From Synechococcales cyanobacterium CNB (lineage in GTDB: Bacteria > Planctomycetota > Phycisphaerae > Phycisphaerales > UBA1924), in assembly GCA_030263455.1 (NCBI GenBank), contig SZOZ01000012.1, forward strand, positions 62,001 to 126,000: a stretch of DNA of 64,000 nucleotides. The letters run 5' to 3'. Under the pieces are notes generated by a model, which was not told the DNA's origin, did not search any database, and saw only the letters and a list, made by a program, of their open reading frames with translations. Position numbers and translations under genes: made by a program. Below, in pieces: positions 1 through 64,000 of the stretch (its first letter is position 1; the number at the start of each line of letters is the position of its first letter).

Positions 1-978
1 CAGGGTGCAGACGACGATGGTGTCGATGAACGGCTCGAGGCCCGAGACGACGCCCTCGCGGACCGGCTCGTTCGTCTTGGCGGCGGAGTGGGCGATGGGG
101 GCCGACCCCTGGCCCGACTCGGACGAGAACAACGCCCGCTTCATGCCCCACAGGAAGGCGTACCCGGCGGTGCCGCCGAGGAACGCGCCGCCGGCCTCGG
201 CGGGCGTGAAGGCCGAGACGACGATGAGTTTCAGCATGTTCGGGATGTCGCCGATGTGCACGACGAGGACGTACACCGCCGCCAGCAGGTACAGGATGCA
301 CATGAGCGGCACCAGCCGCCCGGCCACCGCGCCGATGCGCTTGATGCCCCCGATGATGACCATGCCGACGAGGATCGCGAGGATCACGCCGACCACGAAC
401 TTCGGCACGGCCGGGAAGTAGCTGTTGGTGATCTCGGCGACGTTCCAGGCCTGGAACATGTTGCCGCCGGTGATCGCCGAGATGATGAGCGTGACGCAGA
501 AGATGCCGCCGACGATCGCGCCCAGCGGCTTGAGCGCGGGGCTCCACTTCTCGAAGCCCTTCTGCGCCACCCACATCGGCCCGCCGTGCGGGTTCTCGGG
601 GTCGTCGGTGTTGCGGTAGAGCATGGCGAGCGTGACCTCGGTCATCTTCAACGCCATGCCGAAGATGCCCACCATCCACATCCAGAAGACCGCGCCTGGC
701 CCGCCCAGCGCGATGGCCAGCGCGACGCCGCCGATGTTGCCCAGCCCCACCGTCGCCGAGAGCGCGGTCGAGAGCGCCTGGAAGTGGTTGATCGCGCCCG
801 GGTCGGCCTTGTTGTCGTACTTGCCGCGGATCACCTGCACGCCGTGCGTCAGCGCGCGGTACTGCCCGAAGCCGGACCAGATTGTGAACAGCACGCCCGT
901 GGCGAGCACGATGTACAGGACGTAGTCGTGCCAGAGCACGCCGTTGATCACGTCGATGAAGTCGGTCAGGGCTTGCAT
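1..978 (-). CDS. Alanine/glycine:cation symporter (AGCS family), 3' end outside window
   Basis: This is an inner-membrane sodium- or proton-coupled symporter for small neutral amino acids. The visible 326 residues start MQALTDFIDVINGVLWHDYV and contain repeated hydrophobic segments. They carry AGCS hallmarks: a GQYRALTHGVQVIRGKYD stretch, then the NHFQALSTALSATVGLGNIGGVA signature, then GGPGAVFWMWMVGIFGM. The segment SSESGQGSAPIAHSAAKT near the cut end is also typical of the family. Full members have about 450-550 residues, so roughly the last third lies beyond position 1. The ATG at 978 has a GGAG about six bases upstream. No glycine-riboswitch-like structure was seen upstream. The family is clear; the substrate is inferred. 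Confidence 0.93.
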   Translation of the reverse strand, partial: MQALTDFIDVINGVLWHDYVLYIVLATGVLFTIWSGFGQYRALTHGVQVIRGKYDNKADPGAINHFQALSTALSATVGLGNIGGVALAIALGGPGAVFWMWMVGIFGMALKMTEVTLAMLYRNTDDPENPHGGPMWVAQKGFEKWSPALKPLGAIVGGIFCVTLIISAITGGNMFQAWNVAEITNSYFPAVPKFVVGVILAILVGMVIIGGIKRIGAVAGRLVPLMCILYLLAAVYVLVVHIGDIPNMLKLIVVSAFTPAEAGGAFLGGTAGYAFLWGMKRALFSSESGQGSAPIAHSAAKTNEPVREGVVSGLEPFIDTIVVCTL

Positions 979-1106
979 GTCGGCTCCGTGCTGTGGGTCG
1001 CCGGCGCGATGCGGCCCTGGTCCGGCGGGCCGCGCGAGGGCGTCCGTGTCTGTCCCGGGCGCGACCCCCGCCGCCCCGGGCGAGCGGGGAGTATCGTCGA
1101 TCCTGC

Positions 1107-1817
1107 ATGTGGTGTCCAGAGGCCCTGGTCGAGGCCTGCACAGCCGCCCTCCGGGCCGAGGCCCGTCGTCTCGACGCCGAGCAGGCCGTCCACGGCCTCG
1201 ACGCCCTCGACGAGACCGCCTTCCACCCCATCCTCGCCGCCGGCCTCGCGGACGCCGGCTTCGAGGCGCTCCGCGAGCAGCCCTACCCCGGCGAGCCGGC
1301 CCGCCTCGCACGGCACGCCGAGCGGAAGCGGTGCGACCTGGTCGTGCTCGAACGCCCGGGGCTGCGCCTCATGGACGAGACGGTCGAGCTGCGGGAGCGC
1401 GACCGGGCCGCGGGCACCCTCTTCGAGGCGTCCGCCGCGGTTGAGCGCATGCCCCAGGGCGCCGTCCCCCCCTCCGACGCGGCGTGGCTCGAAGTGAAGG
1501 CCGTCGGACAGTTCACCTACGTCGAGGGGTTCGCCGGGCCGAACCGGCGTTACGCCGCCGAGCTGGTCGGCGGTCCGCTCGCCGACGCCCGCAAGCTCGC
1601 CGCCGAACGCGCCATCCGGCTCGCGGGCGTGCTCATCATTCTCTTCACCGCCGACGCTGCGACGGCCGAGCACGACCTGCACGCCCTCGCGCACAAGGCC
1701 CTCGACCGCGACCTGCCCGTCGGCGCGCCGATCCTCGACGGCTTCGGCCTGACCGACCGCATCGGCAACGCGCGGTGCACCGTCGCGCTCCTGCCCGTGC
1801 GACCCGGGCCGGACTGA
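1107..1817 (+). CDS. Hypothetical protein with a PD-(D/E)XK-like pattern
   Basis: I do not recognise a named family. The 236-residue protein starts MWCPEALVEACTAALRAEAR at the first ATG downstream of a non-coding-looking leader; the open frame extends further upstream but reads as low-complexity Arg/Pro. It is soluble, with no signal peptide or membrane segment. The middle contains ERKRCDLVVLE and later AAWLEVKAVGQFTY. The spacing of Asp, then Glu-x-Lys on predicted beta strands, resembles the PD-(D/E)XK nuclease core. The C-terminal half, with a run like RLAGVLIILFTADAATAEHD, looks like a Rossmann-type strand and helix. The nuclease idea is inference from one motif and could be coincidence. 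It stands alone between the divergent symporter and the convergent lpxB. Confidence 0.6.
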   Translation: MWCPEALVEACTAALRAEARRLDAEQAVHGLDALDETAFHPILAAGLADAGFEALREQPYPGEPARLARHAERKRCDLVVLERPGLRLMDETVELRERDRAAGTLFEASAAVERMPQGAVPPSDAAWLEVKAVGQFTYVEGFAGPNRRYAAELVGGPLADARKLAAERAIRLAGVLIILFTADAATAEHDLHALAHKALDRDLPVGAPILDGFGLTDRIGNARCTVALLPVRPGPD

Positions 1818-1842
1818 TCGCGCGACGCGGGGTTCATCCGAC

Positions 1843-1906
1843 GATCCCCGGGGATCAGCGATGGATCCCCGGGGTCCAGCGACGGATCCCCGGGGCGCAG
1901 CGGCCG
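1843..1906. repeat. Three-copy tandem repeat of about 21 bp
   Basis: Three units begin GATCCCCGGGG at 1843, 1864 and 1885, spaced exactly 21 bp. Each continues with a variant of TCCAGCGACG. The block lies between the ends of two convergent genes. The CCCCGGGG core is self-complementary, so each unit could form a small hairpin on either strand. It may help transcription termination or may be a neutral microsatellite. Confidence 0.8.
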
Positions 1907-1937
1907 GAACGCAGGGACCGAAGGCAGAACCCGCGGG

Positions 1938-3173
1938 TCAGACCGTCTCGGCCGCGACGCTCACCAGCCCGAGCGACTGCTCGACGGCGTCGGCCGCGCT
2001 GCGGGCCGCGTGCCGGCCCGCGAACTTCTCCGCGATCCGCGCCATCTCCGCCCGCTGCCGGGCCGCGAGCGACGGGTCCGCGAGCAGCCGCAGGGCGTGC
2101 TCGGCGATCGGCTCCGGGCCGCCGAAGTGCGGCACCAGCTCCGGCACGATCTCCCGCCCCGCGATCAGGTTGGGGAGCGTGAAGAACTCGGTCGAGAGCA
2201 CCCACCGCGCCAGCAGCACGTACACCAGCGGGTTCGAGCGGTAGACGATGACCATCGGCCGCTGCTGGCGGGCGATCTGGAGCGTGACCGTGCCGCTCAC
2301 GACCAGCGCCAGCTCGCACCAGTGGATGACCGCGTCGGCCCGCCCCGCCACCACGCTGAGCGACCCGGGCCAGCCGCCGTGGCCCGCCGCGATCGCCCGC
2401 AGCCGCTGCTCGACGGCCGGCGTCGTCGCCGCGACCACGCCGACCGCCCCCTCGTGCGCCCGGCCGATCGCCCGGAACGCCTCCAGCAGCAGCGGGAAGT
2501 TCTTCGTGATCTCGGCGGGCCGCGAGCCGGGCATCAGGGCGATGCGGGGCGATCCTTCGGGCAGTCCCGCCGCGGCCTCGTCGAGCGCGGCCCGGTCCAG
2601 CGGCCGGTCGAAGAGCGGGTGCCCGATGAACCGCGCCGGGATCCCCCGCTCGCCGAACCACGCCTGCTCGAAGGGGAGCAGGCAGAGCAGCAGATCGGTC
2701 AGCCGGCGCAGCTTGTGGATGCGCCACCCCCCCCACGCCCAGACCTGCGGCGCGACCAGGTGCACGATGCGCAGCCCCATCGACCGCGCGATCCGGCAGA
2801 TCGGGAAGTTCGCCGCGGGCGAGTCCACCGGCACGAGCAGCCGCACCTCCGGGTGCCTCTCGAGCCACGCCCGCACCCGCCGGTTGATCCGCTGGTGCTC
2901 GCGCACCTTCGCCAGCCCCGGCACGCCCATCACCGCGTCCTCGCCCGTGCGCTCGACGAGCGTCGCCCCCGCGGCCGCCATCTTCGGCCCGCCCCAGGCG
3001 TAGATCGGGAGCGTCGGGTGCCGCGAGCGGAGCTCGCGCACGACCGCCGCGGCGTGATCGTCCCCGCTCGGCTCGAAGGCCGTGAAGAGCACCCCCGACA
3101 CCTCGGGCGCGACGGCGGGCAGGCTCTCGGCGCGACGGCTCAAGGACGGACTCAAGCGACCGGCGGGCGGCAA
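1938..3173 (-). CDS. lpxB: Lipid-A-disaccharide synthase
   Basis: LpxB joins UDP-2,3-diacylglucosamine and lipid X to make the lipid A disaccharide on the inner face of the inner membrane. The sequence shows the family landmarks in order: a variant N-terminal signature FEPSGDDHAA (usually GExSGD), VAPQVWAWGGWRIHKL, FIGHPLFD, LMPGSRPAEI and VSGTVTLQIARQQRPMVIVYR. The frame of 411 residues starts at a TTG at 3173. A GTG at 3101 would give MSGVLFTAFEPSGDD and match the usual LpxB N-terminus better; neither has a clear ribosome-binding site, so the start is uncertain. It lies 21 bp downstream of the response-regulator gene on the same strand, so co-transcription is possible. Its presence implies an outer membrane with lipid A. 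Confidence 0.93.
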   Translation of the reverse strand: MPPAGRLSPSLSRRAESLPAVAPEVSGVLFTAFEPSGDDHAAAVVRELRSRHPTLPIYAWGGPKMAAAGATLVERTGEDAVMGVPGLAKVREHQRINRRVRAWLERHPEVRLLVPVDSPAANFPICRIARSMGLRIVHLVAPQVWAWGGWRIHKLRRLTDLLLCLLPFEQAWFGERGIPARFIGHPLFDRPLDRAALDEAAAGLPEGSPRIALMPGSRPAEITKNFPLLLEAFRAIGRAHEGAVGVVAATTPAVEQRLRAIAAGHGGWPGSLSVVAGRADAVIHWCELALVVSGTVTLQIARQQRPMVIVYRSNPLVYVLLARWVLSTEFFTLPNLIAGREIVPELVPHFGGPEPIAEHALRLLADPSLAARQRAEMARIAEKFAGRHAARSAADAVEQSLGLVSVAAETV

Positions 3174-3194
3174 GTCAACGCCGGCGCGTCGCCG

Positions 3195-3824
3195 TCAGAA
3201 CCCCGCGGCCCGGAGCCACTCCGAAGGCTGGCGGCCCAGCGCAATGGCCACGGCGACCAGCGATTCGAGGCTCGGCAGGTGCGCGCCGCGCTCGATCGAG
3301 CTCAGCTGGCTCACGCTCACGCCGGACTCGTCGGAGAGCTCCTTGAGCGTCCAGCCGCGCTCCGTCCGCGCCAGCCGGATGTGCCGCCCGAGCTCCTGGC
3401 GCAGCCGGTCCTGCGGCCGCTCGCCGAGATGGAACGCCGCCGCCGCCTGCGCGAGCGTCCGGCGCAGCTCCTCCACCGAGAACGGCTTGGCGAGATAGTC
3501 GAAGACGTCCTGCCGGAACGTCTGCCGCATGCTGTCCAGCGACGGGTAGCCCGTGACCACGATCACGCACAGCCGCGACCACCGCCGGCGGATCTCGGCC
3601 AGCACCTCCTCGCCGCTGTGCGGCCCCATCTTGATGTCCAGCAGGACCACGTCCGGCAACGCCCGCTCGCACTCGGCGTAGAACGCCGCCGGCGTCGCCA
3701 CCGCCCGCACCTCGTGCCCCTCCTCCTCGAGCACGCGGCGGACGTACTCGCGGAAGTCGTCGTCGTCGTCGAGCGCGACGATCGACAGCCGGTGCGGCAC
3801 GGGTTCGCTTTCAGCGGGCGTCAC
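3195..3824 (-). CDS. Response regulator with receiver domain and XRE-type HTH output
   Basis: This is a cytoplasmic two-component regulator of 209 residues. The receiver domain covers about residues 12-130, with an acidic cluster DDDDDF near 19-24, the likely phosphoacceptor D63 in LLDIKM, a VVTGYPS strand and LAKPF. The C-terminal part (about 142-205) reads as a Cro/CI-type helix-turn-helix: RLARTERGWTLKELSDESG, then VSVSQLSSIERGAHLPSLES. An XRE output domain is unusual; most regulators use OmpR, NarL or Fis-type domains. The GTG start overlaps the kinase stop codon (GTGA), so translation is probably coupled to the kinase, its obvious partner. Target genes are not known from the sequence. 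Confidence 0.88.
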   Translation of the reverse strand: MTPAESEPVPHRLSIVALDDDDDFREYVRRVLEEEGHEVRAVATPAAFYAECERALPDVVLLDIKMGPHSGEEVLAEIRRRWSRLCVIVVTGYPSLDSMRQTFRQDVFDYLAKPFSVEELRRTLAQAAAAFHLGERPQDRLRQELGRHIRLARTERGWTLKELSDESGVSVSQLSSIERGAHLPSLESLVAVAIALGRQPSEWLRAAGF

Positions 3825-5341
3825 GGAACGTTCTTCGCCTCCTCGCTTCTGCCGGCCGTGTCCGCCGCGGGCGCGGGGAGCACGACCTCGAACACCGCCC
3901 CGGACCTGCCGGGACGGTTGCGGGCCAGCATAACGCCGCCGTGCTCCCGCACGATGCCCTCGGCCACCGCCAGCCCCAGCCCGGTGCCGCGGGCGTCCAG
4001 CGTCGTGCTCACGAACGGCTCGAACATCCGCGAGAGGACCGCCGGCTCGATGCCTGGGCCGTTGTCCGTCACGGTGAGGGCGATCCAGTCGCCCCCGTCC
4101 CGGCGGGACAATGTTGCTTCGACTTCGACCGCGGGACGGCCGTTGGACTGCGACCGGCCCGCCCCGCGCCGGGCGGCATCGACCGCGTTCCGCACGAGGT
4201 TCACCAGCACCTGCACGAGCCGATCGCCGTCGCAGTCGAGTTCCATCGCATCGGGCACGCGATCCACCATCTCGACGTCCGCCGAGCCTCGGTCGAGTCG
4301 GACGAGCGTCAAGGCCTCCTCGACGAGCGGCCGCAGGCGAACACGCGCGGTCTCCGGCGGTCGGGCGCGCGCGAAGTCCAGCAGGCTCTCGCTCAGGCGT
4401 TCGAGCCGCCGCACCACCCGGAGCATGAGCTCCGCCTCAGCGGCGTCGACGCGGTGCGTCGGCTCGGCGGCCAGCTTCTCCACGAGTCCCTTGAGCACCG
4501 CCAGCGGCGTGTTCAGCTCGTGCGCGATGCCCGCCGACATCATCCCCAGGCTCGCCAGCCGGTCCGCGTCCGCGAGGTTCCGGCGGGCCGTTTCCAGCAG
4601 GTGGTTCTTGCGCCGCAGATCGGTCGCGACTTCCTCCAGCCGAGAGAGCGCATCGGCGAGCGCGGCCTCGTGCCGGCGCAGCGACACGATCGACCGGTTC
4701 CGCGACCGCATGATGTCCCCGAGTTCGTCGGCCGGGATCGCGGATTCGGGGATGATCTCCTCCGAGGCACGCCCGGCCTGCACGGCCTCGTCCGCGGCGA
4801 GAATGCGGCGGATCGGCGAGTAGACCTGCCGCGGCAGCACGAAGACCTCGAACGCCGCCGCGATCAGCCCGTAGAACGACAGCAGCGCGAGCGCGACCAG
4901 GCCGTACAGCCTGAGCACGGCCGACCGCGCCGCCTCGATCCGCGCCCGCGCGGTGACGAACACGCCCTCGCCCTCCTCCCACGCGACGAAGAGCGCCGCG
5001 ACCTGGCTCTCGTCGTCCGCCGGCGCTCCGGTCGGGGTCCACGGTCTCGACCGCGCGAGCGCGGCGAGGCCCGGGTCAAGCCCGAGTTCCTCCGCGCTGC
5101 CGGCACGCATTTCAAGACCGCGCTCGCGGGCCGACGCGCTCGACGCAAGCGCGGCCAGGTCCGCCGACGAACCGCCCGCCCGCGCCTCGGCCGCGACGAG
5201 GCGCAACGCGAGCGCGGCGTGATCGGCCTCGGCCTCGCGGACGACCTTCGCGAGCGCGGGCCGCAACGCGAGCAGCAGCATCGCCGTCAGGGCGAGCGAG
5301 AAGCACGTGTGCAGCACGATCAACTTCCGCCGCACGCCCAT
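3821..5341 (-). CDS. Membrane sensor histidine kinase
   Basis: This 506-residue kinase has an N-terminal membrane segment (about 8-28), a roughly 115-residue probably periplasmic sensor region without a recognisable domain, a second membrane segment (about 146-168), a HAMP-like linker, and a HisKA domain with H274 in HELNTPL. The HATPase domain follows with N box NLVRNAVDAA, G1 DNGPGIEP and G2 GTGLGLAV. The ATG at 5341 was chosen because it directly precedes the first membrane helix; the open frame runs another 450 codons upstream, but that part is antisense to the methyltransferase gene. It overlaps the response-regulator gene by 4 bp. The sensed signal cannot be read from the sequence. Confidence 0.93.
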   Translation of the reverse strand: MGVRRKLIVLHTCFSLALTAMLLLALRPALAKVVREAEADHAALALRLVAAEARAGGSSADLAALASSASARERGLEMRAGSAEELGLDPGLAALARSRPWTPTGAPADDESQVAALFVAWEEGEGVFVTARARIEAARSAVLRLYGLVALALLSFYGLIAAAFEVFVLPRQVYSPIRRILAADEAVQAGRASEEIIPESAIPADELGDIMRSRNRSIVSLRRHEAALADALSRLEEVATDLRRKNHLLETARRNLADADRLASLGMMSAGIAHELNTPLAVLKGLVEKLAAEPTHRVDAAEAELMLRVVRRLERLSESLLDFARARPPETARVRLRPLVEEALTLVRLDRGSADVEMVDRVPDAMELDCDGDRLVQVLVNLVRNAVDAARRGAGRSQSNGRPAVEVEATLSRRDGGDWIALTVTDNGPGIEPAVLSRMFEPFVSTTLDARGTGLGLAVAEGIVREHGGVMLARNRPGRSGAVFEVVLPAPAADTAGRSEEAKNVP

Positions 5342-5419
5342 GCCGAAGAGCAGCCGGCGACGGCGCTTGTCGCTCCGCGTGCCGGCTTCCCCCCCACCAC
5401 CCTCACCTAGACTCGCCCC

Positions 5420-6814
5420 GTGATCGGCCACGGTGGATCGTTCGAGACGCGCTCGCCCGGGGCAAGCGCCCAGGCGGCGGACGCCAGGGACGCGGCCACG
5501 CGCCTGGTCGCCCACCACGCGCGCCGCTTCCCGAACCTCGAACCCGCCGAACTCCCCGAGTCGGGGCTTGATGCGCGCGATGCGGCCTTCGCGCACGCCA
5601 TCGCGGACGCCTGCGTGCGCCGCTGGCTCACGCTCCGCTATCTGCTGGAACGATGCCTGTCGCGCCCGTGGTGGAAGGTCGAGCCGAAGGTGCAGGCCGC
5701 GCTGCTCGTCGGTGCGGCCCAGCTGCTCCTGCTCGACCGCGTGCCCACGCACGCCGCCATCGACGAGACGGTCGAGTGGGCGAAGCGGCACGTGCGGCCG
5801 GGGGCTGGCGGGATGGTGAACGCCGTCCTGCGTGCGCTCGCGAAGTTGCGCGCGCCGGACGGGTCGGGCGAGCGGGCGCTGCGCGAGCGGGCGACGCTCG
5901 CCCGGGACGAGTTGCCGCTCTCCGACGGCCGTGCGCTCGCCTTGGCCGGGCCGGCGCTCCCCGACGACCCCGTCGCGCGCCTGGGCGTGGCGACAAGCCT
6001 GCCCGAATGGCACGTCCGCCGCTGGGTGAAGAGGCACGGCCATGACTGGTCGCGGTACCAGGCGTTGCACACGCTCGTGCCGCCGCCCACGGTGCTGAAC
6101 GTCGCCCACGCCGCGTCGCCGTTGCCGGCGGACACGCCGGTGGAGCCGCACGATGCGTCGGGTCACCTCGTGTGGACCGGTCCCCGCGCCGCGCTCGTTG
6201 CGCTGCTGCGGAGTCGCTCCGACGTCTGGGTGCAGGACGCCGGCTCCGCGCTCTCCGTCGGCGCGGCGGCGAACGAGCGACCTTCGCTTATCGCCGACGT
6301 CTGCGCCGGGCAGGGCACGAAGACCCGCCAACTGGCCGCGTTGTTCCCGAGCGCCCGGATCGTGGCGACGGACGTGGACGACTCGCGGCGCGCCGTGCTG
6401 GCCGAGACCTTCGCCCGGCATCCCGGCGTGGAGGTCATCGACCCTTCCCTCCTGCGGCAGCGTTGCGACGGGCGAACCGACCTCGTGCTCCTCGACGTGC
6501 CGTGCAGCAACAGCGGCGTCCTCGCCAGGCGGGCCGAGGCTCGCTACCGCCTCGGAGAACGCCAGCTCGAACGGCTGACGGGCACCCAGCGGCAGATCAT
6601 CGCTGACTCGATCCCGTTGCTCTCTCCGCGCGGTCGCATCCTTTACTCGACGTGCAGCCTCGAGCCGGAGGAGAACGAGGAGATGGTCGAGTGGGCGGGC
6701 AGGTGGCACCGATTCTCACCCGCACGCGGCGGCCTGGCCGCGCCGACCGGCCTGCCGGGAGAATCTCACAACTCGTACCGCGACGGCTCGTTCGCTTCGC
6801 TTCTGGCACGATGA
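5420..6814 (+). CDS. RsmB/NOL1-type RNA m5C methyltransferase
   Basis: This is a cytoplasmic SAM-dependent enzyme that methylates cytosine C5 in RNA, probably 16S rRNA. The first ~150 residues resemble the NusB-like RNA-binding domain of RsmB (DAATRLVAHHARRFPN, then LDRVPTHAAIDETVEWAKRH and GMVNAVLRALAK). The catalytic domain shows motif I VCAGQGTKTRQLAALFP, an ATDVDD acidic loop, motif IV DVPCSNSGVLARR with the catalytic-pair Cys, and motif VI YSTCSLEPEENEEMV with the second Cys. At 464 residues it is close to RsmB length. The GTG start at 5420 lies only about 80 bp from the divergent kinase start. RsmB is the best guess, but another family member such as RsmF is possible. Confidence 0.88.
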   Translation: MIGHGGSFETRSPGASAQAADARDAATRLVAHHARRFPNLEPAELPESGLDARDAAFAHAIADACVRRWLTLRYLLERCLSRPWWKVEPKVQAALLVGAAQLLLLDRVPTHAAIDETVEWAKRHVRPGAGGMVNAVLRALAKLRAPDGSGERALRERATLARDELPLSDGRALALAGPALPDDPVARLGVATSLPEWHVRRWVKRHGHDWSRYQALHTLVPPPTVLNVAHAASPLPADTPVEPHDASGHLVWTGPRAALVALLRSRSDVWVQDAGSALSVGAAANERPSLIADVCAGQGTKTRQLAALFPSARIVATDVDDSRRAVLAETFARHPGVEVIDPSLLRQRCDGRTDLVLLDVPCSNSGVLARRAEARYRLGERQLERLTGTQRQIIADSIPLLSPRGRILYSTCSLEPEENEEMVEWAGRWHRFSPARGGLAAPTGLPGESHNSYRDGSFASLLAR

Positions 6815-6949
6815 CACGCCGAAAATGAGGGCGGGCCTCGGGCGTGGGGGCTACACTGTCCGCCACCCCTCCGGGGGCCTCGCGTGCGGCGACGGAACGC
6901 CGACCGAGTGCGCCGGGTCCGGTCCTTTCGCTCCGCCGAGGTGAGGCCG

Positions 6950-7411
6950 ATGAACTTGCTGGACATCCTCACCCCCGAGTGCATTCGCGCGCCGCTGCAC
7001 GCGGCCGACAAACGCGGGGTGATCGATGAACTGGTGGACCTGCTCGCGGTCGCGGGCAAGGTCGAGAACCCGGCCACGCTCAAGGAAGCTGTCTGGACCC
7101 GCGAGCAGACCCGCACGACGGGCATCGGGCACGGCTTGGCCATCCCACACGGCAAGTGCCCGGGCATGCCCGCGCTCGCCATGGCGCTCGGACGACCAGC
7201 CCAGCCGCTCGACTTCGAGGCCATCGACAATCAGCCCGTGCGCCTCGTCGTCCTCCTGGCCAGCCCCGCCGACCGGACGAGCGACCACATCCAGGCTCTC
7301 GCCCGCATCAGCCGCCTGATGACGATGGAAGACTTCCGCGAACGGATGTACAACGCGGCGAGCGCTCAGGAAATCTGGGAACTCCTCAGGGCAGCCGAAT
7401 CCCGGTCCTGA
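6950..7411 (+). CDS. PTS EIIA-type (PtsN/fructose) phosphotransfer protein
   Basis: This 153-residue cytoplasmic protein belongs to the PTS EIIA-2 family, which accepts phosphate from HPr or NPr on a histidine. The likely phosphorylated residue is H67 in GIGHGLAIPHGKC; H61 lies beside it. Flanking blocks fit the family: KRGVIDELVDLL, TLKEAVWTREQTRTTGIG, DNQPVRLVVLLASPAD and a C-terminal AQEIWELLRAAE. The ATG at 6950 has a strong GAGGTGAGG just upstream. No membrane EIIBC partner is nearby, so a regulatory PtsN-like role is more likely than sugar uptake. Its 3' end overlaps the convergent ExbB-like gene by 46 bp. Confidence 0.9.
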   Translation: MNLLDILTPECIRAPLHAADKRGVIDELVDLLAVAGKVENPATLKEAVWTREQTRTTGIGHGLAIPHGKCPGMPALAMALGRPAQPLDFEAIDNQPVRLVVLLASPADRTSDHIQALARISRLMTMEDFRERMYNAASAQEIWELLRAAESRS

Positions 7412-8058
7412 ACCCGAGCGTCACCCGCCGCGTCGGCGGCGCGGCATGCGACGATGACGCCGGCCAACGCCTCCAACCTCCCGAGCGCACGGTCCGCCTG
7501 GGACCGGAAGACCACGAACGGGAAGAGCGTCGCCAACGCCACAACCAGCCCGAACGCGGTCGTGTACAGCGCTTCCCCGATGCCTCCCGCCACCAGCGCG
7601 GGGTCCGTGACGACCTCCGCCCCGCCGAGCAGCCGGAAACTGCGGATGATGCCCGTCACCGTGCCGAGGATGCCGAGCATCGGTGCTGCGGTGATGATCG
7701 TCGAGAGCGGTACGGCGAACCGTTCGAGGGCGGGACGTATCGCCTCGATCTGCTCGGCGGCGAGCGCTTCCAGAGCCTCGCGCGACGCCTCGCCCGAACC
7801 AAGCAGCGATGCCGCGAGACGCCCGTAGACCGACGCGTCCGAGTCCGCGAGCGCAGTGGCCGCGGCAACGTCGCCCTTCCGCAGCCTTGACGTGATCTTC
7901 GCCAACCGCCGCACCCGACCCCGGCTGTGTGTGCTCATCCAGAAGGCGGCCCGCTCGAAGCACAGCGCGCCCGCCAGCAGGCTCAACGCCAGCAGCGGGT
8001 ACATGACCCACCCGCCGGTGCGGAAGATCTCGACCAGCAACTGCACCCAGCCCGGCAT
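7366..8058 (-). CDS. MotA/TolQ/ExbB-family proton channel protein
   Basis: This inner-membrane protein of 230 residues has three hydrophobic segments: near the N-terminus (GGWVMYPLLALSLLAGALCF), in the middle (LSTIITAAPMLGILGTVTGI) and later (LYTTAFGLVVALATLFPFVV). The arrangement and the motif APMLGILGTVTGIIRSF identify the ExbB/TolQ/MotA family. Members pair with ExbD/TolR or MotB to use the proton gradient for outer-membrane transport, envelope integrity or motility. No ExbD/TolR gene is adjacent, so the partner must be elsewhere. The coding end overlaps the PTS gene on the other strand. ExbB/TolQ is favoured over MotA because of the short length. Confidence 0.9.
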   Translation of the reverse strand: MPGWVQLLVEIFRTGGWVMYPLLALSLLAGALCFERAAFWMSTHSRGRVRRLAKITSRLRKGDVAAATALADSDASVYGRLAASLLGSGEASREALEALAAEQIEAIRPALERFAVPLSTIITAAPMLGILGTVTGIIRSFRLLGGAEVVTDPALVAGGIGEALYTTAFGLVVALATLFPFVVFRSQADRALGRLEALAGVIVACRAADAAGDARVQDRDSAALRSSQIS

Positions 8059-8118
8059 AGGCCCGGATCGTAGCGAGACGGAACGGGCGCCGGCGTTCGC
8101 CCTCTATACTCACGCCCC

Positions 8119-9069
8119 GTGTGCCCACGTTGCCCGAGCTCTGTTCCTGCCGCGCCGAACGCCGCCGTCTCCGGGGCGAGCGGTCTGTCCCACCGCACGG
8201 TCGCGCCGCTCGAAGCGATCGAACGTGAACTCGCTTCGAGCATCGAACGGGCCGGTTACCCGGGCGTCCTGGACGCGGCGGTTCGCTACGCGGCTCTCGA
8301 CGGCGGAAAGCGGCTGCGACCGCTGCTGGCGTGGCACGCCTGTCGAACCGTCTGCGGCCGAGGCGAGCCTGCCCTGCCGGTCTGCGCCGCTGTAGAACTG
8401 GTCCACGCCTTCAGCCTCGTCCACGACGACCTGCCGTGCATGGACGACGACGATCTGCGCCGCGGTCGGCCCACGCTGCATCGGCACGCGGGCGAGGCCG
8501 TTGCACTGCTCGCCGGCGACGCCATGCTCGCGCTCGCCTTCGCGACCGTCGCCCGTGTCTCCGATACCGCGCTCTCCTCGTCGCTCGCCACGGAACTCGC
8601 GCAGGCGACCTCGGCGATGATCGTCGGCCAGACGCTCGACACGCTCGGGCACGACGAACTCGCTCCGACGCACGCGACGCTCGAACGCATCCACGCCAAG
8701 AAGACGGGCGCGCTCATCCGAGCCGCGGTTCGCATGGGCGCGATCGTGGGCCTGCGCGAGCCGGGGGGGCAACCGGAGTGCCCCGACCCTCTTGCCGCAC
8801 TGACGGACTACGCCGAGGCCATCGGCCTGCTCTTTCAGATCATCGACGACCTGCTCGACGTCGAGCAGACGCACGAACAGACCGGCAAGCGAACCGGCAA
8901 GGACGCCGCCGGCGGGAAACTCACCTATCCCGGGTTGCTCGGCATCGAGGCGTCACGCCGAGCGGCCTCCGAACTCCATGCTCGCGCCGTCCTCGCTCTC
9001 AACCCACTCGGCCCCGGGGCGGCCGCGCTCCGAGAACTGGCGGACTACATCGCTGTTCGGACGAAATAG
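8119..9069 (+). CDS. Farnesyl/geranylgeranyl-type polyprenyl diphosphate synthase
   Basis: This cytoplasmic enzyme condenses isopentenyl diphosphate onto allylic diphosphates to make C15-C20 prenyl chains. The 316-residue sequence has both aspartate-rich motifs: DDLPCMDDDDLRRG (first, about residue 105) and DDLLDVE (second, about residue 238), plus GGKRLRP for diphosphate binding and KTGALIRAA. The long DDxxxxD spacing of the first motif is typical of bacterial IspA-type enzymes. The GTG start at 8119 is followed by a short Cys/Pro-rich tail, and a later start is possible. It is followed after 120 bp by dxs, so precursor supply and chain assembly sit together, as in many bacteria. Confidence 0.93.
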   Translation: MCPRCPSSVPAAPNAAVSGASGLSHRTVAPLEAIERELASSIERAGYPGVLDAAVRYAALDGGKRLRPLLAWHACRTVCGRGEPALPVCAAVELVHAFSLVHDDLPCMDDDDLRRGRPTLHRHAGEAVALLAGDAMLALAFATVARVSDTALSSSLATELAQATSAMIVGQTLDTLGHDELAPTHATLERIHAKKTGALIRAAVRMGAIVGLREPGGQPECPDPLAALTDYAEAIGLLFQIIDDLLDVEQTHEQTGKRTGKDAAGGKLTYPGLLGIEASRRAASELHARAVLALNPLGPGAAALRELADYIAVRTK

Positions 9070-9189
9070 AGGCTCACGCGAACGCGGGAACGACCGGCAC
9101 CGAAGAATCCGGGCCGACCCCAGCGTGACAATGGACTACACTGATTTCAGAATCTATTGAAAGCCGGCCGCCCGGCACCAGGAACCCGA

Positions 9190-11184
9190 ATGTCCATCCT
9201 CGAAACCATCCAAAGCCCTGCCCAGCTCAAGGGGATGGGCGTCGAACACCTGGAGACACTCGCGGCGGAGATCAGAGAGGCCATCGTCCGGCAGGTCGCG
9301 CACTCCGGCGGCCACCTCGCCCCGAACCTCGGCGTTGTCGAGCTCACGATCGCTCTGCACGCGGTCTTCGACTTCGCCCATGACCGGCTGCTCTTCGACG
9401 TCGGTCATCAGTGCTACCCCCACAAGCTGCTCACCGGCAGGCAGCACATGCTCCAGGGTCTGCGCACCCGCGCCGGCATGGCGGGCTTCCCGGCGCCGAG
9501 CGAATCGCCCTACGACCTCTTCGCCGTCGGGCACGCGGGCACGGGCATCTCCACCGCGATCGGCATGGCCCGTGGCGACACGCTCAACGGCGAGGCCTAC
9601 GACCCGCGTGCCAACCCCGACGGCCGGCGCGTCGTCACGCTGATCGGCGACGCCTCCATCGTCAACGGCGTCGCCATGGAAGGCCTGAACAACGCCGGCA
9701 CGCTCAAGCGCCAGTTCCTCGTCGTCCTCAACGACAACGGCATGTCGATCAGCAAGCCGCAGGGCGCACTCTCGCAGTACTTCGACCGCCTGCGCCTCAG
9801 CCACATCTACGCAGATTTCAAGAAGGGCGCTCGCGACATCCTCCGCCACATCCCCGGCGGCTCGCTCCTCGAAGAGGCCTACCACCGCATGGGCGAGGCC
9901 ACCAAGGCCATGATCTCCGAAGGGAGCTGGTTCGAGCACTTCGGCCTCGTCACCGTCGGCCCCATCGACGGGCACGACCTGCCCACGCTCATCGAGTTTC
10001 TCTCCGAGGCCCGCGAGTTCGACCGACCGATGGTCCTGCACGTCAAGACCGTCAAGGGCAAGGGCTACGACTTCTGCGAGAAGGACTCCGTACGGTTCCA
10101 CTCCCCCCCAGCGTTCCACACGGCCGAGGACGACGAACTCCTCTCGGAGGGGTGCCGCGTCGAACTACGCTCCGACGGCCGATCGTTCACCCGGGCCTTC
10201 GGGGAGGCGATGCTTGACATCATGGAGCGTGATCCGCTCGCGGTCGCCTGCACCGCCGCGATGCCTGACGGCACCGGCCTCACACCCGTCCTCGAACGCT
10301 TCCCGGATCGTGCGTGGGACACGGGCATCTGCGAGAGCCACGCGATGGACATGATGGCCGGCCTCGCCCGCACCGGCCGACGGCCGTTCTTCGCCGTTTA
10401 TTGTACCTTCCTCCAGCGTGCGTTCGACCAGGCATTCCAGGAGGTCGCGCTGCAGGGGCTGCCGGTGCGGTTGTGCCTCGACCGCGCCGGACTCGTCGGC
10501 GGCGATGGCGCGGTGCACCACGGCTTCTGCGACATCGCGTTGCTGCGCGTGCTGCCCGATGCCGCGATCACGGCCGCCATCGATGAACCGAGCCTGCTCG
10601 CCGCGCTCGAGTTCATGCGGAGCTACGACGCCGGCCTGTCCTCGGTACGTTACCCTCGCGACACCGTGTCCATGCGGTTGGCTTCGGAGCCGTGCCCGCC
10701 CTTCGAACTCGGTCGCGCGCGTCGCCTGACGCCTCCCTGCCCTGTCTCCGAACTCGACGCCGCCGTGCTCGCCTTCGGCACGCCCGCCATCGCTGCACTC
10801 GAAGTCGCCGATTCGCTCTCCGGCGAGTACCGCGTGGGCGTCTGGGATGCGCGGTTCGCCAAGCCGATTGACGCCGAGCTTGTAACCGAACTCCTCACCG
10901 CGGGCGTTCCCGTGGTCACCGCAGAGGATCACTCGATCATCGGCGGGTTCGGCGCGGCCGTTCTCGAAGCCGCGCAGGCGCTCGGGCTGGATGCTTCGAG
11001 CGTCACTCGTCTCGGCATCCCGGACCTGTGGATCCATCAGGACTCGCGGTCGCGGCAGCTCGCCGAAGCAGGCATCGACGCCGCGGGCATCGCCCGTGCC
11101 GTCCGTGCCGCGGCCGGCACACGCCTCCCCGGTACGACGATCGAAGCGACGCCTCCCGCGCCGGTCGAGCCGCCCATCCGCTAG
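9190..11184 (+). CDS. dxs: 1-deoxy-D-xylulose-5-phosphate synthase
   Basis: Dxs condenses pyruvate and glyceraldehyde-3-phosphate with thiamine diphosphate, the first step of the MEP isoprenoid pathway. The 664-residue sequence has GHQCYPHKLLTGR, the thiamine-binding stretch GDASIVNGVAMEGLNNAG (with Ala-Ser where GDGA is usual), VLNDNGMSIS, GPIDGHDLPTL, a pyrimidine-domain DRAGLVGGDGAVHHG and the C-terminal AEDHSIIGGFGAAV. Length fits the family. The ATG at 9190 is preferred to an upstream TTG at 9157. nadK follows 8 bp behind the stop, suggesting an operon with the kinase and the SixA-like phosphatase. The GDAS variation is worth noting but does not remove the metal-binding Asp. Confidence 0.94.
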   Translation: MSILETIQSPAQLKGMGVEHLETLAAEIREAIVRQVAHSGGHLAPNLGVVELTIALHAVFDFAHDRLLFDVGHQCYPHKLLTGRQHMLQGLRTRAGMAGFPAPSESPYDLFAVGHAGTGISTAIGMARGDTLNGEAYDPRANPDGRRVVTLIGDASIVNGVAMEGLNNAGTLKRQFLVVLNDNGMSISKPQGALSQYFDRLRLSHIYADFKKGARDILRHIPGGSLLEEAYHRMGEATKAMISEGSWFEHFGLVTVGPIDGHDLPTLIEFLSEAREFDRPMVLHVKTVKGKGYDFCEKDSVRFHSPPAFHTAEDDELLSEGCRVELRSDGRSFTRAFGEAMLDIMERDPLAVACTAAMPDGTGLTPVLERFPDRAWDTGICESHAMDMMAGLARTGRRPFFAVYCTFLQRAFDQAFQEVALQGLPVRLCLDRAGLVGGDGAVHHGFCDIALLRVLPDAAITAAIDEPSLLAALEFMRSYDAGLSSVRYPRDTVSMRLASEPCPPFELGRARRLTPPCPVSELDAAVLAFGTPAIAALEVADSLSGEYRVGVWDARFAKPIDAELVTELLTAGVPVVTAEDHSIIGGFGAAVLEAAQALGLDASSVTRLGIPDLWIHQDSRSRQLAEAGIDAAGIARAVRAAAGTRLPGTTIEATPPAPVEPPIR

Positions 11185-11192
11185 ACTCTCTC

Positions 11193-12065
11193 ATGCCCCG
11201 CGCCGCGCTGCTCGCCTACAGGCACGACGACGCCGAATCGACACGGGCGGCAACGCAGGTGCGCCCGCTCATCGAGCGATTCGGCCGACTCGTGGGCGTG
11301 GCGGATGCCAACGACCACGCCACGTCGCTCGACGGCAGGGGCGCGGACCTGCTCGTCGTCCTCGGCGGCGACGGCACCTTGCTCTCGATGGCTCGACGCA
11401 CTGTGATGCATGGCGTTCCCCTCCTCGGCGTGAACCTCGGCCGCCTCGGCTTCATGGCCGAGTTTGATCTCGCCTCCCTCGCTTCACACGCCGCGTCGCT
11501 CTTCGGCGACGCCCCGCTGCGCCTGCACGAACTGGCCCTCCTCCACGCCTCGGTGCGTGCCCCCGATGGCTCGACCCGCTTCGAAGGGCTTGCGCTCAAC
11601 GAGTGCGCCATCACCGCCGGCCCGCCCTACCGCATGATCGAGCTGGCCCTCAGCATCGACGGGCGGCCCGGCCCGATCGTCTCGGGCGACGGCCTCATCG
11701 TCTCCACGCCCACCGGCTCGACTGCGTACAACGTCTCGGCGGGCGGGCCGATCGTCGCGCCGGGGGTCGGCGCGTTCGCCATCACGCCAATCGCCGCCCA
11801 CACGCTCTCCTTCCGTCCCATCGTCGTGCCCGACTCGGCATGCGTCGAGATCGCCGCGTTGCGCGTGAACTACGACGCCAGAGGCAACGGCACCACGCTC
11901 GTCCTCGACGGCCAAGTGCAGACTTCGCTGGCTGCGGGCGAGCGTGTCATCCTCGCCCGCAACGGGCGCGGCGTGCGCTTCGTCCGCAATCCGGACGGCA
12001 GCTTCTGGGCGACCGTGATCGAGAAACTCCACTGGGCCGCCCAGCCCCGCATGCGCACCCCGTAG
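11193..12065 (+). CDS. nadK: NAD kinase
   Basis: NadK phosphorylates NAD to NADP in the cytoplasm. The 290-residue protein shows the three family motifs in order: the catalytic GGDGTLL (about residues 53-59), ALNECAI with the Asn-Glu pair (about 135-141), and the glycine-rich STPTGSTAYNVSAGGPIV. The C-terminal LDGQ stretch is also typical. The start ATG lies 8 bp after the dxs stop, and the downstream sixA-like gene starts 12 bp after its end, so the three are probably one transcript. NADPH made from its product is used by the MEP pathway, which fits the neighbourhood, though this link is inferred. Confidence 0.95.
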   Translation: MPRAALLAYRHDDAESTRAATQVRPLIERFGRLVGVADANDHATSLDGRGADLLVVLGGDGTLLSMARRTVMHGVPLLGVNLGRLGFMAEFDLASLASHAASLFGDAPLRLHELALLHASVRAPDGSTRFEGLALNECAITAGPPYRMIELALSIDGRPGPIVSGDGLIVSTPTGSTAYNVSAGGPIVAPGVGAFAITPIAAHTLSFRPIVVPDSACVEIAALRVNYDARGNGTTLVLDGQVQTSLAAGERVILARNGRGVRFVRNPDGSFWATVIEKLHWAAQPRMRTP

Positions 12066-12077
12066 CGAGAGCCGGCC

Positions 12078-12569
12078 ATGAGACTCTGGATCATCCGCCA
12101 CGGCAAGGCCGAGCAGGATTCGCCCACGTGCAGCGACGAGCACCGCCTCCTCCGCGACCGGGGCCGAATGCAGGCCCGATGGCTCGGAGAGCGGATGCGG
12201 GAATCCGACGCCCCACCCGTGCTGATCCTGTCGTCGGGCTTGCTGCGCGCCGTCGAGACAGCACGCATCATCCAGGATTGTCTCACCTGTCCTCTGCTGG
12301 TCGAACCCGCGCTCGAAACGGGTCGGCCTGCCGACGACGTGCTGCAACTCATCAAGGCTCATGCCGACGCACGCTCGCTGGCCGTTGTCGGGCACAATCC
12401 GCAACTGGAGTCCCTGGCAGAGATCCTGGCGGGTTGCGGCGAGGACGAGCCGTTCAGCATCAGGACCGGGCAGGCTCTCGAACTCGACCTGACACGAACG
12501 GTTGACGGCGCCCTGTCCGGTTCGATCATCCGCTCGCTGCGTGCGGACGAGTCCGAGGCCGCTTCCTGA
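12078..12569 (+). CDS. SixA-like phosphohistidine phosphatase
   Basis: This 163-residue member of the histidine phosphatase superfamily begins MRLWIIRHGKAEQDS, giving the RHG motif with the catalytic H8. Two further conserved parts are SSGLLRAVETARIIQ and VVGHNPQLESLAEIL, which contains the second catalytic His. Size and the VGHNP block match SixA, which removes phosphate from histidine-phosphotransfer proteins such as the PTS NPr. A PTS EIIA lies about 5 kb upstream, so a link is conceivable but unproven. The gene starts 12 bp after nadK. Confidence 0.88.
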   Translation: MRLWIIRHGKAEQDSPTCSDEHRLLRDRGRMQARWLGERMRESDAPPVLILSSGLLRAVETARIIQDCLTCPLLVEPALETGRPADDVLQLIKAHADARSLAVVGHNPQLESLAEILAGCGEDEPFSIRTGQALELDLTRTVDGALSGSIIRSLRADESEAAS

Positions 12570-12723
12570 GGGCCAGGCACGAACGCGGCGGGCGATCGCT
12601 AGCCACCGTGGGCCACAGTTTCCGCGATCTGCCCTGTTTCTTCCGTTGTGCGGCTCGTCGCGCGCCGGAATGGCGCGGCTTGGTTTTACGATCGTTCCCA
12701 TCACCCTTTCCGGGAGAACTGCC

Positions 12724-13206
12724 ATGGCCACGATCGACCACGCGCGCATCACGCTCTCCGTTCTCATGCTCGTGCTTCCACTCGCGGCTTCATGCTCGAG
12801 TGCGCCAACGCACGAGCGCGCGAGCGACCCGTACCCGCTCAAGCGTTGCCCGGTCTCCGGACGGACGCTGGGGGAAAATGCGGTCGTGTGTGAGATCGAC
12901 GGACGCGAGGTGCGGTTCTGCTGCGAGGACTGCCCCGACCGGTTCGAGTCCGCGAAGGCCGAACTGTTCGCAAAGATCGACGCCGAACTGACCGCTGCAC
13001 AACTTCCCGACTACCCCACGGATAAGTGCATCGTGACCGGCGCACCGATGACGCTCGACAGGAAGGACGTATCGATCAACATCATCTACCGCAACCGCCT
13101 GGTGCGGGTCTGCTGCGAGGACTGCCGGGCGCAGTTCGAGAGCGCACCCGAGCACTATCTCTCCATGCTCGACGAAGCCCGTCGTGCTGCCAGCGCGGTG
13201 GAGTGA
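12724..13206 (+). CDS. Lipoprotein with two TRASH/YHS-like metal-binding repeats
   Basis: The 160-residue precursor has an N-terminal hydrophobic segment ending in LPLAASC, a lipobox, so the mature protein is probably a membrane-anchored lipoprotein. Two similar repeats follow. The first has CPVSG near its start and CCEDCPDRF near its end; the second has CIVTG and CCEDCRAQF. Each repeat therefore offers a Cys near the start and a CCxxC cluster about 25-35 residues later, as in TRASH/YHS-type heavy-metal-binding domains. A role in copper or other soft-metal binding is inferred. It is followed by the tRNA-Arg fragment at the edge of the integrated element, so it is the last host gene on this side. 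Confidence 0.75.
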   Translation: MATIDHARITLSVLMLVLPLAASCSSAPTHERASDPYPLKRCPVSGRTLGENAVVCEIDGREVRFCCEDCPDRFESAKAELFAKIDAELTAAQLPDYPTDKCIVTGAPMTLDRKDVSINIIYRNRLVRVCCEDCRAQFESAPEHYLSMLDEARRAASAVE

Positions 13207-13353
13207 TACGAACCGGGTACGACCGCTGCACGCTGAGGGTCCGGCATGCGCGATGCCGCCACGACGTTGCGGACAGTCGAGGCGCAAGGCTCGTCGCGAT
13301 CCGCAGACGCGCCGTCTTCACGCTCGCCGCCCGGCGCTCGCGTCCGGCCGCAA

Positions 13354-13395
13354 CGTCCCGGGGAGGACTCGAACCTCCGACCTGCGATTTAGAAG
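13354..13395 (-). pseudogene. 3' half of a split host tRNA-Arg(TCT)
   Basis: Read on the minus strand, this holds the anticodon loop CTTCTAA, the 3' anticodon stem ATCGC, a five-base variable loop, the T arm (GGAGG TTCGAGT CCTCC) and the 3' acceptor strand CCGGGAC with discriminator G. The sequence 5' of the anticodon loop is element DNA and cannot form a D arm or pair with ATCGC. The missing half lies at 24794-24832. Joined, the halves make a perfect 74-nt tRNA-Arg with acceptor GTCCCGG/CCGGGAC. CCA is not encoded. Confidence 0.92.
13389..13395. other. attL core TTAGAAG
   Basis: The 7-bp sequence TTAGAAG is the complement of the tRNA anticodon loop CTTCTAA. An identical copy at 24794-24800 marks the other junction. 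On the left it is followed by element sequence (GCCGTAGGGA) and preceded by host tRNA sequence. Confidence 0.85.
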
Positions 13396-13452
13396 GCCGT
13401 AGGGATACGCACAGAATACACGGGAAATCGGCCACTTTCCAACGCTTCTCCA

Positions 13453-13477
13453 CCTTGGCAAGGATTCTGGCAAGGAT
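13453..13477 (+). repeat. Paired TGGCAAGGAT sites at left end (putative integrase arm sites)
   Basis: TGGCAAGGAT occurs at 13456-13465 and 13468-13477, 12 bp apart. The first lies in the near-palindrome CCTTGGCAAGG. The same 10-mer is found inverted at 24659-24668 near the other end and at 16700-16709. Position near both ends suits arm-type binding sites for the integrase. Confidence 0.5.
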
Positions 13478-13521
13478 CATCCCGCACAACCGGACCCCCA
13501 GAGGCCGGGAACCCTCTTTCC

Positions 13522-13550
13522 TTGGCGAGGGTTTCCGGGGTGCGTAGAAT
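13522..13550 (+). promoter_or_regulatory. Putative sigma70-type promoter TTGGCG-N17-TAGAAT
   Basis: A -35-like TTGGCG at 13522-13527 and a -10-like TAGAAT at 13545-13550 are separated by 17 bp. It would drive the excisionase-like and replication genes with a leader of about 220 nt. Confidence 0.45.
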
Positions 13551-13775
13551 ACTTGTGGCCCCCAAGATGAGCCGTCACCCGCCTTCAGGCGGAAACCGGG
13601 CCGGGGTCTGAATGATGAACTGCGAATGACGGACTGCGGATTCTGAAGCCCTGAATGATGAATGAGGAACCGCGAACTGCCCCAACCCGGCGCGTTCGTC
13701 CGTTCAGGGTTCCACCGTCCAGCGTAACGACGGCCCCGATTCGTTGACGGCCCGCGCCCCCTGGGAGCGTCCGTC

Positions 13776-14066
13776 ATGTCTATTGCATCATCCGGCGGGG
13801 CGCTCCCCGCCGAGTTCGCGCGTGAAGTCGCGTCGATCGTTCTCGCCGAAATCCAGCGCCGGGGCATCGTCACCCCTGAATACCTGGACAGCGCGCAAGC
13901 GTCGGTCTACCTGGGCATGAGTCAGGATTGGTTGGCCAAGGCCCGAAGTGACGGCGGCGGCCCCAACTACTCCAAGGTGTCCGGCTCCCGTGGCGGCGCT
14001 GTCCGCTACAAGCGCACCGACCTGGACAAGTTCATGGCGGCCCGCCGCACTGGGGAAGGCCGCTAA
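13776..14066 (+). CDS. Excisionase-like helix-turn-helix protein
   Basis: This 96-residue protein has a C-terminal MerR/excisionase-type winged helix: TPEYLDSAQASVYLGMSQDW, then LAKARSDGGGP, then GGAVRYKRTDLDKFMAA. The pattern (DSAQASVYLGMS, followed by a basic wing and RY+R-DLD-F) matches small DNA-binding proteins that act as AlpA/Xis-type directionality factors in integrated elements. Its place as first gene at the left end, two bases ahead of the replication gene, supports a role in excision or in turning on the replication operon. Which of the two cannot be decided from sequence. Confidence 0.72.
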   Translation: MSIASSGGALPAEFAREVASIVLAEIQRRGIVTPEYLDSAQASVYLGMSQDWLAKARSDGGGPNYSKVSGSRGGAVRYKRTDLDKFMAARRTGEGR

Positions 14067-14068
14067 AC

Positions 14069-16300
14069 ATGGACCCCGGATGCCACGCCAACTACTCCCA
14101 TGCCTGGGCGTTCCTTGATCGTTTCCACCCCAGGCGGCCCCGCACCATAACGGGAATCACGCTGGACAAGCGCCAGATTCCTACGGCCACCTTCGGGCCG
14201 AACCAGCGCGCCGACTTCCTCACTTGGGCGGAAGCGTGCGCGAAGATGCCCGCCAATCTCTACTTCTCCGTCGCCGAACCGATCGGTACGCCAACGGAGA
14301 AGATGAGCCGGGCGGAAGTCCGCGCCGTGCATTGGTTGCACGTTGACGTAGACCCCCGCAAGGGTGAAGACCTGGAGGCGGAGCGATCCCGAATCCTGGA
14401 ACTACTGCGCGATCCGACGGGGCTTCCCGCCCCGTCGGTCATCGTGTCCACCGGCGGCGGGTTCGCAGCGTACTGGGCGCTGTCGGAACCGATCATCATT
14501 GACGGGGACTTGGCCCGCGCTGAAGACGCGGCGCTCTACAACCTTGCGATAGAGCGGGCGTTGGGCGGGGATACTTGCCATGACGTTTCGCGCATCATGC
14601 GTCTTCCGTTCACCGTCAACCTTCCCGACGCTGGCAAGGTGAAGAAGGGCCGCGTTCCCGCTCTGGCCGCCGTGGTTGAGTGGCACGCCGATCGGGTCTA
14701 TCCGTTGTCCGCTTTCCCGAAGGCCCAGGTGGACGGACAGGCCCCGACGCCCAAGGTGGACGCGGCCAGCGCGCGCAGCATCGCGCACGTTGACGACCTG
14801 GGCGAGCGGGTTTCGGACAGGCTCAAAGTGTTGATCGTCAACGGGTGCAACCCCGACGAACCGAACCACTTCCCTTCCCGATCCGAAGCGGTCTTCTACG
14901 TCGCGTGCGAACTTGTCCGCGCCGGCCTGGACGATGCAACGATCCTGGGCGTACTCCAGCACCCGGAGTTCCGCATAGCGGAGAGTGTGCGGGAGAAGGG
15001 GAACGGGGCCGCGCGCTACGCCGCGCGTCAGGTGGAACGCGCCCGCGCCGCCGTTGATGAAGAGGCCGCCGATTTCCAGTGTGACGACAAGGGGAACCCG
15101 TTCCCGTCGCCCCACAATATCCGCGTGTCCATCCGCAAACAGGACGTGCGCCTCTGGTGGGATGAGTTCGCCGATCGGAAGTTCATTGAAGGCTTGACGG
15201 GGTTCGGACCACACCTTGACGACCGCGCCGTAGTCCGCTTGTGGATCAACGCCCAGGAAGTCCACCGGCTCCGAACCGGGAAAGAGTTCTTCCATGACGT
15301 TGTGTCCGACTACGCCATTTCCAACCGTCGGCATCCCGTGCGTTCGTACCTGGAGGAAGTCGCCGACACCTGGGATGGAACGCCCCGCGTTGAAACGTGG
15401 TTGATCGACTACGCGGGCGCTGAAGATACGCCCTACGTCCGCGCCGTGTCCCGCTTGCCCTTGGTGGCCGCCGTGCGCCGCATCCTGTCCCCAGGGTGCA
15501 AGTTCGATGAAATGCCGGTCCTGGAGGGACCACAGGGCGGCGGGAAGTCTTCGCTTCTCCGCACGCTTTGCCCCGATGAATCGTGGTTCACCGATGATCT
15601 TCCGTTGGACGGGGACGCCAAGCGGTTCATTGAAGCCGTGAAGGGGAAGTGGATCGTTGAGGCGGGCGAACTGAAGGGCATGAGGAAGGCGGAGGCCGAC
15701 GCGCTGAAGTCGGCGCTATCACGTCAAGTGGACCGGGCGCGCATGGCCTACGGGCGGGAGCCTGTAGAACTGGCGCGCCAGTGTGTCATCTTCGGGACCA
15801 CGAACAGTGAACGGTACCTGAAGGACACCACAGGGAACCGGCGGTACTGGCCGATCCGATGCGGGGCGCTGGACGTGGCCGGGCTTGCCAAGGTGCGCGA
15901 TCAACTCTGGGCAGAGGCCGCCCGCCTGGAGGCCGACGGAGTGTCGATCCGCCTGGACCCGTCCCTCTACCCGCACGCGGCGGAGGCCCAGGACGCCCGC
16001 CGACAGGAAGACCCGTTCATGGAAGCCCTGGAACCGGCTCTGGCGGGCTTGGTGGGCAAACTCCGCGCCCAGGACGCTTGGTCGATCGTCGGCAAGGCCG
16101 ACGTCGGCACGCGGACGCAGGAAGATATGAACCGCCTGGGGGAGGCCATGCGGATGCTGGGCTGGGAGCGGAGCCGTCGGCGGTTCGATGATGGACGGCG
16201 GGAGTGTTGCTACGTCAAAGGCAACGCTGGCGAGCGGGAACGGCCCGTGGTCCTGAACTGTGTGGAAGGGCGTTGGGAGGGGGTGTCCGATGCCTTCTAG
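14069..16300 (+). CDS. Primase-helicase: AEP-like primase fused to VapE-type ATPase
   Basis: This 743-residue replication protein belongs to the element. The N-terminal part holds WLHVDVDPRKG (V92-D95), which resembles the catalytic acidic pair of archaeo-eukaryotic-type primases, and VIVSTGGGFAAYWALSEP followed by CHDVSRIMRLPFTVN, as in plasmid and phage primases. The C-terminal half is a VapE-family ATPase: the Walker A GPQGGGKSS starts at about residue 487, then WIVEAGELKGMRKAEADALK and VIFGTTNSERYLKDTTGNRR. The last ~100 residues may be a DNA-binding tail. It starts 2 bp after the HTH gene and ends at a gene-poor region with many TGGAC repeats, a plausible origin. Such proteins initiate replication of phage satellites and integrative elements. 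Confidence 0.85.
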   Translation: MDPGCHANYSHAWAFLDRFHPRRPRTITGITLDKRQIPTATFGPNQRADFLTWAEACAKMPANLYFSVAEPIGTPTEKMSRAEVRAVHWLHVDVDPRKGEDLEAERSRILELLRDPTGLPAPSVIVSTGGGFAAYWALSEPIIIDGDLARAEDAALYNLAIERALGGDTCHDVSRIMRLPFTVNLPDAGKVKKGRVPALAAVVEWHADRVYPLSAFPKAQVDGQAPTPKVDAASARSIAHVDDLGERVSDRLKVLIVNGCNPDEPNHFPSRSEAVFYVACELVRAGLDDATILGVLQHPEFRIAESVREKGNGAARYAARQVERARAAVDEEAADFQCDDKGNPFPSPHNIRVSIRKQDVRLWWDEFADRKFIEGLTGFGPHLDDRAVVRLWINAQEVHRLRTGKEFFHDVVSDYAISNRRHPVRSYLEEVADTWDGTPRVETWLIDYAGAEDTPYVRAVSRLPLVAAVRRILSPGCKFDEMPVLEGPQGGGKSSLLRTLCPDESWFTDDLPLDGDAKRFIEAVKGKWIVEAGELKGMRKAEADALKSALSRQVDRARMAYGREPVELARQCVIFGTTNSERYLKDTTGNRRYWPIRCGALDVAGLAKVRDQLWAEAARLEADGVSIRLDPSLYPHAAEAQDARRQEDPFMEALEPALAGLVGKLRAQDAWSIVGKADVGTRTQEDMNRLGEAMRMLGWERSRRRFDDGRRECCYVKGNAGERERPVVLNCVEGRWEGVSDAF

Positions 16301-16302
16301 CC

Positions 16303-16616
16303 GTCCATGCCTCCGCCCAGGGCTGGACGCCCAGGGGTGGACGGGAAATCGCCCCTGGGGCTTCAGGAACGCCGATTTCGACCCCCTGTCCACCCTGTCC
16401 GTCCTGGACCACCCCACTTCCCCAGAGGGGCTAGCGGCCTGTGCTATACCCCTACCTGTCTATTCCTTTGATGAAATAGGGGTGGACAGGGTGGACAGTA
16501 GTAGAAATGGCCTCTGGGACTTCAGGAAGGCCGAATCCGCGTCCACCCCTGGGCATGGACGGAGGATGGACAGGGGATGGACGGCTCCGCCCCGGCTTGG
16601 GCGTCCATGCCGCGCA
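16303..16616. other. Putative replication origin with TGGAC/GTCCA iterons
   Basis: About ten copies of TGGAC or its complement GTCCA occur in some 310 bp, among them CTGTCCAC at 16386-16393 and two GTGGACAG at 16482-16489 and 16491-16498. Between these oppositely oriented clusters lies the only AT-richer patch (about 16455-16480), itself bounded by the inverted repeat ACCCCTA (16448-16454) / TAGGGGT (16477-16483). The region directly follows the primase-helicase gene. This is an origin-like layout; function is inferred. Confidence 0.45.
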
Positions 16617-16801
16617 AGCCGCGCCGCATCCGATAACCCCTCGCGCGCCCGTGACCCTTGGTTATCGCACCCTAGACCACCCTTGCCAAGGGCCGCCGAA
16701 TCCTTGCCAACGCCCCTTGGTCCGCTAGGAACCGCCTTCCCGTGGCCCCAGGGGCGTATCCCTTCCGCCTGTTACTTCCCGGCTCCGACCACCGACCATC
16801 G

Positions 16802-16891
16802 TTCTCGGACCACCACCTGTGAAGATGGGAGGTCTGGGAGGTCTGCAGTGGTTATGAGGGGGTGGTCCGAGAAATCGCAGATTCTCGGACC
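16802..16891. repeat. 13-bp perfect inverted repeat plus a third partial copy
   Basis: TTCTCGGACCACC at 16802-16814 is exactly complemented by GGTGGTCCGAGAA at 16861-16873. A third half, TTCTCGGACC, sits at 16882-16891. The spacer of 46 bp contains the direct repeat GGGAGGTCT. It lies 75-165 bp upstream of the next gene and could be an operator or a long hairpin. Confidence 0.7.
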
Positions 16892-16965
16892 TAGGTACCC
16901 CTCCACCCCAGCGCCGGGCACCATTTCGATCATCGCAACTTGTTAGTAGTCGCAAACCAATAGCC

Positions 16966-17625
16966 ATGAGTACGAAACCACCCACACCCCTTGATCCGAA
17001 CGGCCTCCCGCCCATGCCTTCGCGCGGATGCCCGGTCAGTTCCAGCATGTTCGATCGACTGTTGGAGGCCGCGCGCCGTGGCGGTTGGCCCGCCGTCTAT
17101 ACGGTCTTCGCACAGGGCGAAACCGTCATCGACCGTGGCGGCCTGGGCGGAGTGTGCGAACGCCCCTCGCGCCGCGCCACGTTGAATGAGTTCCTCGCCA
17201 AGCGTTCGGACTTGGCCGCGCTCTTGGATAACGCGGCCCAGGAACGGCGGGACCGGCTCTTGGAGAATCTCCAAGATGAGGTGGAACAGATAGCCCTTGG
17301 GCCGGGCGACGTTACCCAGGACTTCGACGATAAGGGCCGACTGAAGCGCACGCGGATTGATCGGCGCAACAAACTTCACGCGCTGTTGAAACTGTTGGCC
17401 GCGCACGATCCCGACACCTACGCGGAGCGCCGCAAACTGGACGTGGCCGGACAGGTGAATCACGCGCACGCCCACCTGTCATTGGGCAACGCACCCGGCG
17501 GGTACGTTGTAGATATGGACTCCGTAGCGGCGCTGGAGCCGGGCGAGCAAGCCGAACTGTTCCGACTTCTCACCAAGATTGAAGACGCGCGCCGCGCGCT
17601 TCCCCCTGGAGATTCCGACCAATGA
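16966..17625 (+). CDS. Terminase small subunit-like protein
   Basis: This 219-residue soluble protein has a long charged helical middle (QERRDRLLENLQDEVEQIAL), then a linker with DKGRLKRTRIDRRNKLHALL, and the segment KLLAAHDPDTYAERRKLDV, then AGQVNHAHAHLS. Arg-rich helix, then a xxPxxYxxR-like turn, then a V-x-G-x-V strand is the pattern seen in phage small terminase subunits. That similarity is by eye only. If correct, it would let the element redirect a helper phage's packaging machine, as phage satellites do. It starts the plus-strand run downstream of the origin-like region and overlaps the next gene by 4 bp. Confidence 0.5.
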   Translation: MSTKPPTPLDPNGLPPMPSRGCPVSSSMFDRLLEAARRGGWPAVYTVFAQGETVIDRGGLGGVCERPSRRATLNEFLAKRSDLAALLDNAAQERRDRLLENLQDEVEQIALGPGDVTQDFDDKGRLKRTRIDRRNKLHALLKLLAAHDPDTYAERRKLDVAGQVNHAHAHLSLGNAPGGYVVDMDSVAALEPGEQAELFRLLTKIEDARRALPPGDSDQ

Positions 17626-17855
17626 ACGCAAGCGACCACCAAAGGCGCGTGGCCTTCCTGAACCTGAAGGCCAACGCGGGCGCGATCACACCAGATGAGC
17701 GGGCCGAACTGGATCAACTGTGCCAACTGCGCTTCGTTGAAACCACTGGAGGCGGGCCGATCATCGTGGAACCGCTCCCGATCCGGCCCGAAGACTGGAA
17801 CGCATACGCGCAGCGCCGCAACGCTGAACGCACGCAGTTTCATACGGATACATAA
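17622..17855 (+). CDS. Small unknown protein of the element
   Basis: Not recognised. The 77-residue sequence MNASDHQRRVAFLNLKANAG, then AITPDERAELDQLCQL, reads as helical and soluble, without signal peptide or membrane segment. The ATGA overlap with the terminase-like gene argues it is translated from the same message. Confidence 0.6.
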   Translation: MNASDHQRRVAFLNLKANAGAITPDERAELDQLCQLRFVETTGGGPIIVEPLPIRPEDWNAYAQRRNAERTQFHTDT

Positions 17856-17885
17856 GGCTACATAGTTTTACAAGATAGTTCGTAC

Positions 17886-17913
17886 TTGTCAGTATTTCCG
17901 AGCAACGTAGAAT
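17886..17913 (+). promoter_or_regulatory. Putative promoter TTGTCA-N16-TAGAAT close to a start codon
   Basis: TTGTCA at 17886-17891 and TAGAAT at 17908-17913 are 16 bp apart in an AT-richer gap. The next ATG begins 4 bp after the -10 box, so a normal start site would give a leaderless message at the ATG ATG of the following gene. Confidence 0.5.
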
Positions 17914-17917
17914 ACTA

Positions 17918-18322
17918 ATGATGCAACCGGAAGAGGCCACAACCATTGCGGAGAAGATCATCGACTCCGACTTGATGCCCAAGCCAACGGCCTTGGCCGT
18001 CATCGCGGCCATTCAGGCGGCGGGCGGGGCGCGTGTCGGCCCGGAGCATTTCGTCCCGGCGGCCAAGGCAAAGCGCGCCAAGGTGCGCAGCGTGGCGGCG
18101 GCCTGTGGTTGGGGGCGATGCTGGCATTGTGGCGAGTGGCGCGACGTGGGCGCGGAGCCGCCGGACGATCCGTGTACCTGTCCCTGTGTGGTTGAAGTCA
18201 TCGACGATGAAACCTGGGCCGCGCTGTCCGTCTACTTCCTGTGCGGCGGCCCAATCCGTGCATCCCTTGGCCTTCCGGCTTCACTGGCGGCGCGCTCCCG
18301 CCACTTCGATCCCGCCGTTTGA
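17918..18322 (+). CDS. Unknown protein with a cysteine-rich zinc-ribbon-like loop
   Basis: Not recognised as a family. The 134-residue protein has a helical first half and then CGWGRCWHCGEW followed after 11 residues by PCTCPC: six Cys in about 30 residues, suited to binding zinc. The C-terminal third is hydrophobic-mixed (ALSVYFLCGGPIRASLGLPA). It is preceded by a promoter-like sequence that would start transcription at its first codons. The stop codon lies inside the first of three hairpins before the next gene. Confidence 0.55.
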   Translation: MMQPEEATTIAEKIIDSDLMPKPTALAVIAAIQAAGGARVGPEHFVPAAKAKRAKVRSVAAACGWGRCWHCGEWRDVGAEPPDDPCTCPCVVEVIDDETWAALSVYFLCGGPIRASLGLPASLAARSRHFDPAV

Positions 18323-18451
18323 CGACGGCGGTATGGTTTCGCATCGCGGTTGGCATCCCCGTGGTGCTCCTCTCTCCGCCGTGGTGGGCATACCACGGCG
18401 GGGTTTCCGAATCTGAATCACCCTCCCGCCCGCTAGTGGCGGACGGGCGGG
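18312..18451 (+). promoter_or_regulatory. Three consecutive RNA hairpins before the next gene
   Basis: Hairpin 1 pairs 18312-18318 with 18325-18331 (CCGCCGT/ACGGCGG) and covers the stop codon of the gene upstream. Hairpin 2 pairs 18376-18385 with 18392-18401 (CCGCCGTGGT/ACCACGGCGG, loop of six). Hairpin 3 pairs 18425-18432 with 18444-18451 (CCCGCCCG/CGGGCGGG), followed by TTT and then directly the ATG at 18455. Termination, attenuation or masking of the start codon are all possible. Confidence 0.6.
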
Positions 18452-18454
18452 TTT

Positions 18455-19198
18455 ATGGCAAACGAACGAATCGACACGTCCATTTCAATGTCGGTCACTC
18501 CCGAAATGATCGACGTTCACCGGGACGGCTTCATCCTGGGCGCGAACACCGACGGTTCACCCGTCTTCCATGATGCCTTCACCAAGGCGCGGGCGACGAT
18601 GGAAGCCGTCTTCACCAAGTCGCGTGCGCTGTCCGAAGCCGAGCGGGCGCTAAAGGCGGCCACGGCCCAGCAAGCCGACCCCGCCCAGGAACGCCGACTC
18701 CGCACGCTGGCCGCCCGCACCCTGGGCGAATGTCGGAAGGCGGTTGAAGGGGCGTTGGAGTCCATCGGGGCGCATCGCGCAAAGGCCGATGAGGAAATCA
18801 CGAACGCCCTGGGCATCCCGGCGGCGCGTCTACAGGTCACAGATTCCCAGCGTGCATCGGACGTGCGGGCCGCGCTGCGCGCAATGGGCAAGGCCGAACG
18901 AATGGCCGCGCTGCGCTCCGCCGTTCAGGACGGGGACGCGGAAGCCGTCGGCGCGATCCTGTCGGCCAGTCCGCTTGCGGCGGGCCTGTCCCGAACCGAA
19001 GCGGACAATCTGCGCGCCGACGCTGAACGGCGGTTCACGCCCGAACTGGCCGCGTTCCGGTCCAATCTGGACCGGCTACGGGAAGTCATCGTCCGCGCTG
19101 GCGACGTGACGGAGAAGCGGTTCGGTTCCTTGGTCGGGCGCGGAAACTCCCCCGCCGCACGGGTGGAGGCGGCGCTGTCGGCGCTGGAGTCCAACTGA
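18455..19198 (+). CDS. Unknown element protein, mostly helical
   Basis: Not recognised. The 247 residues are rich in Ala, Glu and Arg (SEAERALKAATAQQADPAQE, then RRLRTLAARTLGECRKAVE) and likely form long helices or coiled coils; the first 45 residues look more folded (MIDVHRDGFILGANTDGSPV). No membrane or signal sequence. The start codon sits three bases behind a GC hairpin and has no evident Shine-Dalgarno sequence. The ATGA overlap with the following gene indicates joint translation. A structural or scaffold role in a phage-like particle is possible but unsupported. Confidence 0.6.
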   Translation: MANERIDTSISMSVTPEMIDVHRDGFILGANTDGSPVFHDAFTKARATMEAVFTKSRALSEAERALKAATAQQADPAQERRLRTLAARTLGECRKAVEGALESIGAHRAKADEEITNALGIPAARLQVTDSQRASDVRAALRAMGKAERMAALRSAVQDGDAEAVGAILSASPLAAGLSRTEADNLRADAERRFTPELAAFRSNLDRLREVIVRAGDVTEKRFGSLVGRGNSPAARVEAALSALESN

Positions 19199-19893
19199 TG
19201 GCGGAAGAGAATCCCAGTACGAACCCGTCGGAGGCGGAGTCCGTCGCCAAACTGACCAAGGCGCTTGAAGCCGAGCGCGCCGCGCACGCGGCCACCAAGT
19301 CCAAACACCGGGAGTTCTGCGCGTCCGTCTACAAGGCGCGCGGCCTCCCGGATGATGCCACCCCCGATGCACTCTTCGCGTCCCTGGGCGATGAGGAAGC
19401 CCGCGTGGCCGAACGCACAAAGTCGATTCAGGAAGAGCGGGACGCGGCCTTGAAGCGTGCGGAACAGGTGGCGGGCGAGTGGAACGCATTCCGTATTGAC
19501 CGCGCATTGTCCGAAGCCTTCACCAAGTCGGGCATGAAGCCGGAGAACTTGGAAGATGCGTTGGCGATGGCGCGGGGCCTGTTCACCGTCGATGAGAAGG
19601 GCCGCGTTCACACCAAGCCGGACGCGCCGAACACTGTCCCCGGCCAGAGCGCCGAAACCTGGGCGTTCAGTGAACTTCGCGCCAAGCGCCCGCATTGGTA
19701 CCCGCCGAGCATTGGCGGCGGCGCGAAGACACCTGGCGCGGGGTTCGTATCCCGCGTGGATGATTCATGCTTCAACCCCCGAAGCCCCAATCACAACTTC
19801 ACGGCGCAACTGGCGTTTGAGGGGAGATACGGCGCGAAGGCCGCCGCCGACGCCCGCGCGAAGTACCGCCACCTGGGAGGCAGTTTCGTATGA
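19198..19893 (+). CDS. Unknown coiled-coil protein of the element
   Basis: The 231-residue product begins with an acidic helical region (EAESVAKLTKALEAERAAHA), continues with a second coiled-coil stretch (ERTKSIQEERDAALKRAEQV), and ends with a Gly/Pro-rich tail (SIGGGAKTPGAGF) and FTAQLAFEGRYGAKAAADAR. Charged coiled coil followed by a flexible tail recalls phage scaffold proteins, but no signature proves it. It overlaps both neighbours by 4 bp (ATGA), so three unknown genes form one translational unit. Confidence 0.6.
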   Translation: MAEENPSTNPSEAESVAKLTKALEAERAAHAATKSKHREFCASVYKARGLPDDATPDALFASLGDEEARVAERTKSIQEERDAALKRAEQVAGEWNAFRIDRALSEAFTKSGMKPENLEDALAMARGLFTVDEKGRVHTKPDAPNTVPGQSAETWAFSELRAKRPHWYPPSIGGGAKTPGAGFVSRVDDSCFNPRSPNHNFTAQLAFEGRYGAKAAADARAKYRHLGGSFV

Positions 19894-20288
19894 AGACCGA
19901 GCATCAACTGTGGTCCGCGCGGGGTTTGGCCGTGGCGGAAGACGTGCGCCGGGAAGTCGCCCGCCGCGCCCTGAAGTCGGTTCGGCTTCAGGTGGAGCGG
20001 GCCGGGGGCGACTGGGACGACCACTCCGCCCAGGTGCGGGCCGCCGTCCGGGACTTCCTGGGCGGCGCATCGGCCTACCACGTCATCCTCTACGCGGCCT
20101 CCGCCGAAGCCGTCCCGCATCGGTACACCGGGCCGGGCGATGAGGCATTCCCCGGAGCCGTCCGGCGGGCCGTGCGCCGCATTGGACGGCTTCTCCCGGC
20201 GCTGGCCGCCGTGGCGGGCCTGGAGGCTTTGGCCTCCACCCTGGGCGAAGACTCGCCCTTGGTCCGGCGCTTGCGGGCGAACGGGTAG
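19890..20288 (+). CDS. Small unknown element protein
   Basis: Not recognised. The 132-residue protein is rich in Ala and Arg, with a helical N-terminus (EDVRREVARRALKSVRLQVE) and a C-terminal helix pair (RRAVRRIGRLLPALAAVAGL) that could be amphipathic. It is the last gene of the overlapping trio; a promoter-like sequence for the methyltransferase follows. Confidence 0.55.
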   Translation: MKTEHQLWSARGLAVAEDVRREVARRALKSVRLQVERAGGDWDDHSAQVRAAVRDFLGGASAYHVILYAASAEAVPHRYTGPGDEAFPGAVRRAVRRIGRLLPALAAVAGLEALASTLGEDSPLVRRLRANG

Positions 20289-20310
20289 ACAATCCACAGG
20301 GCCGCGCCGG

Positions 20311-20339
20311 TTGCGAACCCCGGACAGGGCCGCTATGCT
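20311..20339 (+). promoter_or_regulatory. Putative methyltransferase promoter TTGCGA-N17-TATGCT
   Basis: TTGCGA at 20311-20316 and TATGCT at 20334-20339 are 17 bp apart. The ATG at 20347 begins 7 bp after the -10 box, at the expected transcription start, so the message may be leaderless. Confidence 0.5.
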
Positions 20340-20346
20340 CCGGGCA

Positions 20347-21441
20347 ATGAAGACGATGAGTGACAATGCCCCCGGCCTCTTCATCGGTGAAGTGAAGCCG
20401 GACACGCGGGATACGGCCTTGGACTCTGTGCCCGGCCTGGATACCCGCCTGGTGGAACGTCACCCGCGTTCATTCAAGCGGGACGGGGTGCGAATCAGCA
20501 AGGGGGACGCCCAGGACCACTACGCCGACTGGGATTCACCTGTGGCGATCATCGCGGATGGCCCCTATGGAGTGGCGGGGTATCCGGGCGATCCTCCGAA
20601 GCCGGACAAACTGGGCGAGTGGTACGAACCCCATATCGCGGAATGGGCCAAGCGGTCTACCCCGCTCACAACGCTATGGTTCTGGAACACTGAAGTAGGT
20701 TGGGCGAACGTGCATCCTGTTCTGACCCGCTACGGGTGGGAGTACCGGGGCGCGAGCGTTTGGGATAAGGGCATCGCGCATATCGCGGGCAACATCAACA
20801 CGGCCAGCATCCGCCGCGTCCCCGCCGTTACGGAAGTCTGTGTCCACTACACGCGCGAAGCCCGCTTCACTGTGGACGGGCAAGATGCGCCGATGAAGGA
20901 ATGGCTACGCGCGGAGTGGTTGCGTTCCGGCCTCCCGCTCTACAAGACCAATGAAGCGTGTGGGGTCATCAACGCGGCCACTCGGAAGTATTTCACGCAA
21001 TGCCACCTGTGGTACTTTCCACCGGCGGAAGCCTTCACCCAACTTGTGGAGTACGCCAACAAACACGGGAAACCGGAGGGGCGGCCCTACTTCTCCATCG
21101 ACGGGAAGCGCTCAATGACCGGGGAAGAATGGGAGCGGATGCGCGCCAAGTTCCGTTGTGAACACGGGATCACGAACGTATGGCGCGAACCGGCGGTACG
21201 CGGCGCGGAGCGCGTGAAGAATGGGATGAAGGCGCTTCACTCCAACCAGAAGCCACTATCGCTAGTGGAACTCACCCTCCGCATGACAACCGATCCGGGT
21301 GATATGGTGTGGGAGCCGTTCGGCGGCCTTTGTACCGCCGCCGTTGCTTCGCACCACCTGGGCCGCCGATGCGAAGCCACCGAAATCAATGAAGAGTTCT
21401 ACGCGCTGGCTATTTCGCGTCTGGCCCGCTACCGCCGTTGA
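20347..21441 (+). CDS. Type II DNA methyltransferase (beta-type motif order)
   Basis: This SAM-dependent enzyme protects the recognition site of the neighbouring restriction enzyme. The 364-residue sequence has the catalytic motif as ADGPYGVAG (D71-Y74; a DPPY variant with Gly in second place) near the N-terminus and the SAM-binding block WEPFGGLCTAAVASHHLGRR then ATEINEEFY near the C-terminus. Motif IV before motif I is the beta arrangement of N6-adenine or N4-cytosine enzymes. The HSNQKPLSLVELTLR segment is typical of the class. The start is taken at the ATG at 20347; an in-frame ATG at 20356 lies inside the repeat shared with the controller gene. Its end overlaps the convergent restriction gene by 32 bp. 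The recognition sequence is unknown. Confidence 0.88.
   Translation: MKTMSDNAPGLFIGEVKPDTRDTALDSVPGLDTRLVERHPRSFKRDGVRISKGDAQDHYADWDSPVAIIADGPYGVAGYPGDPPKPDKLGEWYEPHIAEWAKRSTPLTTLWFWNTEVGWANVHPVLTRYGWEYRGASVWDKGIAHIAGNINTASIRRVPAVTEVCVHYTREARFTVDGQDAPMKEWLRAEWLRSGLPLYKTNEACGVINAATRKYFTQCHLWYFPPAEAFTQLVEYANKHGKPEGRPYFSIDGKRSMTGEEWERMRAKFRCEHGITNVWREPAVRGAERVKNGMKALHSNQKPLSLVELTLRMTTDPGDMVWEPFGGLCTAAVASHHLGRRCEATEINEEFYALAISRLARYRR
20351..20367. promoter_or_regulatory. Controller-box-like repeat, copy 1 (methyltransferase start)
   Basis: AGACGATGAGTGACAAT matches 16 of 17 bases of the copy at 22643-22659. It covers the first codons of the methyltransferase gene. It contains GAC and its spaced mirror, and may bind the controller protein. 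Confidence 0.45.
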
Positions 21442-22360
21442 AGACTTCCGGCGCGTCCAATGACTTGTCCGCGATGAGCGCTTGAAGCGTGGCCTTGTTC
21501 TCCGCCGCCTCCACCTGGGCGAGTACGCGGGACCATTGGGCAACCGTGCGCCCCTTGAAGGTCATTCCGAGTACGCGGCGTTTGAACTCTTCAAGGGACG
21601 TGTGTTCGATGCGATCCATCTTGGCGAAGTTCGTATCCAAGCGATACTTGAACTTGCCCAGCAAGCCCGCCAACTTCGCTTGGTACGCGGGATCATGGGA
21701 GAATGTCTTCCCGTTTCGCCCCCAGGATGCCACGATTCGTTCCGCTTCCTTGAACTGGGCGGGCGTGCCTTGGAACTTGTAGCCGTTCGTGTTCGTCTGT
21801 TGAAGGTTGGCCGTACGCGCGGACGTGTCTTCCGGCTCAAACACCAAGTAGTCCGGCGGGTTGTGGTAGTGTTTGTCCCGCGCCTCCGCCACACTCCGCG
21901 CCGTGTCTATCCACACGTCAAGGATGCGGGGCCGCCCGAAGATGATGAACTCCGGTACCCATGCCAGCATGGCCACGTTCGTTTGGTCATCCGCAAAGTG
22001 TGTGATTGAATCCTTGAAGCGCGCCGTGATTTCGGTAGCGAGCGGGAACCACGTCTTGATCTCGATTCCCGGCGCTGGCGTCACCGATCCCCTGAAGATT
22101 GTGTCAGGGAAGCCGGGGTCTTGGCGCTCCCACTTCCCCTTCGGATGCGCCACCTTCTCATTCAGGTACGAAACCGCCCCGTACTCAATCATGTTGCCGA
22201 CAAGCGGAGAGAGTTTGGACACCACCTTGGACAGATGGAGCGCGTAGTCCAAGTCCGGCGGGCGCGCCACTTCCAACACGTCCAGCGTTCGGCCTGCGAA
22301 GCCCGCAAGCGTCTTGGATGCGTCCAGTAGAATCGACTTGTATTCAGGTACTTTCGGCAT
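21410..22360 (-). CDS. Type II restriction endonuclease of PD-(D/E)XK type
   Basis: This 316-residue protein has a recognisable nuclease core: PGFPDTIFRG, with D86, followed by GIEIKTW, with E100 and K102, i.e. PD-x13-ExK. Upstream, SPLVGNMIEYGAVSYLNEKV is a helix of the kind that precedes the core in restriction enzymes. It faces the methyltransferase gene (convergent, 32-bp overlap) and lies directly behind the controller gene, whose TGA shares one base with this ATG. That context makes it the cognate restriction enzyme. It belongs to no group I can name, and the target site cannot be predicted. Confidence 0.82.
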   Translation of the reverse strand: MPKVPEYKSILLDASKTLAGFAGRTLDVLEVARPPDLDYALHLSKVVSKLSPLVGNMIEYGAVSYLNEKVAHPKGKWERQDPGFPDTIFRGSVTPAPGIEIKTWFPLATEITARFKDSITHFADDQTNVAMLAWVPEFIIFGRPRILDVWIDTARSVAEARDKHYHNPPDYLVFEPEDTSARTANLQQTNTNGYKFQGTPAQFKEAERIVASWGRNGKTFSHDPAYQAKLAGLLGKFKYRLDTNFAKMDRIEHTSLEEFKRRVLGMTFKGRTVAQWSRVLAQVEAAENKATLQALIADKSLDAPEVFNGGSGPDAK

Positions 22361-22605
22361 CAGGGCTTCAGGTGCGCCTCCATCGCGGAGAAGAGCGCGC
22401 TGGGCGGGACGCCCAAGCCTGAAGCGATGCGAACAATGCTGACAAGCGACGGGTTCCGCTCTCCCCGTTCAACGTCGGCAAGGTACGTCCGATGGAGCCG
22501 ACAGCGGGCGGCCAACTCTTCCTGGGACAAGTCCAGCGCGTGGCGCTTCTCCCGGATGGCAAGTCCGAAGGCATCCGCTATCGCTTTGGCGTTGACACGC
22601 GACAA
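22360..22605 (-). CDS. XRE-family controller (C) protein of the restriction-modification system
   Basis: An 81-residue Cro/CI-type DNA-binding protein. The helix-turn-helix reads LSQEELAARCRLHRTYLADVERGERNPSL, and size and position match C proteins that delay restriction-enzyme expression when an R-M system enters a new cell. Translation is coupled to the restriction gene by a TGATG overlap. No ATG is available; the only plausible start is the TTG at 22605. A 17-bp sequence about 40 bp upstream recurs at the methyltransferase start and is the best candidate operator. Confidence 0.82.
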   Translation of the reverse strand: MSRVNAKAIADAFGLAIREKRHALDLSQEELAARCRLHRTYLADVERGERNPSLVSIVRIASGLGVPPSALFSAMEAHLKP

Positions 22606-22642
22606 TGGGACAACGATCCCGGCTTGACGCCGATCCGTCTAC

Positions 22643-22659
22643 AGTCGATGAGTGACAAT
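22643..22659. promoter_or_regulatory. Controller-box-like repeat, copy 2 (upstream of the C gene)
   Basis: AGTCGATGAGTGACAAT, 16 of 17 bases identical to 20351-20367. On the minus strand it supplies TTGTCA, a possible -35 element for the controller gene, so binding here could give autoregulation. Confidence 0.45.
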
Positions 22660-22740
22660 CCGGGATATCGGGCGGCGCGGACTTCGGACGTGAATCAAGC
22701 GCCCTTGGCGTACACTCCGCCCAACACCAAGGGAGCCGCC

Positions 22741-22995
22741 ATGTTTCGAGTCATCATCCGAGTGAGTTTCAACGGGGACACCGGCAGCAAGTTGCGCAAT
22801 GCCCTTGCTCTAGACAATGCCGCGTCCTATGGCCTCTCAAACACCAGCACGGGCATGTATGAAGGGTCCACCGTCACTCCGGCGCAGTTGGCCGCGTTGA
22901 TGCAAAGGCTGGGGGCGCTGGGCGTCCCTGCGGACATTGCGGCTGGGACAACCGCAACCCTGGACCATTTCATGGTGTACGTTGCCCCCGTCTGA
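22741..22995 (+). CDS. Small unknown protein between R-M and tRNA-Arg
   Basis: Not recognised. The 84-residue sequence starts MFRVIIRVSFNGDTGSKLRN and ends ATLDHFMVYVAPV, suggesting strand-helix-strand-helix-strand (ferredoxin-like) topology. The ATG at 22741 has AAGGGAG eight bases upstream. An in-frame ATG at 22648 inside the controller-box repeat would give a longer product, but lacks such a site. It ends 3 bp before the convergently oriented tRNA. Its role may relate to the R-M genes or to the integrase/tRNA unit; nothing decides this. Confidence 0.6.
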   Translation: MFRVIIRVSFNGDTGSKLRNALALDNAASYGLSNTSTGMYEGSTVTPAQLAALMQRLGALGVPADIAAGTTATLDHFMVYVAPV

Positions 22996-22997
22996 AA

Positions 22998-23071
22998 CGT
23001 CCCCGGCTGGACTCGAACCAGCAACCACCCATTTAGAAGACGGGAGCGCTATCCAGTTGCGCCACGGGGAC
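22998..23071 (-). tRNA. tRNA-Arg(TCT) carried by the element
   Basis: A complete 74-nt cloverleaf on the minus strand: acceptor GTCCCCG/CGGGGAC, D stem GCGC/GCGC, anticodon stem CCCGT/ATGGG with loop CTTCTAA (anticodon TCT), T stem GCTGG/CCAGC with loop TTCGAGT, discriminator G, no encoded CCA. It reads AGA/AGG codons. It differs from the split host gene in all stems, so it is not a recent duplicate. The mature 5' end is 16 nt from the integrase stop on the same strand, so it may be processed from the integrase message. Its loop contains the att core TTAGAAG. Confidence 0.95.
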
Positions 23072-23087
23072 AGGGTTTGGGACCATT

Positions 23088-24644
23088 CTACGCGCTGGCC
23101 TGTCGGCTTGGGCGTCCGGCGGCCTCCCGTTCGATGCGGCCCGCCGGGTTCGTAGCCCCTGGACCGGTCCCCGCCTTGCGGATCAGGAAGCCCGCCACCT
23201 TCTCCGTTGCGGCCCGCATGGCGTCCATGCTGGGCCGGTTGTACCTGTGGTTCATGTTGGCGCTGTCGGGGGTGTGGTTCATCAGCGCCTTCATCACCCG
23301 TTCCGACACGCCCACTTCCTCTTCATCGGCGGTTGACGCGAAGGTGTGGCGCAGGACGTGGGCGGAGGCAATGGCCGTGAACTTGCGGGGTTGCCCCTTC
23401 GGGTCATTTACCCATTCGCCCGCCACGTTCCGCCTGAACCGGGCCACCTTGCCCGCCGCATCCCTCATGTAGTCCTGTTCCTTGGGTTCGCGCAGGTTGA
23501 CCAATCGGCCTTCCTTGTCCCGCGTCGGGAACACCCACCCTTGATCGTCGCCGACGATGGACGGATTCTCCGCCTTGCGGCGCTTCAGGATTTCGACCAC
23601 GGGCGCGGACAGGGGAACCGTGAACGCTTTCCGCTCCCCGCCCTTCGGGCATGGCCGGTGCATCGACTTGGGCGGAAGCGCCACCCGCTCCCCCTGGGCG
23701 TTGACGTACCACCCCGGCTTGTCGGTCAGGTTCACTTCATCCCAGCGCAGCATCCGGGAATCCTCGTTCCGAAGCCCCGTCAACAGAACGAACCAATGCC
23801 AATCCCGACGAACGGGGTTCGTAACGCCATTGACGCGGGCCGCCCACTCCGGGAGCGCCGCCCAGTCGATCGGCTTCCGCGTCCCCTCTTCATTCCACAC
23901 CTTGCGGAACTTCCGAACGGGGTTCATCGCGTGTTCGTCCGCGTCGAAGCGCTCCGCCGCGCTGTTCCAGACGGCGCGGAGCATCCGAAATGCCTTGTTG
24001 GCGACGATCGGCCCGTGGTCCTGGGTGATGCGCCGGTGTCGGTCGATACATTCCCGCTTGGTCAGGGACGCCACTGGCCGTTCCATCCACTCGCCCAGGT
24101 AGCGGGCCATTTCGTCCCGCATCCGATCGACCGAGCGGGCGCGGTTCCGGGCCTTCATGTTGGCGACGTGTTCATCAATGGCCTGGGCGAGCGTGAACGC
24201 TTCCCATTCGTCCGGGGCCTGGGGCGCTTGCTCCGGGCCGTCCGCGTCCACCTGCGCGGCCTGAGGAGCGTCGGCGCGGGCCTGGGGGCGTGCGGGTGCG
24301 CCGTCGCGTTCGAGCCGGTCCCGGACGTGGGCGACGATCCGGGCGGCCTCCGCCGCGTCCCCGGCCTTGGCCGCCTTGTTTGCGTCGCCCAGTTCGCCCC
24401 GGACCTTCTCCGCCAAGTCCCGGAAGTCTGAGGCCGTCCGCTTGCCACCGACGCGGCCCAGGGCCACCCGGACGGCCTTCCCGCCTACGTCGCGTTGGAC
24501 GTAGAACGTGGCCGACTCCCCGGACACCTTCAACAGGAACCCCTTCAACTTGTCATCGGTGAACACCACCGGCTTCCCGGCTTTGGCCGCCTCCGCCTTG
24601 CACTTCTCAACCGCCCCGTTCGTCAGGTACACACGCCGCGCCAT
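23088..24644 (-). CDS. int: Tyrosine-type integrase
   Basis: This 518-residue site-specific recombinase inserts and excises the element. The N-terminal ~110 residues resemble the arm-binding DUF4102-like part of tRNA-targeting integrases (VFTDDKLKGFLLKVSGESAT). A linker rich in Ala/Pro (about 115-148) follows, then a SAM-like core-binding domain (about 150-250) and the catalytic domain with R292 in LLTGLRNEDSRML, HVLRH at 429-433 (H429, R432), H457 and the likely nucleophile Y468 in NMNHRYNRPSMDAMRAA. The linker and the C-terminal tail beyond Y468 are longer than usual. The gene lies about 150 bp from attR; an arm-like repeat is 15 bp upstream of the ATG and may allow self-control. Confidence 0.93.
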   Translation of the reverse strand: MARRVYLTNGAVEKCKAEAAKAGKPVVFTDDKLKGFLLKVSGESATFYVQRDVGGKAVRVALGRVGGKRTASDFRDLAEKVRGELGDANKAAKAGDAAEAARIVAHVRDRLERDGAPARPQARADAPQAAQVDADGPEQAPQAPDEWEAFTLAQAIDEHVANMKARNRARSVDRMRDEMARYLGEWMERPVASLTKRECIDRHRRITQDHGPIVANKAFRMLRAVWNSAAERFDADEHAMNPVRKFRKVWNEEGTRKPIDWAALPEWAARVNGVTNPVRRDWHWFVLLTGLRNEDSRMLRWDEVNLTDKPGWYVNAQGERVALPPKSMHRPCPKGGERKAFTVPLSAPVVEILKRRKAENPSIVGDDQGWVFPTRDKEGRLVNLREPKEQDYMRDAAGKVARFRRNVAGEWVNDPKGQPRKFTAIASAHVLRHTFASTADEEEVGVSERVMKALMNHTPDSANMNHRYNRPSMDAMRAATEKVAGFLIRKAGTGPGATNPAGRIEREAAGRPSRQASA

Positions 24645-24658
24645 ATCGGACCTCCGAA

Positions 24659-24685
24659 ATCCTTGCCAAGGCTCTTGGCAAGGTC
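24659..24685. repeat. Inverted arm-like repeats at right end
   Basis: ATCCTTGCCA at 24659-24668 is the exact complement of the left-end TGGCAAGGAT. TTGGCAAGGTC at 24675-24685 is a further copy with two changes. They lie between attR and the integrase start. Confidence 0.5.
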
Positions 24686-24707
24686 GGTCCCTCCATAACC
24701 GTACTTG

Positions 24708-24780
24708 ACGGCTACAAGGGGACCGAACGGAAATCCCTACGGCGCAGGGCGTTTACAACACTTTGGGCTACGGCTACAAG
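24708..24780. repeat. Direct repeats ACGGCTACAAG near attR
   Basis: ACGGCTACAAG occurs at 24708-24718 and 24770-24780. Between them is TCCCTACGGC (24734-24743), the complement of GCCGTAGGGA that follows attL at 13396-13405. In the circular form the two would flank attP as an inverted repeat. Confidence 0.6.
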
Positions 24781-24793
24781 TCCATAGCCGCCC

Positions 24794-24832
24794 TTAGAAG
24801 ACCGCTGCTCTGTCCAGCTGAGCTACCGGGAC
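24794..24832 (-). pseudogene. 5' half of the split host tRNA-Arg(TCT), with attR core
   Basis: Read on the minus strand from 24832: acceptor GTCCCGG, TA, D arm GCTC-AGCTGGACA-GAGC, A, anticodon stem GCGGT and loop CTTCTAA, where the core TTAGAAG (24794-24800 on the plus strand) ends it. What follows (GGGCGGCTATGG and onward) has no matching anticodon stem, no T arm and no acceptor strand, so the gene is not restored. It joins perfectly with 13354-13395. Confidence 0.92.
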
Positions 24833-24889
24833 ACACGAACGGATGATATCGCTTCACGGCGCGGGCTGAGATCGCGGCGTGAGCAGCCG

Positions 24890-25327
24890 CTACGCCCCGA
24901 CGATCCTGCATACGCCGTTCTCCCGCTCGTACCGCGGCATCCCCGGTTGGATGTCCATCGCCCAGAGGTCGATGCCGCCCACGACGGACTTCGCGCCGGC
25001 GAAGCCGTGCCGCTGCAGGAGCAGGGCGGCCTTGACAGATCGGTTGCCGTGATGGCAGATCACGCAGATCGTGGCGTCTTCGCTCATGCCGCGATCGGCA
25101 AGCGCGTCCTCAACCTCGTCGAGACGTGATTCGAGTTCGTGCAGCGGGATCAGCACCGAGCCGTCCACGCGGCAGACCTCCCATTCCTCCGGCGTGCGAC
25201 AGTCGAGGACCAGGAAATCTTCGCGAGTGCACATCTCCCGCGCAGCAACTCGCGGCGCCATCTCGAAATCCTCGTGGAAGAGGTAACCCACCGGCAGGCC
25301 GTTTTCGTCGAGCGTCAACTCCTTCAC
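24890..25327 (-). CDS. Rhodanese-domain protein
   Basis: This single-domain sulfurtransferase-like protein has 145 residues. The active-site loop is CHHGNRS with C91, matching CxxGxR. The upstream LDCRTPEEWEVCRVDGSVLI and the closing GGIDLWAMDIQP are standard rhodanese parts. The GTG start at 25327 is supported by its overlap with the stop of the upstream lipoprotein gene (GTGA). It may handle persulfide sulfur in the cytoplasm; the substrate is not evident. The coding frame continues upstream but there overlaps the lipoprotein gene. Confidence 0.9.
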   Translation of the reverse strand: MKELTLDENGLPVGYLFHEDFEMAPRVAAREMCTREDFLVLDCRTPEEWEVCRVDGSVLIPLHELESRLDEVEDALADRGMSEDATICVICHHGNRSVKAALLLQRHGFAGAKSVVGGIDLWAMDIQPGMPRYERENGVCRIVGA

Positions 25328-25920
25328 TCCGCCGCCTCCTCGGTCATCTCCCCCGGAGCAGACTCCTGTGACACCCCAGCATCGCGTGAGTCGGTCTCGT
25401 CCACGGGAACCAGCCTCGCCCGATCCGGCGCACGCTGCCAGATCGCTTTCGGGCTCCAGCCGGTGCGCCACTGCGGGTATACGAACAACCCCGGCACGAC
25501 GGACACACCCTCGGCCGCCGCCTTGCCAAGGCCCAGGAACCCGTGCCCGATCTCGTCCGTGCAACCGCCCGATTCGAGATCGAGAGCGGAGACCGGCGTC
25601 GGGAACTCACCGCTTGCCCGTGCCGTGCCGGTCGGCCCGGCGTGCAGCGTGGCGTAGGTCGGTCTGTGCGACACGCCGTCCACGCCCGCCTCGAACCGAA
25701 CGAGCGACCAGTTCGACCGATCGAGCCCGGCCAGCGATGGACCGTCGGCAACGCGATCAGGGCGCGGCTCGGCCCAATGCCCGTCGATGGCTTCCAGCCG
25801 GGCGCTGGCGCCGAGCGTGGCCCGGTCATTGTGGTGGCTCATGCAGCCGGCCAGCGTTCCGCCGGCGGCCAGGGTGACGATCGTCACCCGCAACAGGCCA
25901 AGGAGGTTGCGCTTTGTCAT
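25324..25920 (-). CDS. Putative lipoprotein of unknown function
   Basis: The 198-residue precursor has a signal peptide (MTKRNLLGLLRVTIVTLAAG, then GTLAGC) with a clear lipobox, so it is probably anchored in the inner or outer membrane. The mature part shows no known domain; it contains GHGFLGLGKAAAEGVSVVPG, then LFVYPQWRTGWSPKAIWQRA. The C-terminus is acidic (GEMTEEAAE). It is translationally coupled to the rhodanese gene. Confidence 0.75.
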   Translation of the reverse strand: MTKRNLLGLLRVTIVTLAAGGTLAGCMSHHNDRATLGASARLEAIDGHWAEPRPDRVADGPSLAGLDRSNWSLVRFEAGVDGVSHRPTYATLHAGPTGTARASGEFPTPVSALDLESGGCTDEIGHGFLGLGKAAAEGVSVVPGLFVYPQWRTGWSPKAIWQRAPDRARLVPVDETDSRDAGVSQESAPGEMTEEAAE

Positions 25921-25932
25921 GCTCCCAGCGTA

Positions 25933-26589
25933 TCACTCTCCCCTGCCCAGCACCACGCGCACGACTTCGAGGCAGGTCTCCTCGTCGTACCCCCGCCGGG
26001 CCAGGTATGCCGCGAGCCGACGGTGGGCGGCGGCGGGTTCAAGGCCGCGCATCGAGTCAGCCCGTCTCCGGGCAGCCTCGACTGCCCGTTGCCGATCATC
26101 CCCATCGCCGAATGCTCGCTGCACGGCAAGGTCAGCGTGTCTCTCGTCGATCCCACGCTGCACGAGCCGATCACGCGCCATCCGGCGCGACACCTTCCGC
26201 TCTGCCATGCCGATCGCGGCGGTCTCGGCGAGCGCACGCTCATCGATTGCCCCCGCTTCGGTCAGCCGATCAGCGACCGCCGCGGCGACAGTCGCGTCGT
26301 GTCCTCGATCCAGCAACCGTGCCGCAAGTTCACTTCTGGTGCGAGGCCGAACGCGGACGAGCCGGAGCGCATCCCGCCTGGCGGCACACGACGCGATCGC
26401 GGCCAGAAGTGCCTGCGCCATGTGCGCGTCCAGTATCGCACCGCGCGCAACGCCGAGCCGGTTCGCTTCCGCTGCCTCGACCTCACCTGCTTTCGCGCCG
26501 TCGAGCATCACAACGACGAGCGCGGGATCGCGCCTTGAACGGCGAACGCCCGTGACCCGTCTCCCTGCACTGATGTCAACACCGCTCAC
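25933..26589 (-). CDS. recX: RecX-family regulatory protein
   Basis: RecX modulates RecA filaments in the cytoplasm. The 218-residue protein has RecX repeats: RPRTRSELAARLLDRG, AVADRLTEAGAIDERALAET, then RKVSRRMARDRLVQRGIDER, and a last helix set AAYLARRGYDEETCLEVVR. The GTG start overlaps the stop of the TPR gene (GTGA). recA is not in this window. The N-terminal ~60 residues (LVVVMLDGAKAGEVEAAEAN) fit the variable N-terminal part of the family. Confidence 0.85.
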   Translation of the reverse strand: MSGVDISAGRRVTGVRRSRRDPALVVVMLDGAKAGEVEAAEANRLGVARGAILDAHMAQALLAAIASCAARRDALRLVRVRPRTRSELAARLLDRGHDATVAAAVADRLTEAGAIDERALAETAAIGMAERKVSRRMARDRLVQRGIDERHADLAVQRAFGDGDDRQRAVEAARRRADSMRGLEPAAAHRRLAAYLARRGYDEETCLEVVRVVLGRGE

Positions 26590-26894
26590 GACAACTGCCC
26601 CAGGTACGCAGCGATCTCGGACGCCGCCTTGGCGTCACCGACGCGCCGCGCGACGGTCAATCCCTCCTCCAGCGTCCGGCGCGCTCCGGCTTCGTGGCCC
26701 ATCGCTTCGAGCGACCTCGCCAGGTGGAAATGCGTGTAGGCGTTGTCGGGGTCGGCTGCCGCTGCACGCCGGTACAACTCGGCCGCACGCCCGTGCTCGC
26801 CCCGCTTCGCCCACTCCTGTGCCAGCCCGTAGAGCACGAACCCGTCCGTCGGGTCCACGGCGAGAAGGCGTTCGAGTTGCTCGATGCTTGGCAT
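26586..26894 (-). CDS. Small TPR protein
   Basis: This 102-residue cytoplasmic protein is made of about two and a half tetratricopeptide repeats: DPTDGFVLYGLAQEWAKRGE, then HGRAAELYRRAAAADPDNAY and HFHLARSLEAMGHEAGARRT. It is likely a protein-interaction adaptor. The ATG at 26894 was chosen because the frame upstream is antisense to the dehydrogenase gene. It overlaps recX by 4 bp, so the two are probably made together. Confidence 0.82.
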   Translation of the reverse strand: MPSIEQLERLLAVDPTDGFVLYGLAQEWAKRGEHGRAAELYRRAAAADPDNAYTHFHLARSLEAMGHEAGARRTLEEGLTVARRVGDAKAASEIAAYLGQLS

Positions 26895-26981
26895 GACACC
26901 ATCGTATCGTGACAAGCCCCCGTGCGGACGCACGGGTCCGCGCCATATCCTCCGACGGACACCGGGGAGAAGGGAGCACCC

Positions 26982-27845
26982 ATGCACAACGTCAGGAAGA
27001 TCGGCATCGTCGGAGCGGGCCAGATGGGCGGCGGGATCGCGCAGGTCGCGGCTGTCGCGGGGTTCACGACCATCGTCCACGACCCCTTCCCCGGCGCGCT
27101 CCAGAAGTGCCGCTCGCTGCACGACAAACTCCTCACCCGCGCCGTCGAAAAGGCCAAGATGACGCAGGCCGACGCCGATGCCGCGAAGAGCCGCCTGACC
27201 TACGCCGACGGACTGGACACCCTCGCCGGGTGCGACGCCATCATTGAGGCCGTCGTCGAGGACGCGGGCGTGAAGAAGCAACTCTTCGGCGAACTCGTCG
27301 GCCTCGTGCCCGACAACGGTCTGCTCGCCACCAACACCTCGTCCATCAGCATCACCGAACTGGCGACGGCCGTGGGCGGGGCGGCCGATCGCTTCATCGG
27401 CATGCATTTCTTCAATCCCGTGCCCGTGATGAAACTCGTCGAGGTCATCAAGGGACTGGCGACGAGCGAGCAGACCACCGCCCGCACCATCGCTCTCGCC
27501 GAGGCGATGGGCAAGACGGCTATCCCCGCCAATGACCGCCCCGGTTTCGTCAGCAACCGCGTGCTCATGCCTCTCATCAACGAGGCTTTCTACGCGTGGA
27601 TGGAGGGCGTCGCCGAGCCGCAGCACATCGACGAGATCATGAAACTCGGGTGCAACCACCCCATGGGCCCCCTCCGCCTCGCCGACTTCATCGGCCTCGA
27701 CACCTGCGTCCACATCATGGACGTGCTGGCGGACGGCCTCAACAACGACCGCTACCGCGCCTGCCCGCTTCTCAAGCAACTCGTCGCCGCCGGACGGCTG
27801 GGCGATAAGACGGGTCGGGGGGTGTACGACTACTCGCAGAAGTAG
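26982..27845 (+). CDS. 3-hydroxybutyryl-CoA (3-hydroxyacyl-CoA) dehydrogenase
   Basis: This NAD(P)-dependent enzyme interconverts 3-hydroxyacyl-CoA and 3-oxoacyl-CoA in the cytoplasm. The 287 residues have a Rossmann start [19 protein letters not shown], the [13 protein letters not shown] segment, the catalytic H in [39 protein letters not shown], and the C-terminal [17 protein letters not shown]. It is close to the single-domain HbdA/PaaH length. The ATG at 26982 is preceded by GGAGAAGGGAG. A methylmalonyl-CoA mutase subunit lies 2.2 kb downstream, so short-chain acyl-CoA metabolism may be grouped here. Confidence 0.94.
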
Positions 27846-27964
27846 CCGACCGAACTGCGCCCTCCACGCTCCCCCACCCCCGGCCACGATTCCGTGGCGC
27901 ACCCGCGCGGGACTGGTGCCCCGTCATTTACCCTTCGTTTCGGAAGTTGCGTGACAATCTCACC

Positions 27965-29953
27965 ATGCGCATCCCCCTCTCCCGAGTCTGGCGGGCCTTC
28001 CCCGAACTCGACCGCTTCACGGACGAGCAGTGCGCTCGCTTCGTCCGCGCGGCGTGCCGAACCGGGCTGCGTTACCTCCACCGGGCCGCGCTCGTGGTGC
28101 TGTTCGTGCTGCTCGTGGCCGGGTCGCTCCTCGTGGCGACGGGCATCACGCAACTCGCGGGGCGGCGCTGGGATCCGCTCGCCCCGACCGCGGGAATCAT
28201 CAACTTCGCCTTGCTGCTCCTCGTGCTCGTGTTCTTCGCGCTGCCGCCGCTGCTGGTGATGCTCATCCGCGACCGGTTGCTCCTCCGTCGCATCCGGCGG
28301 GTGCTGCGGACACGGGGGGCGTGCCCGGTGTGCCGGTACACGCTGGTGGGGCTGCCGGTTACCGCTGAGCTGGCCGTCGTCTGTCCGGAATGCGGGTACG
28401 AGGCCGAGATCGATCCCGCACTGCGCGAACTCGTGATCGACGAGTCCGGCCGCGGCGTCTTCACGCCCGAGGCCTACCGCGAACCCCAGTCCTTCTGGAC
28501 GCCGCGCCGCCGCCTGTGGCTGAAGCGGACGGCCATCGGGCTGGCATTCGTGCTGTTCGTGCTGCTGCCGCTGGGGTGGGGCGGGTACGAGGTGTTCCTG
28601 CGCCGGCAGGCCGCGCTCGCCCTGAGCGAGCGGTTCTCTCCCGAAGACATCATCGCCTACGTCGAGGCGAACCAGCCGGAGGGCACGTCGCCGGACGACC
28701 CGAACGCCTGGGACGCGTTCTACGCCGCGTTATCGAGGATGCGTGAGGCAGACACGCTGGTGGCGCCGGTCGCGACGGTCGGTACACGAGGCGTGTTTGC
28801 GGACTTCACGCTCATCTACGACTACTCCCAGCGCTCGTTCATGGACGAAGAGGATCGGCAGTATTTCGATGCGTGCCGCGATCTCGGGCTGCGTTCGCTC
28901 GTCGCCTATCGCGAAGGCGGCGTGTTCGACCACTTGGGAGAAATCTCGGCACGCAAGCGAGCCGTCAGGCCGATCACGATCGGCGCGCAGGGCATGCCGA
29001 TGCTGTCGTCGATGGTGCTCACCGAACTCGGCCAGGCTCGCTCGTTCGTCCGCATGAACACGGCCCGGATGCACCTCGCCCTCGAAGCCGGCGACCTTCC
29101 GGAGTACGTCGATGCTCTTGAAACCAACCTCGCCCTCGCCAGAATCTGTGCTCATCAGCCGATGCTGATTGACGCCCTGGTCGCCTATGCGATCGAGGCG
29201 CAGGTGATCAGCAGGATCAGGGCGACGCTCGGCGCACTTCCATCGGAAGACTGGCTCGATGCGATCGAGGGCGCGCTCGACCGCCAGCGCATCGCGGTTC
29301 CGCTGTCGTACCACGTCGGCGGCGAGCGCTTCTGGAGTCTAGACGCCGTCGCCTGGACCTTCTGCGACCCGGCGAACGTCCGCTTCGGCGCGGCGTCCCC
29401 CGCGCTCCAGGCGTTCACGGGTGGCATGTCCTCGACCAATACGATCCTGCTCGGCACGTACAAGGGCAACCGCGACACCTTCAACCGCTACTTCGACGAA
29501 GCATTGCTTCACGCCGACCAGCCCCCCCACGCCCGCGGCCCCGCCCAAGAGCGACCAAGGGGCGCGCTCGCCGAGGTCTTCCTGTCCGCCATGACAAAGG
29601 CCCTGCAATCGTTCGACCACATCCACCTCGACCGCGACGGCCTGCGCGTCCTGATCGCGCTCGAACGCTACCGCATGCGGCACGCCGGCTACCCAGACAC
29701 GCTCGACCAACTCGTGCCGGACTGCATCGACAACCTGCCATCCGATCCGTGGAGCGGCCACCCCTTCGGCTATGCCCGCGTGAACCCCGAGACCGACCGC
29801 CTCGGCCGGTCGTTCCTGCTCTACAGCGTCGGGGCGGACGGTACGGACGACAGCGGTCGAGAGACGCCGATGCTCAACGACCGGCACCACGTCCTCAATC
29901 CCGCCCACCAGCCGCGTCTGAAAGGCTTCGACTACGTGATCAACGGCGACTGA
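27965..29953 (+). CDS. Large membrane protein with a zinc-ribbon, unknown function
   Basis: Not a named family. The 662-residue protein has three predicted membrane segments: about 45-70 (RAALVVLFVLLVAGSLLVAT), 80-105 (INFALLLLVLVFFALPPLLV) and 190-210 (AIGLAFVLFVLLPLGWGGYE). Between the second and third is a four-Cys zinc-ribbon, CPVCRYTL and CPECGYE about 20 residues apart, which faces the cytoplasm if the N-terminus is inside. The large C-terminal domain is helical and ends with ERYRMRHAGYPDTLDQLVPD, DPWSGHPFGYARVN and SVGADGTDD, a pattern also found after the pseudopilin domain in planctomycete secreted proteins. A late ATG (27965) is preferred over a TTG at 27947. Confidence 0.75.
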   Translation: MRIPLSRVWRAFPELDRFTDEQCARFVRAACRTGLRYLHRAALVVLFVLLVAGSLLVATGITQLAGRRWDPLAPTAGIINFALLLLVLVFFALPPLLVMLIRDRLLLRRIRRVLRTRGACPVCRYTLVGLPVTAELAVVCPECGYEAEIDPALRELVIDESGRGVFTPEAYREPQSFWTPRRRLWLKRTAIGLAFVLFVLLPLGWGGYEVFLRRQAALALSERFSPEDIIAYVEANQPEGTSPDDPNAWDAFYAALSRMREADTLVAPVATVGTRGVFADFTLIYDYSQRSFMDEEDRQYFDACRDLGLRSLVAYREGGVFDHLGEISARKRAVRPITIGAQGMPMLSSMVLTELGQARSFVRMNTARMHLALEAGDLPEYVDALETNLALARICAHQPMLIDALVAYAIEAQVISRIRATLGALPSEDWLDAIEGALDRQRIAVPLSYHVGGERFWSLDAVAWTFCDPANVRFGAASPALQAFTGGMSSTNTILLGTYKGNRDTFNRYFDEALLHADQPPHARGPAQERPRGALAEVFLSAMTKALQSFDHIHLDRDGLRVLIALERYRMRHAGYPDTLDQLVPDCIDNLPSDPWSGHPFGYARVNPETDRLGRSFLLYSVGADGTDDSGRETPMLNDRHHVLNPAHQPRLKGFDYVINGD

Positions 29954-30022
29954 CGACTTCCCGCGGCCCGGTCCCTAAACTTGCGCATCGTCAATACAAC
30001 AACCCTCCCCGGAGGCCGGCCC

Positions 30023-31813
30023 ATGTCCACCGCCAGCTCGCGCCAGACCATCTCCGGCCCCGGCATCGACCCCGTTACCGGGCGGGTCGATCCGAAGGCT
30101 GTGACGATCTCGGGTCTCGTCCTCGACGCCGCGTACGGCCCGGGCGTCCCCGGGTGGCAGCCCGCAGAGAGCCTCCGCAACGTCGAGCGAGACCTGCCGC
30201 CGCCCGGCGTCTTTCCGTACACGCGCGGCCTGTTCCCGCAGGGCTACCGCACCCGCCTCTGGACCATGCGCCAGTTCGCAGGCTTCGGCTCCGCGGACGA
30301 CACCAACAAGCGCTTCAAGTACCTCCTCAAGGCCGCCAGCACCTCGACCGCCGCGAACACCGGCCTCTCCACCGCCTTTGACCTGCCCACGCTCATGGGA
30401 CGCGACTCCGACGATCCGCTCTCCGTCGGCGAGGTCGGCAAGTGCGGTGTCGCCATCGACACCATCGAGGACATGCACCGCCTCTACGCCGAGATCCCCA
30501 TCGACCGCGTCACCGTCAGCCAGACCATCAACGGCCCCGCCGCCGTCATCTGGGCCATGTACCTCGCCATGGCGCACCAGCGCGGCATCTCGTGGGACAC
30601 GCTCGGCGGCACACTCCAGAACGACATCCTCAAGGAGTTCCACTCCCAGAACGAGTTCATCTACCCGCCGGAGCCTTCTGTGAAACTCGTCGTAGACACC
30701 ATCGAGTTCCAGATGCGCCACGTGCCGCGCTGGCACTCGGTCTCGATCTCCGGCTATCACATCCGCGAGGCGGGCAGCACCGCCACGCAGGAACTCGCCT
30801 TCACGCTCCGTGACGGCATGGAGTACGTCGAGGCGTGCCTCCTCCGCGGGCTGGACATCGACGCCTTCGCCCCACGCCTTTCCTTCTTCTTCAACTCCCA
30901 CAACGAGTTCTTCGAGGAGATCTGCAAACTCCGCGCGGCCCGGCGCATCTGGGCACGCATGATGCGCGACCGCTACGGCGCAGCGAACGAGAAATCCTGG
31001 TACATGAAAACCCACGTCCAGACAGCCGGATGCTCGCTCACCGAGCAGCAGCCTCTGAACAACGTCGTGCGCGTGGCCTATCAGGCGATGGCCGCCGCGC
31101 TCGGCGGGTGCCAGTCCCTGCACACCGACAGCATGGACGAGACCCTCGGCCTGCCCACCGAGCAGGCCGTCACGGTCGCCCTGCGCACGCAGCAGATTCT
31201 CGCCCACGAGACCGGCATCACCCGCGTCGCGGACCCGCTCGGCGGGTCGTGGTTCGTCGAAGACCTGACCGACCGCATGGAGGCCGAAGCGCTCGGCTAC
31301 ATCGACGAGATCGACGCCATGGGCGGGGGCGCGTGGCGCCGAGGGGCGACGCCGAACGAGAACCTCGGCGGCTACGGAGGCGTCGTTTCCGGCATCAACA
31401 AGGGCTACTTCCGACGCCAGATCGCCGAGGCCTCGTACCGTTTTTCCGAGGAATGCGAGGCCGGCGACCGAATCATCGTGGGCGTGAACCAGTACGTCGA
31501 TGAGAACGAGGAGCGCCCGTTCGACATCCTCACCATCCCGGATTCGGTGGAAACCGAGCAGGTCGCACGCCTCAACGCGTTCAAGAAGTCCCGCGACGCC
31601 GCGGCCGTCGCCCGGGCTCTCGATAACATCCGCTCCGCATGCCAAGGCAAACCGGCGTCCACCGTCCATTTTCCACTGTCCACCGCCGACCTCCACCCCA
31701 CCAACGTGATGCCCGCCCTGATCGACGGCGCGCTCGCAGGCTGCACGCTCGGCGAGATGACCCAGGCGATGGCCGACGTCTACGGCCGCTACTCAGGCGG
31801 GCCGGAGTGGTGA
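30023..31813 (+). CDS. Methylmalonyl-CoA mutase-type acyl-CoA mutase, large (catalytic) subunit
   Basis: The enzyme rearranges methylmalonyl-CoA and succinyl-CoA, or a related acyl-CoA pair, with adenosylcobalamin. The 596 residues cover the TIM-barrel half: YTRGLFPQGYRTRLWTMRQF, AGFGSADDTNKRFKYLLKAA, TVSQTINGPAAVIWAMYLAM, NDILKEFHSQNEFIYPPEPS, ISGYHIREAGSTATQELAF, and EQQPLNNVVRVAYQAMAAAL. The B12-binding domain is absent, so a small subunit must exist elsewhere. A 17-residue insertion (KPASTVHFPLSTADLHP) precedes NVMPALIDGALAGCTLGEM and looks like a DNA repeat inserted in frame. The ATG at 30023 follows GGAGG. Isobutyryl-CoA mutase or another relative cannot be excluded. Confidence 0.9.
   Translation: MSTASSRQTISGPGIDPVTGRVDPKAVTISGLVLDAAYGPGVPGWQPAESLRNVERDLPPPGVFPYTRGLFPQGYRTRLWTMRQFAGFGSADDTNKRFKYLLKAASTSTAANTGLSTAFDLPTLMGRDSDDPLSVGEVGKCGVAIDTIEDMHRLYAEIPIDRVTVSQTINGPAAVIWAMYLAMAHQRGISWDTLGGTLQNDILKEFHSQNEFIYPPEPSVKLVVDTIEFQMRHVPRWHSVSISGYHIREAGSTATQELAFTLRDGMEYVEACLLRGLDIDAFAPRLSFFFNSHNEFFEEICKLRAARRIWARMMRDRYGAANEKSWYMKTHVQTAGCSLTEQQPLNNVVRVAYQAMAAALGGCQSLHTDSMDETLGLPTEQAVTVALRTQQILAHETGITRVADPLGGSWFVEDLTDRMEAEALGYIDEIDAMGGGAWRRGATPNENLGGYGGVVSGINKGYFRRQIAEASYRFSEECEAGDRIIVGVNQYVDENEERPFDILTIPDSVETEQVARLNAFKKSRDAAAVARALDNIRSACQGKPASTVHFPLSTADLHPTNVMPALIDGALAGCTLGEMTQAMADVYGRYSGGPEW
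31649..31699. repeat. In-frame 51-bp insert built of GTCCA-type repeats
   Basis: Inside the mutase gene, this stretch contains GTCCACCGTCCATT followed by TTCCACTGTCCACC. A similar sequence lies upstream of the methyltransferase gene (48130-48162, GTCCACTCTC and ATGTCCACTGTC). It adds 17 residues to an otherwise conserved C-terminus. Confidence 0.5.
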
Positions 31814-31966
31814 ATGCAGGCCGTGACGCGAGTCGAAACCGAATCGTCCGGGATCCGCGACAATCGGAAACCGTCTCGCGAATTCCCCAACACCCTCGTG
31901 CCAGGCGTACGCCGCTACGCCAAGTCGGCCTCTCCGCGACGTTTCCCAGCATCACGCACGGACGGA

Positions 31967-33994
31967 TCACCGCCCGGAGCGCCCACGGTCAACCCAGCGG
32001 TTGTTTGAGCGATCAACGTCCGGCAGGACGTTGTCGGGATCGACGACGACCTCGACCACGCGCCGACCGGCGGGGTTCCAACCGTCGGTCCAGAGTGTCG
32101 TTGTCGCCCAGATTTCCACGGGCAGCCGCCGCTCGTCGGATGTGCCGTCGTCGTAGTACACCCGCATTCGAACCGGCATCACCATGTCGCGCCGACTGGC
32201 GAGATAGACGCGCACCCATGAGCCGTCGTCAGTGTGCTCCACGCCCGTCACGGCCTGGTCGAGCGTCGCCGTGGAGAGGAACCACCCCCGCCAGAACCAC
32301 GCCAGGTCGGCGCCCGCCACGTCCTCCATCGTGCGGAAGAAGTCTGCCGGTTGCGGGTGCTTGAACGCCCAGCGGTCGATGTACGCGCGGAAGGCAGCGT
32401 CGAACCGTTCCTCGCCCAGCACTTCCTCTCGCAGCAGGACGAGCGCGGCCGCAGGCTTGCCGTACATGAGAAAGCCGAGTCGCCCGCGCCAGACATGATC
32501 GGCGTAGGTCGGCGTAATGGGCTGCTGCTGGCCGCGCGCCATCTGGGCAGTGAAGGCATCCACGTCGCTGCGCCGGTCGCGGGCGCCGTCGCCGTAGCGG
32601 TCACGGACGGTGTACACGTTCATGAACGAGTTGAAGCCCTCGTCCATCCATGCGTAGCGGCGCTCGTCCGTGTTCACCAGCATGGGGAACCAGGTGTGCC
32701 CGAACTCGTGATCGGTCACGCCGTACAGCCCGCGTTCATCGTGGCGTTCGGCGCAGAACACGATCATCGGGTACTCCATCCCGCCCACGCGGCCGTTGAC
32801 GTTGATGGCGGTTGGGTACGGGTAGGGGTGCCACTGGCGCGAGTTGAAGTCGATCGCATGCCGCGCCATCTGCGTGGCTTGGCCCCAGAGCGGGAGGGCC
32901 TCCTTCGGGTACACACTCTGCACGAGAACCCGGCCGTTCGGGGCCTGCGCCGAGCCACGAACGTCCAGCCCCGCCGCGTCCCACACGAAGGCCGCGCTGG
33001 AGGCCCATGCGAACGTGCGGACATTCCTCGCCGAAAATCGCCACGTGAGCGGCCCTTCGCCGGCCGGCCATGCGGACGGGGCGCCGACTTCCTCCGCCGA
33101 GCGGATGACGATCGTCTCGTTGCTCCGCAGCGCGTTGTCGAGTCGCTCGCGGGCTGTCGTGGTGAGGACGTCGGCGGCATTCGTCAGCGTGCCGGTCGCC
33201 ACCACGACGTGCGAGCGCGGCGCGGTGATGGTCACCTCGTAATCGCCGAAGTTGGTGTAGAACTCGCCCTGCCCGAGGTAAGGCAGCGTGTTCCACCCAT
33301 GAACGTCGTCGTAGACCGCTACAGCCGGGAACCACTGCGCGATCTGGAACACAACACCCTGCTCGACCTCTTCGACGGAAAGGCGGTCCACCCCGAACGG
33401 CGGAACGTTGAATCGCCACGACAGCTCGATCGAGATCGACCCGCCGGGTTGGAGCGGGTTCGGGAGGTCGATGCGGCCGAGCGTGTCGTACACGTGCAGT
33501 TCGACCGGCGTGCCGTCCACCGACACCTGCCCGAGCTCGTAGCCACCCTCGAACCCCTTGCGATACCCGAAGCGGGAGCCTGGTTCCTTCGACAACGAAC
33601 CGAGGCTGTCGGGACGGAACAGGTTCTGCTCGAGGTGAAGCCAGACGTGGGTCAGCGTGTCGGGAGAGTTGTTGTGGTATGTGATCGTGCCGGTGGCGGA
33701 CACGGCCTGCTCGCCTTCGTGGAGCGTCGCGTCGATGCGGTAGTCCGCGCGCTGCTGCCAGTAGGCGGGGCCGGGTGCGCCGGAGCCGAGACGCGCCGCG
33801 CTCGCAGCGGGAAGGTCCAGCGGGCTGAAGACCGTCGAGCCGTCGGGTTCCGGCGCTCGGAACCCGGCGTCGCTCGTCGCGCCGGCGAGCGAGGGGGTGG
33901 TTCTGAGCCGGTTGCTGTCCGTTGCACACCCGCCGGTCAGCAGGAAGATGGCAACGAGCAGGCACGAAAGAACGCCGAGGGGACGGGTTCGCAT
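31967..33994 (-). CDS. M1-family zinc metallopeptidase lipoprotein
   Basis: This secreted aminopeptidase-like protein has 675 residues and starts MRTRPLGVLSCLLVAIFLLT then GGC, a lipobox, so it is membrane anchored. The catalytic domain has the M1 zinc motif HEFGH at 429-433, followed 18 residues later by the third ligand E452 in WMDEGF, and a GAMEN-like GGMEYPM just before. The N-terminal beta domain (about 85-260) matches M1 fold parts (TGTITYHNNSPDTLTHVWLH). The C-terminal ~130 residues contain a beta-sandwich-like SRRDMVMPVRMRVYYDDGTS. It likely degrades peptides outside the cell or in the periplasm. The start is an ATG; the open frame beyond it is antisense to the next gene. Confidence 0.9.
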   Translation of the reverse strand: MRTRPLGVLSCLLVAIFLLTGGCATDSNRLRTTPSLAGATSDAGFRAPEPDGSTVFSPLDLPAASAARLGSGAPGPAYWQQRADYRIDATLHEGEQAVSATGTITYHNNSPDTLTHVWLHLEQNLFRPDSLGSLSKEPGSRFGYRKGFEGGYELGQVSVDGTPVELHVYDTLGRIDLPNPLQPGGSISIELSWRFNVPPFGVDRLSVEEVEQGVVFQIAQWFPAVAVYDDVHGWNTLPYLGQGEFYTNFGDYEVTITAPRSHVVVATGTLTNAADVLTTTARERLDNALRSNETIVIRSAEEVGAPSAWPAGEGPLTWRFSARNVRTFAWASSAAFVWDAAGLDVRGSAQAPNGRVLVQSVYPKEALPLWGQATQMARHAIDFNSRQWHPYPYPTAINVNGRVGGMEYPMIVFCAERHDERGLYGVTDHEFGHTWFPMLVNTDERRYAWMDEGFNSFMNVYTVRDRYGDGARDRRSDVDAFTAQMARGQQQPITPTYADHVWRGRLGFLMYGKPAAALVLLREEVLGEERFDAAFRAYIDRWAFKHPQPADFFRTMEDVAGADLAWFWRGWFLSTATLDQAVTGVEHTDDGSWVRVYLASRRDMVMPVRMRVYYDDGTSDERRLPVEIWATTTLWTDGWNPAGRRVVEVVVDPDNVLPDVDRSNNRWVDRGRSGR

Positions 33995-34129
33995 GGGGGT
34001 CTCCGAATCACCGAGGCCAAGGCGGAGGATATCCGGGGAACCCGCGTGAGAGACGGGTCGATTCTCCGTTCGTGACGGGGAGCGCGGTGTGCGCCCCGGT
34101 ACACACACGAACACAGAAGGAGACCCGCC

Positions 34130-36133
34130 ATGAAACGAAAGACCACGACGGTGTTGGCCGCGGTGGCTTGCCTTGCGGGCGCCGCGATCGGAACGGCCGC
34201 GGGCGACCTGCCCAACTACAGCGAGAAGCCCGACACCTGGCGGTCGAACCTCGTGACGATCGAGGGGCCGATGGTGAGCGACAAGGACTTTGCCGGCTGG
34301 CTGAAGAAGGCGGACGCGATGGTAGCCGATAAGGGCGGTGCGCTGACGGTCCTGGCAGCGTTCAACCAGTGCTTCGGCGGCGGGTTCCTGGCCGAGATGG
34401 AACGCGCGAGACTGCCACGCTTCGGCGCGGTGAGCGCATCGCGGTACTACCAGCCGGCGTACTACCGATCGCTGGACGAGTTCAAGAACGACGCGACCGG
34501 CGGCGGCTCCTACTTCACGCGCGCCTGGATCGCCGCGCTCGAAAAGGGACGAACCAACAAGTGGGACGACCGCCAGGTCGCGGAAGAGGCCCACGCCAGG
34601 AAGGGCATCGACACGGAACACACCCAGTACAACAGTTCGCAGAAGGATCGCGCCGGCGTCGAGTCGTTCGGCGGAGTCGTGCATTCGATCATCGTGCTGT
34701 TCGTGGGCGATCCTGACCCGGACGGTCGCGACAGCAAGTCCGTCACCGAACTCGCCGACCAGCTGGCCAGAGTCTACCTGATGAAGAAGCGCCCGGCAGT
34801 GCTCGTGCTCTACGGCGATGGCACGCCGCCAGACAATCTCCGCAAGGAGTTCTCGTGGGAGAAGGCCGACAACAAGAGCCACGCCGCGACGCGCGCCAAC
34901 CTCGAGCACGCGCTGACGAACAAGGATGGCTGGCTCGCCAGGCGCGTCGGCGAGATCAAGAAGGGCGATCGAGTGCAACTCCTGTTCTGGGCGAGCGACC
35001 ACGGCAACGCCGAACGATCGGCGTGGTTCTCGGTCGCCCCAGGCTCCAAGGCGATGGCTGGCACCGACATCCGCGCGGACAAGGCCCCGCACTCGAAGGC
35101 GTGGGAAGGCGGCCTCGGAAAGCACAAGCTCGCGTGGGAGCCGCCGAACCCGATGGCACGCAATGCCGACGTGAACGCGATCTCGTTCGACAACGACACG
35201 CTCCCGCCTCTCGACTCCGTGCTCCCCGGGGAGTTCTACTTCTCCGTGGACGAGCCCTCCGTCGGCGTCAAGGGAAGCGAAGTGCACACGGAGCGGGTCG
35301 CCCGTGGCAACCGTCCCGCACGGCGTGCAGCAACCGACATCTTTGCTGGTAACTCCGGCTCAAACCGGCAGGTCGCCGACGGTGAGCGCTCCTTCGCCCT
35401 CGACGAGGCCAAGGCCTCGACCGACGATCTCAATGCCTTCGCGTTCCAGCCTCCCGACGCGATCGGCAAGGACGGCCAGCCGACGACTTTGGTCTTCTGG
35501 TCGCGCACGGGCAGTTCCGTGATCGAGGTGTACGACCCCGCGCAGCCGATGGGTGCACGGGTGTACGACTTCGTGGACTTGTACGAGGAGTTCGGGTGGC
35601 CGAAAGACGACAAGGGCAACCCGACGTTGAAACTCGACATCGACGCCCTCATCGTCAATGTCGACGTCGCCGCTAGGCCCGACCGCATGGGCGATCCCGA
35701 CCCGGACAACCCTCCGAAGCCTCTCGCGTTCATGCCGGGCAAGGACCGCATTCTCTTCTCGATCAGTCGCGACTCGCATGCGCCGTTCGTCATGGAACGC
35801 GATGGCATGCCCTGCGACGTGTTCTCGTTCGACGGCTTCATGCTCAGCATCGTCCGTTCGTGTGCCGAACTCGGGCTGCTCGCGCCCGATCCGGGCAACC
35901 CGGACGACAAGACCAAGCCTGACAACCTCAACGCGCTGGAGTACTTCGACCTGCCGATCGGCGAACGCGGCGGCGAGAACGGCCTCGGACTCACGCCCAC
36001 CATGCACGGCCTGCCCGACTTCCTGCGCGACCACGCCACGGGCGATCCGTCGGCCGACCTGAACCGCGACGGCCGCACCGACGCCCTCGACGTGGTGCGT
36101 TACCTCGAAGCGCTCCGGGGCGGCGGTCGGTAG
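34130..36133 (+). CDS. Secreted caspase-like cysteine-peptidase-like protein with C-terminal dockerin-type repeat
   Basis: The 667-residue precursor has a signal peptide (MKRKTTTVLAAVACLAGAAI, cleavage near GTAAG). The part LTVLAAFNQCFGGGFLAEME contains a Cys (C81) in the QCFxGG setting of caspase/legumain-like active sites, and QLLFWASDHGNAE (H291) gives an S/T-D-H-G-type His. In classical clan CD peptidases the His comes before the Cys; here the order is reversed. A further domain (about 400-600) has no recognisable name. The C-terminus ends DPSADLNRDGRTDALDVVRY, a calcium-binding dockerin-type motif. The ATG follows AAGGAG. Peptidase activity is a hypothesis. Confidence 0.7.
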   Translation: MKRKTTTVLAAVACLAGAAIGTAAGDLPNYSEKPDTWRSNLVTIEGPMVSDKDFAGWLKKADAMVADKGGALTVLAAFNQCFGGGFLAEMERARLPRFGAVSASRYYQPAYYRSLDEFKNDATGGGSYFTRAWIAALEKGRTNKWDDRQVAEEAHARKGIDTEHTQYNSSQKDRAGVESFGGVVHSIIVLFVGDPDPDGRDSKSVTELADQLARVYLMKKRPAVLVLYGDGTPPDNLRKEFSWEKADNKSHAATRANLEHALTNKDGWLARRVGEIKKGDRVQLLFWASDHGNAERSAWFSVAPGSKAMAGTDIRADKAPHSKAWEGGLGKHKLAWEPPNPMARNADVNAISFDNDTLPPLDSVLPGEFYFSVDEPSVGVKGSEVHTERVARGNRPARRAATDIFAGNSGSNRQVADGERSFALDEAKASTDDLNAFAFQPPDAIGKDGQPTTLVFWSRTGSSVIEVYDPAQPMGARVYDFVDLYEEFGWPKDDKGNPTLKLDIDALIVNVDVAARPDRMGDPDPDNPPKPLAFMPGKDRILFSISRDSHAPFVMERDGMPCDVFSFDGFMLSIVRSCAELGLLAPDPGNPDDKTKPDNLNALEYFDLPIGERGGENGLGLTPTMHGLPDFLRDHATGDPSADLNRDGRTDALDVVRYLEALRGGGR

Positions 36134-36159
36134 ACCCACTCCGACAGGCTGCCTCCGCT

Positions 36160-36191
36160 GCGAAGCCCGGCCCCGCGCCGGGCTTCGCTTT
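36160..36191 (+). terminator. Rho-independent terminator
   Basis: A perfect 11-bp stem, GCGAAGCCCGG (36160-36170) and CCGGGCTTCGC (36178-36188), with a 7-base loop is followed by TTT. It ends the caspase-like gene. Confidence 0.75.
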
Positions 36192-36249
36192 CGCGCGGGC
36201 GGGTCAAGCGATGAAACCGCGAGGCGCCGCTTCCGAGTATGCTGCTGCC

Positions 36250-36531
36250 ATGCCGTGCCTTGTCGCAGCCATCGCGTTCTTCTTCCCTCGCCTGGCGATC
36301 ATCCTCCTGGTGATCTTCAGCGACTACATCGGGCAAGCGTACCAGACCGTCCTCTGGCCGCTGCTTGGGTTCCTTTTCGCCCCCTACACGACGCTCGCCT
36401 ACGCCTTCTCGATCCACAGCAACGGCTCCGTCAGCGGCATCTACCTGCTCCTCGTCGTTTTCGCCGTGCTGGTGGACCTCGGCGTGATCGGCGGCAGCGG
36501 GGCAAGCGCGAAAGGTCGGCTGAAGGGATAA
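36250..36531 (+). CDS. Small membrane protein, unknown function
   Basis: The 93-residue protein has three likely membrane segments: FFFPRLAIILLVIFSDYIGQ, VLWPLLGFLFAPYTTLAYAF and IYLLLVVFAVLVDLGVI. Ends are polar. The ATG at 36250 begins directly at the first helix; an upstream ATG at 36211 would add 13 polar residues. No family is recognised beyond that it reads like small conserved membrane proteins of unknown role. It probably forms a unit with the next gene, 117 bp on. Confidence 0.65.
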   Translation: MPCLVAAIAFFFPRLAIILLVIFSDYIGQAYQTVLWPLLGFLFAPYTTLAYAFSIHSNGSVSGIYLLLVVFAVLVDLGVIGGSGASAKGRLKG

Positions 36532-36648
36532 CCGCGCAGACCGCGGCGAAAGATGGAGTGTCCGCAAGGCAGGGCCTGCGGATCGGAAAACCGCCTGCTG
36601 ATCCTGCCATCCTCAACGCGGCGGGGTATGGTGCTGCGGGAGGTCCGC

Positions 36649-37107
36649 ATGCCGATCAAGGTTCCGGGTGTCGCGGCGGTCATGCTCTTCGTGATGGGGG
36701 TGTTCCAAGCGACCGCCGCGTTCGCCTGCTTTATTCCCTCATTCGTCCACGATCGCGTGCCCGAACAGTTCGTCCCAGTCTGGCGGTTCCTCACGCGCCC
36801 GATCTACGGCGACACACCGAACGAGGCCGTCATCAAGGCGCTCGCGGTCGCCTCGCAGGTCATCATCGGCACGACGGAAGCGTTCGTCTCGGCGATGCTG
36901 CTCGGCGCGGCGCTCGTACCCCGACGGCGCCGCGCGCTGGCGCATCTGGGTCTGAGCGCGTCGATGCTGCTCTACACCGCGTTCATGCTGACGATGTACG
37001 CGATGCACGACAAGTCGCTCCCGAACTGGAACCAGTACCCCGCCATCCTCGCCTGGATCGGCGTGACCTGGACAGTCGTGGCCCTCGAGTCCAAGACAAC
37101 GGTGTGA
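36649..37107 (+). CDS. Small four-helix membrane protein, unknown function
   Basis: The 152-residue protein starts MPIKVPGVAAVMLFVMGVFQ and has four hydrophobic segments, the last ones LLYTAFMLTMYAMHD and AILAWIGVTWTVVALES. Between them are basic stretches (PRRRRALAHLG) that suggest cytoplasmic loops. GGGAGG lies five bases before the ATG at 36649. No known domain was identified. Confidence 0.65.
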   Translation: MPIKVPGVAAVMLFVMGVFQATAAFACFIPSFVHDRVPEQFVPVWRFLTRPIYGDTPNEAVIKALAVASQVIIGTTEAFVSAMLLGAALVPRRRRALAHLGLSASMLLYTAFMLTMYAMHDKSLPNWNQYPAILAWIGVTWTVVALESKTTV

Positions 37108-37474
37108 GCGAGGAAAAGAGAGAAGCCGCGTCTTCGAGAGGAAAGGCATCGGGAGGGCGGCGCATCAGGCATCCTCCCTCCACCTCGCAGGCGTCACTCC
37201 CGACCTGTCTTTCCATGCGGTCGCCGCGGCATGACACGCTCCGTGCTGGACTTCCACCACGGCGCTCGTCGTGGCTCGCACACCGCACGGGCATGCACTC
37301 AGCGACCCGCGCCGGAAGTCCTGAGCGATCCAGCCCACAGCGACCACGGCGCAGCACGAAGCCGCGTCGGTTCGCTCCGATCCGCACGAATCTTCGGAGA
37401 CGCTTGTTGGAGCGGGCGTTACGCGGGAGGATGTGGTTTCGTGCGAAACCCCGCGAAACACTCCAACGCTCCAA
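37108..37474. other. Intergenic stretch without recognised gene
   Basis: I see no supported gene in these 367 bp. Short frames here have no Shine-Dalgarno sequence or plausible composition. A modest inverted repeat (GGGAGGCGG-type / CCTCCCTCC) near 37150-37186 may help end transcription of the membrane-protein genes. Confidence 0.5.
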
Positions 37475-37547
37475 TGGGCAGGGCCGGAATTGAACCGGCG
37501 ACACCCGCATTTTCAGTGCGGTGCTCTACCAACTGAGCTACCTGCCC
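37475..37547 (-). tRNA. tRNA-Phe(GAA)
   Basis: Cloverleaf on the minus strand: acceptor GGGCAGG/CCTGCCC, D arm GCTC-AGTTGGTA-GAGC, anticodon stem CCGCA/TGCGG with loop CTGAAAA (anticodon GAA), T arm GCCGG-TTCAATT-CCGGC, discriminator A. CCA is not encoded. Confidence 0.96.
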
Positions 37548-37656
37548 GCTCGCCGGGCGTGGGTTGCACGCACGGCGGGGTGGACGGAACGATATCACGC
37601 CCCGAGGAAGCGTCAACACCCCGGGGGATGGGACGAGGACGGGCGGCCCGGTACCG

Positions 37657-39144
37657 TCAGGCGGCCTTGGCGACGACCCCGGGGGAGGACGAAGAGTCGG
37701 AGTTGGAACGAGCGCGTTCCATCTCGGTTGCCGCAGCGAGCAGGAACTGCCGTGGCGAACCGATCGTCCGCGCGGTGCGCTCGTCGAGGGTTGCGACTCC
37801 GATGGCGAGGGTGAGAGGGCTTCTCGTTCGAGCCTGGTCACCCCGAGAAAGGAGCGATGCCACGGATTCTGCGCCTCGGAGCGCGGCGATCCGGGGCGTG
37901 TCCGGCAGCAGGACGGCGAAACCGTTGGGGTCGAGGCGTGCGATCGTGCCGCCGAGATGGGAGAACTCGCGTCGCAGGACGGCGGCGGCGTTCAGGATCG
38001 CCTCATCGGCCGCGACTTGGCCCTCCGTTTGCGCGAGAGCGCCGAGGCCGCCGATCGCGAAGCGGATCAGTGAGAGCGGACCCGGATTCCGCACCGCGTG
38101 TTCGAAAGCGAGGCGGAGCGACCGCTCGAAGACCGTGGCGCACTGCACGCCGGTGAGGGGGTCGAAGTCCTGATCGGAGTCGATGCGGTGAGCAAGCGTC
38201 CGTGTGTCCGCGTCGTCGGGGCCGCACGCGCTCGACAACTCGGCGAGGCGTGCGTGGGCCTCAGTGATGATCGACTCGGCGGTCGGGATCTCGCCGGTCT
38301 GAAGGCGGAGCAGGCGTCCGAGTTCCACGGCGCTCTCGGTGACTTTGTGGAGCAGCGCATCGACGCCGGATGGTTCGAGCCTGAACCAGTCGCGCGCGCG
38401 CTGGTAGAGCCTGCGCAGCGCCGGGACCGCGTCAGCATCCGTGATCGTGTCGTGGAAAAGGTTGCCGAGCGCCACGCATCGGACGAGTTCGCAACACCCC
38501 ATCGGCGCGGCCGTGGGTCGCTCGTGGTACTTGATGGGCAGCACCAGCTCATCGGGAAGCCGCCATCGCTGGGCGAGCATCGCGCCGATGTCTGGGTGCT
38601 GGGTGTCCAGCGCCGCGAGTTCGTGCTTGACGAGTTGGCGGTGGTCGCCGCCCGCGGCGTCAAGCACGCGCAGGTAGTCTGCCCCGAGCGTGCGATAGAG
38701 GGCGACCATGCCGACATCCTGGAGCAGTCCTCCCAGGAACGCCTCGTCCGCCTGCTTCAGACCGACATCGTGGGCAACGATGCGAGCCGCCGCGGCGGTG
38801 ACGAGGCCGCGCCGCCAGTAACTGACATAGTCGAACCGCGGGTCCGAGTCGTCATCCACCGCGGATACGAGCGAAAAACCGATCGCGAGGCTCTTGACCG
38901 GCCCGAGGCCCATCAAGACGATCGCGCGGGAGATCGAACCGCAGCGCTGGCGCAGGCCGTAGAGAGGTGAGTTGACGGTCCGGAGCACCTTCGCCGAGAG
39001 ACCCTGGTCCTTTTCGATCACGTCCGCCACTTCTTCGAGCGAGACGTCGGCGTCGGCGGTAAGTTGAAGGATGCGCACCGCGACCGTGGGCAGCGTGGGC
39101 AGCGTCGGGCATGCGAGGACCTGTTCTAGGAGTTGTTGGTTCAC
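37657..39144 (-). CDS. HDOD-domain signalling protein with degenerate GGDEF-like domain
   Basis: The 495-residue cytoplasmic protein begins with an HDOD domain (about 8-215: PTLPTLPTVAVRILQLTADA, then VSLEEVADVIEKDQGLSAKV and LRTVNSPLYG; later LLQDVGMVALYRTLG). The C-terminal part opens like a GGDEF domain (FDPLTGVQCATVFERSLRLA, IRFAIGGLGALAQTEGQVAA) but the signature is RLDPNGFAVLLP where R[LI]GGDEFAVLLP is expected, so cyclase activity is unlikely. A GTG at 39144 preceded by GGAAGGG is used; the frame continues 19 codons upstream. HDOD proteins act in output of stress, motility or development pathways; the signal here is unknown. Confidence 0.85.
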   Translation of the reverse strand: MNQQLLEQVLACPTLPTLPTVAVRILQLTADADVSLEEVADVIEKDQGLSAKVLRTVNSPLYGLRQRCGSISRAIVLMGLGPVKSLAIGFSLVSAVDDDSDPRFDYVSYWRRGLVTAAAARIVAHDVGLKQADEAFLGGLLQDVGMVALYRTLGADYLRVLDAAGGDHRQLVKHELAALDTQHPDIGAMLAQRWRLPDELVLPIKYHERPTAAPMGCCELVRCVALGNLFHDTITDADAVPALRRLYQRARDWFRLEPSGVDALLHKVTESAVELGRLLRLQTGEIPTAESIITEAHARLAELSSACGPDDADTRTLAHRIDSDQDFDPLTGVQCATVFERSLRLAFEHAVRNPGPLSLIRFAIGGLGALAQTEGQVAADEAILNAAAVLRREFSHLGGTIARLDPNGFAVLLPDTPRIAALRGAESVASLLSRGDQARTRSPLTLAIGVATLDERTARTIGSPRQFLLAAATEMERARSNSDSSSSPGVVAKAA

Positions 39145-39233
39145 GGCGACCCTTCCACCCGGAATGGGCGGCCGGATCGCGTCGCAGCATCCGTGCCGCA
39201 CGCATGGGATATCGACCCCCCCCGTGCGAACCT

Positions 39234-40013
39234 TTACTTTCGGGGGTTTCCAGCACGGGGGGAGGGCGGAGCGTCGGTGAGGGGACGCTTGCCGAAGACC
39301 CAGCGAACCGTCGGCAGGTCGCGTCCGAGAATTTCGCGGAGGTAGGCAGCGAGGAGACGGTTCGCACGGTCTATCGACGCGGCATCACCGCCGATCGAAT
39401 GTCCCGATTCGAGGCGGCGGAGGAGTTCGACAGTGGGTGATCGCACCCTCCAGAACGGAGCGGAAGGGGTGTTATCCCCCTCGTCTTGAGCGATGCTCAC
39501 AAGCCCGCCGGCGCGGGGACTGAAGCCGTACACCGCGCGAGCCTGCTCCGCCGGTTCCCGGCCGAGCGCGGGCTTGTAGCCGGTCTCGACCAGCGTCGCC
39601 CACTGGAAGTGGAGGATCGCCTTCGCGGCCGAGTCGCCGATCGTGCGCAGCGATGAGAGCAGTGCATCGAAGAGCGCGGGGTGAGGATCCTCGTCCGTGA
39701 TCGAATGACAGACGAGATCGGCGAGGTACATCCCCGCGTTGAACGTCGCCAGCGAACGGCGGAGCGCGGGGAAGGTCTCCTGAAGATCCCAGGCCGTCAG
39801 CGTGGCCAGCGACCCGGAGGGCTTGACGATGGCGACGAGCTCTCCCCGGGTCAGGAGTTCGAGACCGCCCGAGAAGGCGGCTTTCTCCCGGCGTGCCCCC
39901 TTGGCGATGCCGCGGATCAGCCCGTGCTCGCGCGTGAAAACGGAGACGGTCTGGCTCGTCTCGGACCAGTCCCAATGTCGCACACAAACAGCCTGGTCGC
40001 GCACGGTCGGCAC
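39234..40013 (-). CDS. recO: DNA repair protein RecO
   Basis: RecO helps load RecA on gapped DNA. The 259-residue protein begins with the OB-fold (DQAVCVRHWDWSETSQTVSV, then FTREHGLIRGIAKGARREKA), followed by GELVAIVKPSGSLATLTAWD, LRRSLATFNAGMYLADLVCH and the C-terminal helical domain LRRLESGHSIGGDAASID. No zinc-binding Cys cluster is evident. GTG codons at 40013 and 40004 are possible starts; neither has a strong ribosome-binding site. The gene is divergent from the dehydratase cassette, with under 90 bp between them. Confidence 0.88.
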   Translation of the reverse strand: MPTVRDQAVCVRHWDWSETSQTVSVFTREHGLIRGIAKGARREKAAFSGGLELLTRGELVAIVKPSGSLATLTAWDLQETFPALRRSLATFNAGMYLADLVCHSITDEDPHPALFDALLSSLRTIGDSAAKAILHFQWATLVETGYKPALGREPAEQARAVYGFSPRAGGLVSIAQDEGDNTPSAPFWRVRSPTVELLRRLESGHSIGGDAASIDRANRLLAAYLREILGRDLPTVRWVFGKRPLTDAPPSPRAGNPRK

Positions 40014-40098
40014 GCAGGAGGGTACGCGGAGCGGGAGTGGTCGATTCCCGCGCCGCGCAGCGGGACGGCGCGAGCTGTCCGGCGTATCGTGCCCTGCC

Positions 40099-40515
40099 AT
40101 GCGGTTTGACCTTGTCGATGCCGTGCTAGACCGGGAGCCAGACCGGGTCGTTACGCTCAAGCAGGTGAGCGCGGCGGAGGAGTACCTAGCCGACCACTTC
40201 CCGACATTCCCGGTGCTCCCTGGGGTGCTCATGCTGGAAGCCATGGTCCAGGCCGCGAGGCTGTTGGTCTCGGAGGATGAGGGTGGGCCGTGCGTGCTCG
40301 GTGGCGTTCGTGCCCTGAAATACGGCCGAATCGTCCAGCCCGGGGACTCGCTTCGGGTTGAGGTGGTCGCGACGGCACGGAGCGGGGACGGATCGGCCGA
40401 GTTCAAGGGGGAAGCACGCGCGATCGGTCCGGACGGTGTCGAGCGGGGGATCGCGGCCGCGGGACGGTTCTCGCTCCGGACCGTTCGTTTCGCCCCCTCC
40501 AAGGTGGGCGGGTAG
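40099..40515 (+). CDS. FabZ-like 3-hydroxyacyl-ACP dehydratase
   Basis: This 138-residue hotdog-fold enzyme shows the active-site pair of the FabZ family: the His in HFPTFPVLPG and the Glu in LMLEAMVQAARL. The GVRALKYGRIVQPGDSLRV strand region also fits. It probably dehydrates 3-hydroxyacyl chains on the ACP encoded next. It is first in a three-gene cassette (dehydratase, ACP, dehydratase) with no ketosynthase or reductase, so it may serve a special lipid or hydroxy fatty acid and not bulk fatty acid synthesis. Start ATG at 40099. Confidence 0.88.
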   Translation: MRFDLVDAVLDREPDRVVTLKQVSAAEEYLADHFPTFPVLPGVLMLEAMVQAARLLVSEDEGGPCVLGGVRALKYGRIVQPGDSLRVEVVATARSGDGSAEFKGEARAIGPDGVERGIAAAGRFSLRTVRFAPSKVGG

Positions 40516-40574
40516 GCTCGCGTCGTGTAACATGGCGACCCGTGCCGGGGGGTAGCCCGCGAGTCCGAGGGAGC

Positions 40575-40961
40575 ATGATGACGCGAGATGAGATTTTCGA
40601 GAAGGTCCGCGAGGTGCTGGTCAGTGCCTTGGCGGTCGATGAGGACGAAGTGACGCCCGGTGCCGTCCTGACGGCGGACTTGGGCGCGGAGTCGATCGAC
40701 TTCCTCGACATCGTGTTCAAGCTCGAACAGGCCTTCGGGTTCAAGATCGGTCAGGGGGAGTTGTTCCCGGACAACGTGGCGCAGGACCCCGAGTACGTTC
40801 AGGGCGGCAAGATCACGCCGAAGGGCATCGCGGCGTTGAAGGAACGCCTGCCGCACGCCGACTTCGCGTCTCTGGAAGCCGACCCACGCGTCGAGCGTGT
40901 GGGCGAGATCTTCACGGTGGACGCGGTGGTCCGGTTCTGCGAGCGGAAACTGGCCGGCTGA
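40575..40961 (+). CDS. Acyl carrier protein with C-terminal extension
   Basis: The 128-residue protein has the ACP signature LGAESIDFLDIVFKLEQAFG, with S40 as the phosphopantetheine site. Helix 1 (EIFEKVREVLVSALAVDEDE) and the acidic second helix match ACPs. Normal ACPs have about 80 residues; here some 45 follow (EVQGG-like turn, then ERLPHADFASLEADPRVERV, then VDAVVRFCERKLAG). GAGGGAG precedes the paired ATG ATG. It lies between two dehydratase genes and presumably carries their substrate. Confidence 0.92.
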   Translation: MMTRDEIFEKVREVLVSALAVDEDEVTPGAVLTADLGAESIDFLDIVFKLEQAFGFKIGQGELFPDNVAQDPEYVQGGKITPKGIAALKERLPHADFASLEADPRVERVGEIFTVDAVVRFCERKLAG

Positions 40962-40976
40962 GCCGCGGAGCGGACC

Positions 40977-41510
40977 ATGCGCTGGATGTGGATCGACCGC
41001 GTGGTGGAGTTGCGGCCGCGCGAGCGGATCGTCTCGGTCAAGAGCGTGACGGCGGCCGAAGAGCACCTCTACGACCACTTCCCCCCCGCACGGCTGGCGG
41101 ACGGATCGGTGCGGGATGCGCTCCCGATCATGCCGGCATCGTTGATCGTAGAGGGGATGGCGCAGTCGGCCGGCATCCTGGTCGGGCACGCCGAGGAGTT
41201 CCGCGAGAAGGTCGTGCTCGCGAAGGTCTCGCGGGCGGAACTGGAACGCGACGCGATCCCCGGCACAACGCTCCGCTACACCGCGGAGTTGCGGAGCATC
41301 GGCGCCCAGGGGGCCAGCACCGAGGGGACGGTCGAACTGCTCGACCACGCCCGGCCGGACGAAGGGTTCGTGCGGATCGGCCGCATTGACCTGATGTTCA
41401 GCCACCTGGACCGGAACATGGCCGGCATCGCGTTCCCCGAGCACAACTTCGTGTTCAGCGAATCGTTCCGCACGCTGCTGAAGACGAGCGGGATCGACTG
41501 CCCGTTCTGA
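40977..41510 (+). CDS. FabA/FabZ-like 3-hydroxyacyl-ACP dehydratase
   Basis: The 177-residue hotdog-fold protein has the His in EEHLYDHFPPARLADGSVRD and the Glu in PIMPASLIVEGMAQSAGILV, plus VVLAKVSRAELERDAIPGTT. An extra ~10 residues between the His and PIMPA resemble FabA-like or beta-hydroxydecanoyl dehydratases more than FabZ. It starts 15 bp after the ACP stop, so the three genes form an operon. The second dehydratase may act on a different chain length or in an isomerising step; this is inferred. Confidence 0.86.
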   Translation: MRWMWIDRVVELRPRERIVSVKSVTAAEEHLYDHFPPARLADGSVRDALPIMPASLIVEGMAQSAGILVGHAEEFREKVVLAKVSRAELERDAIPGTTLRYTAELRSIGAQGASTEGTVELLDHARPDEGFVRIGRIDLMFSHLDRNMAGIAFPEHNFVFSESFRTLLKTSGIDCPF

Positions 41511-41571
41511 ATGGTGAACTCGCGGCTCCTTCGTGCTGGATCGGGTGTACGCGAAGCGGAGGAAGAATCGC

Positions 41572-43227
41572 TCAGCGTTCGAGCGACTCGCGGACGAGAC
41601 GGCCGAAGAGCGCCCGTGGAGCGGGATGACCCGTCCACGCCGTGAACTGGGCCGCTGCTTGGAGGACGAACATCTCCACGCCGTCGATCGCTCGCCAGCC
41701 GACCTCGCGAACGTCGTTCAAGAGTTGTGTTCGCACAGGGTTGTAGACGGTTTCCATCACGACCGTCTCTGGACCGCACGGGTCGGTGCGGCGGGCGGCA
41801 AGTTCGTGCACGGGCAGCGGCGAACCGTCCGGCTCCGGTCCGCCTTTCATGCCGACTGGCGTGCAGTTCACGAAGGCGTGCGCGCGGGCGTGCGACAGCG
41901 CGGCCCAATCGTCGGCGGAGGCACGCGCGCCGGCGTCAAGAATCGCCTGAGCCAATCGATCGGCGCGCTCACGTGAGCGGTTGTAGATGACGACTTCCGC
42001 GCCACGAGCGGCGAGCGCAAAGGCGATGGCCCGCGCGACGCCTCCCGCCCCGAGGACGACGATGCGCCTGCTCGCAATCTCACCGAGTGAATCCTGTATG
42101 CAGGCAACCGCTGCCGGCGCGTCGGTGTTCGCAACGCGGACACTGGCGATCGCTCCACCTGCCGATCGCTCGACGACGAGCGTGTTGGCCGCCCCGCACG
42201 CCGCGGTGTCGGCATCGGCAGGCCACCGCTGCTCCATCGCGAGACGGGCGAGGTTTTCCTTGTGCGGGATGGTCACGCTCGCGCCTCGCAGGTCGAGCCC
42301 GGGATGGTGGAGCAGTTCGAGCATCGTGGCCTTGAAGGACTCGTAGGAGCCGTCCGCACCGTTCTCGGCGGCAGCGATGGGCAGGGGCAGGTAGACGCCG
42401 TCGTGGCCGACCGCCTCGAAGCCCGCGTTGTGCATGAGCGGCGAGAGCGAGTGGCCGACGGGCCAGCCCACGATGCCGTAGACGCGAGTTGTGGGCGAGA
42501 TCGAGCGAAAGCGGTACAGGTCGAGCATCTCGCGGATGGTGGGCTGACCTGGTGCGGTCGCCCCCTGTGGGTGCAGGCTGGCAAAGGTGAGGAAGCCGCC
42601 GAACTTCGGGGCGAGGACGCGGCTCATTAGGCCGAACTCGCCCATGCCCAGGGCGATCGTCGGGCGATCTCGCTCGGCGAGCAGGTCAAAGAGTTCGAGG
42701 TTGTCCCGCAACGAACGGGCACGGAAGGCGACCTTGTGGACGGCCGCGGCCGGCTCGGCCCGCATCGCCGCGAGCCTGCGGGCGAGGTCCGCAGGCCGAC
42801 CGTCGAAGTCGTGCATCGAGAGGATGAGGCGTGTGGACACTGGACGAGCCTGCTTTGGGTGATCAACCGCAAGGTTCACCTTCTGGCGAAGATTCGCCGA
42901 TCGCGTGTAGGCGGTGAGTTCGGTGTCGAGGTACGCGGGCGGTGCGCCGCCCGTGCCGAGCCGCTCGAAGAGCGCGACGCGGGCGTCCTCGGGACCGTCG
43001 TAGTGGCCACCTTCCCAGGTCGGCCTGCAGGTGATGATGCAGGGCACAGGGGATTCCGCCGCGAGACGGAGGATGGCACGGGTCTCCGCCTCATCACCCG
43101 TGCCGGAGAAGCAGGCGTCAACCCGGTACTCGACGGCGTCCGCGCCGTGGTCGCGTGCGAGCGCGGCATCAGCGAGCGCCGCTTCGGAGTCGTGAACGAG
43201 GATGGGGACGCACAGGAGCGTGGACAC
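41572..43227 (-). CDS. aroDE: Bifunctional type I 3-dehydroquinate dehydratase / shikimate dehydrogenase
   Basis: This fusion catalyses two steps of the shikimate pathway, 3-dehydroquinate to 3-dehydroshikimate to shikimate. Residues 1 to about 230 are an AroD-type barrel: EYRVDACF, PCIITCRPTWEGG, SMHDF with H139, and the Schiff-base K165 in VHKVAFRA. From about 245 follows AroE: YGIVGWPVGHSLSPLMHNAG, SVTIPHKENLARLA with the catalytic Lys, GAANTLVV, the NADP fold VVLGAGGVARAIAFALAARG, NRSRERADRLA, NCTPVGMKGG and VMETVYNPVRTQLL. The start is a GTG. This fusion is typical of plants and occurs in some bacteria, among them planctomycetes. Confidence 0.95.
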   Translation of the reverse strand: MSTLLCVPILVHDSEAALADAALARDHGADAVEYRVDACFSGTGDEAETRAILRLAAESPVPCIITCRPTWEGGHYDGPEDARVALFERLGTGGAPPAYLDTELTAYTRSANLRQKVNLAVDHPKQARPVSTRLILSMHDFDGRPADLARRLAAMRAEPAAAVHKVAFRARSLRDNLELFDLLAERDRPTIALGMGEFGLMSRVLAPKFGGFLTFASLHPQGATAPGQPTIREMLDLYRFRSISPTTRVYGIVGWPVGHSLSPLMHNAGFEAVGHDGVYLPLPIAAAENGADGSYESFKATMLELLHHPGLDLRGASVTIPHKENLARLAMEQRWPADADTAACGAANTLVVERSAGGAIASVRVANTDAPAAVACIQDSLGEIASRRIVVLGAGGVARAIAFALAARGAEVVIYNRSRERADRLAQAILDAGARASADDWAALSHARAHAFVNCTPVGMKGGPEPDGSPLPVHELAARRTDPCGPETVVMETVYNPVRTQLLNDVREVGWRAIDGVEMFVLQAAAQFTAWTGHPAPRALFGRLVRESLER

Positions 43228-43311
43228 TCGGAGAGTGTAGAGGGGACAAGAAGCCGCTCGCGCACCGGCTCCGCAAGGACGGGTGAGGCTCCCGTCCTCC
43301 CGCTCACTGAC

Positions 43312-44364
43312 TCAGCAGCCCGCAACGAAGGCGTTGAGGAAGGCCACGAAGTCCAGGGTGTTCACGGTCGTGTCGCCGTTGAAGTCGGCCGCGCCGTCCT
43401 GTGCTACGAAGGCGTTGAGGAAGGCCACAAAGTCGAGCGTGTTCACGATGGTGTCGCCGTTGAAGTCGGCCGGGCAGGCGGACTGCTCGCCCGCTGCCGC
43501 GAGCGTGAGCGTGCCGTTCATGGCCGAGGAGACGGTGTCCAGAGTCAGGTTCAGAAGCAGGTGCGCGGTGTAGCCCGGCGGCAGGATGGTCGGCAGGTCG
43601 AGCGGGAACTCGGGGAGTTCGAGGCCGGGTTCTTGCGAGTCGCTGAACTCGATCGTCTGCGAGGCAACAACCGTAACGACATCGCCCGCGACCGTGATCG
43701 TGCCCGCCAGAGCAACCGCGAAGGGCAGGTCCGCGACCGGGAACGAGCTGCCCAGCAGTTCGAACTCCGCGTTCATCACCGCGGGGATAAAAACGGCGAA
43801 GTCGAACTCGCCGGGCGCGGTCTCGGTCAGCAGACCGACGGCCGCATCCTCGGTCTGCACGATGACCATCGACGTGATCGAGAGGTCGCCGAGCGGGAGT
43901 TCGATGGGAATCCCGATGTAGGTCGAGTCTGGATTCCGCGTGCGGAAGGACTCCGGGAAGAAGGAGATGCTGGCGGGGATGAAAGCGGGGCCGTCGGCAA
44001 GGAAGTCGGCGGAGAACCCCTGGATGATGAGCGTCGCGCCGTCGATGTCAAGGTACAGCCCGAAGCCGCCGGAGGTCTCGGTGTCGAGCGGGCCTGCAAG
44101 TTCAAGGCCCATCTGGACGGGCACGGGAACGTTCTCGGTCGCACCGAACGACCCCCACAGCCCGGGCTTGGTGCGCGTGCCGCCGGGGTTGGTGTCGGGG
44201 TCATAGTTGCCGATCAGCGAGCCGCTGGTATCGGCCTCGAACGATGTCGAACCGACGAGACCGCTGGCGGCCTGATCGATGACGACAACGTAGTTCTGTG
44301 CGAGCGAACAGGAAGCGAACACGAATGACGCCGCGACGGCGGCGAACGAACGGGTCGACGGCAT
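43312..44364 (-). CDS. Secreted protein with two C-terminal dockerin-type repeats
   Basis: The 350-residue precursor has a signal peptide (MPSTRSFAAVAASFVFASCS, cleavage near LAQ). The middle, rich in beta strands (ADGPAFIPASISFFPESFRT and VADLPFAVALAGTITVAGDV), has no recognised domain. The C-terminus has two tandem EF-hand/dockerin-type motifs, DFNGDTIVNTLDFVAFLNAF and a near-identical copy, and ends VAGC. This exact ending occurs in the protein at 53212-53955. AGGAG lies eight bases before the ATG at 44364. The function is unknown; surface or matrix location is likely. Confidence 0.82.
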   Translation of the reverse strand: MPSTRSFAAVAASFVFASCSLAQNYVVVIDQAASGLVGSTSFEADTSGSLIGNYDPDTNPGGTRTKPGLWGSFGATENVPVPVQMGLELAGPLDTETSGGFGLYLDIDGATLIIQGFSADFLADGPAFIPASISFFPESFRTRNPDSTYIGIPIELPLGDLSITSMVIVQTEDAAVGLLTETAPGEFDFAVFIPAVMNAEFELLGSSFPVADLPFAVALAGTITVAGDVVTVVASQTIEFSDSQEPGLELPEFPLDLPTILPPGYTAHLLLNLTLDTVSSAMNGTLTLAAAGEQSACPADFNGDTIVNTLDFVAFLNAFVAQDGAADFNGDTTVNTLDFVAFLNAFVAGC

Positions 44365-44389
44365 GAATGGCACTCCTGGGACTGAGAAC

Positions 44390-44419
44390 AGGATACGCGA
44401 ACAGGCTCTCCCGACACAA
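44390..44419 (-). promoter_or_regulatory. Putative promoter TTGTGT-N18-TATCCT
   Basis: On the minus strand, TTGTGT (44419-44414) and TATCCT (44395-44390) are separated by 18 bp. A start about 20 nt before the ATG at 44364 would fit the secreted dockerin-type gene. Confidence 0.4.
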
Positions 44420-44480
44420 GAAGCTCGATCAAGAACAATGATCCGCGGCCAATAATCACCAATGGACGCCGCGTACGCCC

Positions 44481-45584
44481 TCAGAGGGCCGCGAGCCGTT
44501 CGGCCGTTCGCTGCTCGAGGAGAGCGGCGAACAGCGGTGTCAGGTCCCCGGCGAGGACATTCTGGAGATTGAACTTCTCGTCCAGCCGCTGGTCGGCGAC
44601 AATGTTGTCCTGGTATCGGTAAACTCGGATCTTCTCGGAACGCTCGCCCGCCCCGATCTGCCCGCGACGCTCGGCGGAACGCTCTGCCTCCACGCGCCGA
44701 CGTTCGATCTCGTGGACACGCGCCGCGAGCAGTCTCCGGGCACGCTCGCGGTTTTGGTGCTGGCTCTTGGACTCCTGCATCCGAACTTCGACGCCCGTCG
44801 GCACGTGGACAAGATGCACGGCGGTCGCCACCTTGTTCACGTTCTGCCCGCCGGGGCCTTGCGCGGTCGTGACATGCTCCTGCACGTCCCGCGCCCAGTC
44901 GATCTTCACCACCACCTCCTCAGGCTCGGGAAGGACAGCGACGGTCGCGGTCGAAGTGTGGATGCGGCCCTGGCTCTCGGTCGCGGGCACACGCTTGACC
45001 GAGTGCACGCCCGCCTCGAACGAGAGTTCAGACCACACACCCTCGCCGCGGATGTTGACCACGGCGGATCGCACCCCCCCCACCGACGGGTCAGCAACGA
45101 CATCGAGCTGCTCGAAGGCCCATCCCCGACGCTGGGCGTACTTCTCGTAGATGGCGAGCAGGTCGCGCGCCCAGAGGCCGGCCTCGTCGCCGCCCGTGCC
45201 CGCGCGGACTTCGAGCATGACGGACCCGACCCGGCGATCCTCCGCCCCGACAAGCAGCGTCTTCACGCGGACGGCGAGTTCCCCCGCCTCCGCCTCGACG
45301 AGCGGCAGTTCCTCTTTGGCCAACGCTGCCAGTTCGGCATCATCGGCTTCGATCGCTCGACGCAGGTCCGCGGCCTCGGAGCGGAGCGTTCTCCAACGCC
45401 GATACGCCTCGACCGCTGGCGCGAGCGCAGCCCGCCGGATCGAGAGGTCGCGCGCCGCACGATGGTCCGCGGCGATGCTCGGATCAGCCAAGCCACGCTC
45501 GATCCCCTCGAGCTCGGCATCCATCGCGTTCAGCCGCGCGACCAGGGCATCGGGAAGGGCGTCGGTTCCGGGCATCGCGCCCAC
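44481..45584 (-). CDS. prfA: Peptide chain release factor 1
   Basis: RF1 ends translation at UAA and UAG. The 367-residue protein has EVRAGTGGDEAGLWARDLL, the stop-codon-reading region VKRVPATESQGRIHTSTATV (P-x-T type, which marks RF1 and not RF2), the hydrolysis motif GPGGQNVNKVATAVHL, and QNRERARRLLAARVHEIERR. GTG at 45584 is preferred as start because GGAGG lies five bases before it; an ATG at 45575 lies too far from that site. Many bacteria have prmC behind prfA; here the next gene is the dockerin-type gene. Confidence 0.95.
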   Translation of the reverse strand: MGAMPGTDALPDALVARLNAMDAELEGIERGLADPSIAADHRAARDLSIRRAALAPAVEAYRRWRTLRSEAADLRRAIEADDAELAALAKEELPLVEAEAGELAVRVKTLLVGAEDRRVGSVMLEVRAGTGGDEAGLWARDLLAIYEKYAQRRGWAFEQLDVVADPSVGGVRSAVVNIRGEGVWSELSFEAGVHSVKRVPATESQGRIHTSTATVAVLPEPEEVVVKIDWARDVQEHVTTAQGPGGQNVNKVATAVHLVHVPTGVEVRMQESKSQHQNRERARRLLAARVHEIERRRVEAERSAERRGQIGAGERSEKIRVYRYQDNIVADQRLDEKFNLQNVLAGDLTPLFAALLEQRTAERLAAL

Positions 45585-45688
45585 GATAGCCTCCGAGGCG
45601 GCGGATCGTTGACCGGTGAAACGGCGGGGCGCGGATCCGCAATAATCCAGCGACCGGGCAACGCAGCCCGGACGCGAAAGGGGTGGAC

Positions 45689-46675
45689 GTGACCGATGCC
45701 ATCGTGATGCGGGGCGTGAACAAGTCGTTCGGCCCGAAGCAGGCCGTGATCGACATGAACCTGACCGTGCCCCGCGGCGCCCTCTACGGGTTCATCGGGC
45801 CGAACGGAGCGGGAAAGACCACGACCATCCGCATGGTCATGGCCATCCTCTTCCCCGATTCGGGCCAGTTGTCCGTGCTCGGACGCCCATCGGCGGTCGA
45901 GAGCAAGGACCGCATCGGCTATCTCCCCGAGGAACGCGGCGTCTACAAGAAGATGAAGGTCGGGGCGTTTCTCCGGCACATGGGGCGACTCAAGGGCGTG
46001 CCTGGGCGCGGGCTTGATGCCAAGGTCCGGGCATGGCTGGAGCGGATGGACCTCGCCGATTGCGTGCGCAAGAAATGCGAGGAACTCTCCAAGGGCATGC
46101 AGCAGAAGGTGCAGTTCATCTCGGCGGTCTTGCACGAGCCGGAACTGCTGATCCTCGACGAGCCGTTCAGCGGGCTGGACCCGGTGAACACTCGATTGCT
46201 GCGCGACCTGATCCGCGAGCAGCACGCCGCCGGGCGAACGGTGATCTTCTCAACGCACGTCATGCCTCAGGCGGAACAGATCTGCGAGCACATCGTGATG
46301 ATCAACAAGGGGCGGAAAGTGTTGGACGCGAGCCTGCCCGAGATCAAGGCCAGGTTTGACCCCCACACGGTGCTCGTGGAGCCGCTGAACGGTTCGGCCG
46401 AGAGCCTGCTGGCAGGCGTGCCGGGGGTGCGAACGGTAACGCGGGTGGACGGCGCACTGGAGGTCTCGCTGGAATACGGGCACGACCCCCACACTGCGAT
46501 CCGGGCGATCGTCGAGGCCGCGCCGGTGTCGCGCGTGGAGTTGCGGCGGCCGACGCTGGAGGACGTGTTCATCGAGATCGTGCAGGGATCGGCCGGCGAT
46601 GGCGACGAGGCTTCGCTGCGGGCGGAGTTGCGGGGCGAGGTGGAAGCCGTCGCCGCCCTGGAGGGGAACCGATGA
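45689..46675 (+). CDS. ABC transporter ATP-binding protein (NatA-like)
   Basis: This 328-residue ATPase powers the permease encoded next. It has Walker A GPNGAGKTTTIRMVMAILFP, a Q-loop-like IGYLPEERGVYKKMKV, the ABC signature ELSKGMQQKVQFI, Walker B LLILDEPFSGLDPVN and the H loop STHVM. The C-terminal ~90 residues (VEPLNGSAESLLAGVPGVRT) are the extension seen in ABC-2 exporters; the YLPEERGLY form is common in NatA/sodium exporters. The GTG at 45689 has AAAGGGG at good spacing. Its ATGA overlap with the permease shows a tight operon. Confidence 0.94.
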   Translation: MTDAIVMRGVNKSFGPKQAVIDMNLTVPRGALYGFIGPNGAGKTTTIRMVMAILFPDSGQLSVLGRPSAVESKDRIGYLPEERGVYKKMKVGAFLRHMGRLKGVPGRGLDAKVRAWLERMDLADCVRKKCEELSKGMQQKVQFISAVLHEPELLILDEPFSGLDPVNTRLLRDLIREQHAAGRTVIFSTHVMPQAEQICEHIVMINKGRKVLDASLPEIKARFDPHTVLVEPLNGSAESLLAGVPGVRTVTRVDGALEVSLEYGHDPHTAIRAIVEAAPVSRVELRRPTLEDVFIEIVQGSAGDGDEASLRAELRGEVEAVAALEGNR

Positions 46676-48063
46676 ATCGTGTGCTCGCGGTGGCGTGGCG
46701 GGAGTTCGTCTCGACTGCGCTGACGAAGGGATTCATCATCGGGGCGGTCGTGGTGCCGTTGGCGTTCATCGCGATGATCCCCGTCATCGTGATGCTGACG
46801 ATGGCGGCCAAGGGACCGAAGGTGGAGGGTGAGGTCGCGATTCTGGACCGGTCGGGCGTGCTCATGGAGGCCGTGGAACGGGAACTCTCCGCCGAGGCGA
46901 TCTCGCAGCGAAGGAACCGAACCGCGAAGGCCGCGGCGGAGCAGATGGAGCAACTCAGCCCGCTCGGTCCGGGTGCGTCTCCGGCCGGCTCGACGGAAGC
47001 CGCCCTGGCGGCCGCGCTCGGCGAGGCTCCGGTGTTCCAGGTCGTGGCGCTCGCGCCGGATGCCGACATCGAAGCGGAGAAGGGCCGGCTCAGCCCCACG
47101 ACCGGCGACGATCGCCATTTGGCCGTCGCCGTCATCGCGGAGGACGCCATCGTCCGATCCCCCGATGCCGAGGCCTTCGGCGGGTACGAGTTGTTCGTCC
47201 GGCCCAAACTCGACGATCGGGTCATCGGCGACATCCGCGCCGGCATGACCGCGGCGATCCTGCGCGAGCGATACCGCGCGAACGGATACTCCCCGGAGGA
47301 GATTCAACGCCTCACGAGCATCGCCGCGTCGGAGACCAGAGAGATTACGGCCACGGGCGAACGCTCCTCGACCGAGGGGCTGACCGCCATGCTGCCCTTC
47401 GGCTTCATTCTGCTGCTGATGATCTCGGCGATGGTCGGCGGGCAGTACCTGCTGACGACGACCGTAGAGGAGAAGTCCAGCCGCGTCGTCGAGGTGCTGC
47501 TCAGCGCGGTCTCGCCCATGCAACTCATGACCGGAAAGATCCTCGGGCAGATGGGCGTCGGCTTCGTGCTGCTGTTCGTGTACACGGGCCTGGGCACGGG
47601 GGCGTTGGCGGCGTTCGGGCTGATGGACCTGATCGGGCCTGTCAAACTGTTCTACCTGTTCGTCTTCTTCGTGCTGGCGTACCTGATGCTGGCCTCGTTC
47701 ATGGCCGCGGTCGGGAGCGCTGTGAACGAGATGCGCGAGGCGCAGTCGCTGATGGGGCCGGTGATGATCGTCGTGATGCTGCCCTACATCCTGTGGCTGC
47801 CCATCACGCGCGATCCGAACTCGACGCTCTCGGTCGTGCTGAGCCTCGTCCCCCCGATGAGTCCGTTCGCCATGGTCATGCGCCTGACAAGCACGCAGGC
47901 GGACGCCATCCCGACGTGGCAGGTTCTGCTGTCGATAGGCGTGAGCGCCGCCGGGGCGTACCTCTCGGTGTGGACCGCGGCCAAAGTCTTCCGCGTCGGC
48001 CTGCTCATGTTCGGCAAGCCGCCCAACTTCAGAACGCTCATCCGGTGGGTGCGGATGGCGTGA
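46672..48063 (+). CDS. ABC-2 type permease (NatB-like)
   Basis: The 463-residue membrane partner of the ATPase has one N-terminal membrane helix (KGFIIGAVVVPLAFIAMIPV), a ~190-residue outside loop with a helical charged region, and five more helices from about residue 240 (LPFGFILLLMISAMVGGQYL, LGQMGVGFVLLFVYTGLGTG, LFYLFVFFVLAYLMLASFMA, MIVVMLPYILWLPI, LSIGVSAAGAYLSVW). The segment TTVEEKSSRVVEVLLSAVSP is a signature of this family. The substrate may be Na+, a drug or a peptide; the sequence does not decide. Confidence 0.92.
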   Translation: MNRVLAVAWREFVSTALTKGFIIGAVVVPLAFIAMIPVIVMLTMAAKGPKVEGEVAILDRSGVLMEAVERELSAEAISQRRNRTAKAAAEQMEQLSPLGPGASPAGSTEAALAAALGEAPVFQVVALAPDADIEAEKGRLSPTTGDDRHLAVAVIAEDAIVRSPDAEAFGGYELFVRPKLDDRVIGDIRAGMTAAILRERYRANGYSPEEIQRLTSIAASETREITATGERSSTEGLTAMLPFGFILLLMISAMVGGQYLLTTTVEEKSSRVVEVLLSAVSPMQLMTGKILGQMGVGFVLLFVYTGLGTGALAAFGLMDLIGPVKLFYLFVFFVLAYLMLASFMAAVGSAVNEMREAQSLMGPVMIVVMLPYILWLPITRDPNSTLSVVLSLVPPMSPFAMVMRLTSTQADAIPTWQVLLSIGVSAAGAYLSVWTAAKVFRVGLLMFGKPPNFRTLIRWVRMA

Positions 48064-48165
48064 GGGGAGGCCGAAGGCCGGAGGAGAAAGGCCCGAGACG
48101 CTTCCAAGCGGAGCAACAGGTTGTTCCGGATGTCCACTCTCAACTGCCCAATGTCCACTGTCGCC

Positions 48166-48942
48166 ATGCTCTCCCGCCACGACCTCTACGAACTCTGCGT
48201 CCAGTCGCCGCGCCACGCGGTGCCGCTGCTGCGCGTGGTGCATGGGGGCGAGCCGCGGGTGCTGGGCGAGGACTTCGCCGGCACGGCCGCGCTCTCGCAC
48301 CTGTGGGTCGAGTGGGTCGAGGGCGGGCGCGCGATCGCCGTGGACCTCGACCCTGAGACGCTGCGCGTGCGGCCGGACGATCCGCGGGTGCTGAAACTCG
48401 TCGGCGACGTGCGCACGGCGACTCGCCCGGCCGAGCACGACGCCGACGTCATCTTCGTCGGCAACTTCTCGATCGGAGAACTGCACACGCGCGACGAACT
48501 GCTGGAGTACCTGCAGCACGCCCGCTCACGCCTGCGGCCCGGCGGAGTATTCGTCTGCGACACCTACGGCGGTGAGACGGCCTTCCTCGTCGGCAGCGTG
48601 GAACGCGACCACTGGACCGAGGACGGCCGGCGCGTACGCTACACCTGGGAGCAGCGCGAGGCCGACCCCCTGACCGGGATGGTCGTCAACGCCCTGCACT
48701 TCCGCGTGGACCGGGGCGGCGAGGTCGAGCAGACCATGCACGACGCCTTCATCTACCGGTGGCGGCTGTGGAGCGTCCCCGAACTTCGCGACGCGATGCG
48801 CGAGGCGGGCTTTGCGAGCACCGAGGTCCACGACCACGTCCCCGACGCCGTGGACGACGACGGCAACGTCTACGCGACGCCCATCCGGAGCGGCGACGAG
48901 GTGGACGCGAGTTTCATCGTGCTGGTCGTGGGACGAACGTAA
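48166..48942 (+). CDS. SAM-dependent methyltransferase, class I
   Basis: The 258-residue cytoplasmic protein has motif I as VLGEDFAGTAALSHLW, an acidic strand AIAVDLDPETLRV, VIFVGNFSIGELHTRDELLE (motif IV region) and LRPGGVFVCDTYGG (motif VI). The N-terminus ELCVQSPRHAVPLLRVVHGG resembles SAM enzymes of unknown substrate. The ATG at 48166 is the first after a GTCCA-type repeat (48130-48162) that itself carries in-frame ATGs, so the start is not certain. It ends next to the rnpB region. Confidence 0.82.
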   Translation: MLSRHDLYELCVQSPRHAVPLLRVVHGGEPRVLGEDFAGTAALSHLWVEWVEGGRAIAVDLDPETLRVRPDDPRVLKLVGDVRTATRPAEHDADVIFVGNFSIGELHTRDELLEYLQHARSRLRPGGVFVCDTYGGETAFLVGSVERDHWTEDGRRVRYTWEQREADPLTGMVVNALHFRVDRGGEVEQTMHDAFIYRWRLWSVPELRDAMREAGFASTEVHDHVPDAVDDDGNVYATPIRSGDEVDASFIVLVVGRT

Positions 48943-48944
48943 CA

Positions 48945-49016
48945 GAGCACGACGCGCAAGCGAGTGCCCACTCCCGTACTACTCCGGGCGCCGGCACTCG
49001 CTTGCGCTTCGTGCTC
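48945..49016. repeat. Long imperfect inverted repeat behind the methyltransferase
   Basis: Arms 48945-48968 and 48993-49016 pair over about 24 bases (GAGCACGA-CGCAAGCGAGTGCC type) with few mismatches and a 24-base loop. It lies just after the methyltransferase stop and may act as a terminator without a U-run, or be a mobile palindrome. Confidence 0.7.
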
Positions 49017-49050
49017 CGTCGCGCTTCGCGCTCCGTTCCGGCGCTGCGAC

Positions 49051-49087
49051 AAAAAGGCCGCGGGCCTCCGCTCTCGCAGAGGCCCGC
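49051..49087 (-). terminator. rnpB terminator
   Basis: On the minus strand, GCGGGCCTC (49087-49079) pairs with GAGGCCCGC (49068-49060) around a 10-base loop, followed by GGCC and TTTTT (49055-49051). It lies directly after the 3' end of RNase P RNA. Confidence 0.8.
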
Positions 49088-49099
49088 GCCAACCGGTCC

Positions 49100-49541
49100 G
49101 GCGTGGCTGGTAAGCCGAGTTCTGTGCCCGTCGGCGGTTCGCGCGTGCCTTGACGGGGGCTTGTGCGCGCCTGCCGCGGGCCGCGGCCATTTCTCTTGCC
49201 GCGCCGTTGCCGACGCGGTCCGGGCCAGATGGCCCGAGCGCCCGACCCGTCCCCTGCCGCCCGAGCCGGGCGTCCCCTCGCGGGGCGGGAACTGCTTGGG
49301 CTTGCACGCGGTGGGGTTTGCCGTGCCCCGGGCGTCGCCGTCCGGGCGGTGCGCTCTTACCGCACCGTTTCACCCTTGCCTGTGCCGGATCAAAACCCGG
49401 CCATCGGCGGTCTGTTCTCTGTGGCACTGTCCCTCGCCCCGGACCGTGGGGCGGGTGGGTGTTGCCCACCACCGTGCTCTGCAGTGCTCGGACTTTCCTC
49501 GGACGCGCCTCCCGGCGGGTCCGCGGCCGCGTTGCCACGCT
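49100..49541 (-). ncRNA. rnpB: RNase P RNA, bacterial class A
   Basis: The ribozyme that cuts tRNA 5' leaders. On the minus strand, conserved blocks appear in order: GAGGAAAGTCCGAGC (CR-I, about 49510), ACAGAGAACAGACCGCC, AAGGGTGAAACGGTGCGGTA then AGAGCGCACCG (CR-II/III), GCAAACCCC, GGCAAGAGAAATGGC, and the 3' block CAGAACTCGGCTTACC. Helix P1 is formed by GCGTGGC at 49540-49534 and GCCACGC at 49107-49101, which fixes both ends within a few bases. Both strands were checked; reading frames across it are accidental. Confidence 0.95.
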
Positions 49542-49548
49542 TGCAAGG

Positions 49549-49554
49549 ATTGTA
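49549..49554 (-). promoter_or_regulatory. -10 element of the rnpB promoter
   Basis: TACAAT on the minus strand lies about seven bases before the mapped P1 5' end. No good -35 was found at 17 bp. Confidence 0.5.
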
Positions 49555-49596
49555 CGCCGCACGGTTCGCCGCCGCGTCCGGTACGATGCACGCGCC

Positions 49597-50622
49597 ATGG
49601 GCGAACCTGCACGGGTGGTGGCGTGGCTCGAGGAGCACCAGGCGTCGCTGGTGGGCCGCGTTGTCGAAGCGGCGGGGTTGCGGCTGGTCGGGGCCGGGTC
49701 GCCGGGGCGCGGGCGTGCCGGGGCCGCCGCGGCCGCGCTGGGCGTCGGCGCGCTCGACGACCTGCGGGCCGCGCTCGCGGAAGCCGACTGCGACCTCGTC
49801 CTGCTGGCGTCGCCCGGTGAGTTCGGGGCCTCGTCCGCGGACCTCGCCCCACTCGTCGCAGCCCGCTCGCGCGGCGTGCGCATCGCCTCGCTCGAACCCA
49901 TCCCTGCGACGGCCATCGAACTGGCGGGGGGAGGCTGGACCGGCGGCAACCCGAGGCCGATCGACGCCGTTCGGTTCTGCCCGCTGGCCCGCTCGTCGCG
50001 TTCCTTCCGCGACGCGGCGGAAGTGCTCCAGATGTTCGGCCCCGTGCGCACGCTCGCGGTCGAAACCTGCTGCACGCCGGCGGAGGGGTCGCTCGGCGCG
50101 CGCCTCTTCGCGGCCATGGAACTGGTGCACTGGCTGATGGGCGAGCCGGAGACGATCGACGCTGCCTTCGCCGGCCCGGCGCAGGGGCCGGGGGTACATG
50201 CCCTCCCTGGCGAGACCCTCCGTGACCTGCACGGCGACCTGACGGCCAACCTCCGCTACGCCGACGGGCGGGCGGCGTGCGTCCTCGCCAGCGACCAGAG
50301 CGGGCGATGGTCGCGCACCGCGACACTGCTGGGACCGAACGGGCGGCTGCGCGTCTTCGAGGACGGGTTCGAGTGGGTCAGCCGAGCGGGTGAGAAGGTC
50401 GATCAGGCGCGGCGAACCAAGAAACGCGGCTCTGAGCCGACCCCGCACGCGGTGGAGGCGATCGCGGAAAGCCTATCGAGGCTGATCGACCCGTCGGCTG
50501 GCGACGATGCGCCGCTCGACCACGAGTCGCTCCTGTGCATGAGCCAGGCCGCGCTGCTGAGCGCGCGCACGGCCAACGGCGAAAGCCCGGCGACCATCCG
50601 GCGAATGGTGTCGGTGCAGTAG
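49597..50622 (+). CDS. Gfo/Idh/MocA-like protein, function unknown
   Basis: The 341-residue protein has a Rossmann-like N-terminus without a canonical GxGxxG (VGAGSPGRGRAGAAAAALGV), then LAEADCDLVLLASPGEF and VRIASLEPIPATAIEL, the pattern of a nucleotide-binding dehydrogenase fold: a weak match to Gfo/Idh/MocA oxidoreductases. The second half (LGARLFAAMELVHWLMGEPE, then ANLRYADGRAACVLASDQSG) fits the beta-sheet domain of that family. The catalytic EKP motif is replaced by SLEPIP, so it may be inactive or divergent. The ATG at 49597 lies 56 bp from rnpB on the opposite strand. Confidence 0.65.
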   Translation: MGEPARVVAWLEEHQASLVGRVVEAAGLRLVGAGSPGRGRAGAAAAALGVGALDDLRAALAEADCDLVLLASPGEFGASSADLAPLVAARSRGVRIASLEPIPATAIELAGGGWTGGNPRPIDAVRFCPLARSSRSFRDAAEVLQMFGPVRTLAVETCCTPAEGSLGARLFAAMELVHWLMGEPETIDAAFAGPAQGPGVHALPGETLRDLHGDLTANLRYADGRAACVLASDQSGRWSRTATLLGPNGRLRVFEDGFEWVSRAGEKVDQARRTKKRGSEPTPHAVEAIAESLSRLIDPSAGDDAPLDHESLLCMSQAALLSARTANGESPATIRRMVSVQ

Positions 50623-50624
50623 AG

Positions 50625-52316
50625 TCAGACGAGGAGCGAACGGCCGGTCATCTCCGGCGGCTGCGCGAGACCCATCATGTCGAGCACAGTCGGCACGACG
50701 TCCGCGAGTCGTCCACGCTTCGCCCGTGCGGCCTCATCGAACCAGCCGGCGGGATCGGCGTCGCCGCGAAGCACGCGGGAACGGAACGACTCCCCCGCCA
50801 CGATGAGCGGCACGTCGTAGGTCGTGTGCGCGGTGTGGGGCGAGTCCGCGTCCGGATCCCACATCTGCTCAGCGTTGCCGTGATCGGCCGTCACGATGAG
50901 CGAGCCGCCGCGGGCCAGCGCAGCCTCGACGATCGCGCCCACGCACTCGTCCACAACCTCGCACGCCCTTACCGCCGCTCCGAGGTTGCCCGTGTGACCC
51001 ACCATGTCCCCGTTGGCGAAGTTGACGACGATGAACGGCTCGCAGTCGATCGCGGCAAGGCGACGCAACACGGCGTCACGTACGCCGAAGGCAGACATCT
51101 CGGGACGCTGGTCGTATGTCTTCACGTCGGTCGGGCTTTGGATGATCTCGCGGCGTTCGCCCGGGAACGGCTCGTCGCGATAATCGTTGAAGAAGAATGT
51201 GACGTGCGGGTACTTCTCCGTCTCCGCGCAGCGGAACTGCGGCATGCCGAGCGAAGCCAGATACTCGCCCGCGACGTTCACCATGCGAGGCGGCTTGGGG
51301 AAGGCGACCTTCGCGTGCCGAGCGAGCGCCTCGGAATAGGCGGTCATCATCACGAAGTCAGTGTCGAGGCGCGGGCCGCGAGCGAAACCTCGAACGCCGG
51401 TGTCAGGCGAGGGCTTGACGGCGCGCCATTCGTCCTCTGGGAGAACGAACGCACTGACGAGCTCGCGCGGGCGGTCGCCGCGGTAGTTGTAGAAGATCAC
51501 GGCGTCGTCAGCGGTGATGCGAGAGCCGCACAGAGTCTCGGGCGACTCCCCCACCATCGTCGGAGGGACGAACTCGTCGCCGAGTTGCTTGGGAGCTTCG
51601 GGACCGTCGTAGGCGGCACGGACGGCCTCGGCGGCGGAGCGCGCGGTGCGGACTCCCTGCGCCGCGGCGTTCCTGCCCGTCAGACACGCCCAAGCCCGGT
51701 GCACGCGCTCCCAGCGGTGGTCGCGGTCCATCGCCCAGAATCGGCCGATGACCGAGGCGATCCTGCCGACACCGTGCCGCCGGAGGCTCTCCTCGACGCG
51801 CGCGACGAACGCCGCGCCCGTGTACGGCCCCGTGTCGCGTCCATCCGTAAAGAGATGCACGAAGACCCGGTCGTGGCCGAGCCTGGCACAGATCGCTAGC
51901 AGGGCGTCGAGGTGTTCGAGCAGGCCGTGCACGCCGGCATCGGAGCAGATGCCCATGAGATGAACGGCGCGCCCTCGCTGCTTCGCGCCGCGCACCGCCC
52001 CGGCGATCACGGCGTTGGTTTCCAGGCCGGCGCGGCAGGCCTTGGTGATCCGCACGGCCTCCTGGTCCACGATGCGCCCCGCGCCGATGTTCTGGTGCCC
52101 GACTTCGCTGTTGCCCATCGTGCCTTCGGGCAGACCGACGTCCTCGCCGCTGGTCTTGATAAGCGTGTTGGGCCACTGCGACATCAGGCGGTCGGCGACA
52201 GGCGTTCGTGCCAGGTGAACGGCATTGAAGGGGCCGTGCGACGGGTTGGGGTTCGTGCCCCAGCCGTCGCGGATCACGAGAACGAGGGGGGTGTTGCGTG
52301 GAAGTCGGCTCTGCAT
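50625..52316 (-). CDS. gpmI: 2,3-bisphosphoglycerate-independent phosphoglycerate mutase
   Basis: GpmI interconverts 3- and 2-phosphoglycerate with two metal ions. The 563-residue protein has LVIRDGWGTNPNPSHGPFNA, the phosphorylated S70 in EGTMGNSEVGHQNIGAGRIV, FTDGRDTGPYTG, FWAMDRDHRWERV, YNYRGDRPRELV, VVNFANGDMVGHTGNL and LIVTADHGNAEQMWDP, all metal- or substrate-binding blocks. Length is slightly above the usual 510-550. The ATG at 52316 was chosen; the frame extends 25 codons further. Its stop lies 2 bp from the convergent Gfo-like gene. Confidence 0.95.
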   Translation of the reverse strand: MQSRLPRNTPLVLVIRDGWGTNPNPSHGPFNAVHLARTPVADRLMSQWPNTLIKTSGEDVGLPEGTMGNSEVGHQNIGAGRIVDQEAVRITKACRAGLETNAVIAGAVRGAKQRGRAVHLMGICSDAGVHGLLEHLDALLAICARLGHDRVFVHLFTDGRDTGPYTGAAFVARVEESLRRHGVGRIASVIGRFWAMDRDHRWERVHRAWACLTGRNAAAQGVRTARSAAEAVRAAYDGPEAPKQLGDEFVPPTMVGESPETLCGSRITADDAVIFYNYRGDRPRELVSAFVLPEDEWRAVKPSPDTGVRGFARGPRLDTDFVMMTAYSEALARHAKVAFPKPPRMVNVAGEYLASLGMPQFRCAETEKYPHVTFFFNDYRDEPFPGERREIIQSPTDVKTYDQRPEMSAFGVRDAVLRRLAAIDCEPFIVVNFANGDMVGHTGNLGAAVRACEVVDECVGAIVEAALARGGSLIVTADHGNAEQMWDPDADSPHTAHTTYDVPLIVAGESFRSRVLRGDADPAGWFDEAARAKRGRLADVVPTVLDMMGLAQPPEMTGRSLLV

Positions 52317-52387
52317 GCCGGAGTCTACGGATGCAGACCGCGCTCGTTCGGAACTGAACGAACGAAAACGGAACCCCTGCCCGTCGT

Positions 52388-53197
52388 TCACGGCTCCCAG
52401 TCGGGGTCGTCCTTGCGGGCAGCCGTGTCGGACCAGCGCCGGCGGTCGGTGAGTTCGCGCGGCTCGATGCGCTCCGCGTGCCCGTCGAAGAGCGCGGCAA
52501 CGACGCGATTGTTGTAGCGTGCGTCGAGATGCCCGAACGTCTGCGGCTTCGCGGCGGATGAATAGATTGCGCCGAGTGGTGGCGGCTCAATGCGGTGGAA
52601 GCCGGGAACTACAGCGTCACCCGCACCCGGCCCTCTCGCGGAAGCGAACACGAGGAGACGCTCCGGACGCAAAGGTTGATCGCTTCGGCGAACGGGGTTC
52701 GTTGCGCGAAACACCTGCGGCGTGTCGGCGTAGTTGCCCCCGACGTGCTGGACGTTCAGGCCGAACGAGGGATAGACGCTCATGCGGTACGCCCACTCGA
52801 AGTGGCCGTTGTCCATCGCCTGGATTCTGGCGCGGTCGCGTGCGAACTCCGCCTCCTCGCCGACGATGGTCGTTCCGAGCATGGCATGATCGAACCACGG
52901 GGCGAGCCGGTAGACCCACCGCTGGGCGATGAGTGCGCCCCACTCGTTGCCGTATTCGTCTGTCACGCGGGCGTCGGTCGTGATGGGGAGATAGCCGGGG
53001 ATCAGTTCGCCGCGGTGGTCATTGGCGTAGAGCGTCCACGCGGCGGCGAGCGAGCGCGAGGCGACGGCGGAGCGGAGGGCGCGAGCCTCGTCCCGCGCGC
53101 GGGCGAGGCCGGGCAGCAGCAGCCCGAGCAGCACCGCCACCACGGCGATCACGATGAGCAGTTCGACGAGGGAGAACCCGCGCCGTCCGGCCGCCAC
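52388..53197 (-). CDS. Type II secretion-like pseudopilin with prepilin N-terminus
   Basis: The 269-residue protein begins MAAGRRGFSLVELLIVIAVV, then AVLLGLLLPGLARARDEARA, the prepilin peptidase site (G|FSLVE) and hydrophobic N-terminal helix of type IV pilin-like proteins. The C-terminal domain (WAYRMSVYPSFGLNVQHVGG, later GHLDARYNNRVVAALFDGHA) is of the sort found after this helix in planctomycetes, which carry many such genes. The start is a GTG with AGGTGTCC-like sequence before it. It lies between gpmI and a dockerin-type gene on the same strand. Confidence 0.88.
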   Translation of the reverse strand: MAAGRRGFSLVELLIVIAVVAVLLGLLLPGLARARDEARALRSAVASRSLAAAWTLYANDHRGELIPGYLPITTDARVTDEYGNEWGALIAQRWVYRLAPWFDHAMLGTTIVGEEAEFARDRARIQAMDNGHFEWAYRMSVYPSFGLNVQHVGGNYADTPQVFRATNPVRRSDQPLRPERLLVFASARGPGAGDAVVPGFHRIEPPPLGAIYSSAAKPQTFGHLDARYNNRVVAALFDGHAERIEPRELTDRRRWSDTAARKDDPDWEP

Positions 53198-53211
53198 AGG
53201 ACACCTCCGGC

Positions 53212-53955
53212 TCAGCAGCCCGCTACGAAGGCGTTGAGGAAGGCAACGAAGTCGAGGGTGTTCACCACTGTGTCGCCGTTGAAGTCCGCCGAGGTGTCCT
53301 GAGCGACGAAGGCGTTGAGAAAGGCGACGAAGTCGAGGGTGTTCACCACCGTGTCGCCGTTGAAGTCGGCGGGGCAGGCGTCCGCGCGGGCGAAGGTGTC
53401 TACGGCGATGCGGTCGATCGCCGCGTGGGCCTCGGCTGTGGCGAATGATGCGACGTATACGCTCTCGTTGCCGTCGAGCTCGAAGCGGAAGAGCGAGTCC
53501 ACGAGCCAGCCGAACTCGCCCATGCTCTGCCGAAAGAGCTCGACGTGCTCGACCGGAGGCACGCCCCAGACGTTGACCGAGCCGTAGTCGAGTTCGTTCC
53601 CCTGCGTGCGAACCTGGAGGATGAGCGTCGTGGCGCCGATCGCGTAGCCGTAGTTGGGAATCACAACCTCGAGCGCGATGGGTCCGACAAACGAGTAGAA
53701 GTTGCCCGACGACGTGATGATGGCCAGGCCGGTGGTGTCGTAGACGTCAGGTGTTGCCCAGCCGCCCGGCAGGGGCGAGGGAAACTGGCCGACATCGGGC
53801 AGGTTCCCGCCGCTCGGGTTGGTGAAAACGTCCCACTCGAACCAAGCCGAATGGGCGTCCCCGCGCGACCAGCCGTAGGAATCCGGCTCGACGAACTGGG
53901 CGTGCACAAACGATGCACAGGCCAGCACCACGGCGGGCGAAAGCAGCAGTCGCAT
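53212..53955 (-). CDS. Secreted protein with two C-terminal dockerin-type repeats
   Basis: The 247-residue precursor has a signal peptide (MRLLLSPAVVLACASFVHAQ). The middle (LAIITSSGNFYSFVGPIALE, YAIGATTLILQVRTQGNELD) reads as a beta-sandwich without a recognised name. Two identical motifs DFNGDTVVNTLDFVAFLNAF end the protein, separated by VAQDTSA, and the last residues are VAGC. The DNA for these repeats is nearly identical to that at 43312-43475. It shares a minus-strand run with the pseudopilin 14 bp downstream. A promoter with good boxes lies at 54038-54066. Confidence 0.82.
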   Translation of the reverse strand: MRLLLSPAVVLACASFVHAQFVEPDSYGWSRGDAHSAWFEWDVFTNPSGGNLPDVGQFPSPLPGGWATPDVYDTTGLAIITSSGNFYSFVGPIALEVVIPNYGYAIGATTLILQVRTQGNELDYGSVNVWGVPPVEHVELFRQSMGEFGWLVDSLFRFELDGNESVYVASFATAEAHAAIDRIAVDTFARADACPADFNGDTVVNTLDFVAFLNAFVAQDTSADFNGDTVVNTLDFVAFLNAFVAGC

Positions 53956-54037
53956 GTCAGACCTCCCGGAGACCAGAGACGAGGATGGATCGAAACGACA
54001 ACCCAATCGTCAATCCTGTTTGACAGTATTTGTTGCT

Positions 54038-54066
54038 ATTTTACAGCAGTTGCGACTGAAACTCAA
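54038..54066 (-). promoter_or_regulatory. Sigma70-type promoter TTGAGT-N17-TAAAAT
   Basis: On the minus strand, TTGAGT (54066-54061) and TAAAAT (54043-54038) are exactly 17 bp apart in one of the few AT-rich patches of the window. It would start transcription near 54031, about 75 nt before the ATG at 53955. Confidence 0.65.
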
Positions 54067-54220
54067 CTATATCTTCGACGAGTGTCAAAAAACCCAGAGA
54101 ATACCGGGGCATGCGGCATCCCGCGTACACTCCGCAAACTTTTGCCGGATCGAATGTTGCAGCCCAACCAGGTCGTTCGCCGACCGCGGTCGAGGTTCGC
54201 ATCTGGAAATCGAGATCGCG

Positions 54221-55030
54221 TCAGCGCGGCGCTGCAAGCCCGAACTGCGTGACCCCGATGGCCCACGGAACAGCTTCGAACTCGATGTGCAGATGGCTGG
54301 GTTCGAAGAACGTGCCGGGCAGTTCGAGCCGCCACGGGTCCGACTGGTGCCGGAGCAGGCGGTAGGCGAAACGCACGCGCATCGTGACAGAACCATCCGG
54401 CTCGACGACCAGACGGGTTACGGCATCAGGGCTGGAGGCGGCATTGAGCACGCCGAATCGGCCTCGCGTCCGAGGGATGGAACCGCCCAGGTCGTCGGTG
54501 AGGCTGGCGAGGTTGTACATGTCGGCCTGATCGGTCGGCAGGCCGCAGGCGAGGATGTCGTCCGTGTTGTACTTGAGGTGCTGAAGAAGGGAATCGGGCC
54601 TCGGAAGCCCCGGAGAGATGAAGGCGATGTTGCGCAGTTCGACTTCGACGAACGAGCCGTAGGCGATATCGTGGAACATCAGCCGCTGATCGTCTTCCTT
54701 GTCGAGTCCGACCCGGATGATGATGCCGTCCGGGTGACCGACACCCTTGTCCAGACGAGTCCCCCCGACAGCGACGAAGGCCCGCAGGTTGCCGCCGATG
54801 GGGACTCGCTCGGCCGGAGCGGCGTAGGGCAAGTCGGCCTCGTACTCGACGACCTTCCCGGAGTTCGTCGTCCAGGATACGGAGAGGTGCGGAACACGCT
54901 CATCATCCACAAGGAACATCGAGAAAACCGCGGGCGACATACCCGAAGAAGCCGGAACGGACGCTTGCCCGAGGCTCGCGGTTGCCATCGCGGCGGTGAC
55001 CAGCATGGGGATGATTACCCTTGGAATCAT
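54221..55030 (-). CDS. Secreted protein of unknown function
   Basis: The 269-residue precursor has a signal peptide (MIPRVIIPMLVTAAMATASL, cleavage near GQA). The mature part contains FSMFLVDDERVPHLSVSWTT, VAVGGTRLDKGVGHPDGIII, RLMFHDIAYGSFVEVELRNI and SVTMRVRFAYRLLRHQSDPW, a strand-rich sequence without known domain. It lacks the dockerin-type ending of its neighbours. The ATG at 55030 is used; the frame extends 26 codons with poor composition. Confidence 0.72.
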   Translation of the reverse strand: MIPRVIIPMLVTAAMATASLGQASVPASSGMSPAVFSMFLVDDERVPHLSVSWTTNSGKVVEYEADLPYAAPAERVPIGGNLRAFVAVGGTRLDKGVGHPDGIIIRVGLDKEDDQRLMFHDIAYGSFVEVELRNIAFISPGLPRPDSLLQHLKYNTDDILACGLPTDQADMYNLASLTDDLGGSIPRTRGRFGVLNAASSPDAVTRLVVEPDGSVTMRVRFAYRLLRHQSDPWRLELPGTFFEPSHLHIEFEAVPWAIGVTQFGLAAPR

Positions 55031-55269
55031 GCCTCGAAGCCTCTCATCAGGATTCGCTTCAGCAAGCAGAACGGTTCGGCGTTGCCTGGGAAGGGAACCG
55101 GGGAGCATCCCGGTGCATCATAACAGCGTACCGGCGTGAGTTGAGCGTTGCGTTTCGATGATCGCCGATGTAGCCTGAACGGGGCCGGGGGTCAACGGGC
55201 CGCAGCCCGTCCGATAGGCATGAACCGGGCAATAGGGGCTGCCGAGCGCGACCCCGAGGGAGTTTTCGA

Positions 55270-57546
55270 ATGGCATCGAGCAGTGCATGGCGGTCGGCCG
55301 CGATTGCGGGCATGGTGATCGGGATCTTGGCTTCGGCGTGGGCGGGCGACGAGGATCTGCGCAAGTACAAGGGCGATCCGGTCGTCCGCGAAGGCGTCGC
55401 GGCTGTTTCGGGGATGCCGCGGTACGGACAGGAAGGTTCTGATGCCCGGAGCATGTTCCCGGCGCGGAACATGACGCTGTACGCCTGGCTGCCGCTGGCG
55501 TCATTCCCCGGCGGGCACACGAGCGGCAACAGCTGCACGGGGTATGTCTCTCCGTCAGGGCGCGAGTACGCGATCATGGGCCTGCGCAAGGGGTTCGGGT
55601 TCGTCGAGATCACGGACCCGTGGAACCCGGTGCTGGTGGGCGTGATCACGGGGCCGGACAGCCTCTGGCACGACGTCCGGTGCATCGGGGAGTACGCCTA
55701 CGGCGTGAGCGAGGGCGGGTCCGGCATCCAGGTGATGGACCTTCGACAGATCGACAACGGCGTCGTGACGCTCGTGAAGAACAAGACGCAGGCCGGCCAC
55801 TCTTCGACGCACACCATCGCCAGCAATCCCGATTCCGGGTACCTGTACCTCGCCGGGACGAACATCAACAACGGCGGGCTGACGGCGGTGAGCACGACGA
55901 ACCCGACGGAACCAACGATCGTCGGCACATGGAACAACATGTACGTCCACGAAGCGACGATCGTCAGCTACACCGAGGGCCCGTACGCGGGGCGCGAGAT
56001 CGCGTTCTGTCTCGGCGGCTTCAACGGGGGATGGAACTCGACGGGCCTGCGGATCGTGGACGTCACGAACAAGTCCAACATGTTCACGATCAGCCAGGCG
56101 TTCTGGAGCGGAGCGCGGTACGCGCATCAAGGCTGGATCAGCGATGACAAGCAGTACTTCTACATCAACGACGAACTGGACGAGGGAGACTCCGTCAGCG
56201 TGACGACGACCTACGTCTACGACGTGAGCAACCTCAGCGCACCGGTGTACAAGGGCAAGTTCACGAACGGGCTGGCCGCCACGGACCACAACCTGCACGT
56301 GAAGGGCAACCTGATCTTTGAGTCGAACTACAAGTCCGGGCTTCGGGTCTACGACAAGACGAACCCGATCTCCCCAGTCGAGATCGCCTGGCTTGACACC
56401 TACCCGGAGAGCGATACTTCCGGCTTCAACGGCACCTGGAACAACTATCCCTTCTTCCCCAGCGGAACGGTCATCATCTCCGATCTCGATCGTGGACTGT
56501 TCATCGCGCGGGTGGACGGCGTGAGCATTGACTTCGACGGCGTTCCGCCCACGCAGTTGACGCCGAACCAGCCCACCCCGGTGACCGTGGTCGTCTCGCC
56601 CCAGTTCGACGGGTATGACGCGGGTTCGGTGACGCTGCACCTGCGTGAAGCGGGCGGCGAGTGGCAGGAGTTCGCGATGGCCGCGCAGGGCGGCGACGTC
56701 TTCGCGGGCACGATCCCCGGCCAGGACTGCCTGGGCGAGGTCGAGTACTACGCCTCTGTGCAAACGGACAAAGGTTCGACGATCACGACCTCGGTCGTCG
56801 ATGCGAAGGCGATCGGCGACGTGATCGTGTCGTTCCACGACGACTTCGAGACCGACAAGGGCTGGACGGTCGGCGCGCCCGGCGACAACGCGACCGCCGG
56901 CATCTGGGGCCGGATGGCGCCGCAGGCGACCGACGCGCAGCCCGGATCGGACGTCTCGGACCCGGGCACGATCTGCTACGTGACGGACGGCCGCGCCGGC
57001 ACGAGCATCGGACAGTACGACGTGGACGGCGGGAAGACGACCCTGCTCACGCCGTGGCTGGACGTGAGCTCGATGACCGAGCCGCGCATCGGCTACTGGC
57101 GGTGGTACTCCAACGACAAGGGCGCGGCGCCGAACACAGACACCTTTCGCGTGGACATCACGACGAACGGCTCGCAGTGGGTGAACGTGGAAACCCTCGG
57201 TCCCTCGGGGCCGTTCACGAGCGGAGGCTGGTACTACCACGAGTTCAGCGTTGCGGACTTCGCGAGCACGGCTGGCAACGTCCGCCTCCGCTTCATCGCC
57301 GAGGACCTCGAACCCGGTTCGATCGTCGAGGCGGCGATCGACGAGTTCTCACTCTTCGAGTACGACTGCGGCGAGCCGCCCTGCGTTGCGGACTTCAACG
57401 GCGATACCGTCGTGAACTCGCTCGACGTGCTGGCCTTCCTGAACGCGTACTCCGCGGGCGACCCGAAGGCGGACGTGAACGGCGATACGATCGTGAACTC
57501 GCTGGACGTGCTCGCGTTCCTGAACCTGTACAACGAGGGTTGCTGA
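55270..57546 (+). CDS. Choice-of-anchor B family secreted protein with two dockerin-type repeats
   Basis: The 758-residue protein has a signal peptide (about 1-25, ending SAWAG). Residues ~85-420 are a beta-propeller-like LVIVP/anchor-B domain: repeats such as MGLRKGFGFVEITDPWNPVL, LWHDVRCIGEYAYGVSEGGS, GIQVMDLRQIDNG, STHTIASNPDSGYLYLAGTN, and LRVYDKTNPISPVEIAWLDT. From ~530 a jelly-roll-like domain follows (FHDDFETDKGWTVGAPGDNA). The C-terminus has two EF-hand/dockerin motifs, DFNGDTVVNSLDVLAFLNAY and VNGDTIVNSLDVLAFLNLYN, ending EGC. Surface or extracellular location is inferred. GAGGGAG lies upstream of the ATG. Confidence 0.88.
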   Translation: MASSSAWRSAAIAGMVIGILASAWAGDEDLRKYKGDPVVREGVAAVSGMPRYGQEGSDARSMFPARNMTLYAWLPLASFPGGHTSGNSCTGYVSPSGREYAIMGLRKGFGFVEITDPWNPVLVGVITGPDSLWHDVRCIGEYAYGVSEGGSGIQVMDLRQIDNGVVTLVKNKTQAGHSSTHTIASNPDSGYLYLAGTNINNGGLTAVSTTNPTEPTIVGTWNNMYVHEATIVSYTEGPYAGREIAFCLGGFNGGWNSTGLRIVDVTNKSNMFTISQAFWSGARYAHQGWISDDKQYFYINDELDEGDSVSVTTTYVYDVSNLSAPVYKGKFTNGLAATDHNLHVKGNLIFESNYKSGLRVYDKTNPISPVEIAWLDTYPESDTSGFNGTWNNYPFFPSGTVIISDLDRGLFIARVDGVSIDFDGVPPTQLTPNQPTPVTVVVSPQFDGYDAGSVTLHLREAGGEWQEFAMAAQGGDVFAGTIPGQDCLGEVEYYASVQTDKGSTITTSVVDAKAIGDVIVSFHDDFETDKGWTVGAPGDNATAGIWGRMAPQATDAQPGSDVSDPGTICYVTDGRAGTSIGQYDVDGGKTTLLTPWLDVSSMTEPRIGYWRWYSNDKGAAPNTDTFRVDITTNGSQWVNVETLGPSGPFTSGGWYYHEFSVADFASTAGNVRLRFIAEDLEPGSIVEAAIDEFSLFEYDCGEPPCVADFNGDTVVNSLDVLAFLNAYSAGDPKADVNGDTIVNSLDVLAFLNLYNEGC

Positions 57547-57570
57547 GGCCTTCCGATGCCGTCAGATGAG

Positions 57571-57605
57571 GCCGGCCCCGGATCGTGCCGGGGCCGGCTT
57601 TGTTC
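57571..57605. terminator. Bidirectional terminator
   Basis: An 11-bp perfect stem, GCCGGCCCCGG (57571-57581) and CCGGGGCCGGC (57588-57598), is followed by TTTGTT. It separates the anchor-B gene from the convergent greA. Confidence 0.75.
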
Positions 57606-57624
57606 TCCGGCCGTTCGCGGTGGC

Positions 57625-58089
57625 TCAGACGATCTCGACGATCAGGAACTGCTTGACGCCGCGCGGCGCACGCACACTGATCGTTTCGCCGACGCGTGCC
57701 TTCATCAGCGCCTCGCCCATCGGACTGGTGGTCGTGACCTCAACCACGTCGCCGGACATGTCGCCGGAGGCTTCTCCGACAAGGCGGTACAGATCCTCGT
57801 CGTTGGAGCCGACTTCGCGCAATCGGACGGTGGAGCCGATGAACACGACGTCGCCGTGAGCCTTGGAGTCCTCGATGACGTGGGCCTTGGCGAGGCGCTC
57901 TTCGAGGCGGCGGATTTCGGCCTCTTCATAGCCCTGCTGTTCGCGGGCGGCGTGGTACTCGGCGTTCTCCCGAAGGTCGCCGAGAGCACGTGCCTCGGCG
58001 ATTCGCTGCGTGATGACGGGGCGGTTCAGGATGAGTTCGCGCAGGCGTGCCTGGAGGCGTTCGCGTTCGTCGCGTGTGATGACGTCCAT
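57625..58089 (-). CDS. greA: Transcription elongation factor GreA
   Basis: GreA rescues backtracked RNA polymerase by stimulating transcript cleavage. The 154 residues have the N-terminal coiled coil with the acidic tip ([20 protein letters not shown], then [14 protein letters not shown]) and the FKBP-like C-terminal domain ([40 protein letters not shown]). Length matches GreA (about 158). ATG at 58089 follows GGAGG on that strand. It is downstream of the mur/ftsQ run. Confidence 0.94.
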
Positions 58090-58171
58090 GGCGGTCCTCC
58101 CTGGGCGTTCGGGGGTCAAAAAGAAACCGGGCCGCCTCGGGGGCTGCCCGTTCGCGCTTCGCCCGACATTC

Positions 58172-58987
58172 TTAGCCACCGGCCGGCCGCCGTGCCACCG
58201 CCGCTGAGACCAGTGGTATCCACGCCGCGAGAGCGAATCCCCCGACGATGATGATGGCCCGCCAGTGAGTTCCATCCACTTCGAGGGATCGCCCCCGCCA
58301 CGAGCGATCCTGGGTCAACTCGACAATGGCGGTCATGGGCGACGCCATCAGCCAGAATCCCCGGGGACGAACCGGGGGGGCCACGGACGCCCAGGCGATG
58401 CCGATCACCGGCACGACGTTCACAAGGACGGCGACGCCGAGCATCGCCCACCAGCGCCATCCGTTGCCCGCCGAGCGGCCCCCGAGCGAGAGAACGAACG
58501 CAAGCAGACCCCCGATGAGGACAGTCCACACGGCCAAGCACACTGCGATCGCGGCGACAGCATCCAGAGGCCAACGGGCGAGGAGCGCCTGCGGCCAGAT
58601 CACGGCCTGTATCGGTACGAGCAGTACGACGAGGTCGCGCAACGTAGCGATGGCGCACCCGCGGAGACCGCCCGTCGGAACCGCCTGCGCCAACCTCATC
58701 ATGGGCCAGAGGAGCGCGACGCCGACAGCAACGGTCACCAGCAGGCCTCGCGCTGCGGGACGGTAGGCATCGACGTTGCCCGCCCCACCAGCTCCGACGG
58801 TCGAGAACGCCGCAATGGTTGAGAGCAGCAGGTAGACCGTCCATGCGAGAGCAAGGAAACGAGGCTCACCGCGACGGTGCGACCAGTCTGGACGGTTGCG
58901 AGGCGTGTGACCGAAGATGTCACGGTCCGTCTCTGGCGGACGCGAGGGCTCGAGCGGGCCGCGTTGGCCGTCGTCTTCGAGGCTCAT
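58172..58987 (-). CDS. Multi-pass membrane protein, unknown function
   Basis: The 271-residue protein has a polar N-terminus ([20 protein letters not shown]) and about six hydrophobic segments: [96 protein letters not shown] and [20 protein letters not shown]. This layout resembles Yip1-type domains but no motif proves it. Translation is coupled to the ftsQ-like gene by an ATGA overlap, so an envelope role is plausible. Confidence 0.75.
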
Positions 58988-59907
58988 CTCCGGATCGCCG
59001 TCAGGTCCGCGTAGACTGCGTCCTCATTGTAAATTTCGAGGCGTTGCTGGCCGAGGTCGATGCGTCTGCCCCGCTCGGCAAGCGAAGCGAAATAGGCAAG
59101 GCGGTCGAGTTTGGCCTTGGTCGAGGCCTCGCCGGGAATAAACTCGCCCGGTGGGCCGCCCCAGACGACACGGGTGCCCTTGTCGGTCACGATGTCAATG
59201 CGGCGTGTGACGAAGTAATCTCGCACGTCCACGCCGGCGACCTGATTGGCATAGGGCTGCGCGAGCAGAAGACGGAGCGTTTCGACGCCGACGCGGATGT
59301 CGTCGCCAGGCCATGCTTCGGCGTAGTTGAGGGTGCCTTTCGCGTTACGGGGCGGGGGCGAGGACGCCCCGTGGATGATCCGCAGGCCGGATGCGCCCGC
59401 GTCGTAGGTTGCGGGCATCGGTCGGCTTCGCCAGTCGACGAGGTGGTCGCGGCCGTTGTGCCGCACCACGCACGCAGGTGTCCGCCACGAGCCGCTCACC
59501 ACGATCGTGCCGTCGCCGCGGCGCACGACGCGGGGTGCGCCATCGAACCAGCCGCTGGCCTCCATCGCACGGCCGACCCGTGCGACAGCATCGCCGCGGA
59601 CCGGGTCGGGCGATTCGGCAGCGCGGGCGTGCGCCGTGGCAAGAAGCCGATCCCGGAAGTACGCGCTGAGCCAAGTCTTCGGCTGATCGGGCGTGCTGTC
59701 CGGCGTCAACGGCCAGACGATCTCGACCGAAACGGGGGCTTCGAGCGTCTCGCCCGCGTGCGTCCAGACTCTGTGCGTGAGCAGAAGCAGGGCAAGGGCC
59801 AGCGCGCCACCGATACTCGCCATCCCCAGCAGCTGCAGAGCGCGGATCGCGGTCGGCGGCCGGAGTTCGACCTGTGAGGAACGCTGTGCTTTGCGTGATC
59901 GTCCCAT
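58984..59907 (-). CDS. FtsQ-like cell-division protein
   Basis: The 307-residue protein has a basic start, one membrane helix (LLGMASIGGALALALLLLTH) and a large periplasmic part: EIVWPLTPDSTPDQPKTWLS, then WFDGAPRVVRRGDGTIVVSG and WRTPACVVR, which resembles the POTRA/beta topology of FtsQ. Position directly after ddl is exactly that of ftsQ in the division and cell-wall cluster. Sequence similarity is weak, as usual for FtsQ. The ATG at 59907 has GGAAGG upstream; a GTG at 59928 overlapping the ddl stop is the alternative and would add 7 residues. Confidence 0.65.
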   Translation of the reverse strand: MGRSRKAQRSSQVELRPPTAIRALQLLGMASIGGALALALLLLTHRVWTHAGETLEAPVSVEIVWPLTPDSTPDQPKTWLSAYFRDRLLATAHARAAESPDPVRGDAVARVGRAMEASGWFDGAPRVVRRGDGTIVVSGSWRTPACVVRHNGRDHLVDWRSRPMPATYDAGASGLRIIHGASSPPPRNAKGTLNYAEAWPGDDIRVGVETLRLLLAQPYANQVAGVDVRDYFVTRRIDIVTDKGTRVVWGGPPGEFIPGEASTKAKLDRLAYFASLAERGRRIDLGQQRLEIYNEDAVYADLTAIRR

Positions 59908-59924
59908 CGTCCTTCCTGGAGAAG

Positions 59925-60875
59925 TCACGGCCGAGCAGCGGCGGAGCGTTCGGCGAGCGCGGCCTTGACAAGGCTACCGCACAGGGCGGGCATGTCGAGG
60001 CCGGCGGCTCGGGCGGCCATCGGGAGCAGTGAGTGTGATGTGAACCCGGGCATGGTGTTGATCTCGAGGAGCCAGGGCCGGTCGTCGGTGTCGAGCAGGA
60101 AGTCCACCCGGGCCAGGTGGCGCACCCCGAGGGCCGCTGCAAGACGCTCGGCATCACGGCTGACGCGATCGGCGATGCCTGCGGGAAGGTCCGGACTGAC
60201 TCGGTACTGGGTATCGTCGCGCTCGTACTTCGCGCTGTAGTCATACGGTCCGGCCGCCGGCACGATCTCGATGATGGGCAAGGCAGAGAGCGACCCACCA
60301 GGGTTCCGAGCGATAAGGCCGACGGTGAGTTCGCGGCCATGAACGAACCGCTCGGCCATACAGACCCGACCGGGGCTGGCTTGGGCCTCATGCCGGGCGT
60401 CATCGAGCGCGGCTGCCCATGCGGCCTCGTCGCGACACAAGCGCAGACCGACGCTCGACCCCTCGTGAACGGGCTTGACGACCACGGGCAGGCCAAGCGG
60501 GCAGACGGCATCGCGAACATTGAGAGCCACGGCGTCAGGGGTCGGAATGCCGAGCCTGCCGGCGATGAGCTTGGTGGCCAGCTTGTCCATGGCGACCCGA
60601 GCCGCACGCGGGCCGCAGCCGACGTATGGACGGCCGTCCGCGTGGAGCATGTCCTGGAGCGGCCCCCCCTCGCCCCACGCTCCGTGCAGGACGGGAAAGA
60701 CCGCGTCGCCGGGCATGGCCCGAAGATCGTCAAGCGAGGGGCAGTCGATGGCCTCGTGATGGACGGTGAAGCCCGCGTCGCGGAGAGCCGTTGCGACACT
60801 GCTCGCGCTGTCGAGACTGACGGCGCGCTCGGCGTCAGGACCGCCTCCAAGGACGAGGACAGTCGTTCGGCTCAT
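59925..60875 (-). CDS. ddl: D-alanine--D-alanine ligase
   Basis: Ddl makes the D-Ala-D-Ala dipeptide for peptidoglycan. The 316 residues show VLVLGGGPDAERAVSLDSAS, FPVLHGAWGEGGPLQDMLHA, ARVAMDKLATKLIAGRLGIP, the ATP-grasp region LPVVVKPVHEGSSVGLRLCR, RVDFLLDTDDRPWLLEINTM and PGFTSHSLLPMAARAAGLDM. All ATP- and metal-binding residues appear present. The ATG overlaps the murB stop (ATGA), and the ftsQ-like gene follows. A vancomycin-resistance-type lactate ligase is not indicated. Confidence 0.95.
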   Translation of the reverse strand: MSRTTVLVLGGGPDAERAVSLDSASSVATALRDAGFTVHHEAIDCPSLDDLRAMPGDAVFPVLHGAWGEGGPLQDMLHADGRPYVGCGPRAARVAMDKLATKLIAGRLGIPTPDAVALNVRDAVCPLGLPVVVKPVHEGSSVGLRLCRDEAAWAAALDDARHEAQASPGRVCMAERFVHGRELTVGLIARNPGGSLSALPIIEIVPAAGPYDYSAKYERDDTQYRVSPDLPAGIADRVSRDAERLAAALGVRHLARVDFLLDTDDRPWLLEINTMPGFTSHSLLPMAARAAGLDMPALCGSLVKAALAERSAAARP

Positions 60876-61804
60876 GCCCCGATCCTCCGCCAGACGACGA
60901 CTTCGCGTTCGAGATGCACACCGAAGGCGTCGAACACGCGGCGTTCGACGAGTTCCATGAGCAAGATCACGTCGCGGGCGCGACCATCGCGGGCGGGCAC
61001 GAGAAAGTTGGCGTGAAGATCGCTGACGCGGGCGGAGCCGACGGCAAGCCCCTTGCAACCCGCGCGGTCGATGAGCCGCCCCGCGGAGACGCGCTCGCCA
61101 GGCAAGCCGATGCCTTCGATCGCGCTATCGAGCGTCGGGTTCTTGAAGCAGCAGCCCGCTGAGCGGTCGGCGAGCGGCTGCGTGCGCTTTTTGTACTCCA
61201 TGACCTCGAGATGGCGGGCACGCAGCTTCCTTGTGTCGGCAGGGCGGAGCGCGAAGTCGCAGGCCGTGAGCAGCAGACTCTCCAGGCCCGAACGGCGATA
61301 CCCGAAGTCGATGTCGGGCCGTTCGAGCGTGACACCGCGGCCGTTGCGGTCCAGGGCGTGCACGCGAGCAACGGCGTCGGCGATCTGGCCGAATGCACCG
61401 CCGGCGTTCATCACGAGCGCTCCGCCGACGGTTGCGGGAATGCCGCCGAGACCTTCAAGTCCTGCGAGTCCGAGACGGACGGACTCGTTGATGAGTTTCG
61501 GCAGTTTCGCGCCCGCACCGGCGCGGACGATGACCGCATCGCCGGAGCGCTCGCCGGTCGGTGCAGCGGCCCGAAACGCGTGCGCGTCAAGAACAACGAC
61601 GAGTTCCGCGACGCCGTCGTCGTCCACGAGGAGGTTTGCCCCATCGCCGAGGACGCGAAGGGACGGGTCGAGCGCGAGGCACGCGCGGAGTTCATCGGTC
61701 GTGCGCGGGCGGGCGAGCCGATCGGCGCGGCCTCCGACGCCGAACCAGGTCACAATCGGCGCGTCGCGTTCGATCGGGATGGCTGCGACCGCGGACAAAC
61801 GCAC
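60872..61804 (-). CDS. murB: UDP-N-acetylenolpyruvoylglucosamine reductase
   Basis: MurB, a flavoenzyme, reduces the enolpyruvyl group to form UDP-MurNAc. The 310-residue protein has the FAD part WFGVGGRADRLARPRTTDEL, LRVLGDGANLLVDDDGVAEL, GLEGLGGIPATVGGALVMNA and GGAFG, then YRRSGLESLLLTACDFALRP, and the active-site region SAGCCFKNPTLDSAIEGIGL with DLHANFLVPARDGRARDVIL. The start is GTG at 61804 or TTG at 61798; GGGAGGA suits the TTG spacing better. It starts 12 bp behind murC. Confidence 0.95.
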   Translation of the reverse strand: MRLSAVAAIPIERDAPIVTWFGVGGRADRLARPRTTDELRACLALDPSLRVLGDGANLLVDDDGVAELVVVLDAHAFRAAAPTGERSGDAVIVRAGAGAKLPKLINESVRLGLAGLEGLGGIPATVGGALVMNAGGAFGQIADAVARVHALDRNGRGVTLERPDIDFGYRRSGLESLLLTACDFALRPADTRKLRARHLEVMEYKKRTQPLADRSAGCCFKNPTLDSAIEGIGLPGERVSAGRLIDRAGCKGLAVGSARVSDLHANFLVPARDGRARDVILLMELVERRVFDAFGVHLEREVVVWRRIGA

Positions 61805-61816
61805 TCCTCCCGGCGA

Positions 61817-63325
61817 TCATGCCCCTGCCAGTCCAAGGTACCCGTGCGCGACCTGCCAGACCGGCCCGGCACCCATGACGACGAGCGTGTCGCCGGCGCG
61901 GCAGAGGTTTTCGAGTTGCTCGACGATCGCCTCGAAAGGGTAGAGGTGCATCGCCCGCACGCCGCGCTTCCGGAGGCGATCGACCAAGTCCGCCGACGAC
62001 ACCTTCTGCTTCTCGATCTCGCTGTCGCGGACGAAGTAGATGTGCGGCACGATGACGGCGTCGGCCTGACCGAAGGCGGCAGCGAACTCCTCCAGCAGGA
62101 ACCGTGTGCGCGAGTGCTGGTGGGGCTGGAAGACGCAGACCAGGCGGCCGCCGCGGTCCTGCGGGCGTTCGAAGTCTCGAAGAGCGCGGAGCGTCGCGTC
62201 GATCTCCGTCGGATGGTGCCCGTAATCGTCGTACACGCGTACCGTGCCCCCGGGGACAGCCCGCTCGCCCAGAAACTGCGTCCGCCGGTCCACGCCCCGG
62301 AAGGCGGCGAGCGACTCGGCGACGTGAGCCGCATCCGCACCGAGCGAGACCGCGAGAGCGCACGCCGTCGCGGCGTTCATCGCGTTGTGTGCGCCCGGCA
62401 GCGATGCACGCCACGAGGCGACCTCCGAACCCCGCCTCGTCAGCGTCACCTGCCGCGTCGGCGTGTCCAGCCAGACGACCCAGTCAGCCGCCGGGCTGAA
62501 CCCGATCGTCTCTACCCGGCACTTCAGGCCCGCGGCAACCTGTCGGCGGTGCGCACCCTCGTCCGCGATCAGGAGCAACCCGCCCTGATCCGCGGGCGGG
62601 AGCAGCCTGGCGAACTCCGCGAAAGCCTGCACGACAGCATCCAGCGAGCCGTAGATGTCGAGGTGATCCGCCTCGACGGAACTGATCGATGCAATGTTCG
62701 GACGCAGATTGTGGAACGAACGGTTGAACTCGCACGCCTCGGCGAGGAGCAACCCCGGACCTCCCGCGAGCGGCCCGCACGGAATGGTCTGCGACCCGAG
62801 CCGGAAACCGACCGATCGGCCCGGAGGGGAAAGGCAACCGCCGCTAAGTTGAGAGCAGGTCGCCCCGACGATCACTGTGGGGTCCAGGCCCGCATCGGTC
62901 AGGGCTGCGCCGAGCATGGCGGTGGTCGTGCTTTTGCCGTGGGTGCCGGCCAGAGCGACGCCCGTTCTCCCCGCCATGCACCTGCCGAGGGCCTCGGCGT
63001 AGGTGGCGATCTCGACCCCGCGCCGCTGGGCTTCGAGCAGTTCAGGGTGCTCGGGCCGGATGGCGGCGGAGGCGATAACCAGGTCGCACGGGTCAGGCAC
63101 CCGTCCCGAAGACTGCTCGAAGGAGACGGGCACGCCCTCGGCTGTGAGCGCAGCCGTGGCCTCGCCCGGCGCGGAGTCCGAACCGGCGACGATCGCCCCG
63201 CGAGAACGAAGCATCCGGGCGAGTCCGGACATGCCGCACCCGCCGATGCCGACCATGTAGACATGCCTGCCGGCGAGCGCGAACGGCGCGGTCCTGGAAG
63301 CCTGCGCGGGTTTGGTCTGCCGCAT
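61817..63325 (-). CDS. murC: UDP-N-acetylmuramate--L-alanine ligase
   Basis: MurC adds L-alanine to UDP-MurNAc with ATP. The 502 residues contain HVYMVGIGGCGMSGLARMLR, VALAGTHGKSTTTAMLGAAL (the ATP loop), EACEFNRSFHNLRPNIASIS, VEADHLDIYGSLDAVVQAFA, LPGAHNAMNAATACALAVSL, YDDYGHHPTEIDATLRALRD and VFQPHQHSRTRFLLEEFAAA. The ATG at 63325 was chosen because further upstream the frame has low-quality codons. First gene of the murC-murB-ddl-ftsQ-like run on the minus strand, divergent from the Nudix gene. Confidence 0.95.
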   Translation of the reverse strand: MRQTKPAQASRTAPFALAGRHVYMVGIGGCGMSGLARMLRSRGAIVAGSDSAPGEATAALTAEGVPVSFEQSSGRVPDPCDLVIASAAIRPEHPELLEAQRRGVEIATYAEALGRCMAGRTGVALAGTHGKSTTTAMLGAALTDAGLDPTVIVGATCSQLSGGCLSPPGRSVGFRLGSQTIPCGPLAGGPGLLLAEACEFNRSFHNLRPNIASISSVEADHLDIYGSLDAVVQAFAEFARLLPPADQGGLLLIADEGAHRRQVAAGLKCRVETIGFSPAADWVVWLDTPTRQVTLTRRGSEVASWRASLPGAHNAMNAATACALAVSLGADAAHVAESLAAFRGVDRRTQFLGERAVPGGTVRVYDDYGHHPTEIDATLRALRDFERPQDRGGRLVCVFQPHQHSRTRFLLEEFAAAFGQADAVIVPHIYFVRDSEIEKQKVSSADLVDRLRKRGVRAMHLYPFEAIVEQLENLCRAGDTLVVMGAGPVWQVAHGYLGLAGA

Positions 63326-63434
63326 GGCAGAGGGTATCGGTTCCGGGCGCGCGGCGGCGTGAACGGCGCGGAAAACCCGAGGTTGCAACGCCTCAAACCC
63401 GAACACCCGGCGCATCGGTCTATCCTCGCGTGTG

Positions 63435-63971
63435 ATGAACGGACCCCGGCCGGAGCTCCCCTACCGCCTCGCGTGCCTCTGCGATATCCGCGATGAGTCC
63501 GGGCGAGTGCTCCTGCTGCACCGGGCCAAGCCCCCGAACGAGGGGCTGTGCTCGCCGATCGGCGGCAAACTCGACATGGCGTCAGGCGAGTCACCAGCCG
63601 AGTGCGCCCAGAGGGAGATTGCCGAGGAGGCCGGGGTCATCGTGCCGTTGGACCGCCTGCGCCTCGTCGGGCTGATCAGCGAGACCGGATATGAGGGGAA
63701 CGGGCACTGGCTGCTGTTCTATTTCCGCGTGCTGGGCGCGATCCGGGTACGGACGGGACGGATGGACGAGGGGATGCTGGAATGGCACGACCCGGCGTCG
63801 CTCGGCGGGCTTCCGCTGCCGGAGACAGATCGGCGGATCATCTGGCCGTTGGTGGAGAGGATTGAGCCTGCGCTGCCGGGCGGAGAGCCGGGGTTCTTTT
63901 CCGTCCACATCGACTGCACCGGGCCTGAGATGACCTGGCGTGTCGAGCAGGTGATCCCGGGGCCGAGGTGA
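63435..63971 (+). CDS. Nudix hydrolase
   Basis: The 178-residue protein has the Nudix box GGKLDMASGESPAECAQREI followed by AEEAGV, matching Gx5Ex7REUxEExGU. The start LACLCDIRDESGRVLLLHRA and the later GHWLLFYFRVLGAIRV resemble 8-oxo-dGTP- or (d)NTP-cleaving members. Substrate is unknown; a house-cleaning role on damaged nucleotides is likely for this class. The ATG at 63435 is used; a GTG at 63432 overlaps it. It diverges from murC. Confidence 0.92.
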   Translation: MNGPRPELPYRLACLCDIRDESGRVLLLHRAKPPNEGLCSPIGGKLDMASGESPAECAQREIAEEAGVIVPLDRLRLVGLISETGYEGNGHWLLFYFRVLGAIRVRTGRMDEGMLEWHDPASLGGLPLPETDRRIIWPLVERIEPALPGGEPGFFSVHIDCTGPEMTWRVEQVIPGPR

Positions 63972-64000
63972 TTTCGAGGGACCGGCGGGCGTTCGTATAC

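Follow-up and report, generated by a model that had tools for sequence, protein, structure and literature searches.

A mobile element that splits a host tRNA gene and carries a substitute tRNA gene of its own

Gene content of the element

We analysed a 64,000-nucleotide stretch of DNA (referred to here as the window) from Synechococcales cyanobacterium CNB (assembly GCA_030263455.1, contig SZOZ01000012.1, positions 62,001 to 126,000; placed in the Planctomycetota by GTDB). The window contains an integrated element of 11,412 bp, counting both copies of its core (13389-24800), with a GC content of 64.5% as compared to 67.6% for the window. At one end lies the gene of a tyrosine integrase (23088-24644, minus strand; 518 a.a.; PF00589, E 2.2e-7; phrog_1 integrase, E 3e-36), and 16 nt downstream of it, on the same strand, is a complete tRNA-Arg(TCT) gene (22998-23071, minus strand). 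At the other end lies a gene encoding an HTH_17 (excisionase/AlpA-like) protein of 96 a.a. (13776-14066, plus strand; PF12728, E 1.8e-7; phrog_66, E 2.6e-5), a candidate directionality factor, followed by a gene encoding a VapE-like primase/helicase of 743 a.a. (14069-16300, plus strand; PF05272, E 1.8e-72; it also matches PHROG helicase/primase families). Two putative arm-type integrase sites, at 24659-24684 and near the distal junction at 13452-13477, are inverted partners that are 77% complementary; similar sites are found at both ends of the related element in genome G044, but only at the integrase end in genome G125 with the pattern used.

Two further backbone proteins have no known function: one of 219 a.a. 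(16966-17625, plus strand), conserved in G125, G044 and two other genomes, G246 and G212, and one of 134 a.a. (17918-18322, plus strand). The HTH_17 protein is conserved in G125, G044 and G212. The idea that the 219-a.a. protein is a small terminase is not supported: its AlphaFold model is of low confidence (mean pLDDT 57.7), Foldseek gave no match among viral structures at E 0.001 (some weak matches, at E 0.7-1.6, are named terminase small subunit), and the PDB sequence search did not support it either. A 231-a.a. protein (19198-19893, plus strand) resembles a phage head scaffolding protein (phrog_206, E 5.2e-11). The cargo is a set of restriction-modification genes: a DNA methyltransferase ORF whose start is uncertain (20140-21441, plus strand; PF01555, E 1.5e-14; PADLOC type II MTase, E 4.6e-18), a type II restriction enzyme (21410-22360, minus strand; PADLOC REase_II, E 1.4e-46) and a control (C) protein (22360-22605, minus strand; PF01381, E 2.1e-15; PADLOC Control_protein, E 4.7e-21).

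Apart from the scaffolding-like protein, no capsid, portal, tail or large terminase was found among the window proteins scanned with Pfam, PHROGs and NCBIfam, although not every short ORF was included. We also looked for relatives of the element's proteins in viral sequences. For the integrase, 30 pattern matches in viral contigs were examined and none was confirmed, and no relative was found in 50,697 phage records at E 1e-5. No relatives of the 219-a.a. protein were confirmed in viral contigs, whereas the primase has 59.

A split tRNA-Arg(TCT) gene and its substitute

The element lies between the two halves of a host tRNA-Arg(TCT) gene on the minus strand: the 5' half (24794-24832) forms the integrase-proximal junction and the 3' half (13354-13395) the distal junction. 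The two halves share only the 7-nt anticodon loop CTTCTAA, which is the 7-bp core TTAGAAG on the plus strand (24794-24800 and 13389-13395). When joined, they are called tRNA-Arg(tct) by ARAGORN (the anticodon stem has one G-U pair), but ARAGORN finds no tRNA at either junction. The complete tRNA-Arg(TCT) carried by the element scores 61.7 bits with RF00005 and differs from the joined host gene at 18 of 74 positions.

The element tRNA is the only intact tRNA-Arg(TCT) found in this draft genome (3.21 Mb, 17 contigs, 98.7% complete). Of its 45 RF00005 matches, those for Arg are ACG, CCG and this TCT, and the only two exact matches to an Arg(TCT) 3'-arm pattern are the broken 3' half and the element tRNA. 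We then asked whether a related genome retains the unoccupied gene. A congener, G056, has an intact tRNA-Arg(TCT) followed by the same downstream flank (the upstream flank matches another contig).

It is unlikely that chance, or an assembly or binning artefact, joined the two tRNA halves to foreign DNA, even though the source is a 17-contig draft. The same junction sequences recur in G125, which has a 99%-identical integrase but another host flank; a comparable case lies in the complete genome of Pla86 (CP036296.1); and congeners hold the intact genes. We consider an artefact very improbable.

These results confirm the original prediction that the element splits the gene without rebuilding it at either junction, and support its reading that the gene is destroyed and replaced in trans: we found no second intact Arg(TCT) gene in the genome, the congener holds an intact gene rather than two halves, and the junctions recur independently. 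The prediction also proposed a tRNA-based addiction of the cell to the element; this is a consequence inferred from the gene inventory, and precise excision would restore the host gene.

Related integrases and their tRNA targets

Two related integrases in the same genome repeat this design. In the C1 element, a tRNA-Thr(TGT) gene is split (5' half C1:87796-87832, 3' half from C1:103234) and a substitute is found at C1:101691-101763. In the C2 element, the split gene is a tRNA-Arg(CCT) (5' half C2:416487-416525, 3' half C2:401461-401503). For the C2 site, G056 has a continuous unoccupied site (one 675/675 match at 92%); for the C1 site, an intact Thr(TGT) with the upstream flank is found in G056 and in G357, so that synteny is one-sided, as it is for Arg(TCT).

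We collected 20 integrase loci in total. Among them, 11 show a split tRNA plus an element tRNA of the same anticodon (both ends were seen for nine, and only one end for two). One locus (L071 in genome G703, whose tRNA was located by an RF00005 search) restores its target at the distal junction in the usual way. The remaining eight are undetermined: five have a half tRNA but the far end was not found, and three have no half that our patterns found, with an intact Arg(CCT) 1.2-4.3 kb downstream. For the nine elements with both ends resolved, the joined halves read as the expected tRNA in nine out of nine cases, and the element tRNA has the same anticodon in nine out of nine (the C2 one after removal of its intron). 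In 10 of the 11 positive loci the tRNA sits just behind the integrase gene on the same strand (e.g. in G700 the integrase stop is at 11305 and the tRNA at 11358).

The Arg(TCT) 3'-arm pattern was searched in nine genomes. Of the six other genomes with an Arg(TCT) element seen at both ends, five (G125, G044, G246, G700 and Pla86) have exactly two exact matches, the broken 3' half and the element tRNA; in G212 the 3' half matches exactly and the element tRNA with one mismatch. No further TCT loop appears in any of the six at one mismatch. In G020 the distal 3' half was not found by the pattern.

The restoring locus in G703 raises the possibility that these are ordinary islands whose target was once restored at a junction and later decayed, with the internal tRNA as incidental cargo. 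We consider this very unlikely, as independent decay would not give nine elements without a rebuilt gene that carry a tRNA of the same anticodon, nor the repeated position of this tRNA just behind the integrase gene. Alternatively, the element tRNA may be mainly an anti-defence or translation aid (phage tRNAs are proposed to counter tRNA-cutting defences; discussed in PMC10865867), with loss of the host gene tolerated because other tRNAs read AGA. This is also very unlikely: no other tRNA with a TCT anticodon was found in the draft genome, the element tRNA matches the disrupted isoacceptor for three different targets (TCT, CCT and TGT), and AGA is in use (36 of 14,256 codons, in 17 of 27 mechanical ORFs outside the element). 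AGG alone could also be read by Arg(CCT), but that gene is itself supplied by a second element here.

tRNA-dependent integration and an intron-bearing substitute

The explanation that we consider highly likely is that this is a tRNA-dependent integrative element. Its tyrosine integrase recombines a 7-bp core in the element with the anticodon loop of the host gene, and because element and gene share only the loop, integration destroys the gene. The element's own tRNA-Arg(TCT) is inferred, from sequence alone, to take over decoding of AGA, so that the integrated element or its tRNA probably cannot be lost except by precise excision, which would regenerate the host gene from its two halves. The element tRNA keeps the loop but differs in the anticodon arm, and should be a poorer target for its own integrase. 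This, too, is inferred; anticodon-arm mismatches range from 2 to 11 of 17, and two unrelated tRNAs would differ anyway; in G246 and G212 only 2 of 17 positions differ, so escape from the integrase is not obvious from sequence. The design belongs to a family of integrases, found mostly in Planctomycetota, with several tRNA targets.

The principle itself is already known. It was shown by experiment in mycobacteriophages, as tRNA-dependent lysogeny of actinobacteriophages (Fionnbharth, cluster L and Gaia; Guerrero-Bustamante and Hatfull 2024, PMC10865867), and related integrases that do restore the gene exist. Those carriers are temperate phages of Actinobacteria; here, the nine elements with both ends seen show no virion gene set in what was scanned (for the other elements, one G125 protein was the only cargo included), the integrase has no match in the phage collection, the tRNA usually lies directly behind the integrase gene (one of the phages, Gaia, also has its tRNA downstream of int), three such elements occur in one genome, and one carries an intron-containing tRNA. 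A tRNA-and-cargo swap under a 99%-identical integrase also appears to be new. Loss of a host tRNA at integration with a phage tRNA taking over has been proposed for the Lj965 prophage (PMC10865867, PMC11476347, PMC12429752); such cases are prophages in other phyla, with no intron and no linkage to int mentioned in the passages we consulted. Genomic islands collected by Islander (PMC4383910) likewise use a tyrosine integrase, with crossover in the anticodon loop as one of the listed sublocations, but there the island restores the disrupted gene at one junction. The small size and the combination of int, an AlpA-like protein and a VapE-like primase are also what would be expected of phage-inducible satellites (SaPI/PICI type), but no helper phage, packaging gene or terminase was identified, and the substitute tRNA is a difference.

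The substitute tRNA-Arg(CCT) of the C2 element contains a group-I-like intron exactly in the core that its integrase uses. In 15 of 15 loci examined, the intron is inserted after a U in the anticodon loop and ends in G, and the exons join into a tRNA, as would be expected for group I introns. Rfam, however, did not recognise the C2 intron itself, and only two of the 15 loci reach 31.3-31.9 bits with RF00028 (E 2-3e-4), below the gathering score of 50. In archaea, tRNA intron gain has also been linked to integrase targets in tRNA genes (Sugahara et al. 2012, PMC3293823), but there the attP is proposed to carry the intron and the rebuilt gene acquires it, whereas here a separate, whole intron-bearing tRNA gene is carried. 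A speculative reading, which we regard as possible but less likely than not, is that the intron is one solution to evading the element's own integrase: the DNA target would be gone while the RNA would be repaired by splicing. Family members keep such an intron in tRNA-Arg(CCT) genes that are not next to this integrase, which would shield the gene from anticodon-loop integrases, and the element appears to have captured one of these genes (exons identical and intron 91% identical to those in genome G202). Under this reading, group I introns in bacterial tRNA anticodon loops would act as anti-integration shields, used by hosts and co-opted by elements.

Our results extend tRNA-dependent integration from phages to a family of small elements in Planctomycetota with no virion gene set detected, and show that one bacterium can have three of its tRNA isoacceptors supplied by mobile elements, a role inferred here from gene content. 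They also provide a sister pair (Pla86 and G703) in which one integrase restores the tRNA and the other replaces it, and the intron-bearing substitute makes it testable whether introns in tRNA anticodon loops protect the gene against integrases. In practice, tRNA inventories can depend on mobile DNA, and islands of this type would be missed by searches that look for a restored tRNA plus a fragment.

A split host tRNA-Arg(TCT) gene and the element between its halves

On the minus strand, the window holds the 5' half of a tRNA-Arg(TCT) gene at 24794-24832 and its 3' half at 13354-13395, and the two halves share only the seven bases of the anticodon loop (CTTCTAA). Joined, the halves are called tRNA-Arg(tct). 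At the int-proximal junction the loop continues into GGGCGGCTATGGA, and at the distal junction it is preceded by GTATCCCTACGGC; neither completes the gene, and ARAGORN finds no tRNA there. Between the halves lie 11.4 kb encoding a tyrosine integrase (23088-24644), a different, complete tRNA-Arg(TCT) 16 nt behind it (22998-23071), an HTH_17 protein, a VapE-like primase, several unknown proteins, one protein resembling a phage scaffolding protein, and a type II restriction-modification set with control protein (20140-22605). A pair of inverted repeats 57-135 bp inside the two ends looks like arm-type integrase sites; similar ones are found at both ends of the element in the genome G044, but only at the int end of the element in the genome G125 (with the pattern used).

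The window lies in a 3.21-Mb genome of 17 contigs that is 98.7% complete. This genome has 45 RF00005 matches, and those for Arg read ACG, CCG and, from the element, TCT. (Among the matches is also a 72-nt tRNA-like sequence at 531-602 of contig C6, near a contig end, which reads as Ser(GCT) without a long variable arm and scores 33.7 bits; the genome has a longer Ser(GCT) on contig C5.) A pattern for the 3' arm of Arg(TCT) tRNAs matches exactly at two places only: the broken 3' half and the element tRNA. The AGA codon is in use, occurring 36 times in 14,256 codons, in 17 of 27 long mechanical ORFs outside the element. In the congener G056, an intact tRNA-Arg(TCT) spans the junction position and is followed on the same contig by the downstream flank of the window; the upstream flank, however, matches another contig, so synteny is shown on one side only.

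We infer that the element tRNA, for which no other copy was found in this draft genome, is transcribed (perhaps with int) and sustains decoding, that loss of the element other than by precise excision is lethal, and that the HTH_17 protein acts in excision. We further infer that the element tRNA escapes the integrase, either through changes in the anticodon arm (2 to 11 of 17 positions differ from the target gene, depending on the element) or through an intron, as in one of the elements discussed below.

Two further elements in the same genome and a group-I-like intron

The same design is found twice more in this genome. Two integrases at 44 and 47% identity sit in elements of about 15 kb, named here by their contigs, C1 and C2. 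The C1 element splits tRNA-Thr(TGT) (5' half at C1:87796-87832, 3' half from C1:103234) and carries a complete tRNA-Thr(TGT) 14 nt behind int. The C2 element splits tRNA-Arg(CCT) (C2:416487-416525 and 401461-401503) and carries, 15 nt behind int, another tRNA-Arg(CCT) that is interrupted by 299 nt. Among the 45 RF00005 matches there is no Arg(CCT), and the only Thr(TGT) is that of the element; the intron-bearing gene itself escapes this search, so a second one of that kind would too, but a search with the intron found one copy. G056 has the C2 site unoccupied as one continuous match of 675 of 675 positions at 92%, with an intact tRNA-Arg(CCT). G056 and another genome, G357, have an intact tRNA-Thr(TGT) with the C1 upstream flank, but the downstream flank matches other contigs.

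The 299-nt insert in the C2 element tRNA lies between U36 and A37 and ends in G, and its removal gives a tRNA-Arg(CCT). By eye, the last exon bases UCCU can pair with GGGA inside the intron with a G-U at the splice site, as appears to be usual for group I introns. A DNA search with the insert gave matches in 47 of 400 genomes of the order at E 1e-3, many of them short; 23 genomes have E below 1e-15. We examined the 15 best loci (the one in this genome and 14 others, L131-L144): in 15 of 15 the insert is at the same place in tRNA-Arg(CCT), is 283-342 nt long, ends in G, and splices in silico to tRNA-Arg(CCT). These group-I-like introns are scored poorly or not at all by the group I model of Rfam: two of 15 reach 31.3-31.9 bits (E 2-3e-4), under the curated cut-off of 50, and the copy in this genome does not match.

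In two other genomes, G202 and G092, the tRNA exons equal those of the element, with introns 91% and 82% identical, respectively; no related integrase is found within 1.5 kb and none in the genome at E 1e-10, although their flanking genes were not identified by a search. So the element most likely captured a chromosomal, intron-bearing tRNA gene. The intron sits exactly in the integrase core, which would make the substitute immune to its own integrase, but this is inferred from one element. A review of bacterial group I introns states that the phage introns observed by then were all in protein-coding genes, despite many phage tRNA genes (PMC3984707).

Related integrases, tRNA exchange and known systems

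Matches to the integrase at E 1e-20 or better were found in 7 of 400 genomes of the order (the present one included) and in 4 of 397 genomes of the class, the four being among those seven; both sets are samples of larger groups. Fifteen loci came from named genomes, and none from viral contigs or phage records. After removal of duplicates, 20 integrase loci remain. Nine of them show both halves and an element tRNA of the same anticodon: those in the window, G125, G044, G246, G212, G700 and the complete genome of Pla86 (these seven Arg TCT), the C1 element (Thr TGT) and the C2 element (Arg CCT). Two show one half and the element tRNA: G317 (Thr TGT) and G020 (Arg TCT; locus L062, with an integrase frame of only 268 aa). 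One locus, L071/G703, has an intact tRNA at its distal junction with the same 5' half, and is of the usual restoring type. Five loci (L067, L068, L075, L076 and L077) have a half tRNA near int, as read by eye, with the far end not found in the fetched stretch; L075, L076 and L077 are proteobacterial integrases of the same broad family, next to 3' tRNA halves broken in the anticodon loop. The remaining three (L072-L074), related planctomycete integrases of which one is a second locus in Pla86, have no half that our patterns found and an intact tRNA-Arg(CCT) 1.2-4.3 kb downstream.

In 10 of the 11 loci with a split gene and an element tRNA, the tRNA lies just downstream of int on the same strand, with gaps of 12-17 nt in eight, 52 nt in G700, and 17 nt from the end of the integrase match in G020; in Pla86 it lies about 0.9 kb from the opposite end. 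Of the six other genomes with an Arg(TCT) element seen at both ends, five have exactly two exact matches to the 3'-arm pattern, the broken 3' half and the element tRNA, and in G212 the element tRNA matches with one mismatch. No further TCT loop appears in these genomes at one mismatch. In G020 only the element tRNA matches, and G317, whose element targets Thr(TGT), has one ordinary Arg(TCT).

The G125 element is 97.5% identical to the window element over 6.9 kb from the distal end and has a 99%-identical integrase. The cargo between (window 20289-22994), however, has no counterpart there, nor has the restriction-modification set, and the tRNA beside it differs at 26 of 74 positions, with anticodon arm ACGGATTTCTAATCCGT instead of CCCGTCTTCTAAATGGG. 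Substitute tRNA and cargo thus exchange under a constant integrase while the anticodon stays.

The same logic has been shown by experiment for mycobacteriophages, with cores of 8-17 bp and phage tRNAs required for efficient lysogeny, by Guerrero-Bustamante and Hatfull (PMC10865867), who listed further actinophages and mention Lj965 of Lactobacillus johnsonii. Authors working on S. meliloti prophages place some of them in the same class (PMC11476347 and PMC12429752), and Islander describes the usual restoring islands (PMC4383910). The logic itself is already known, and what appears new is the present combination, of which we found no report in literature searches that did not cover most subscription papers. 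In the integrase tree, the Pla86 and L071/G703 integrases are sisters with 100/100 support, while most deeper branches are weak. Replacing and restoring are thus close evolutionary neighbours, as in the mycobacteriophages.
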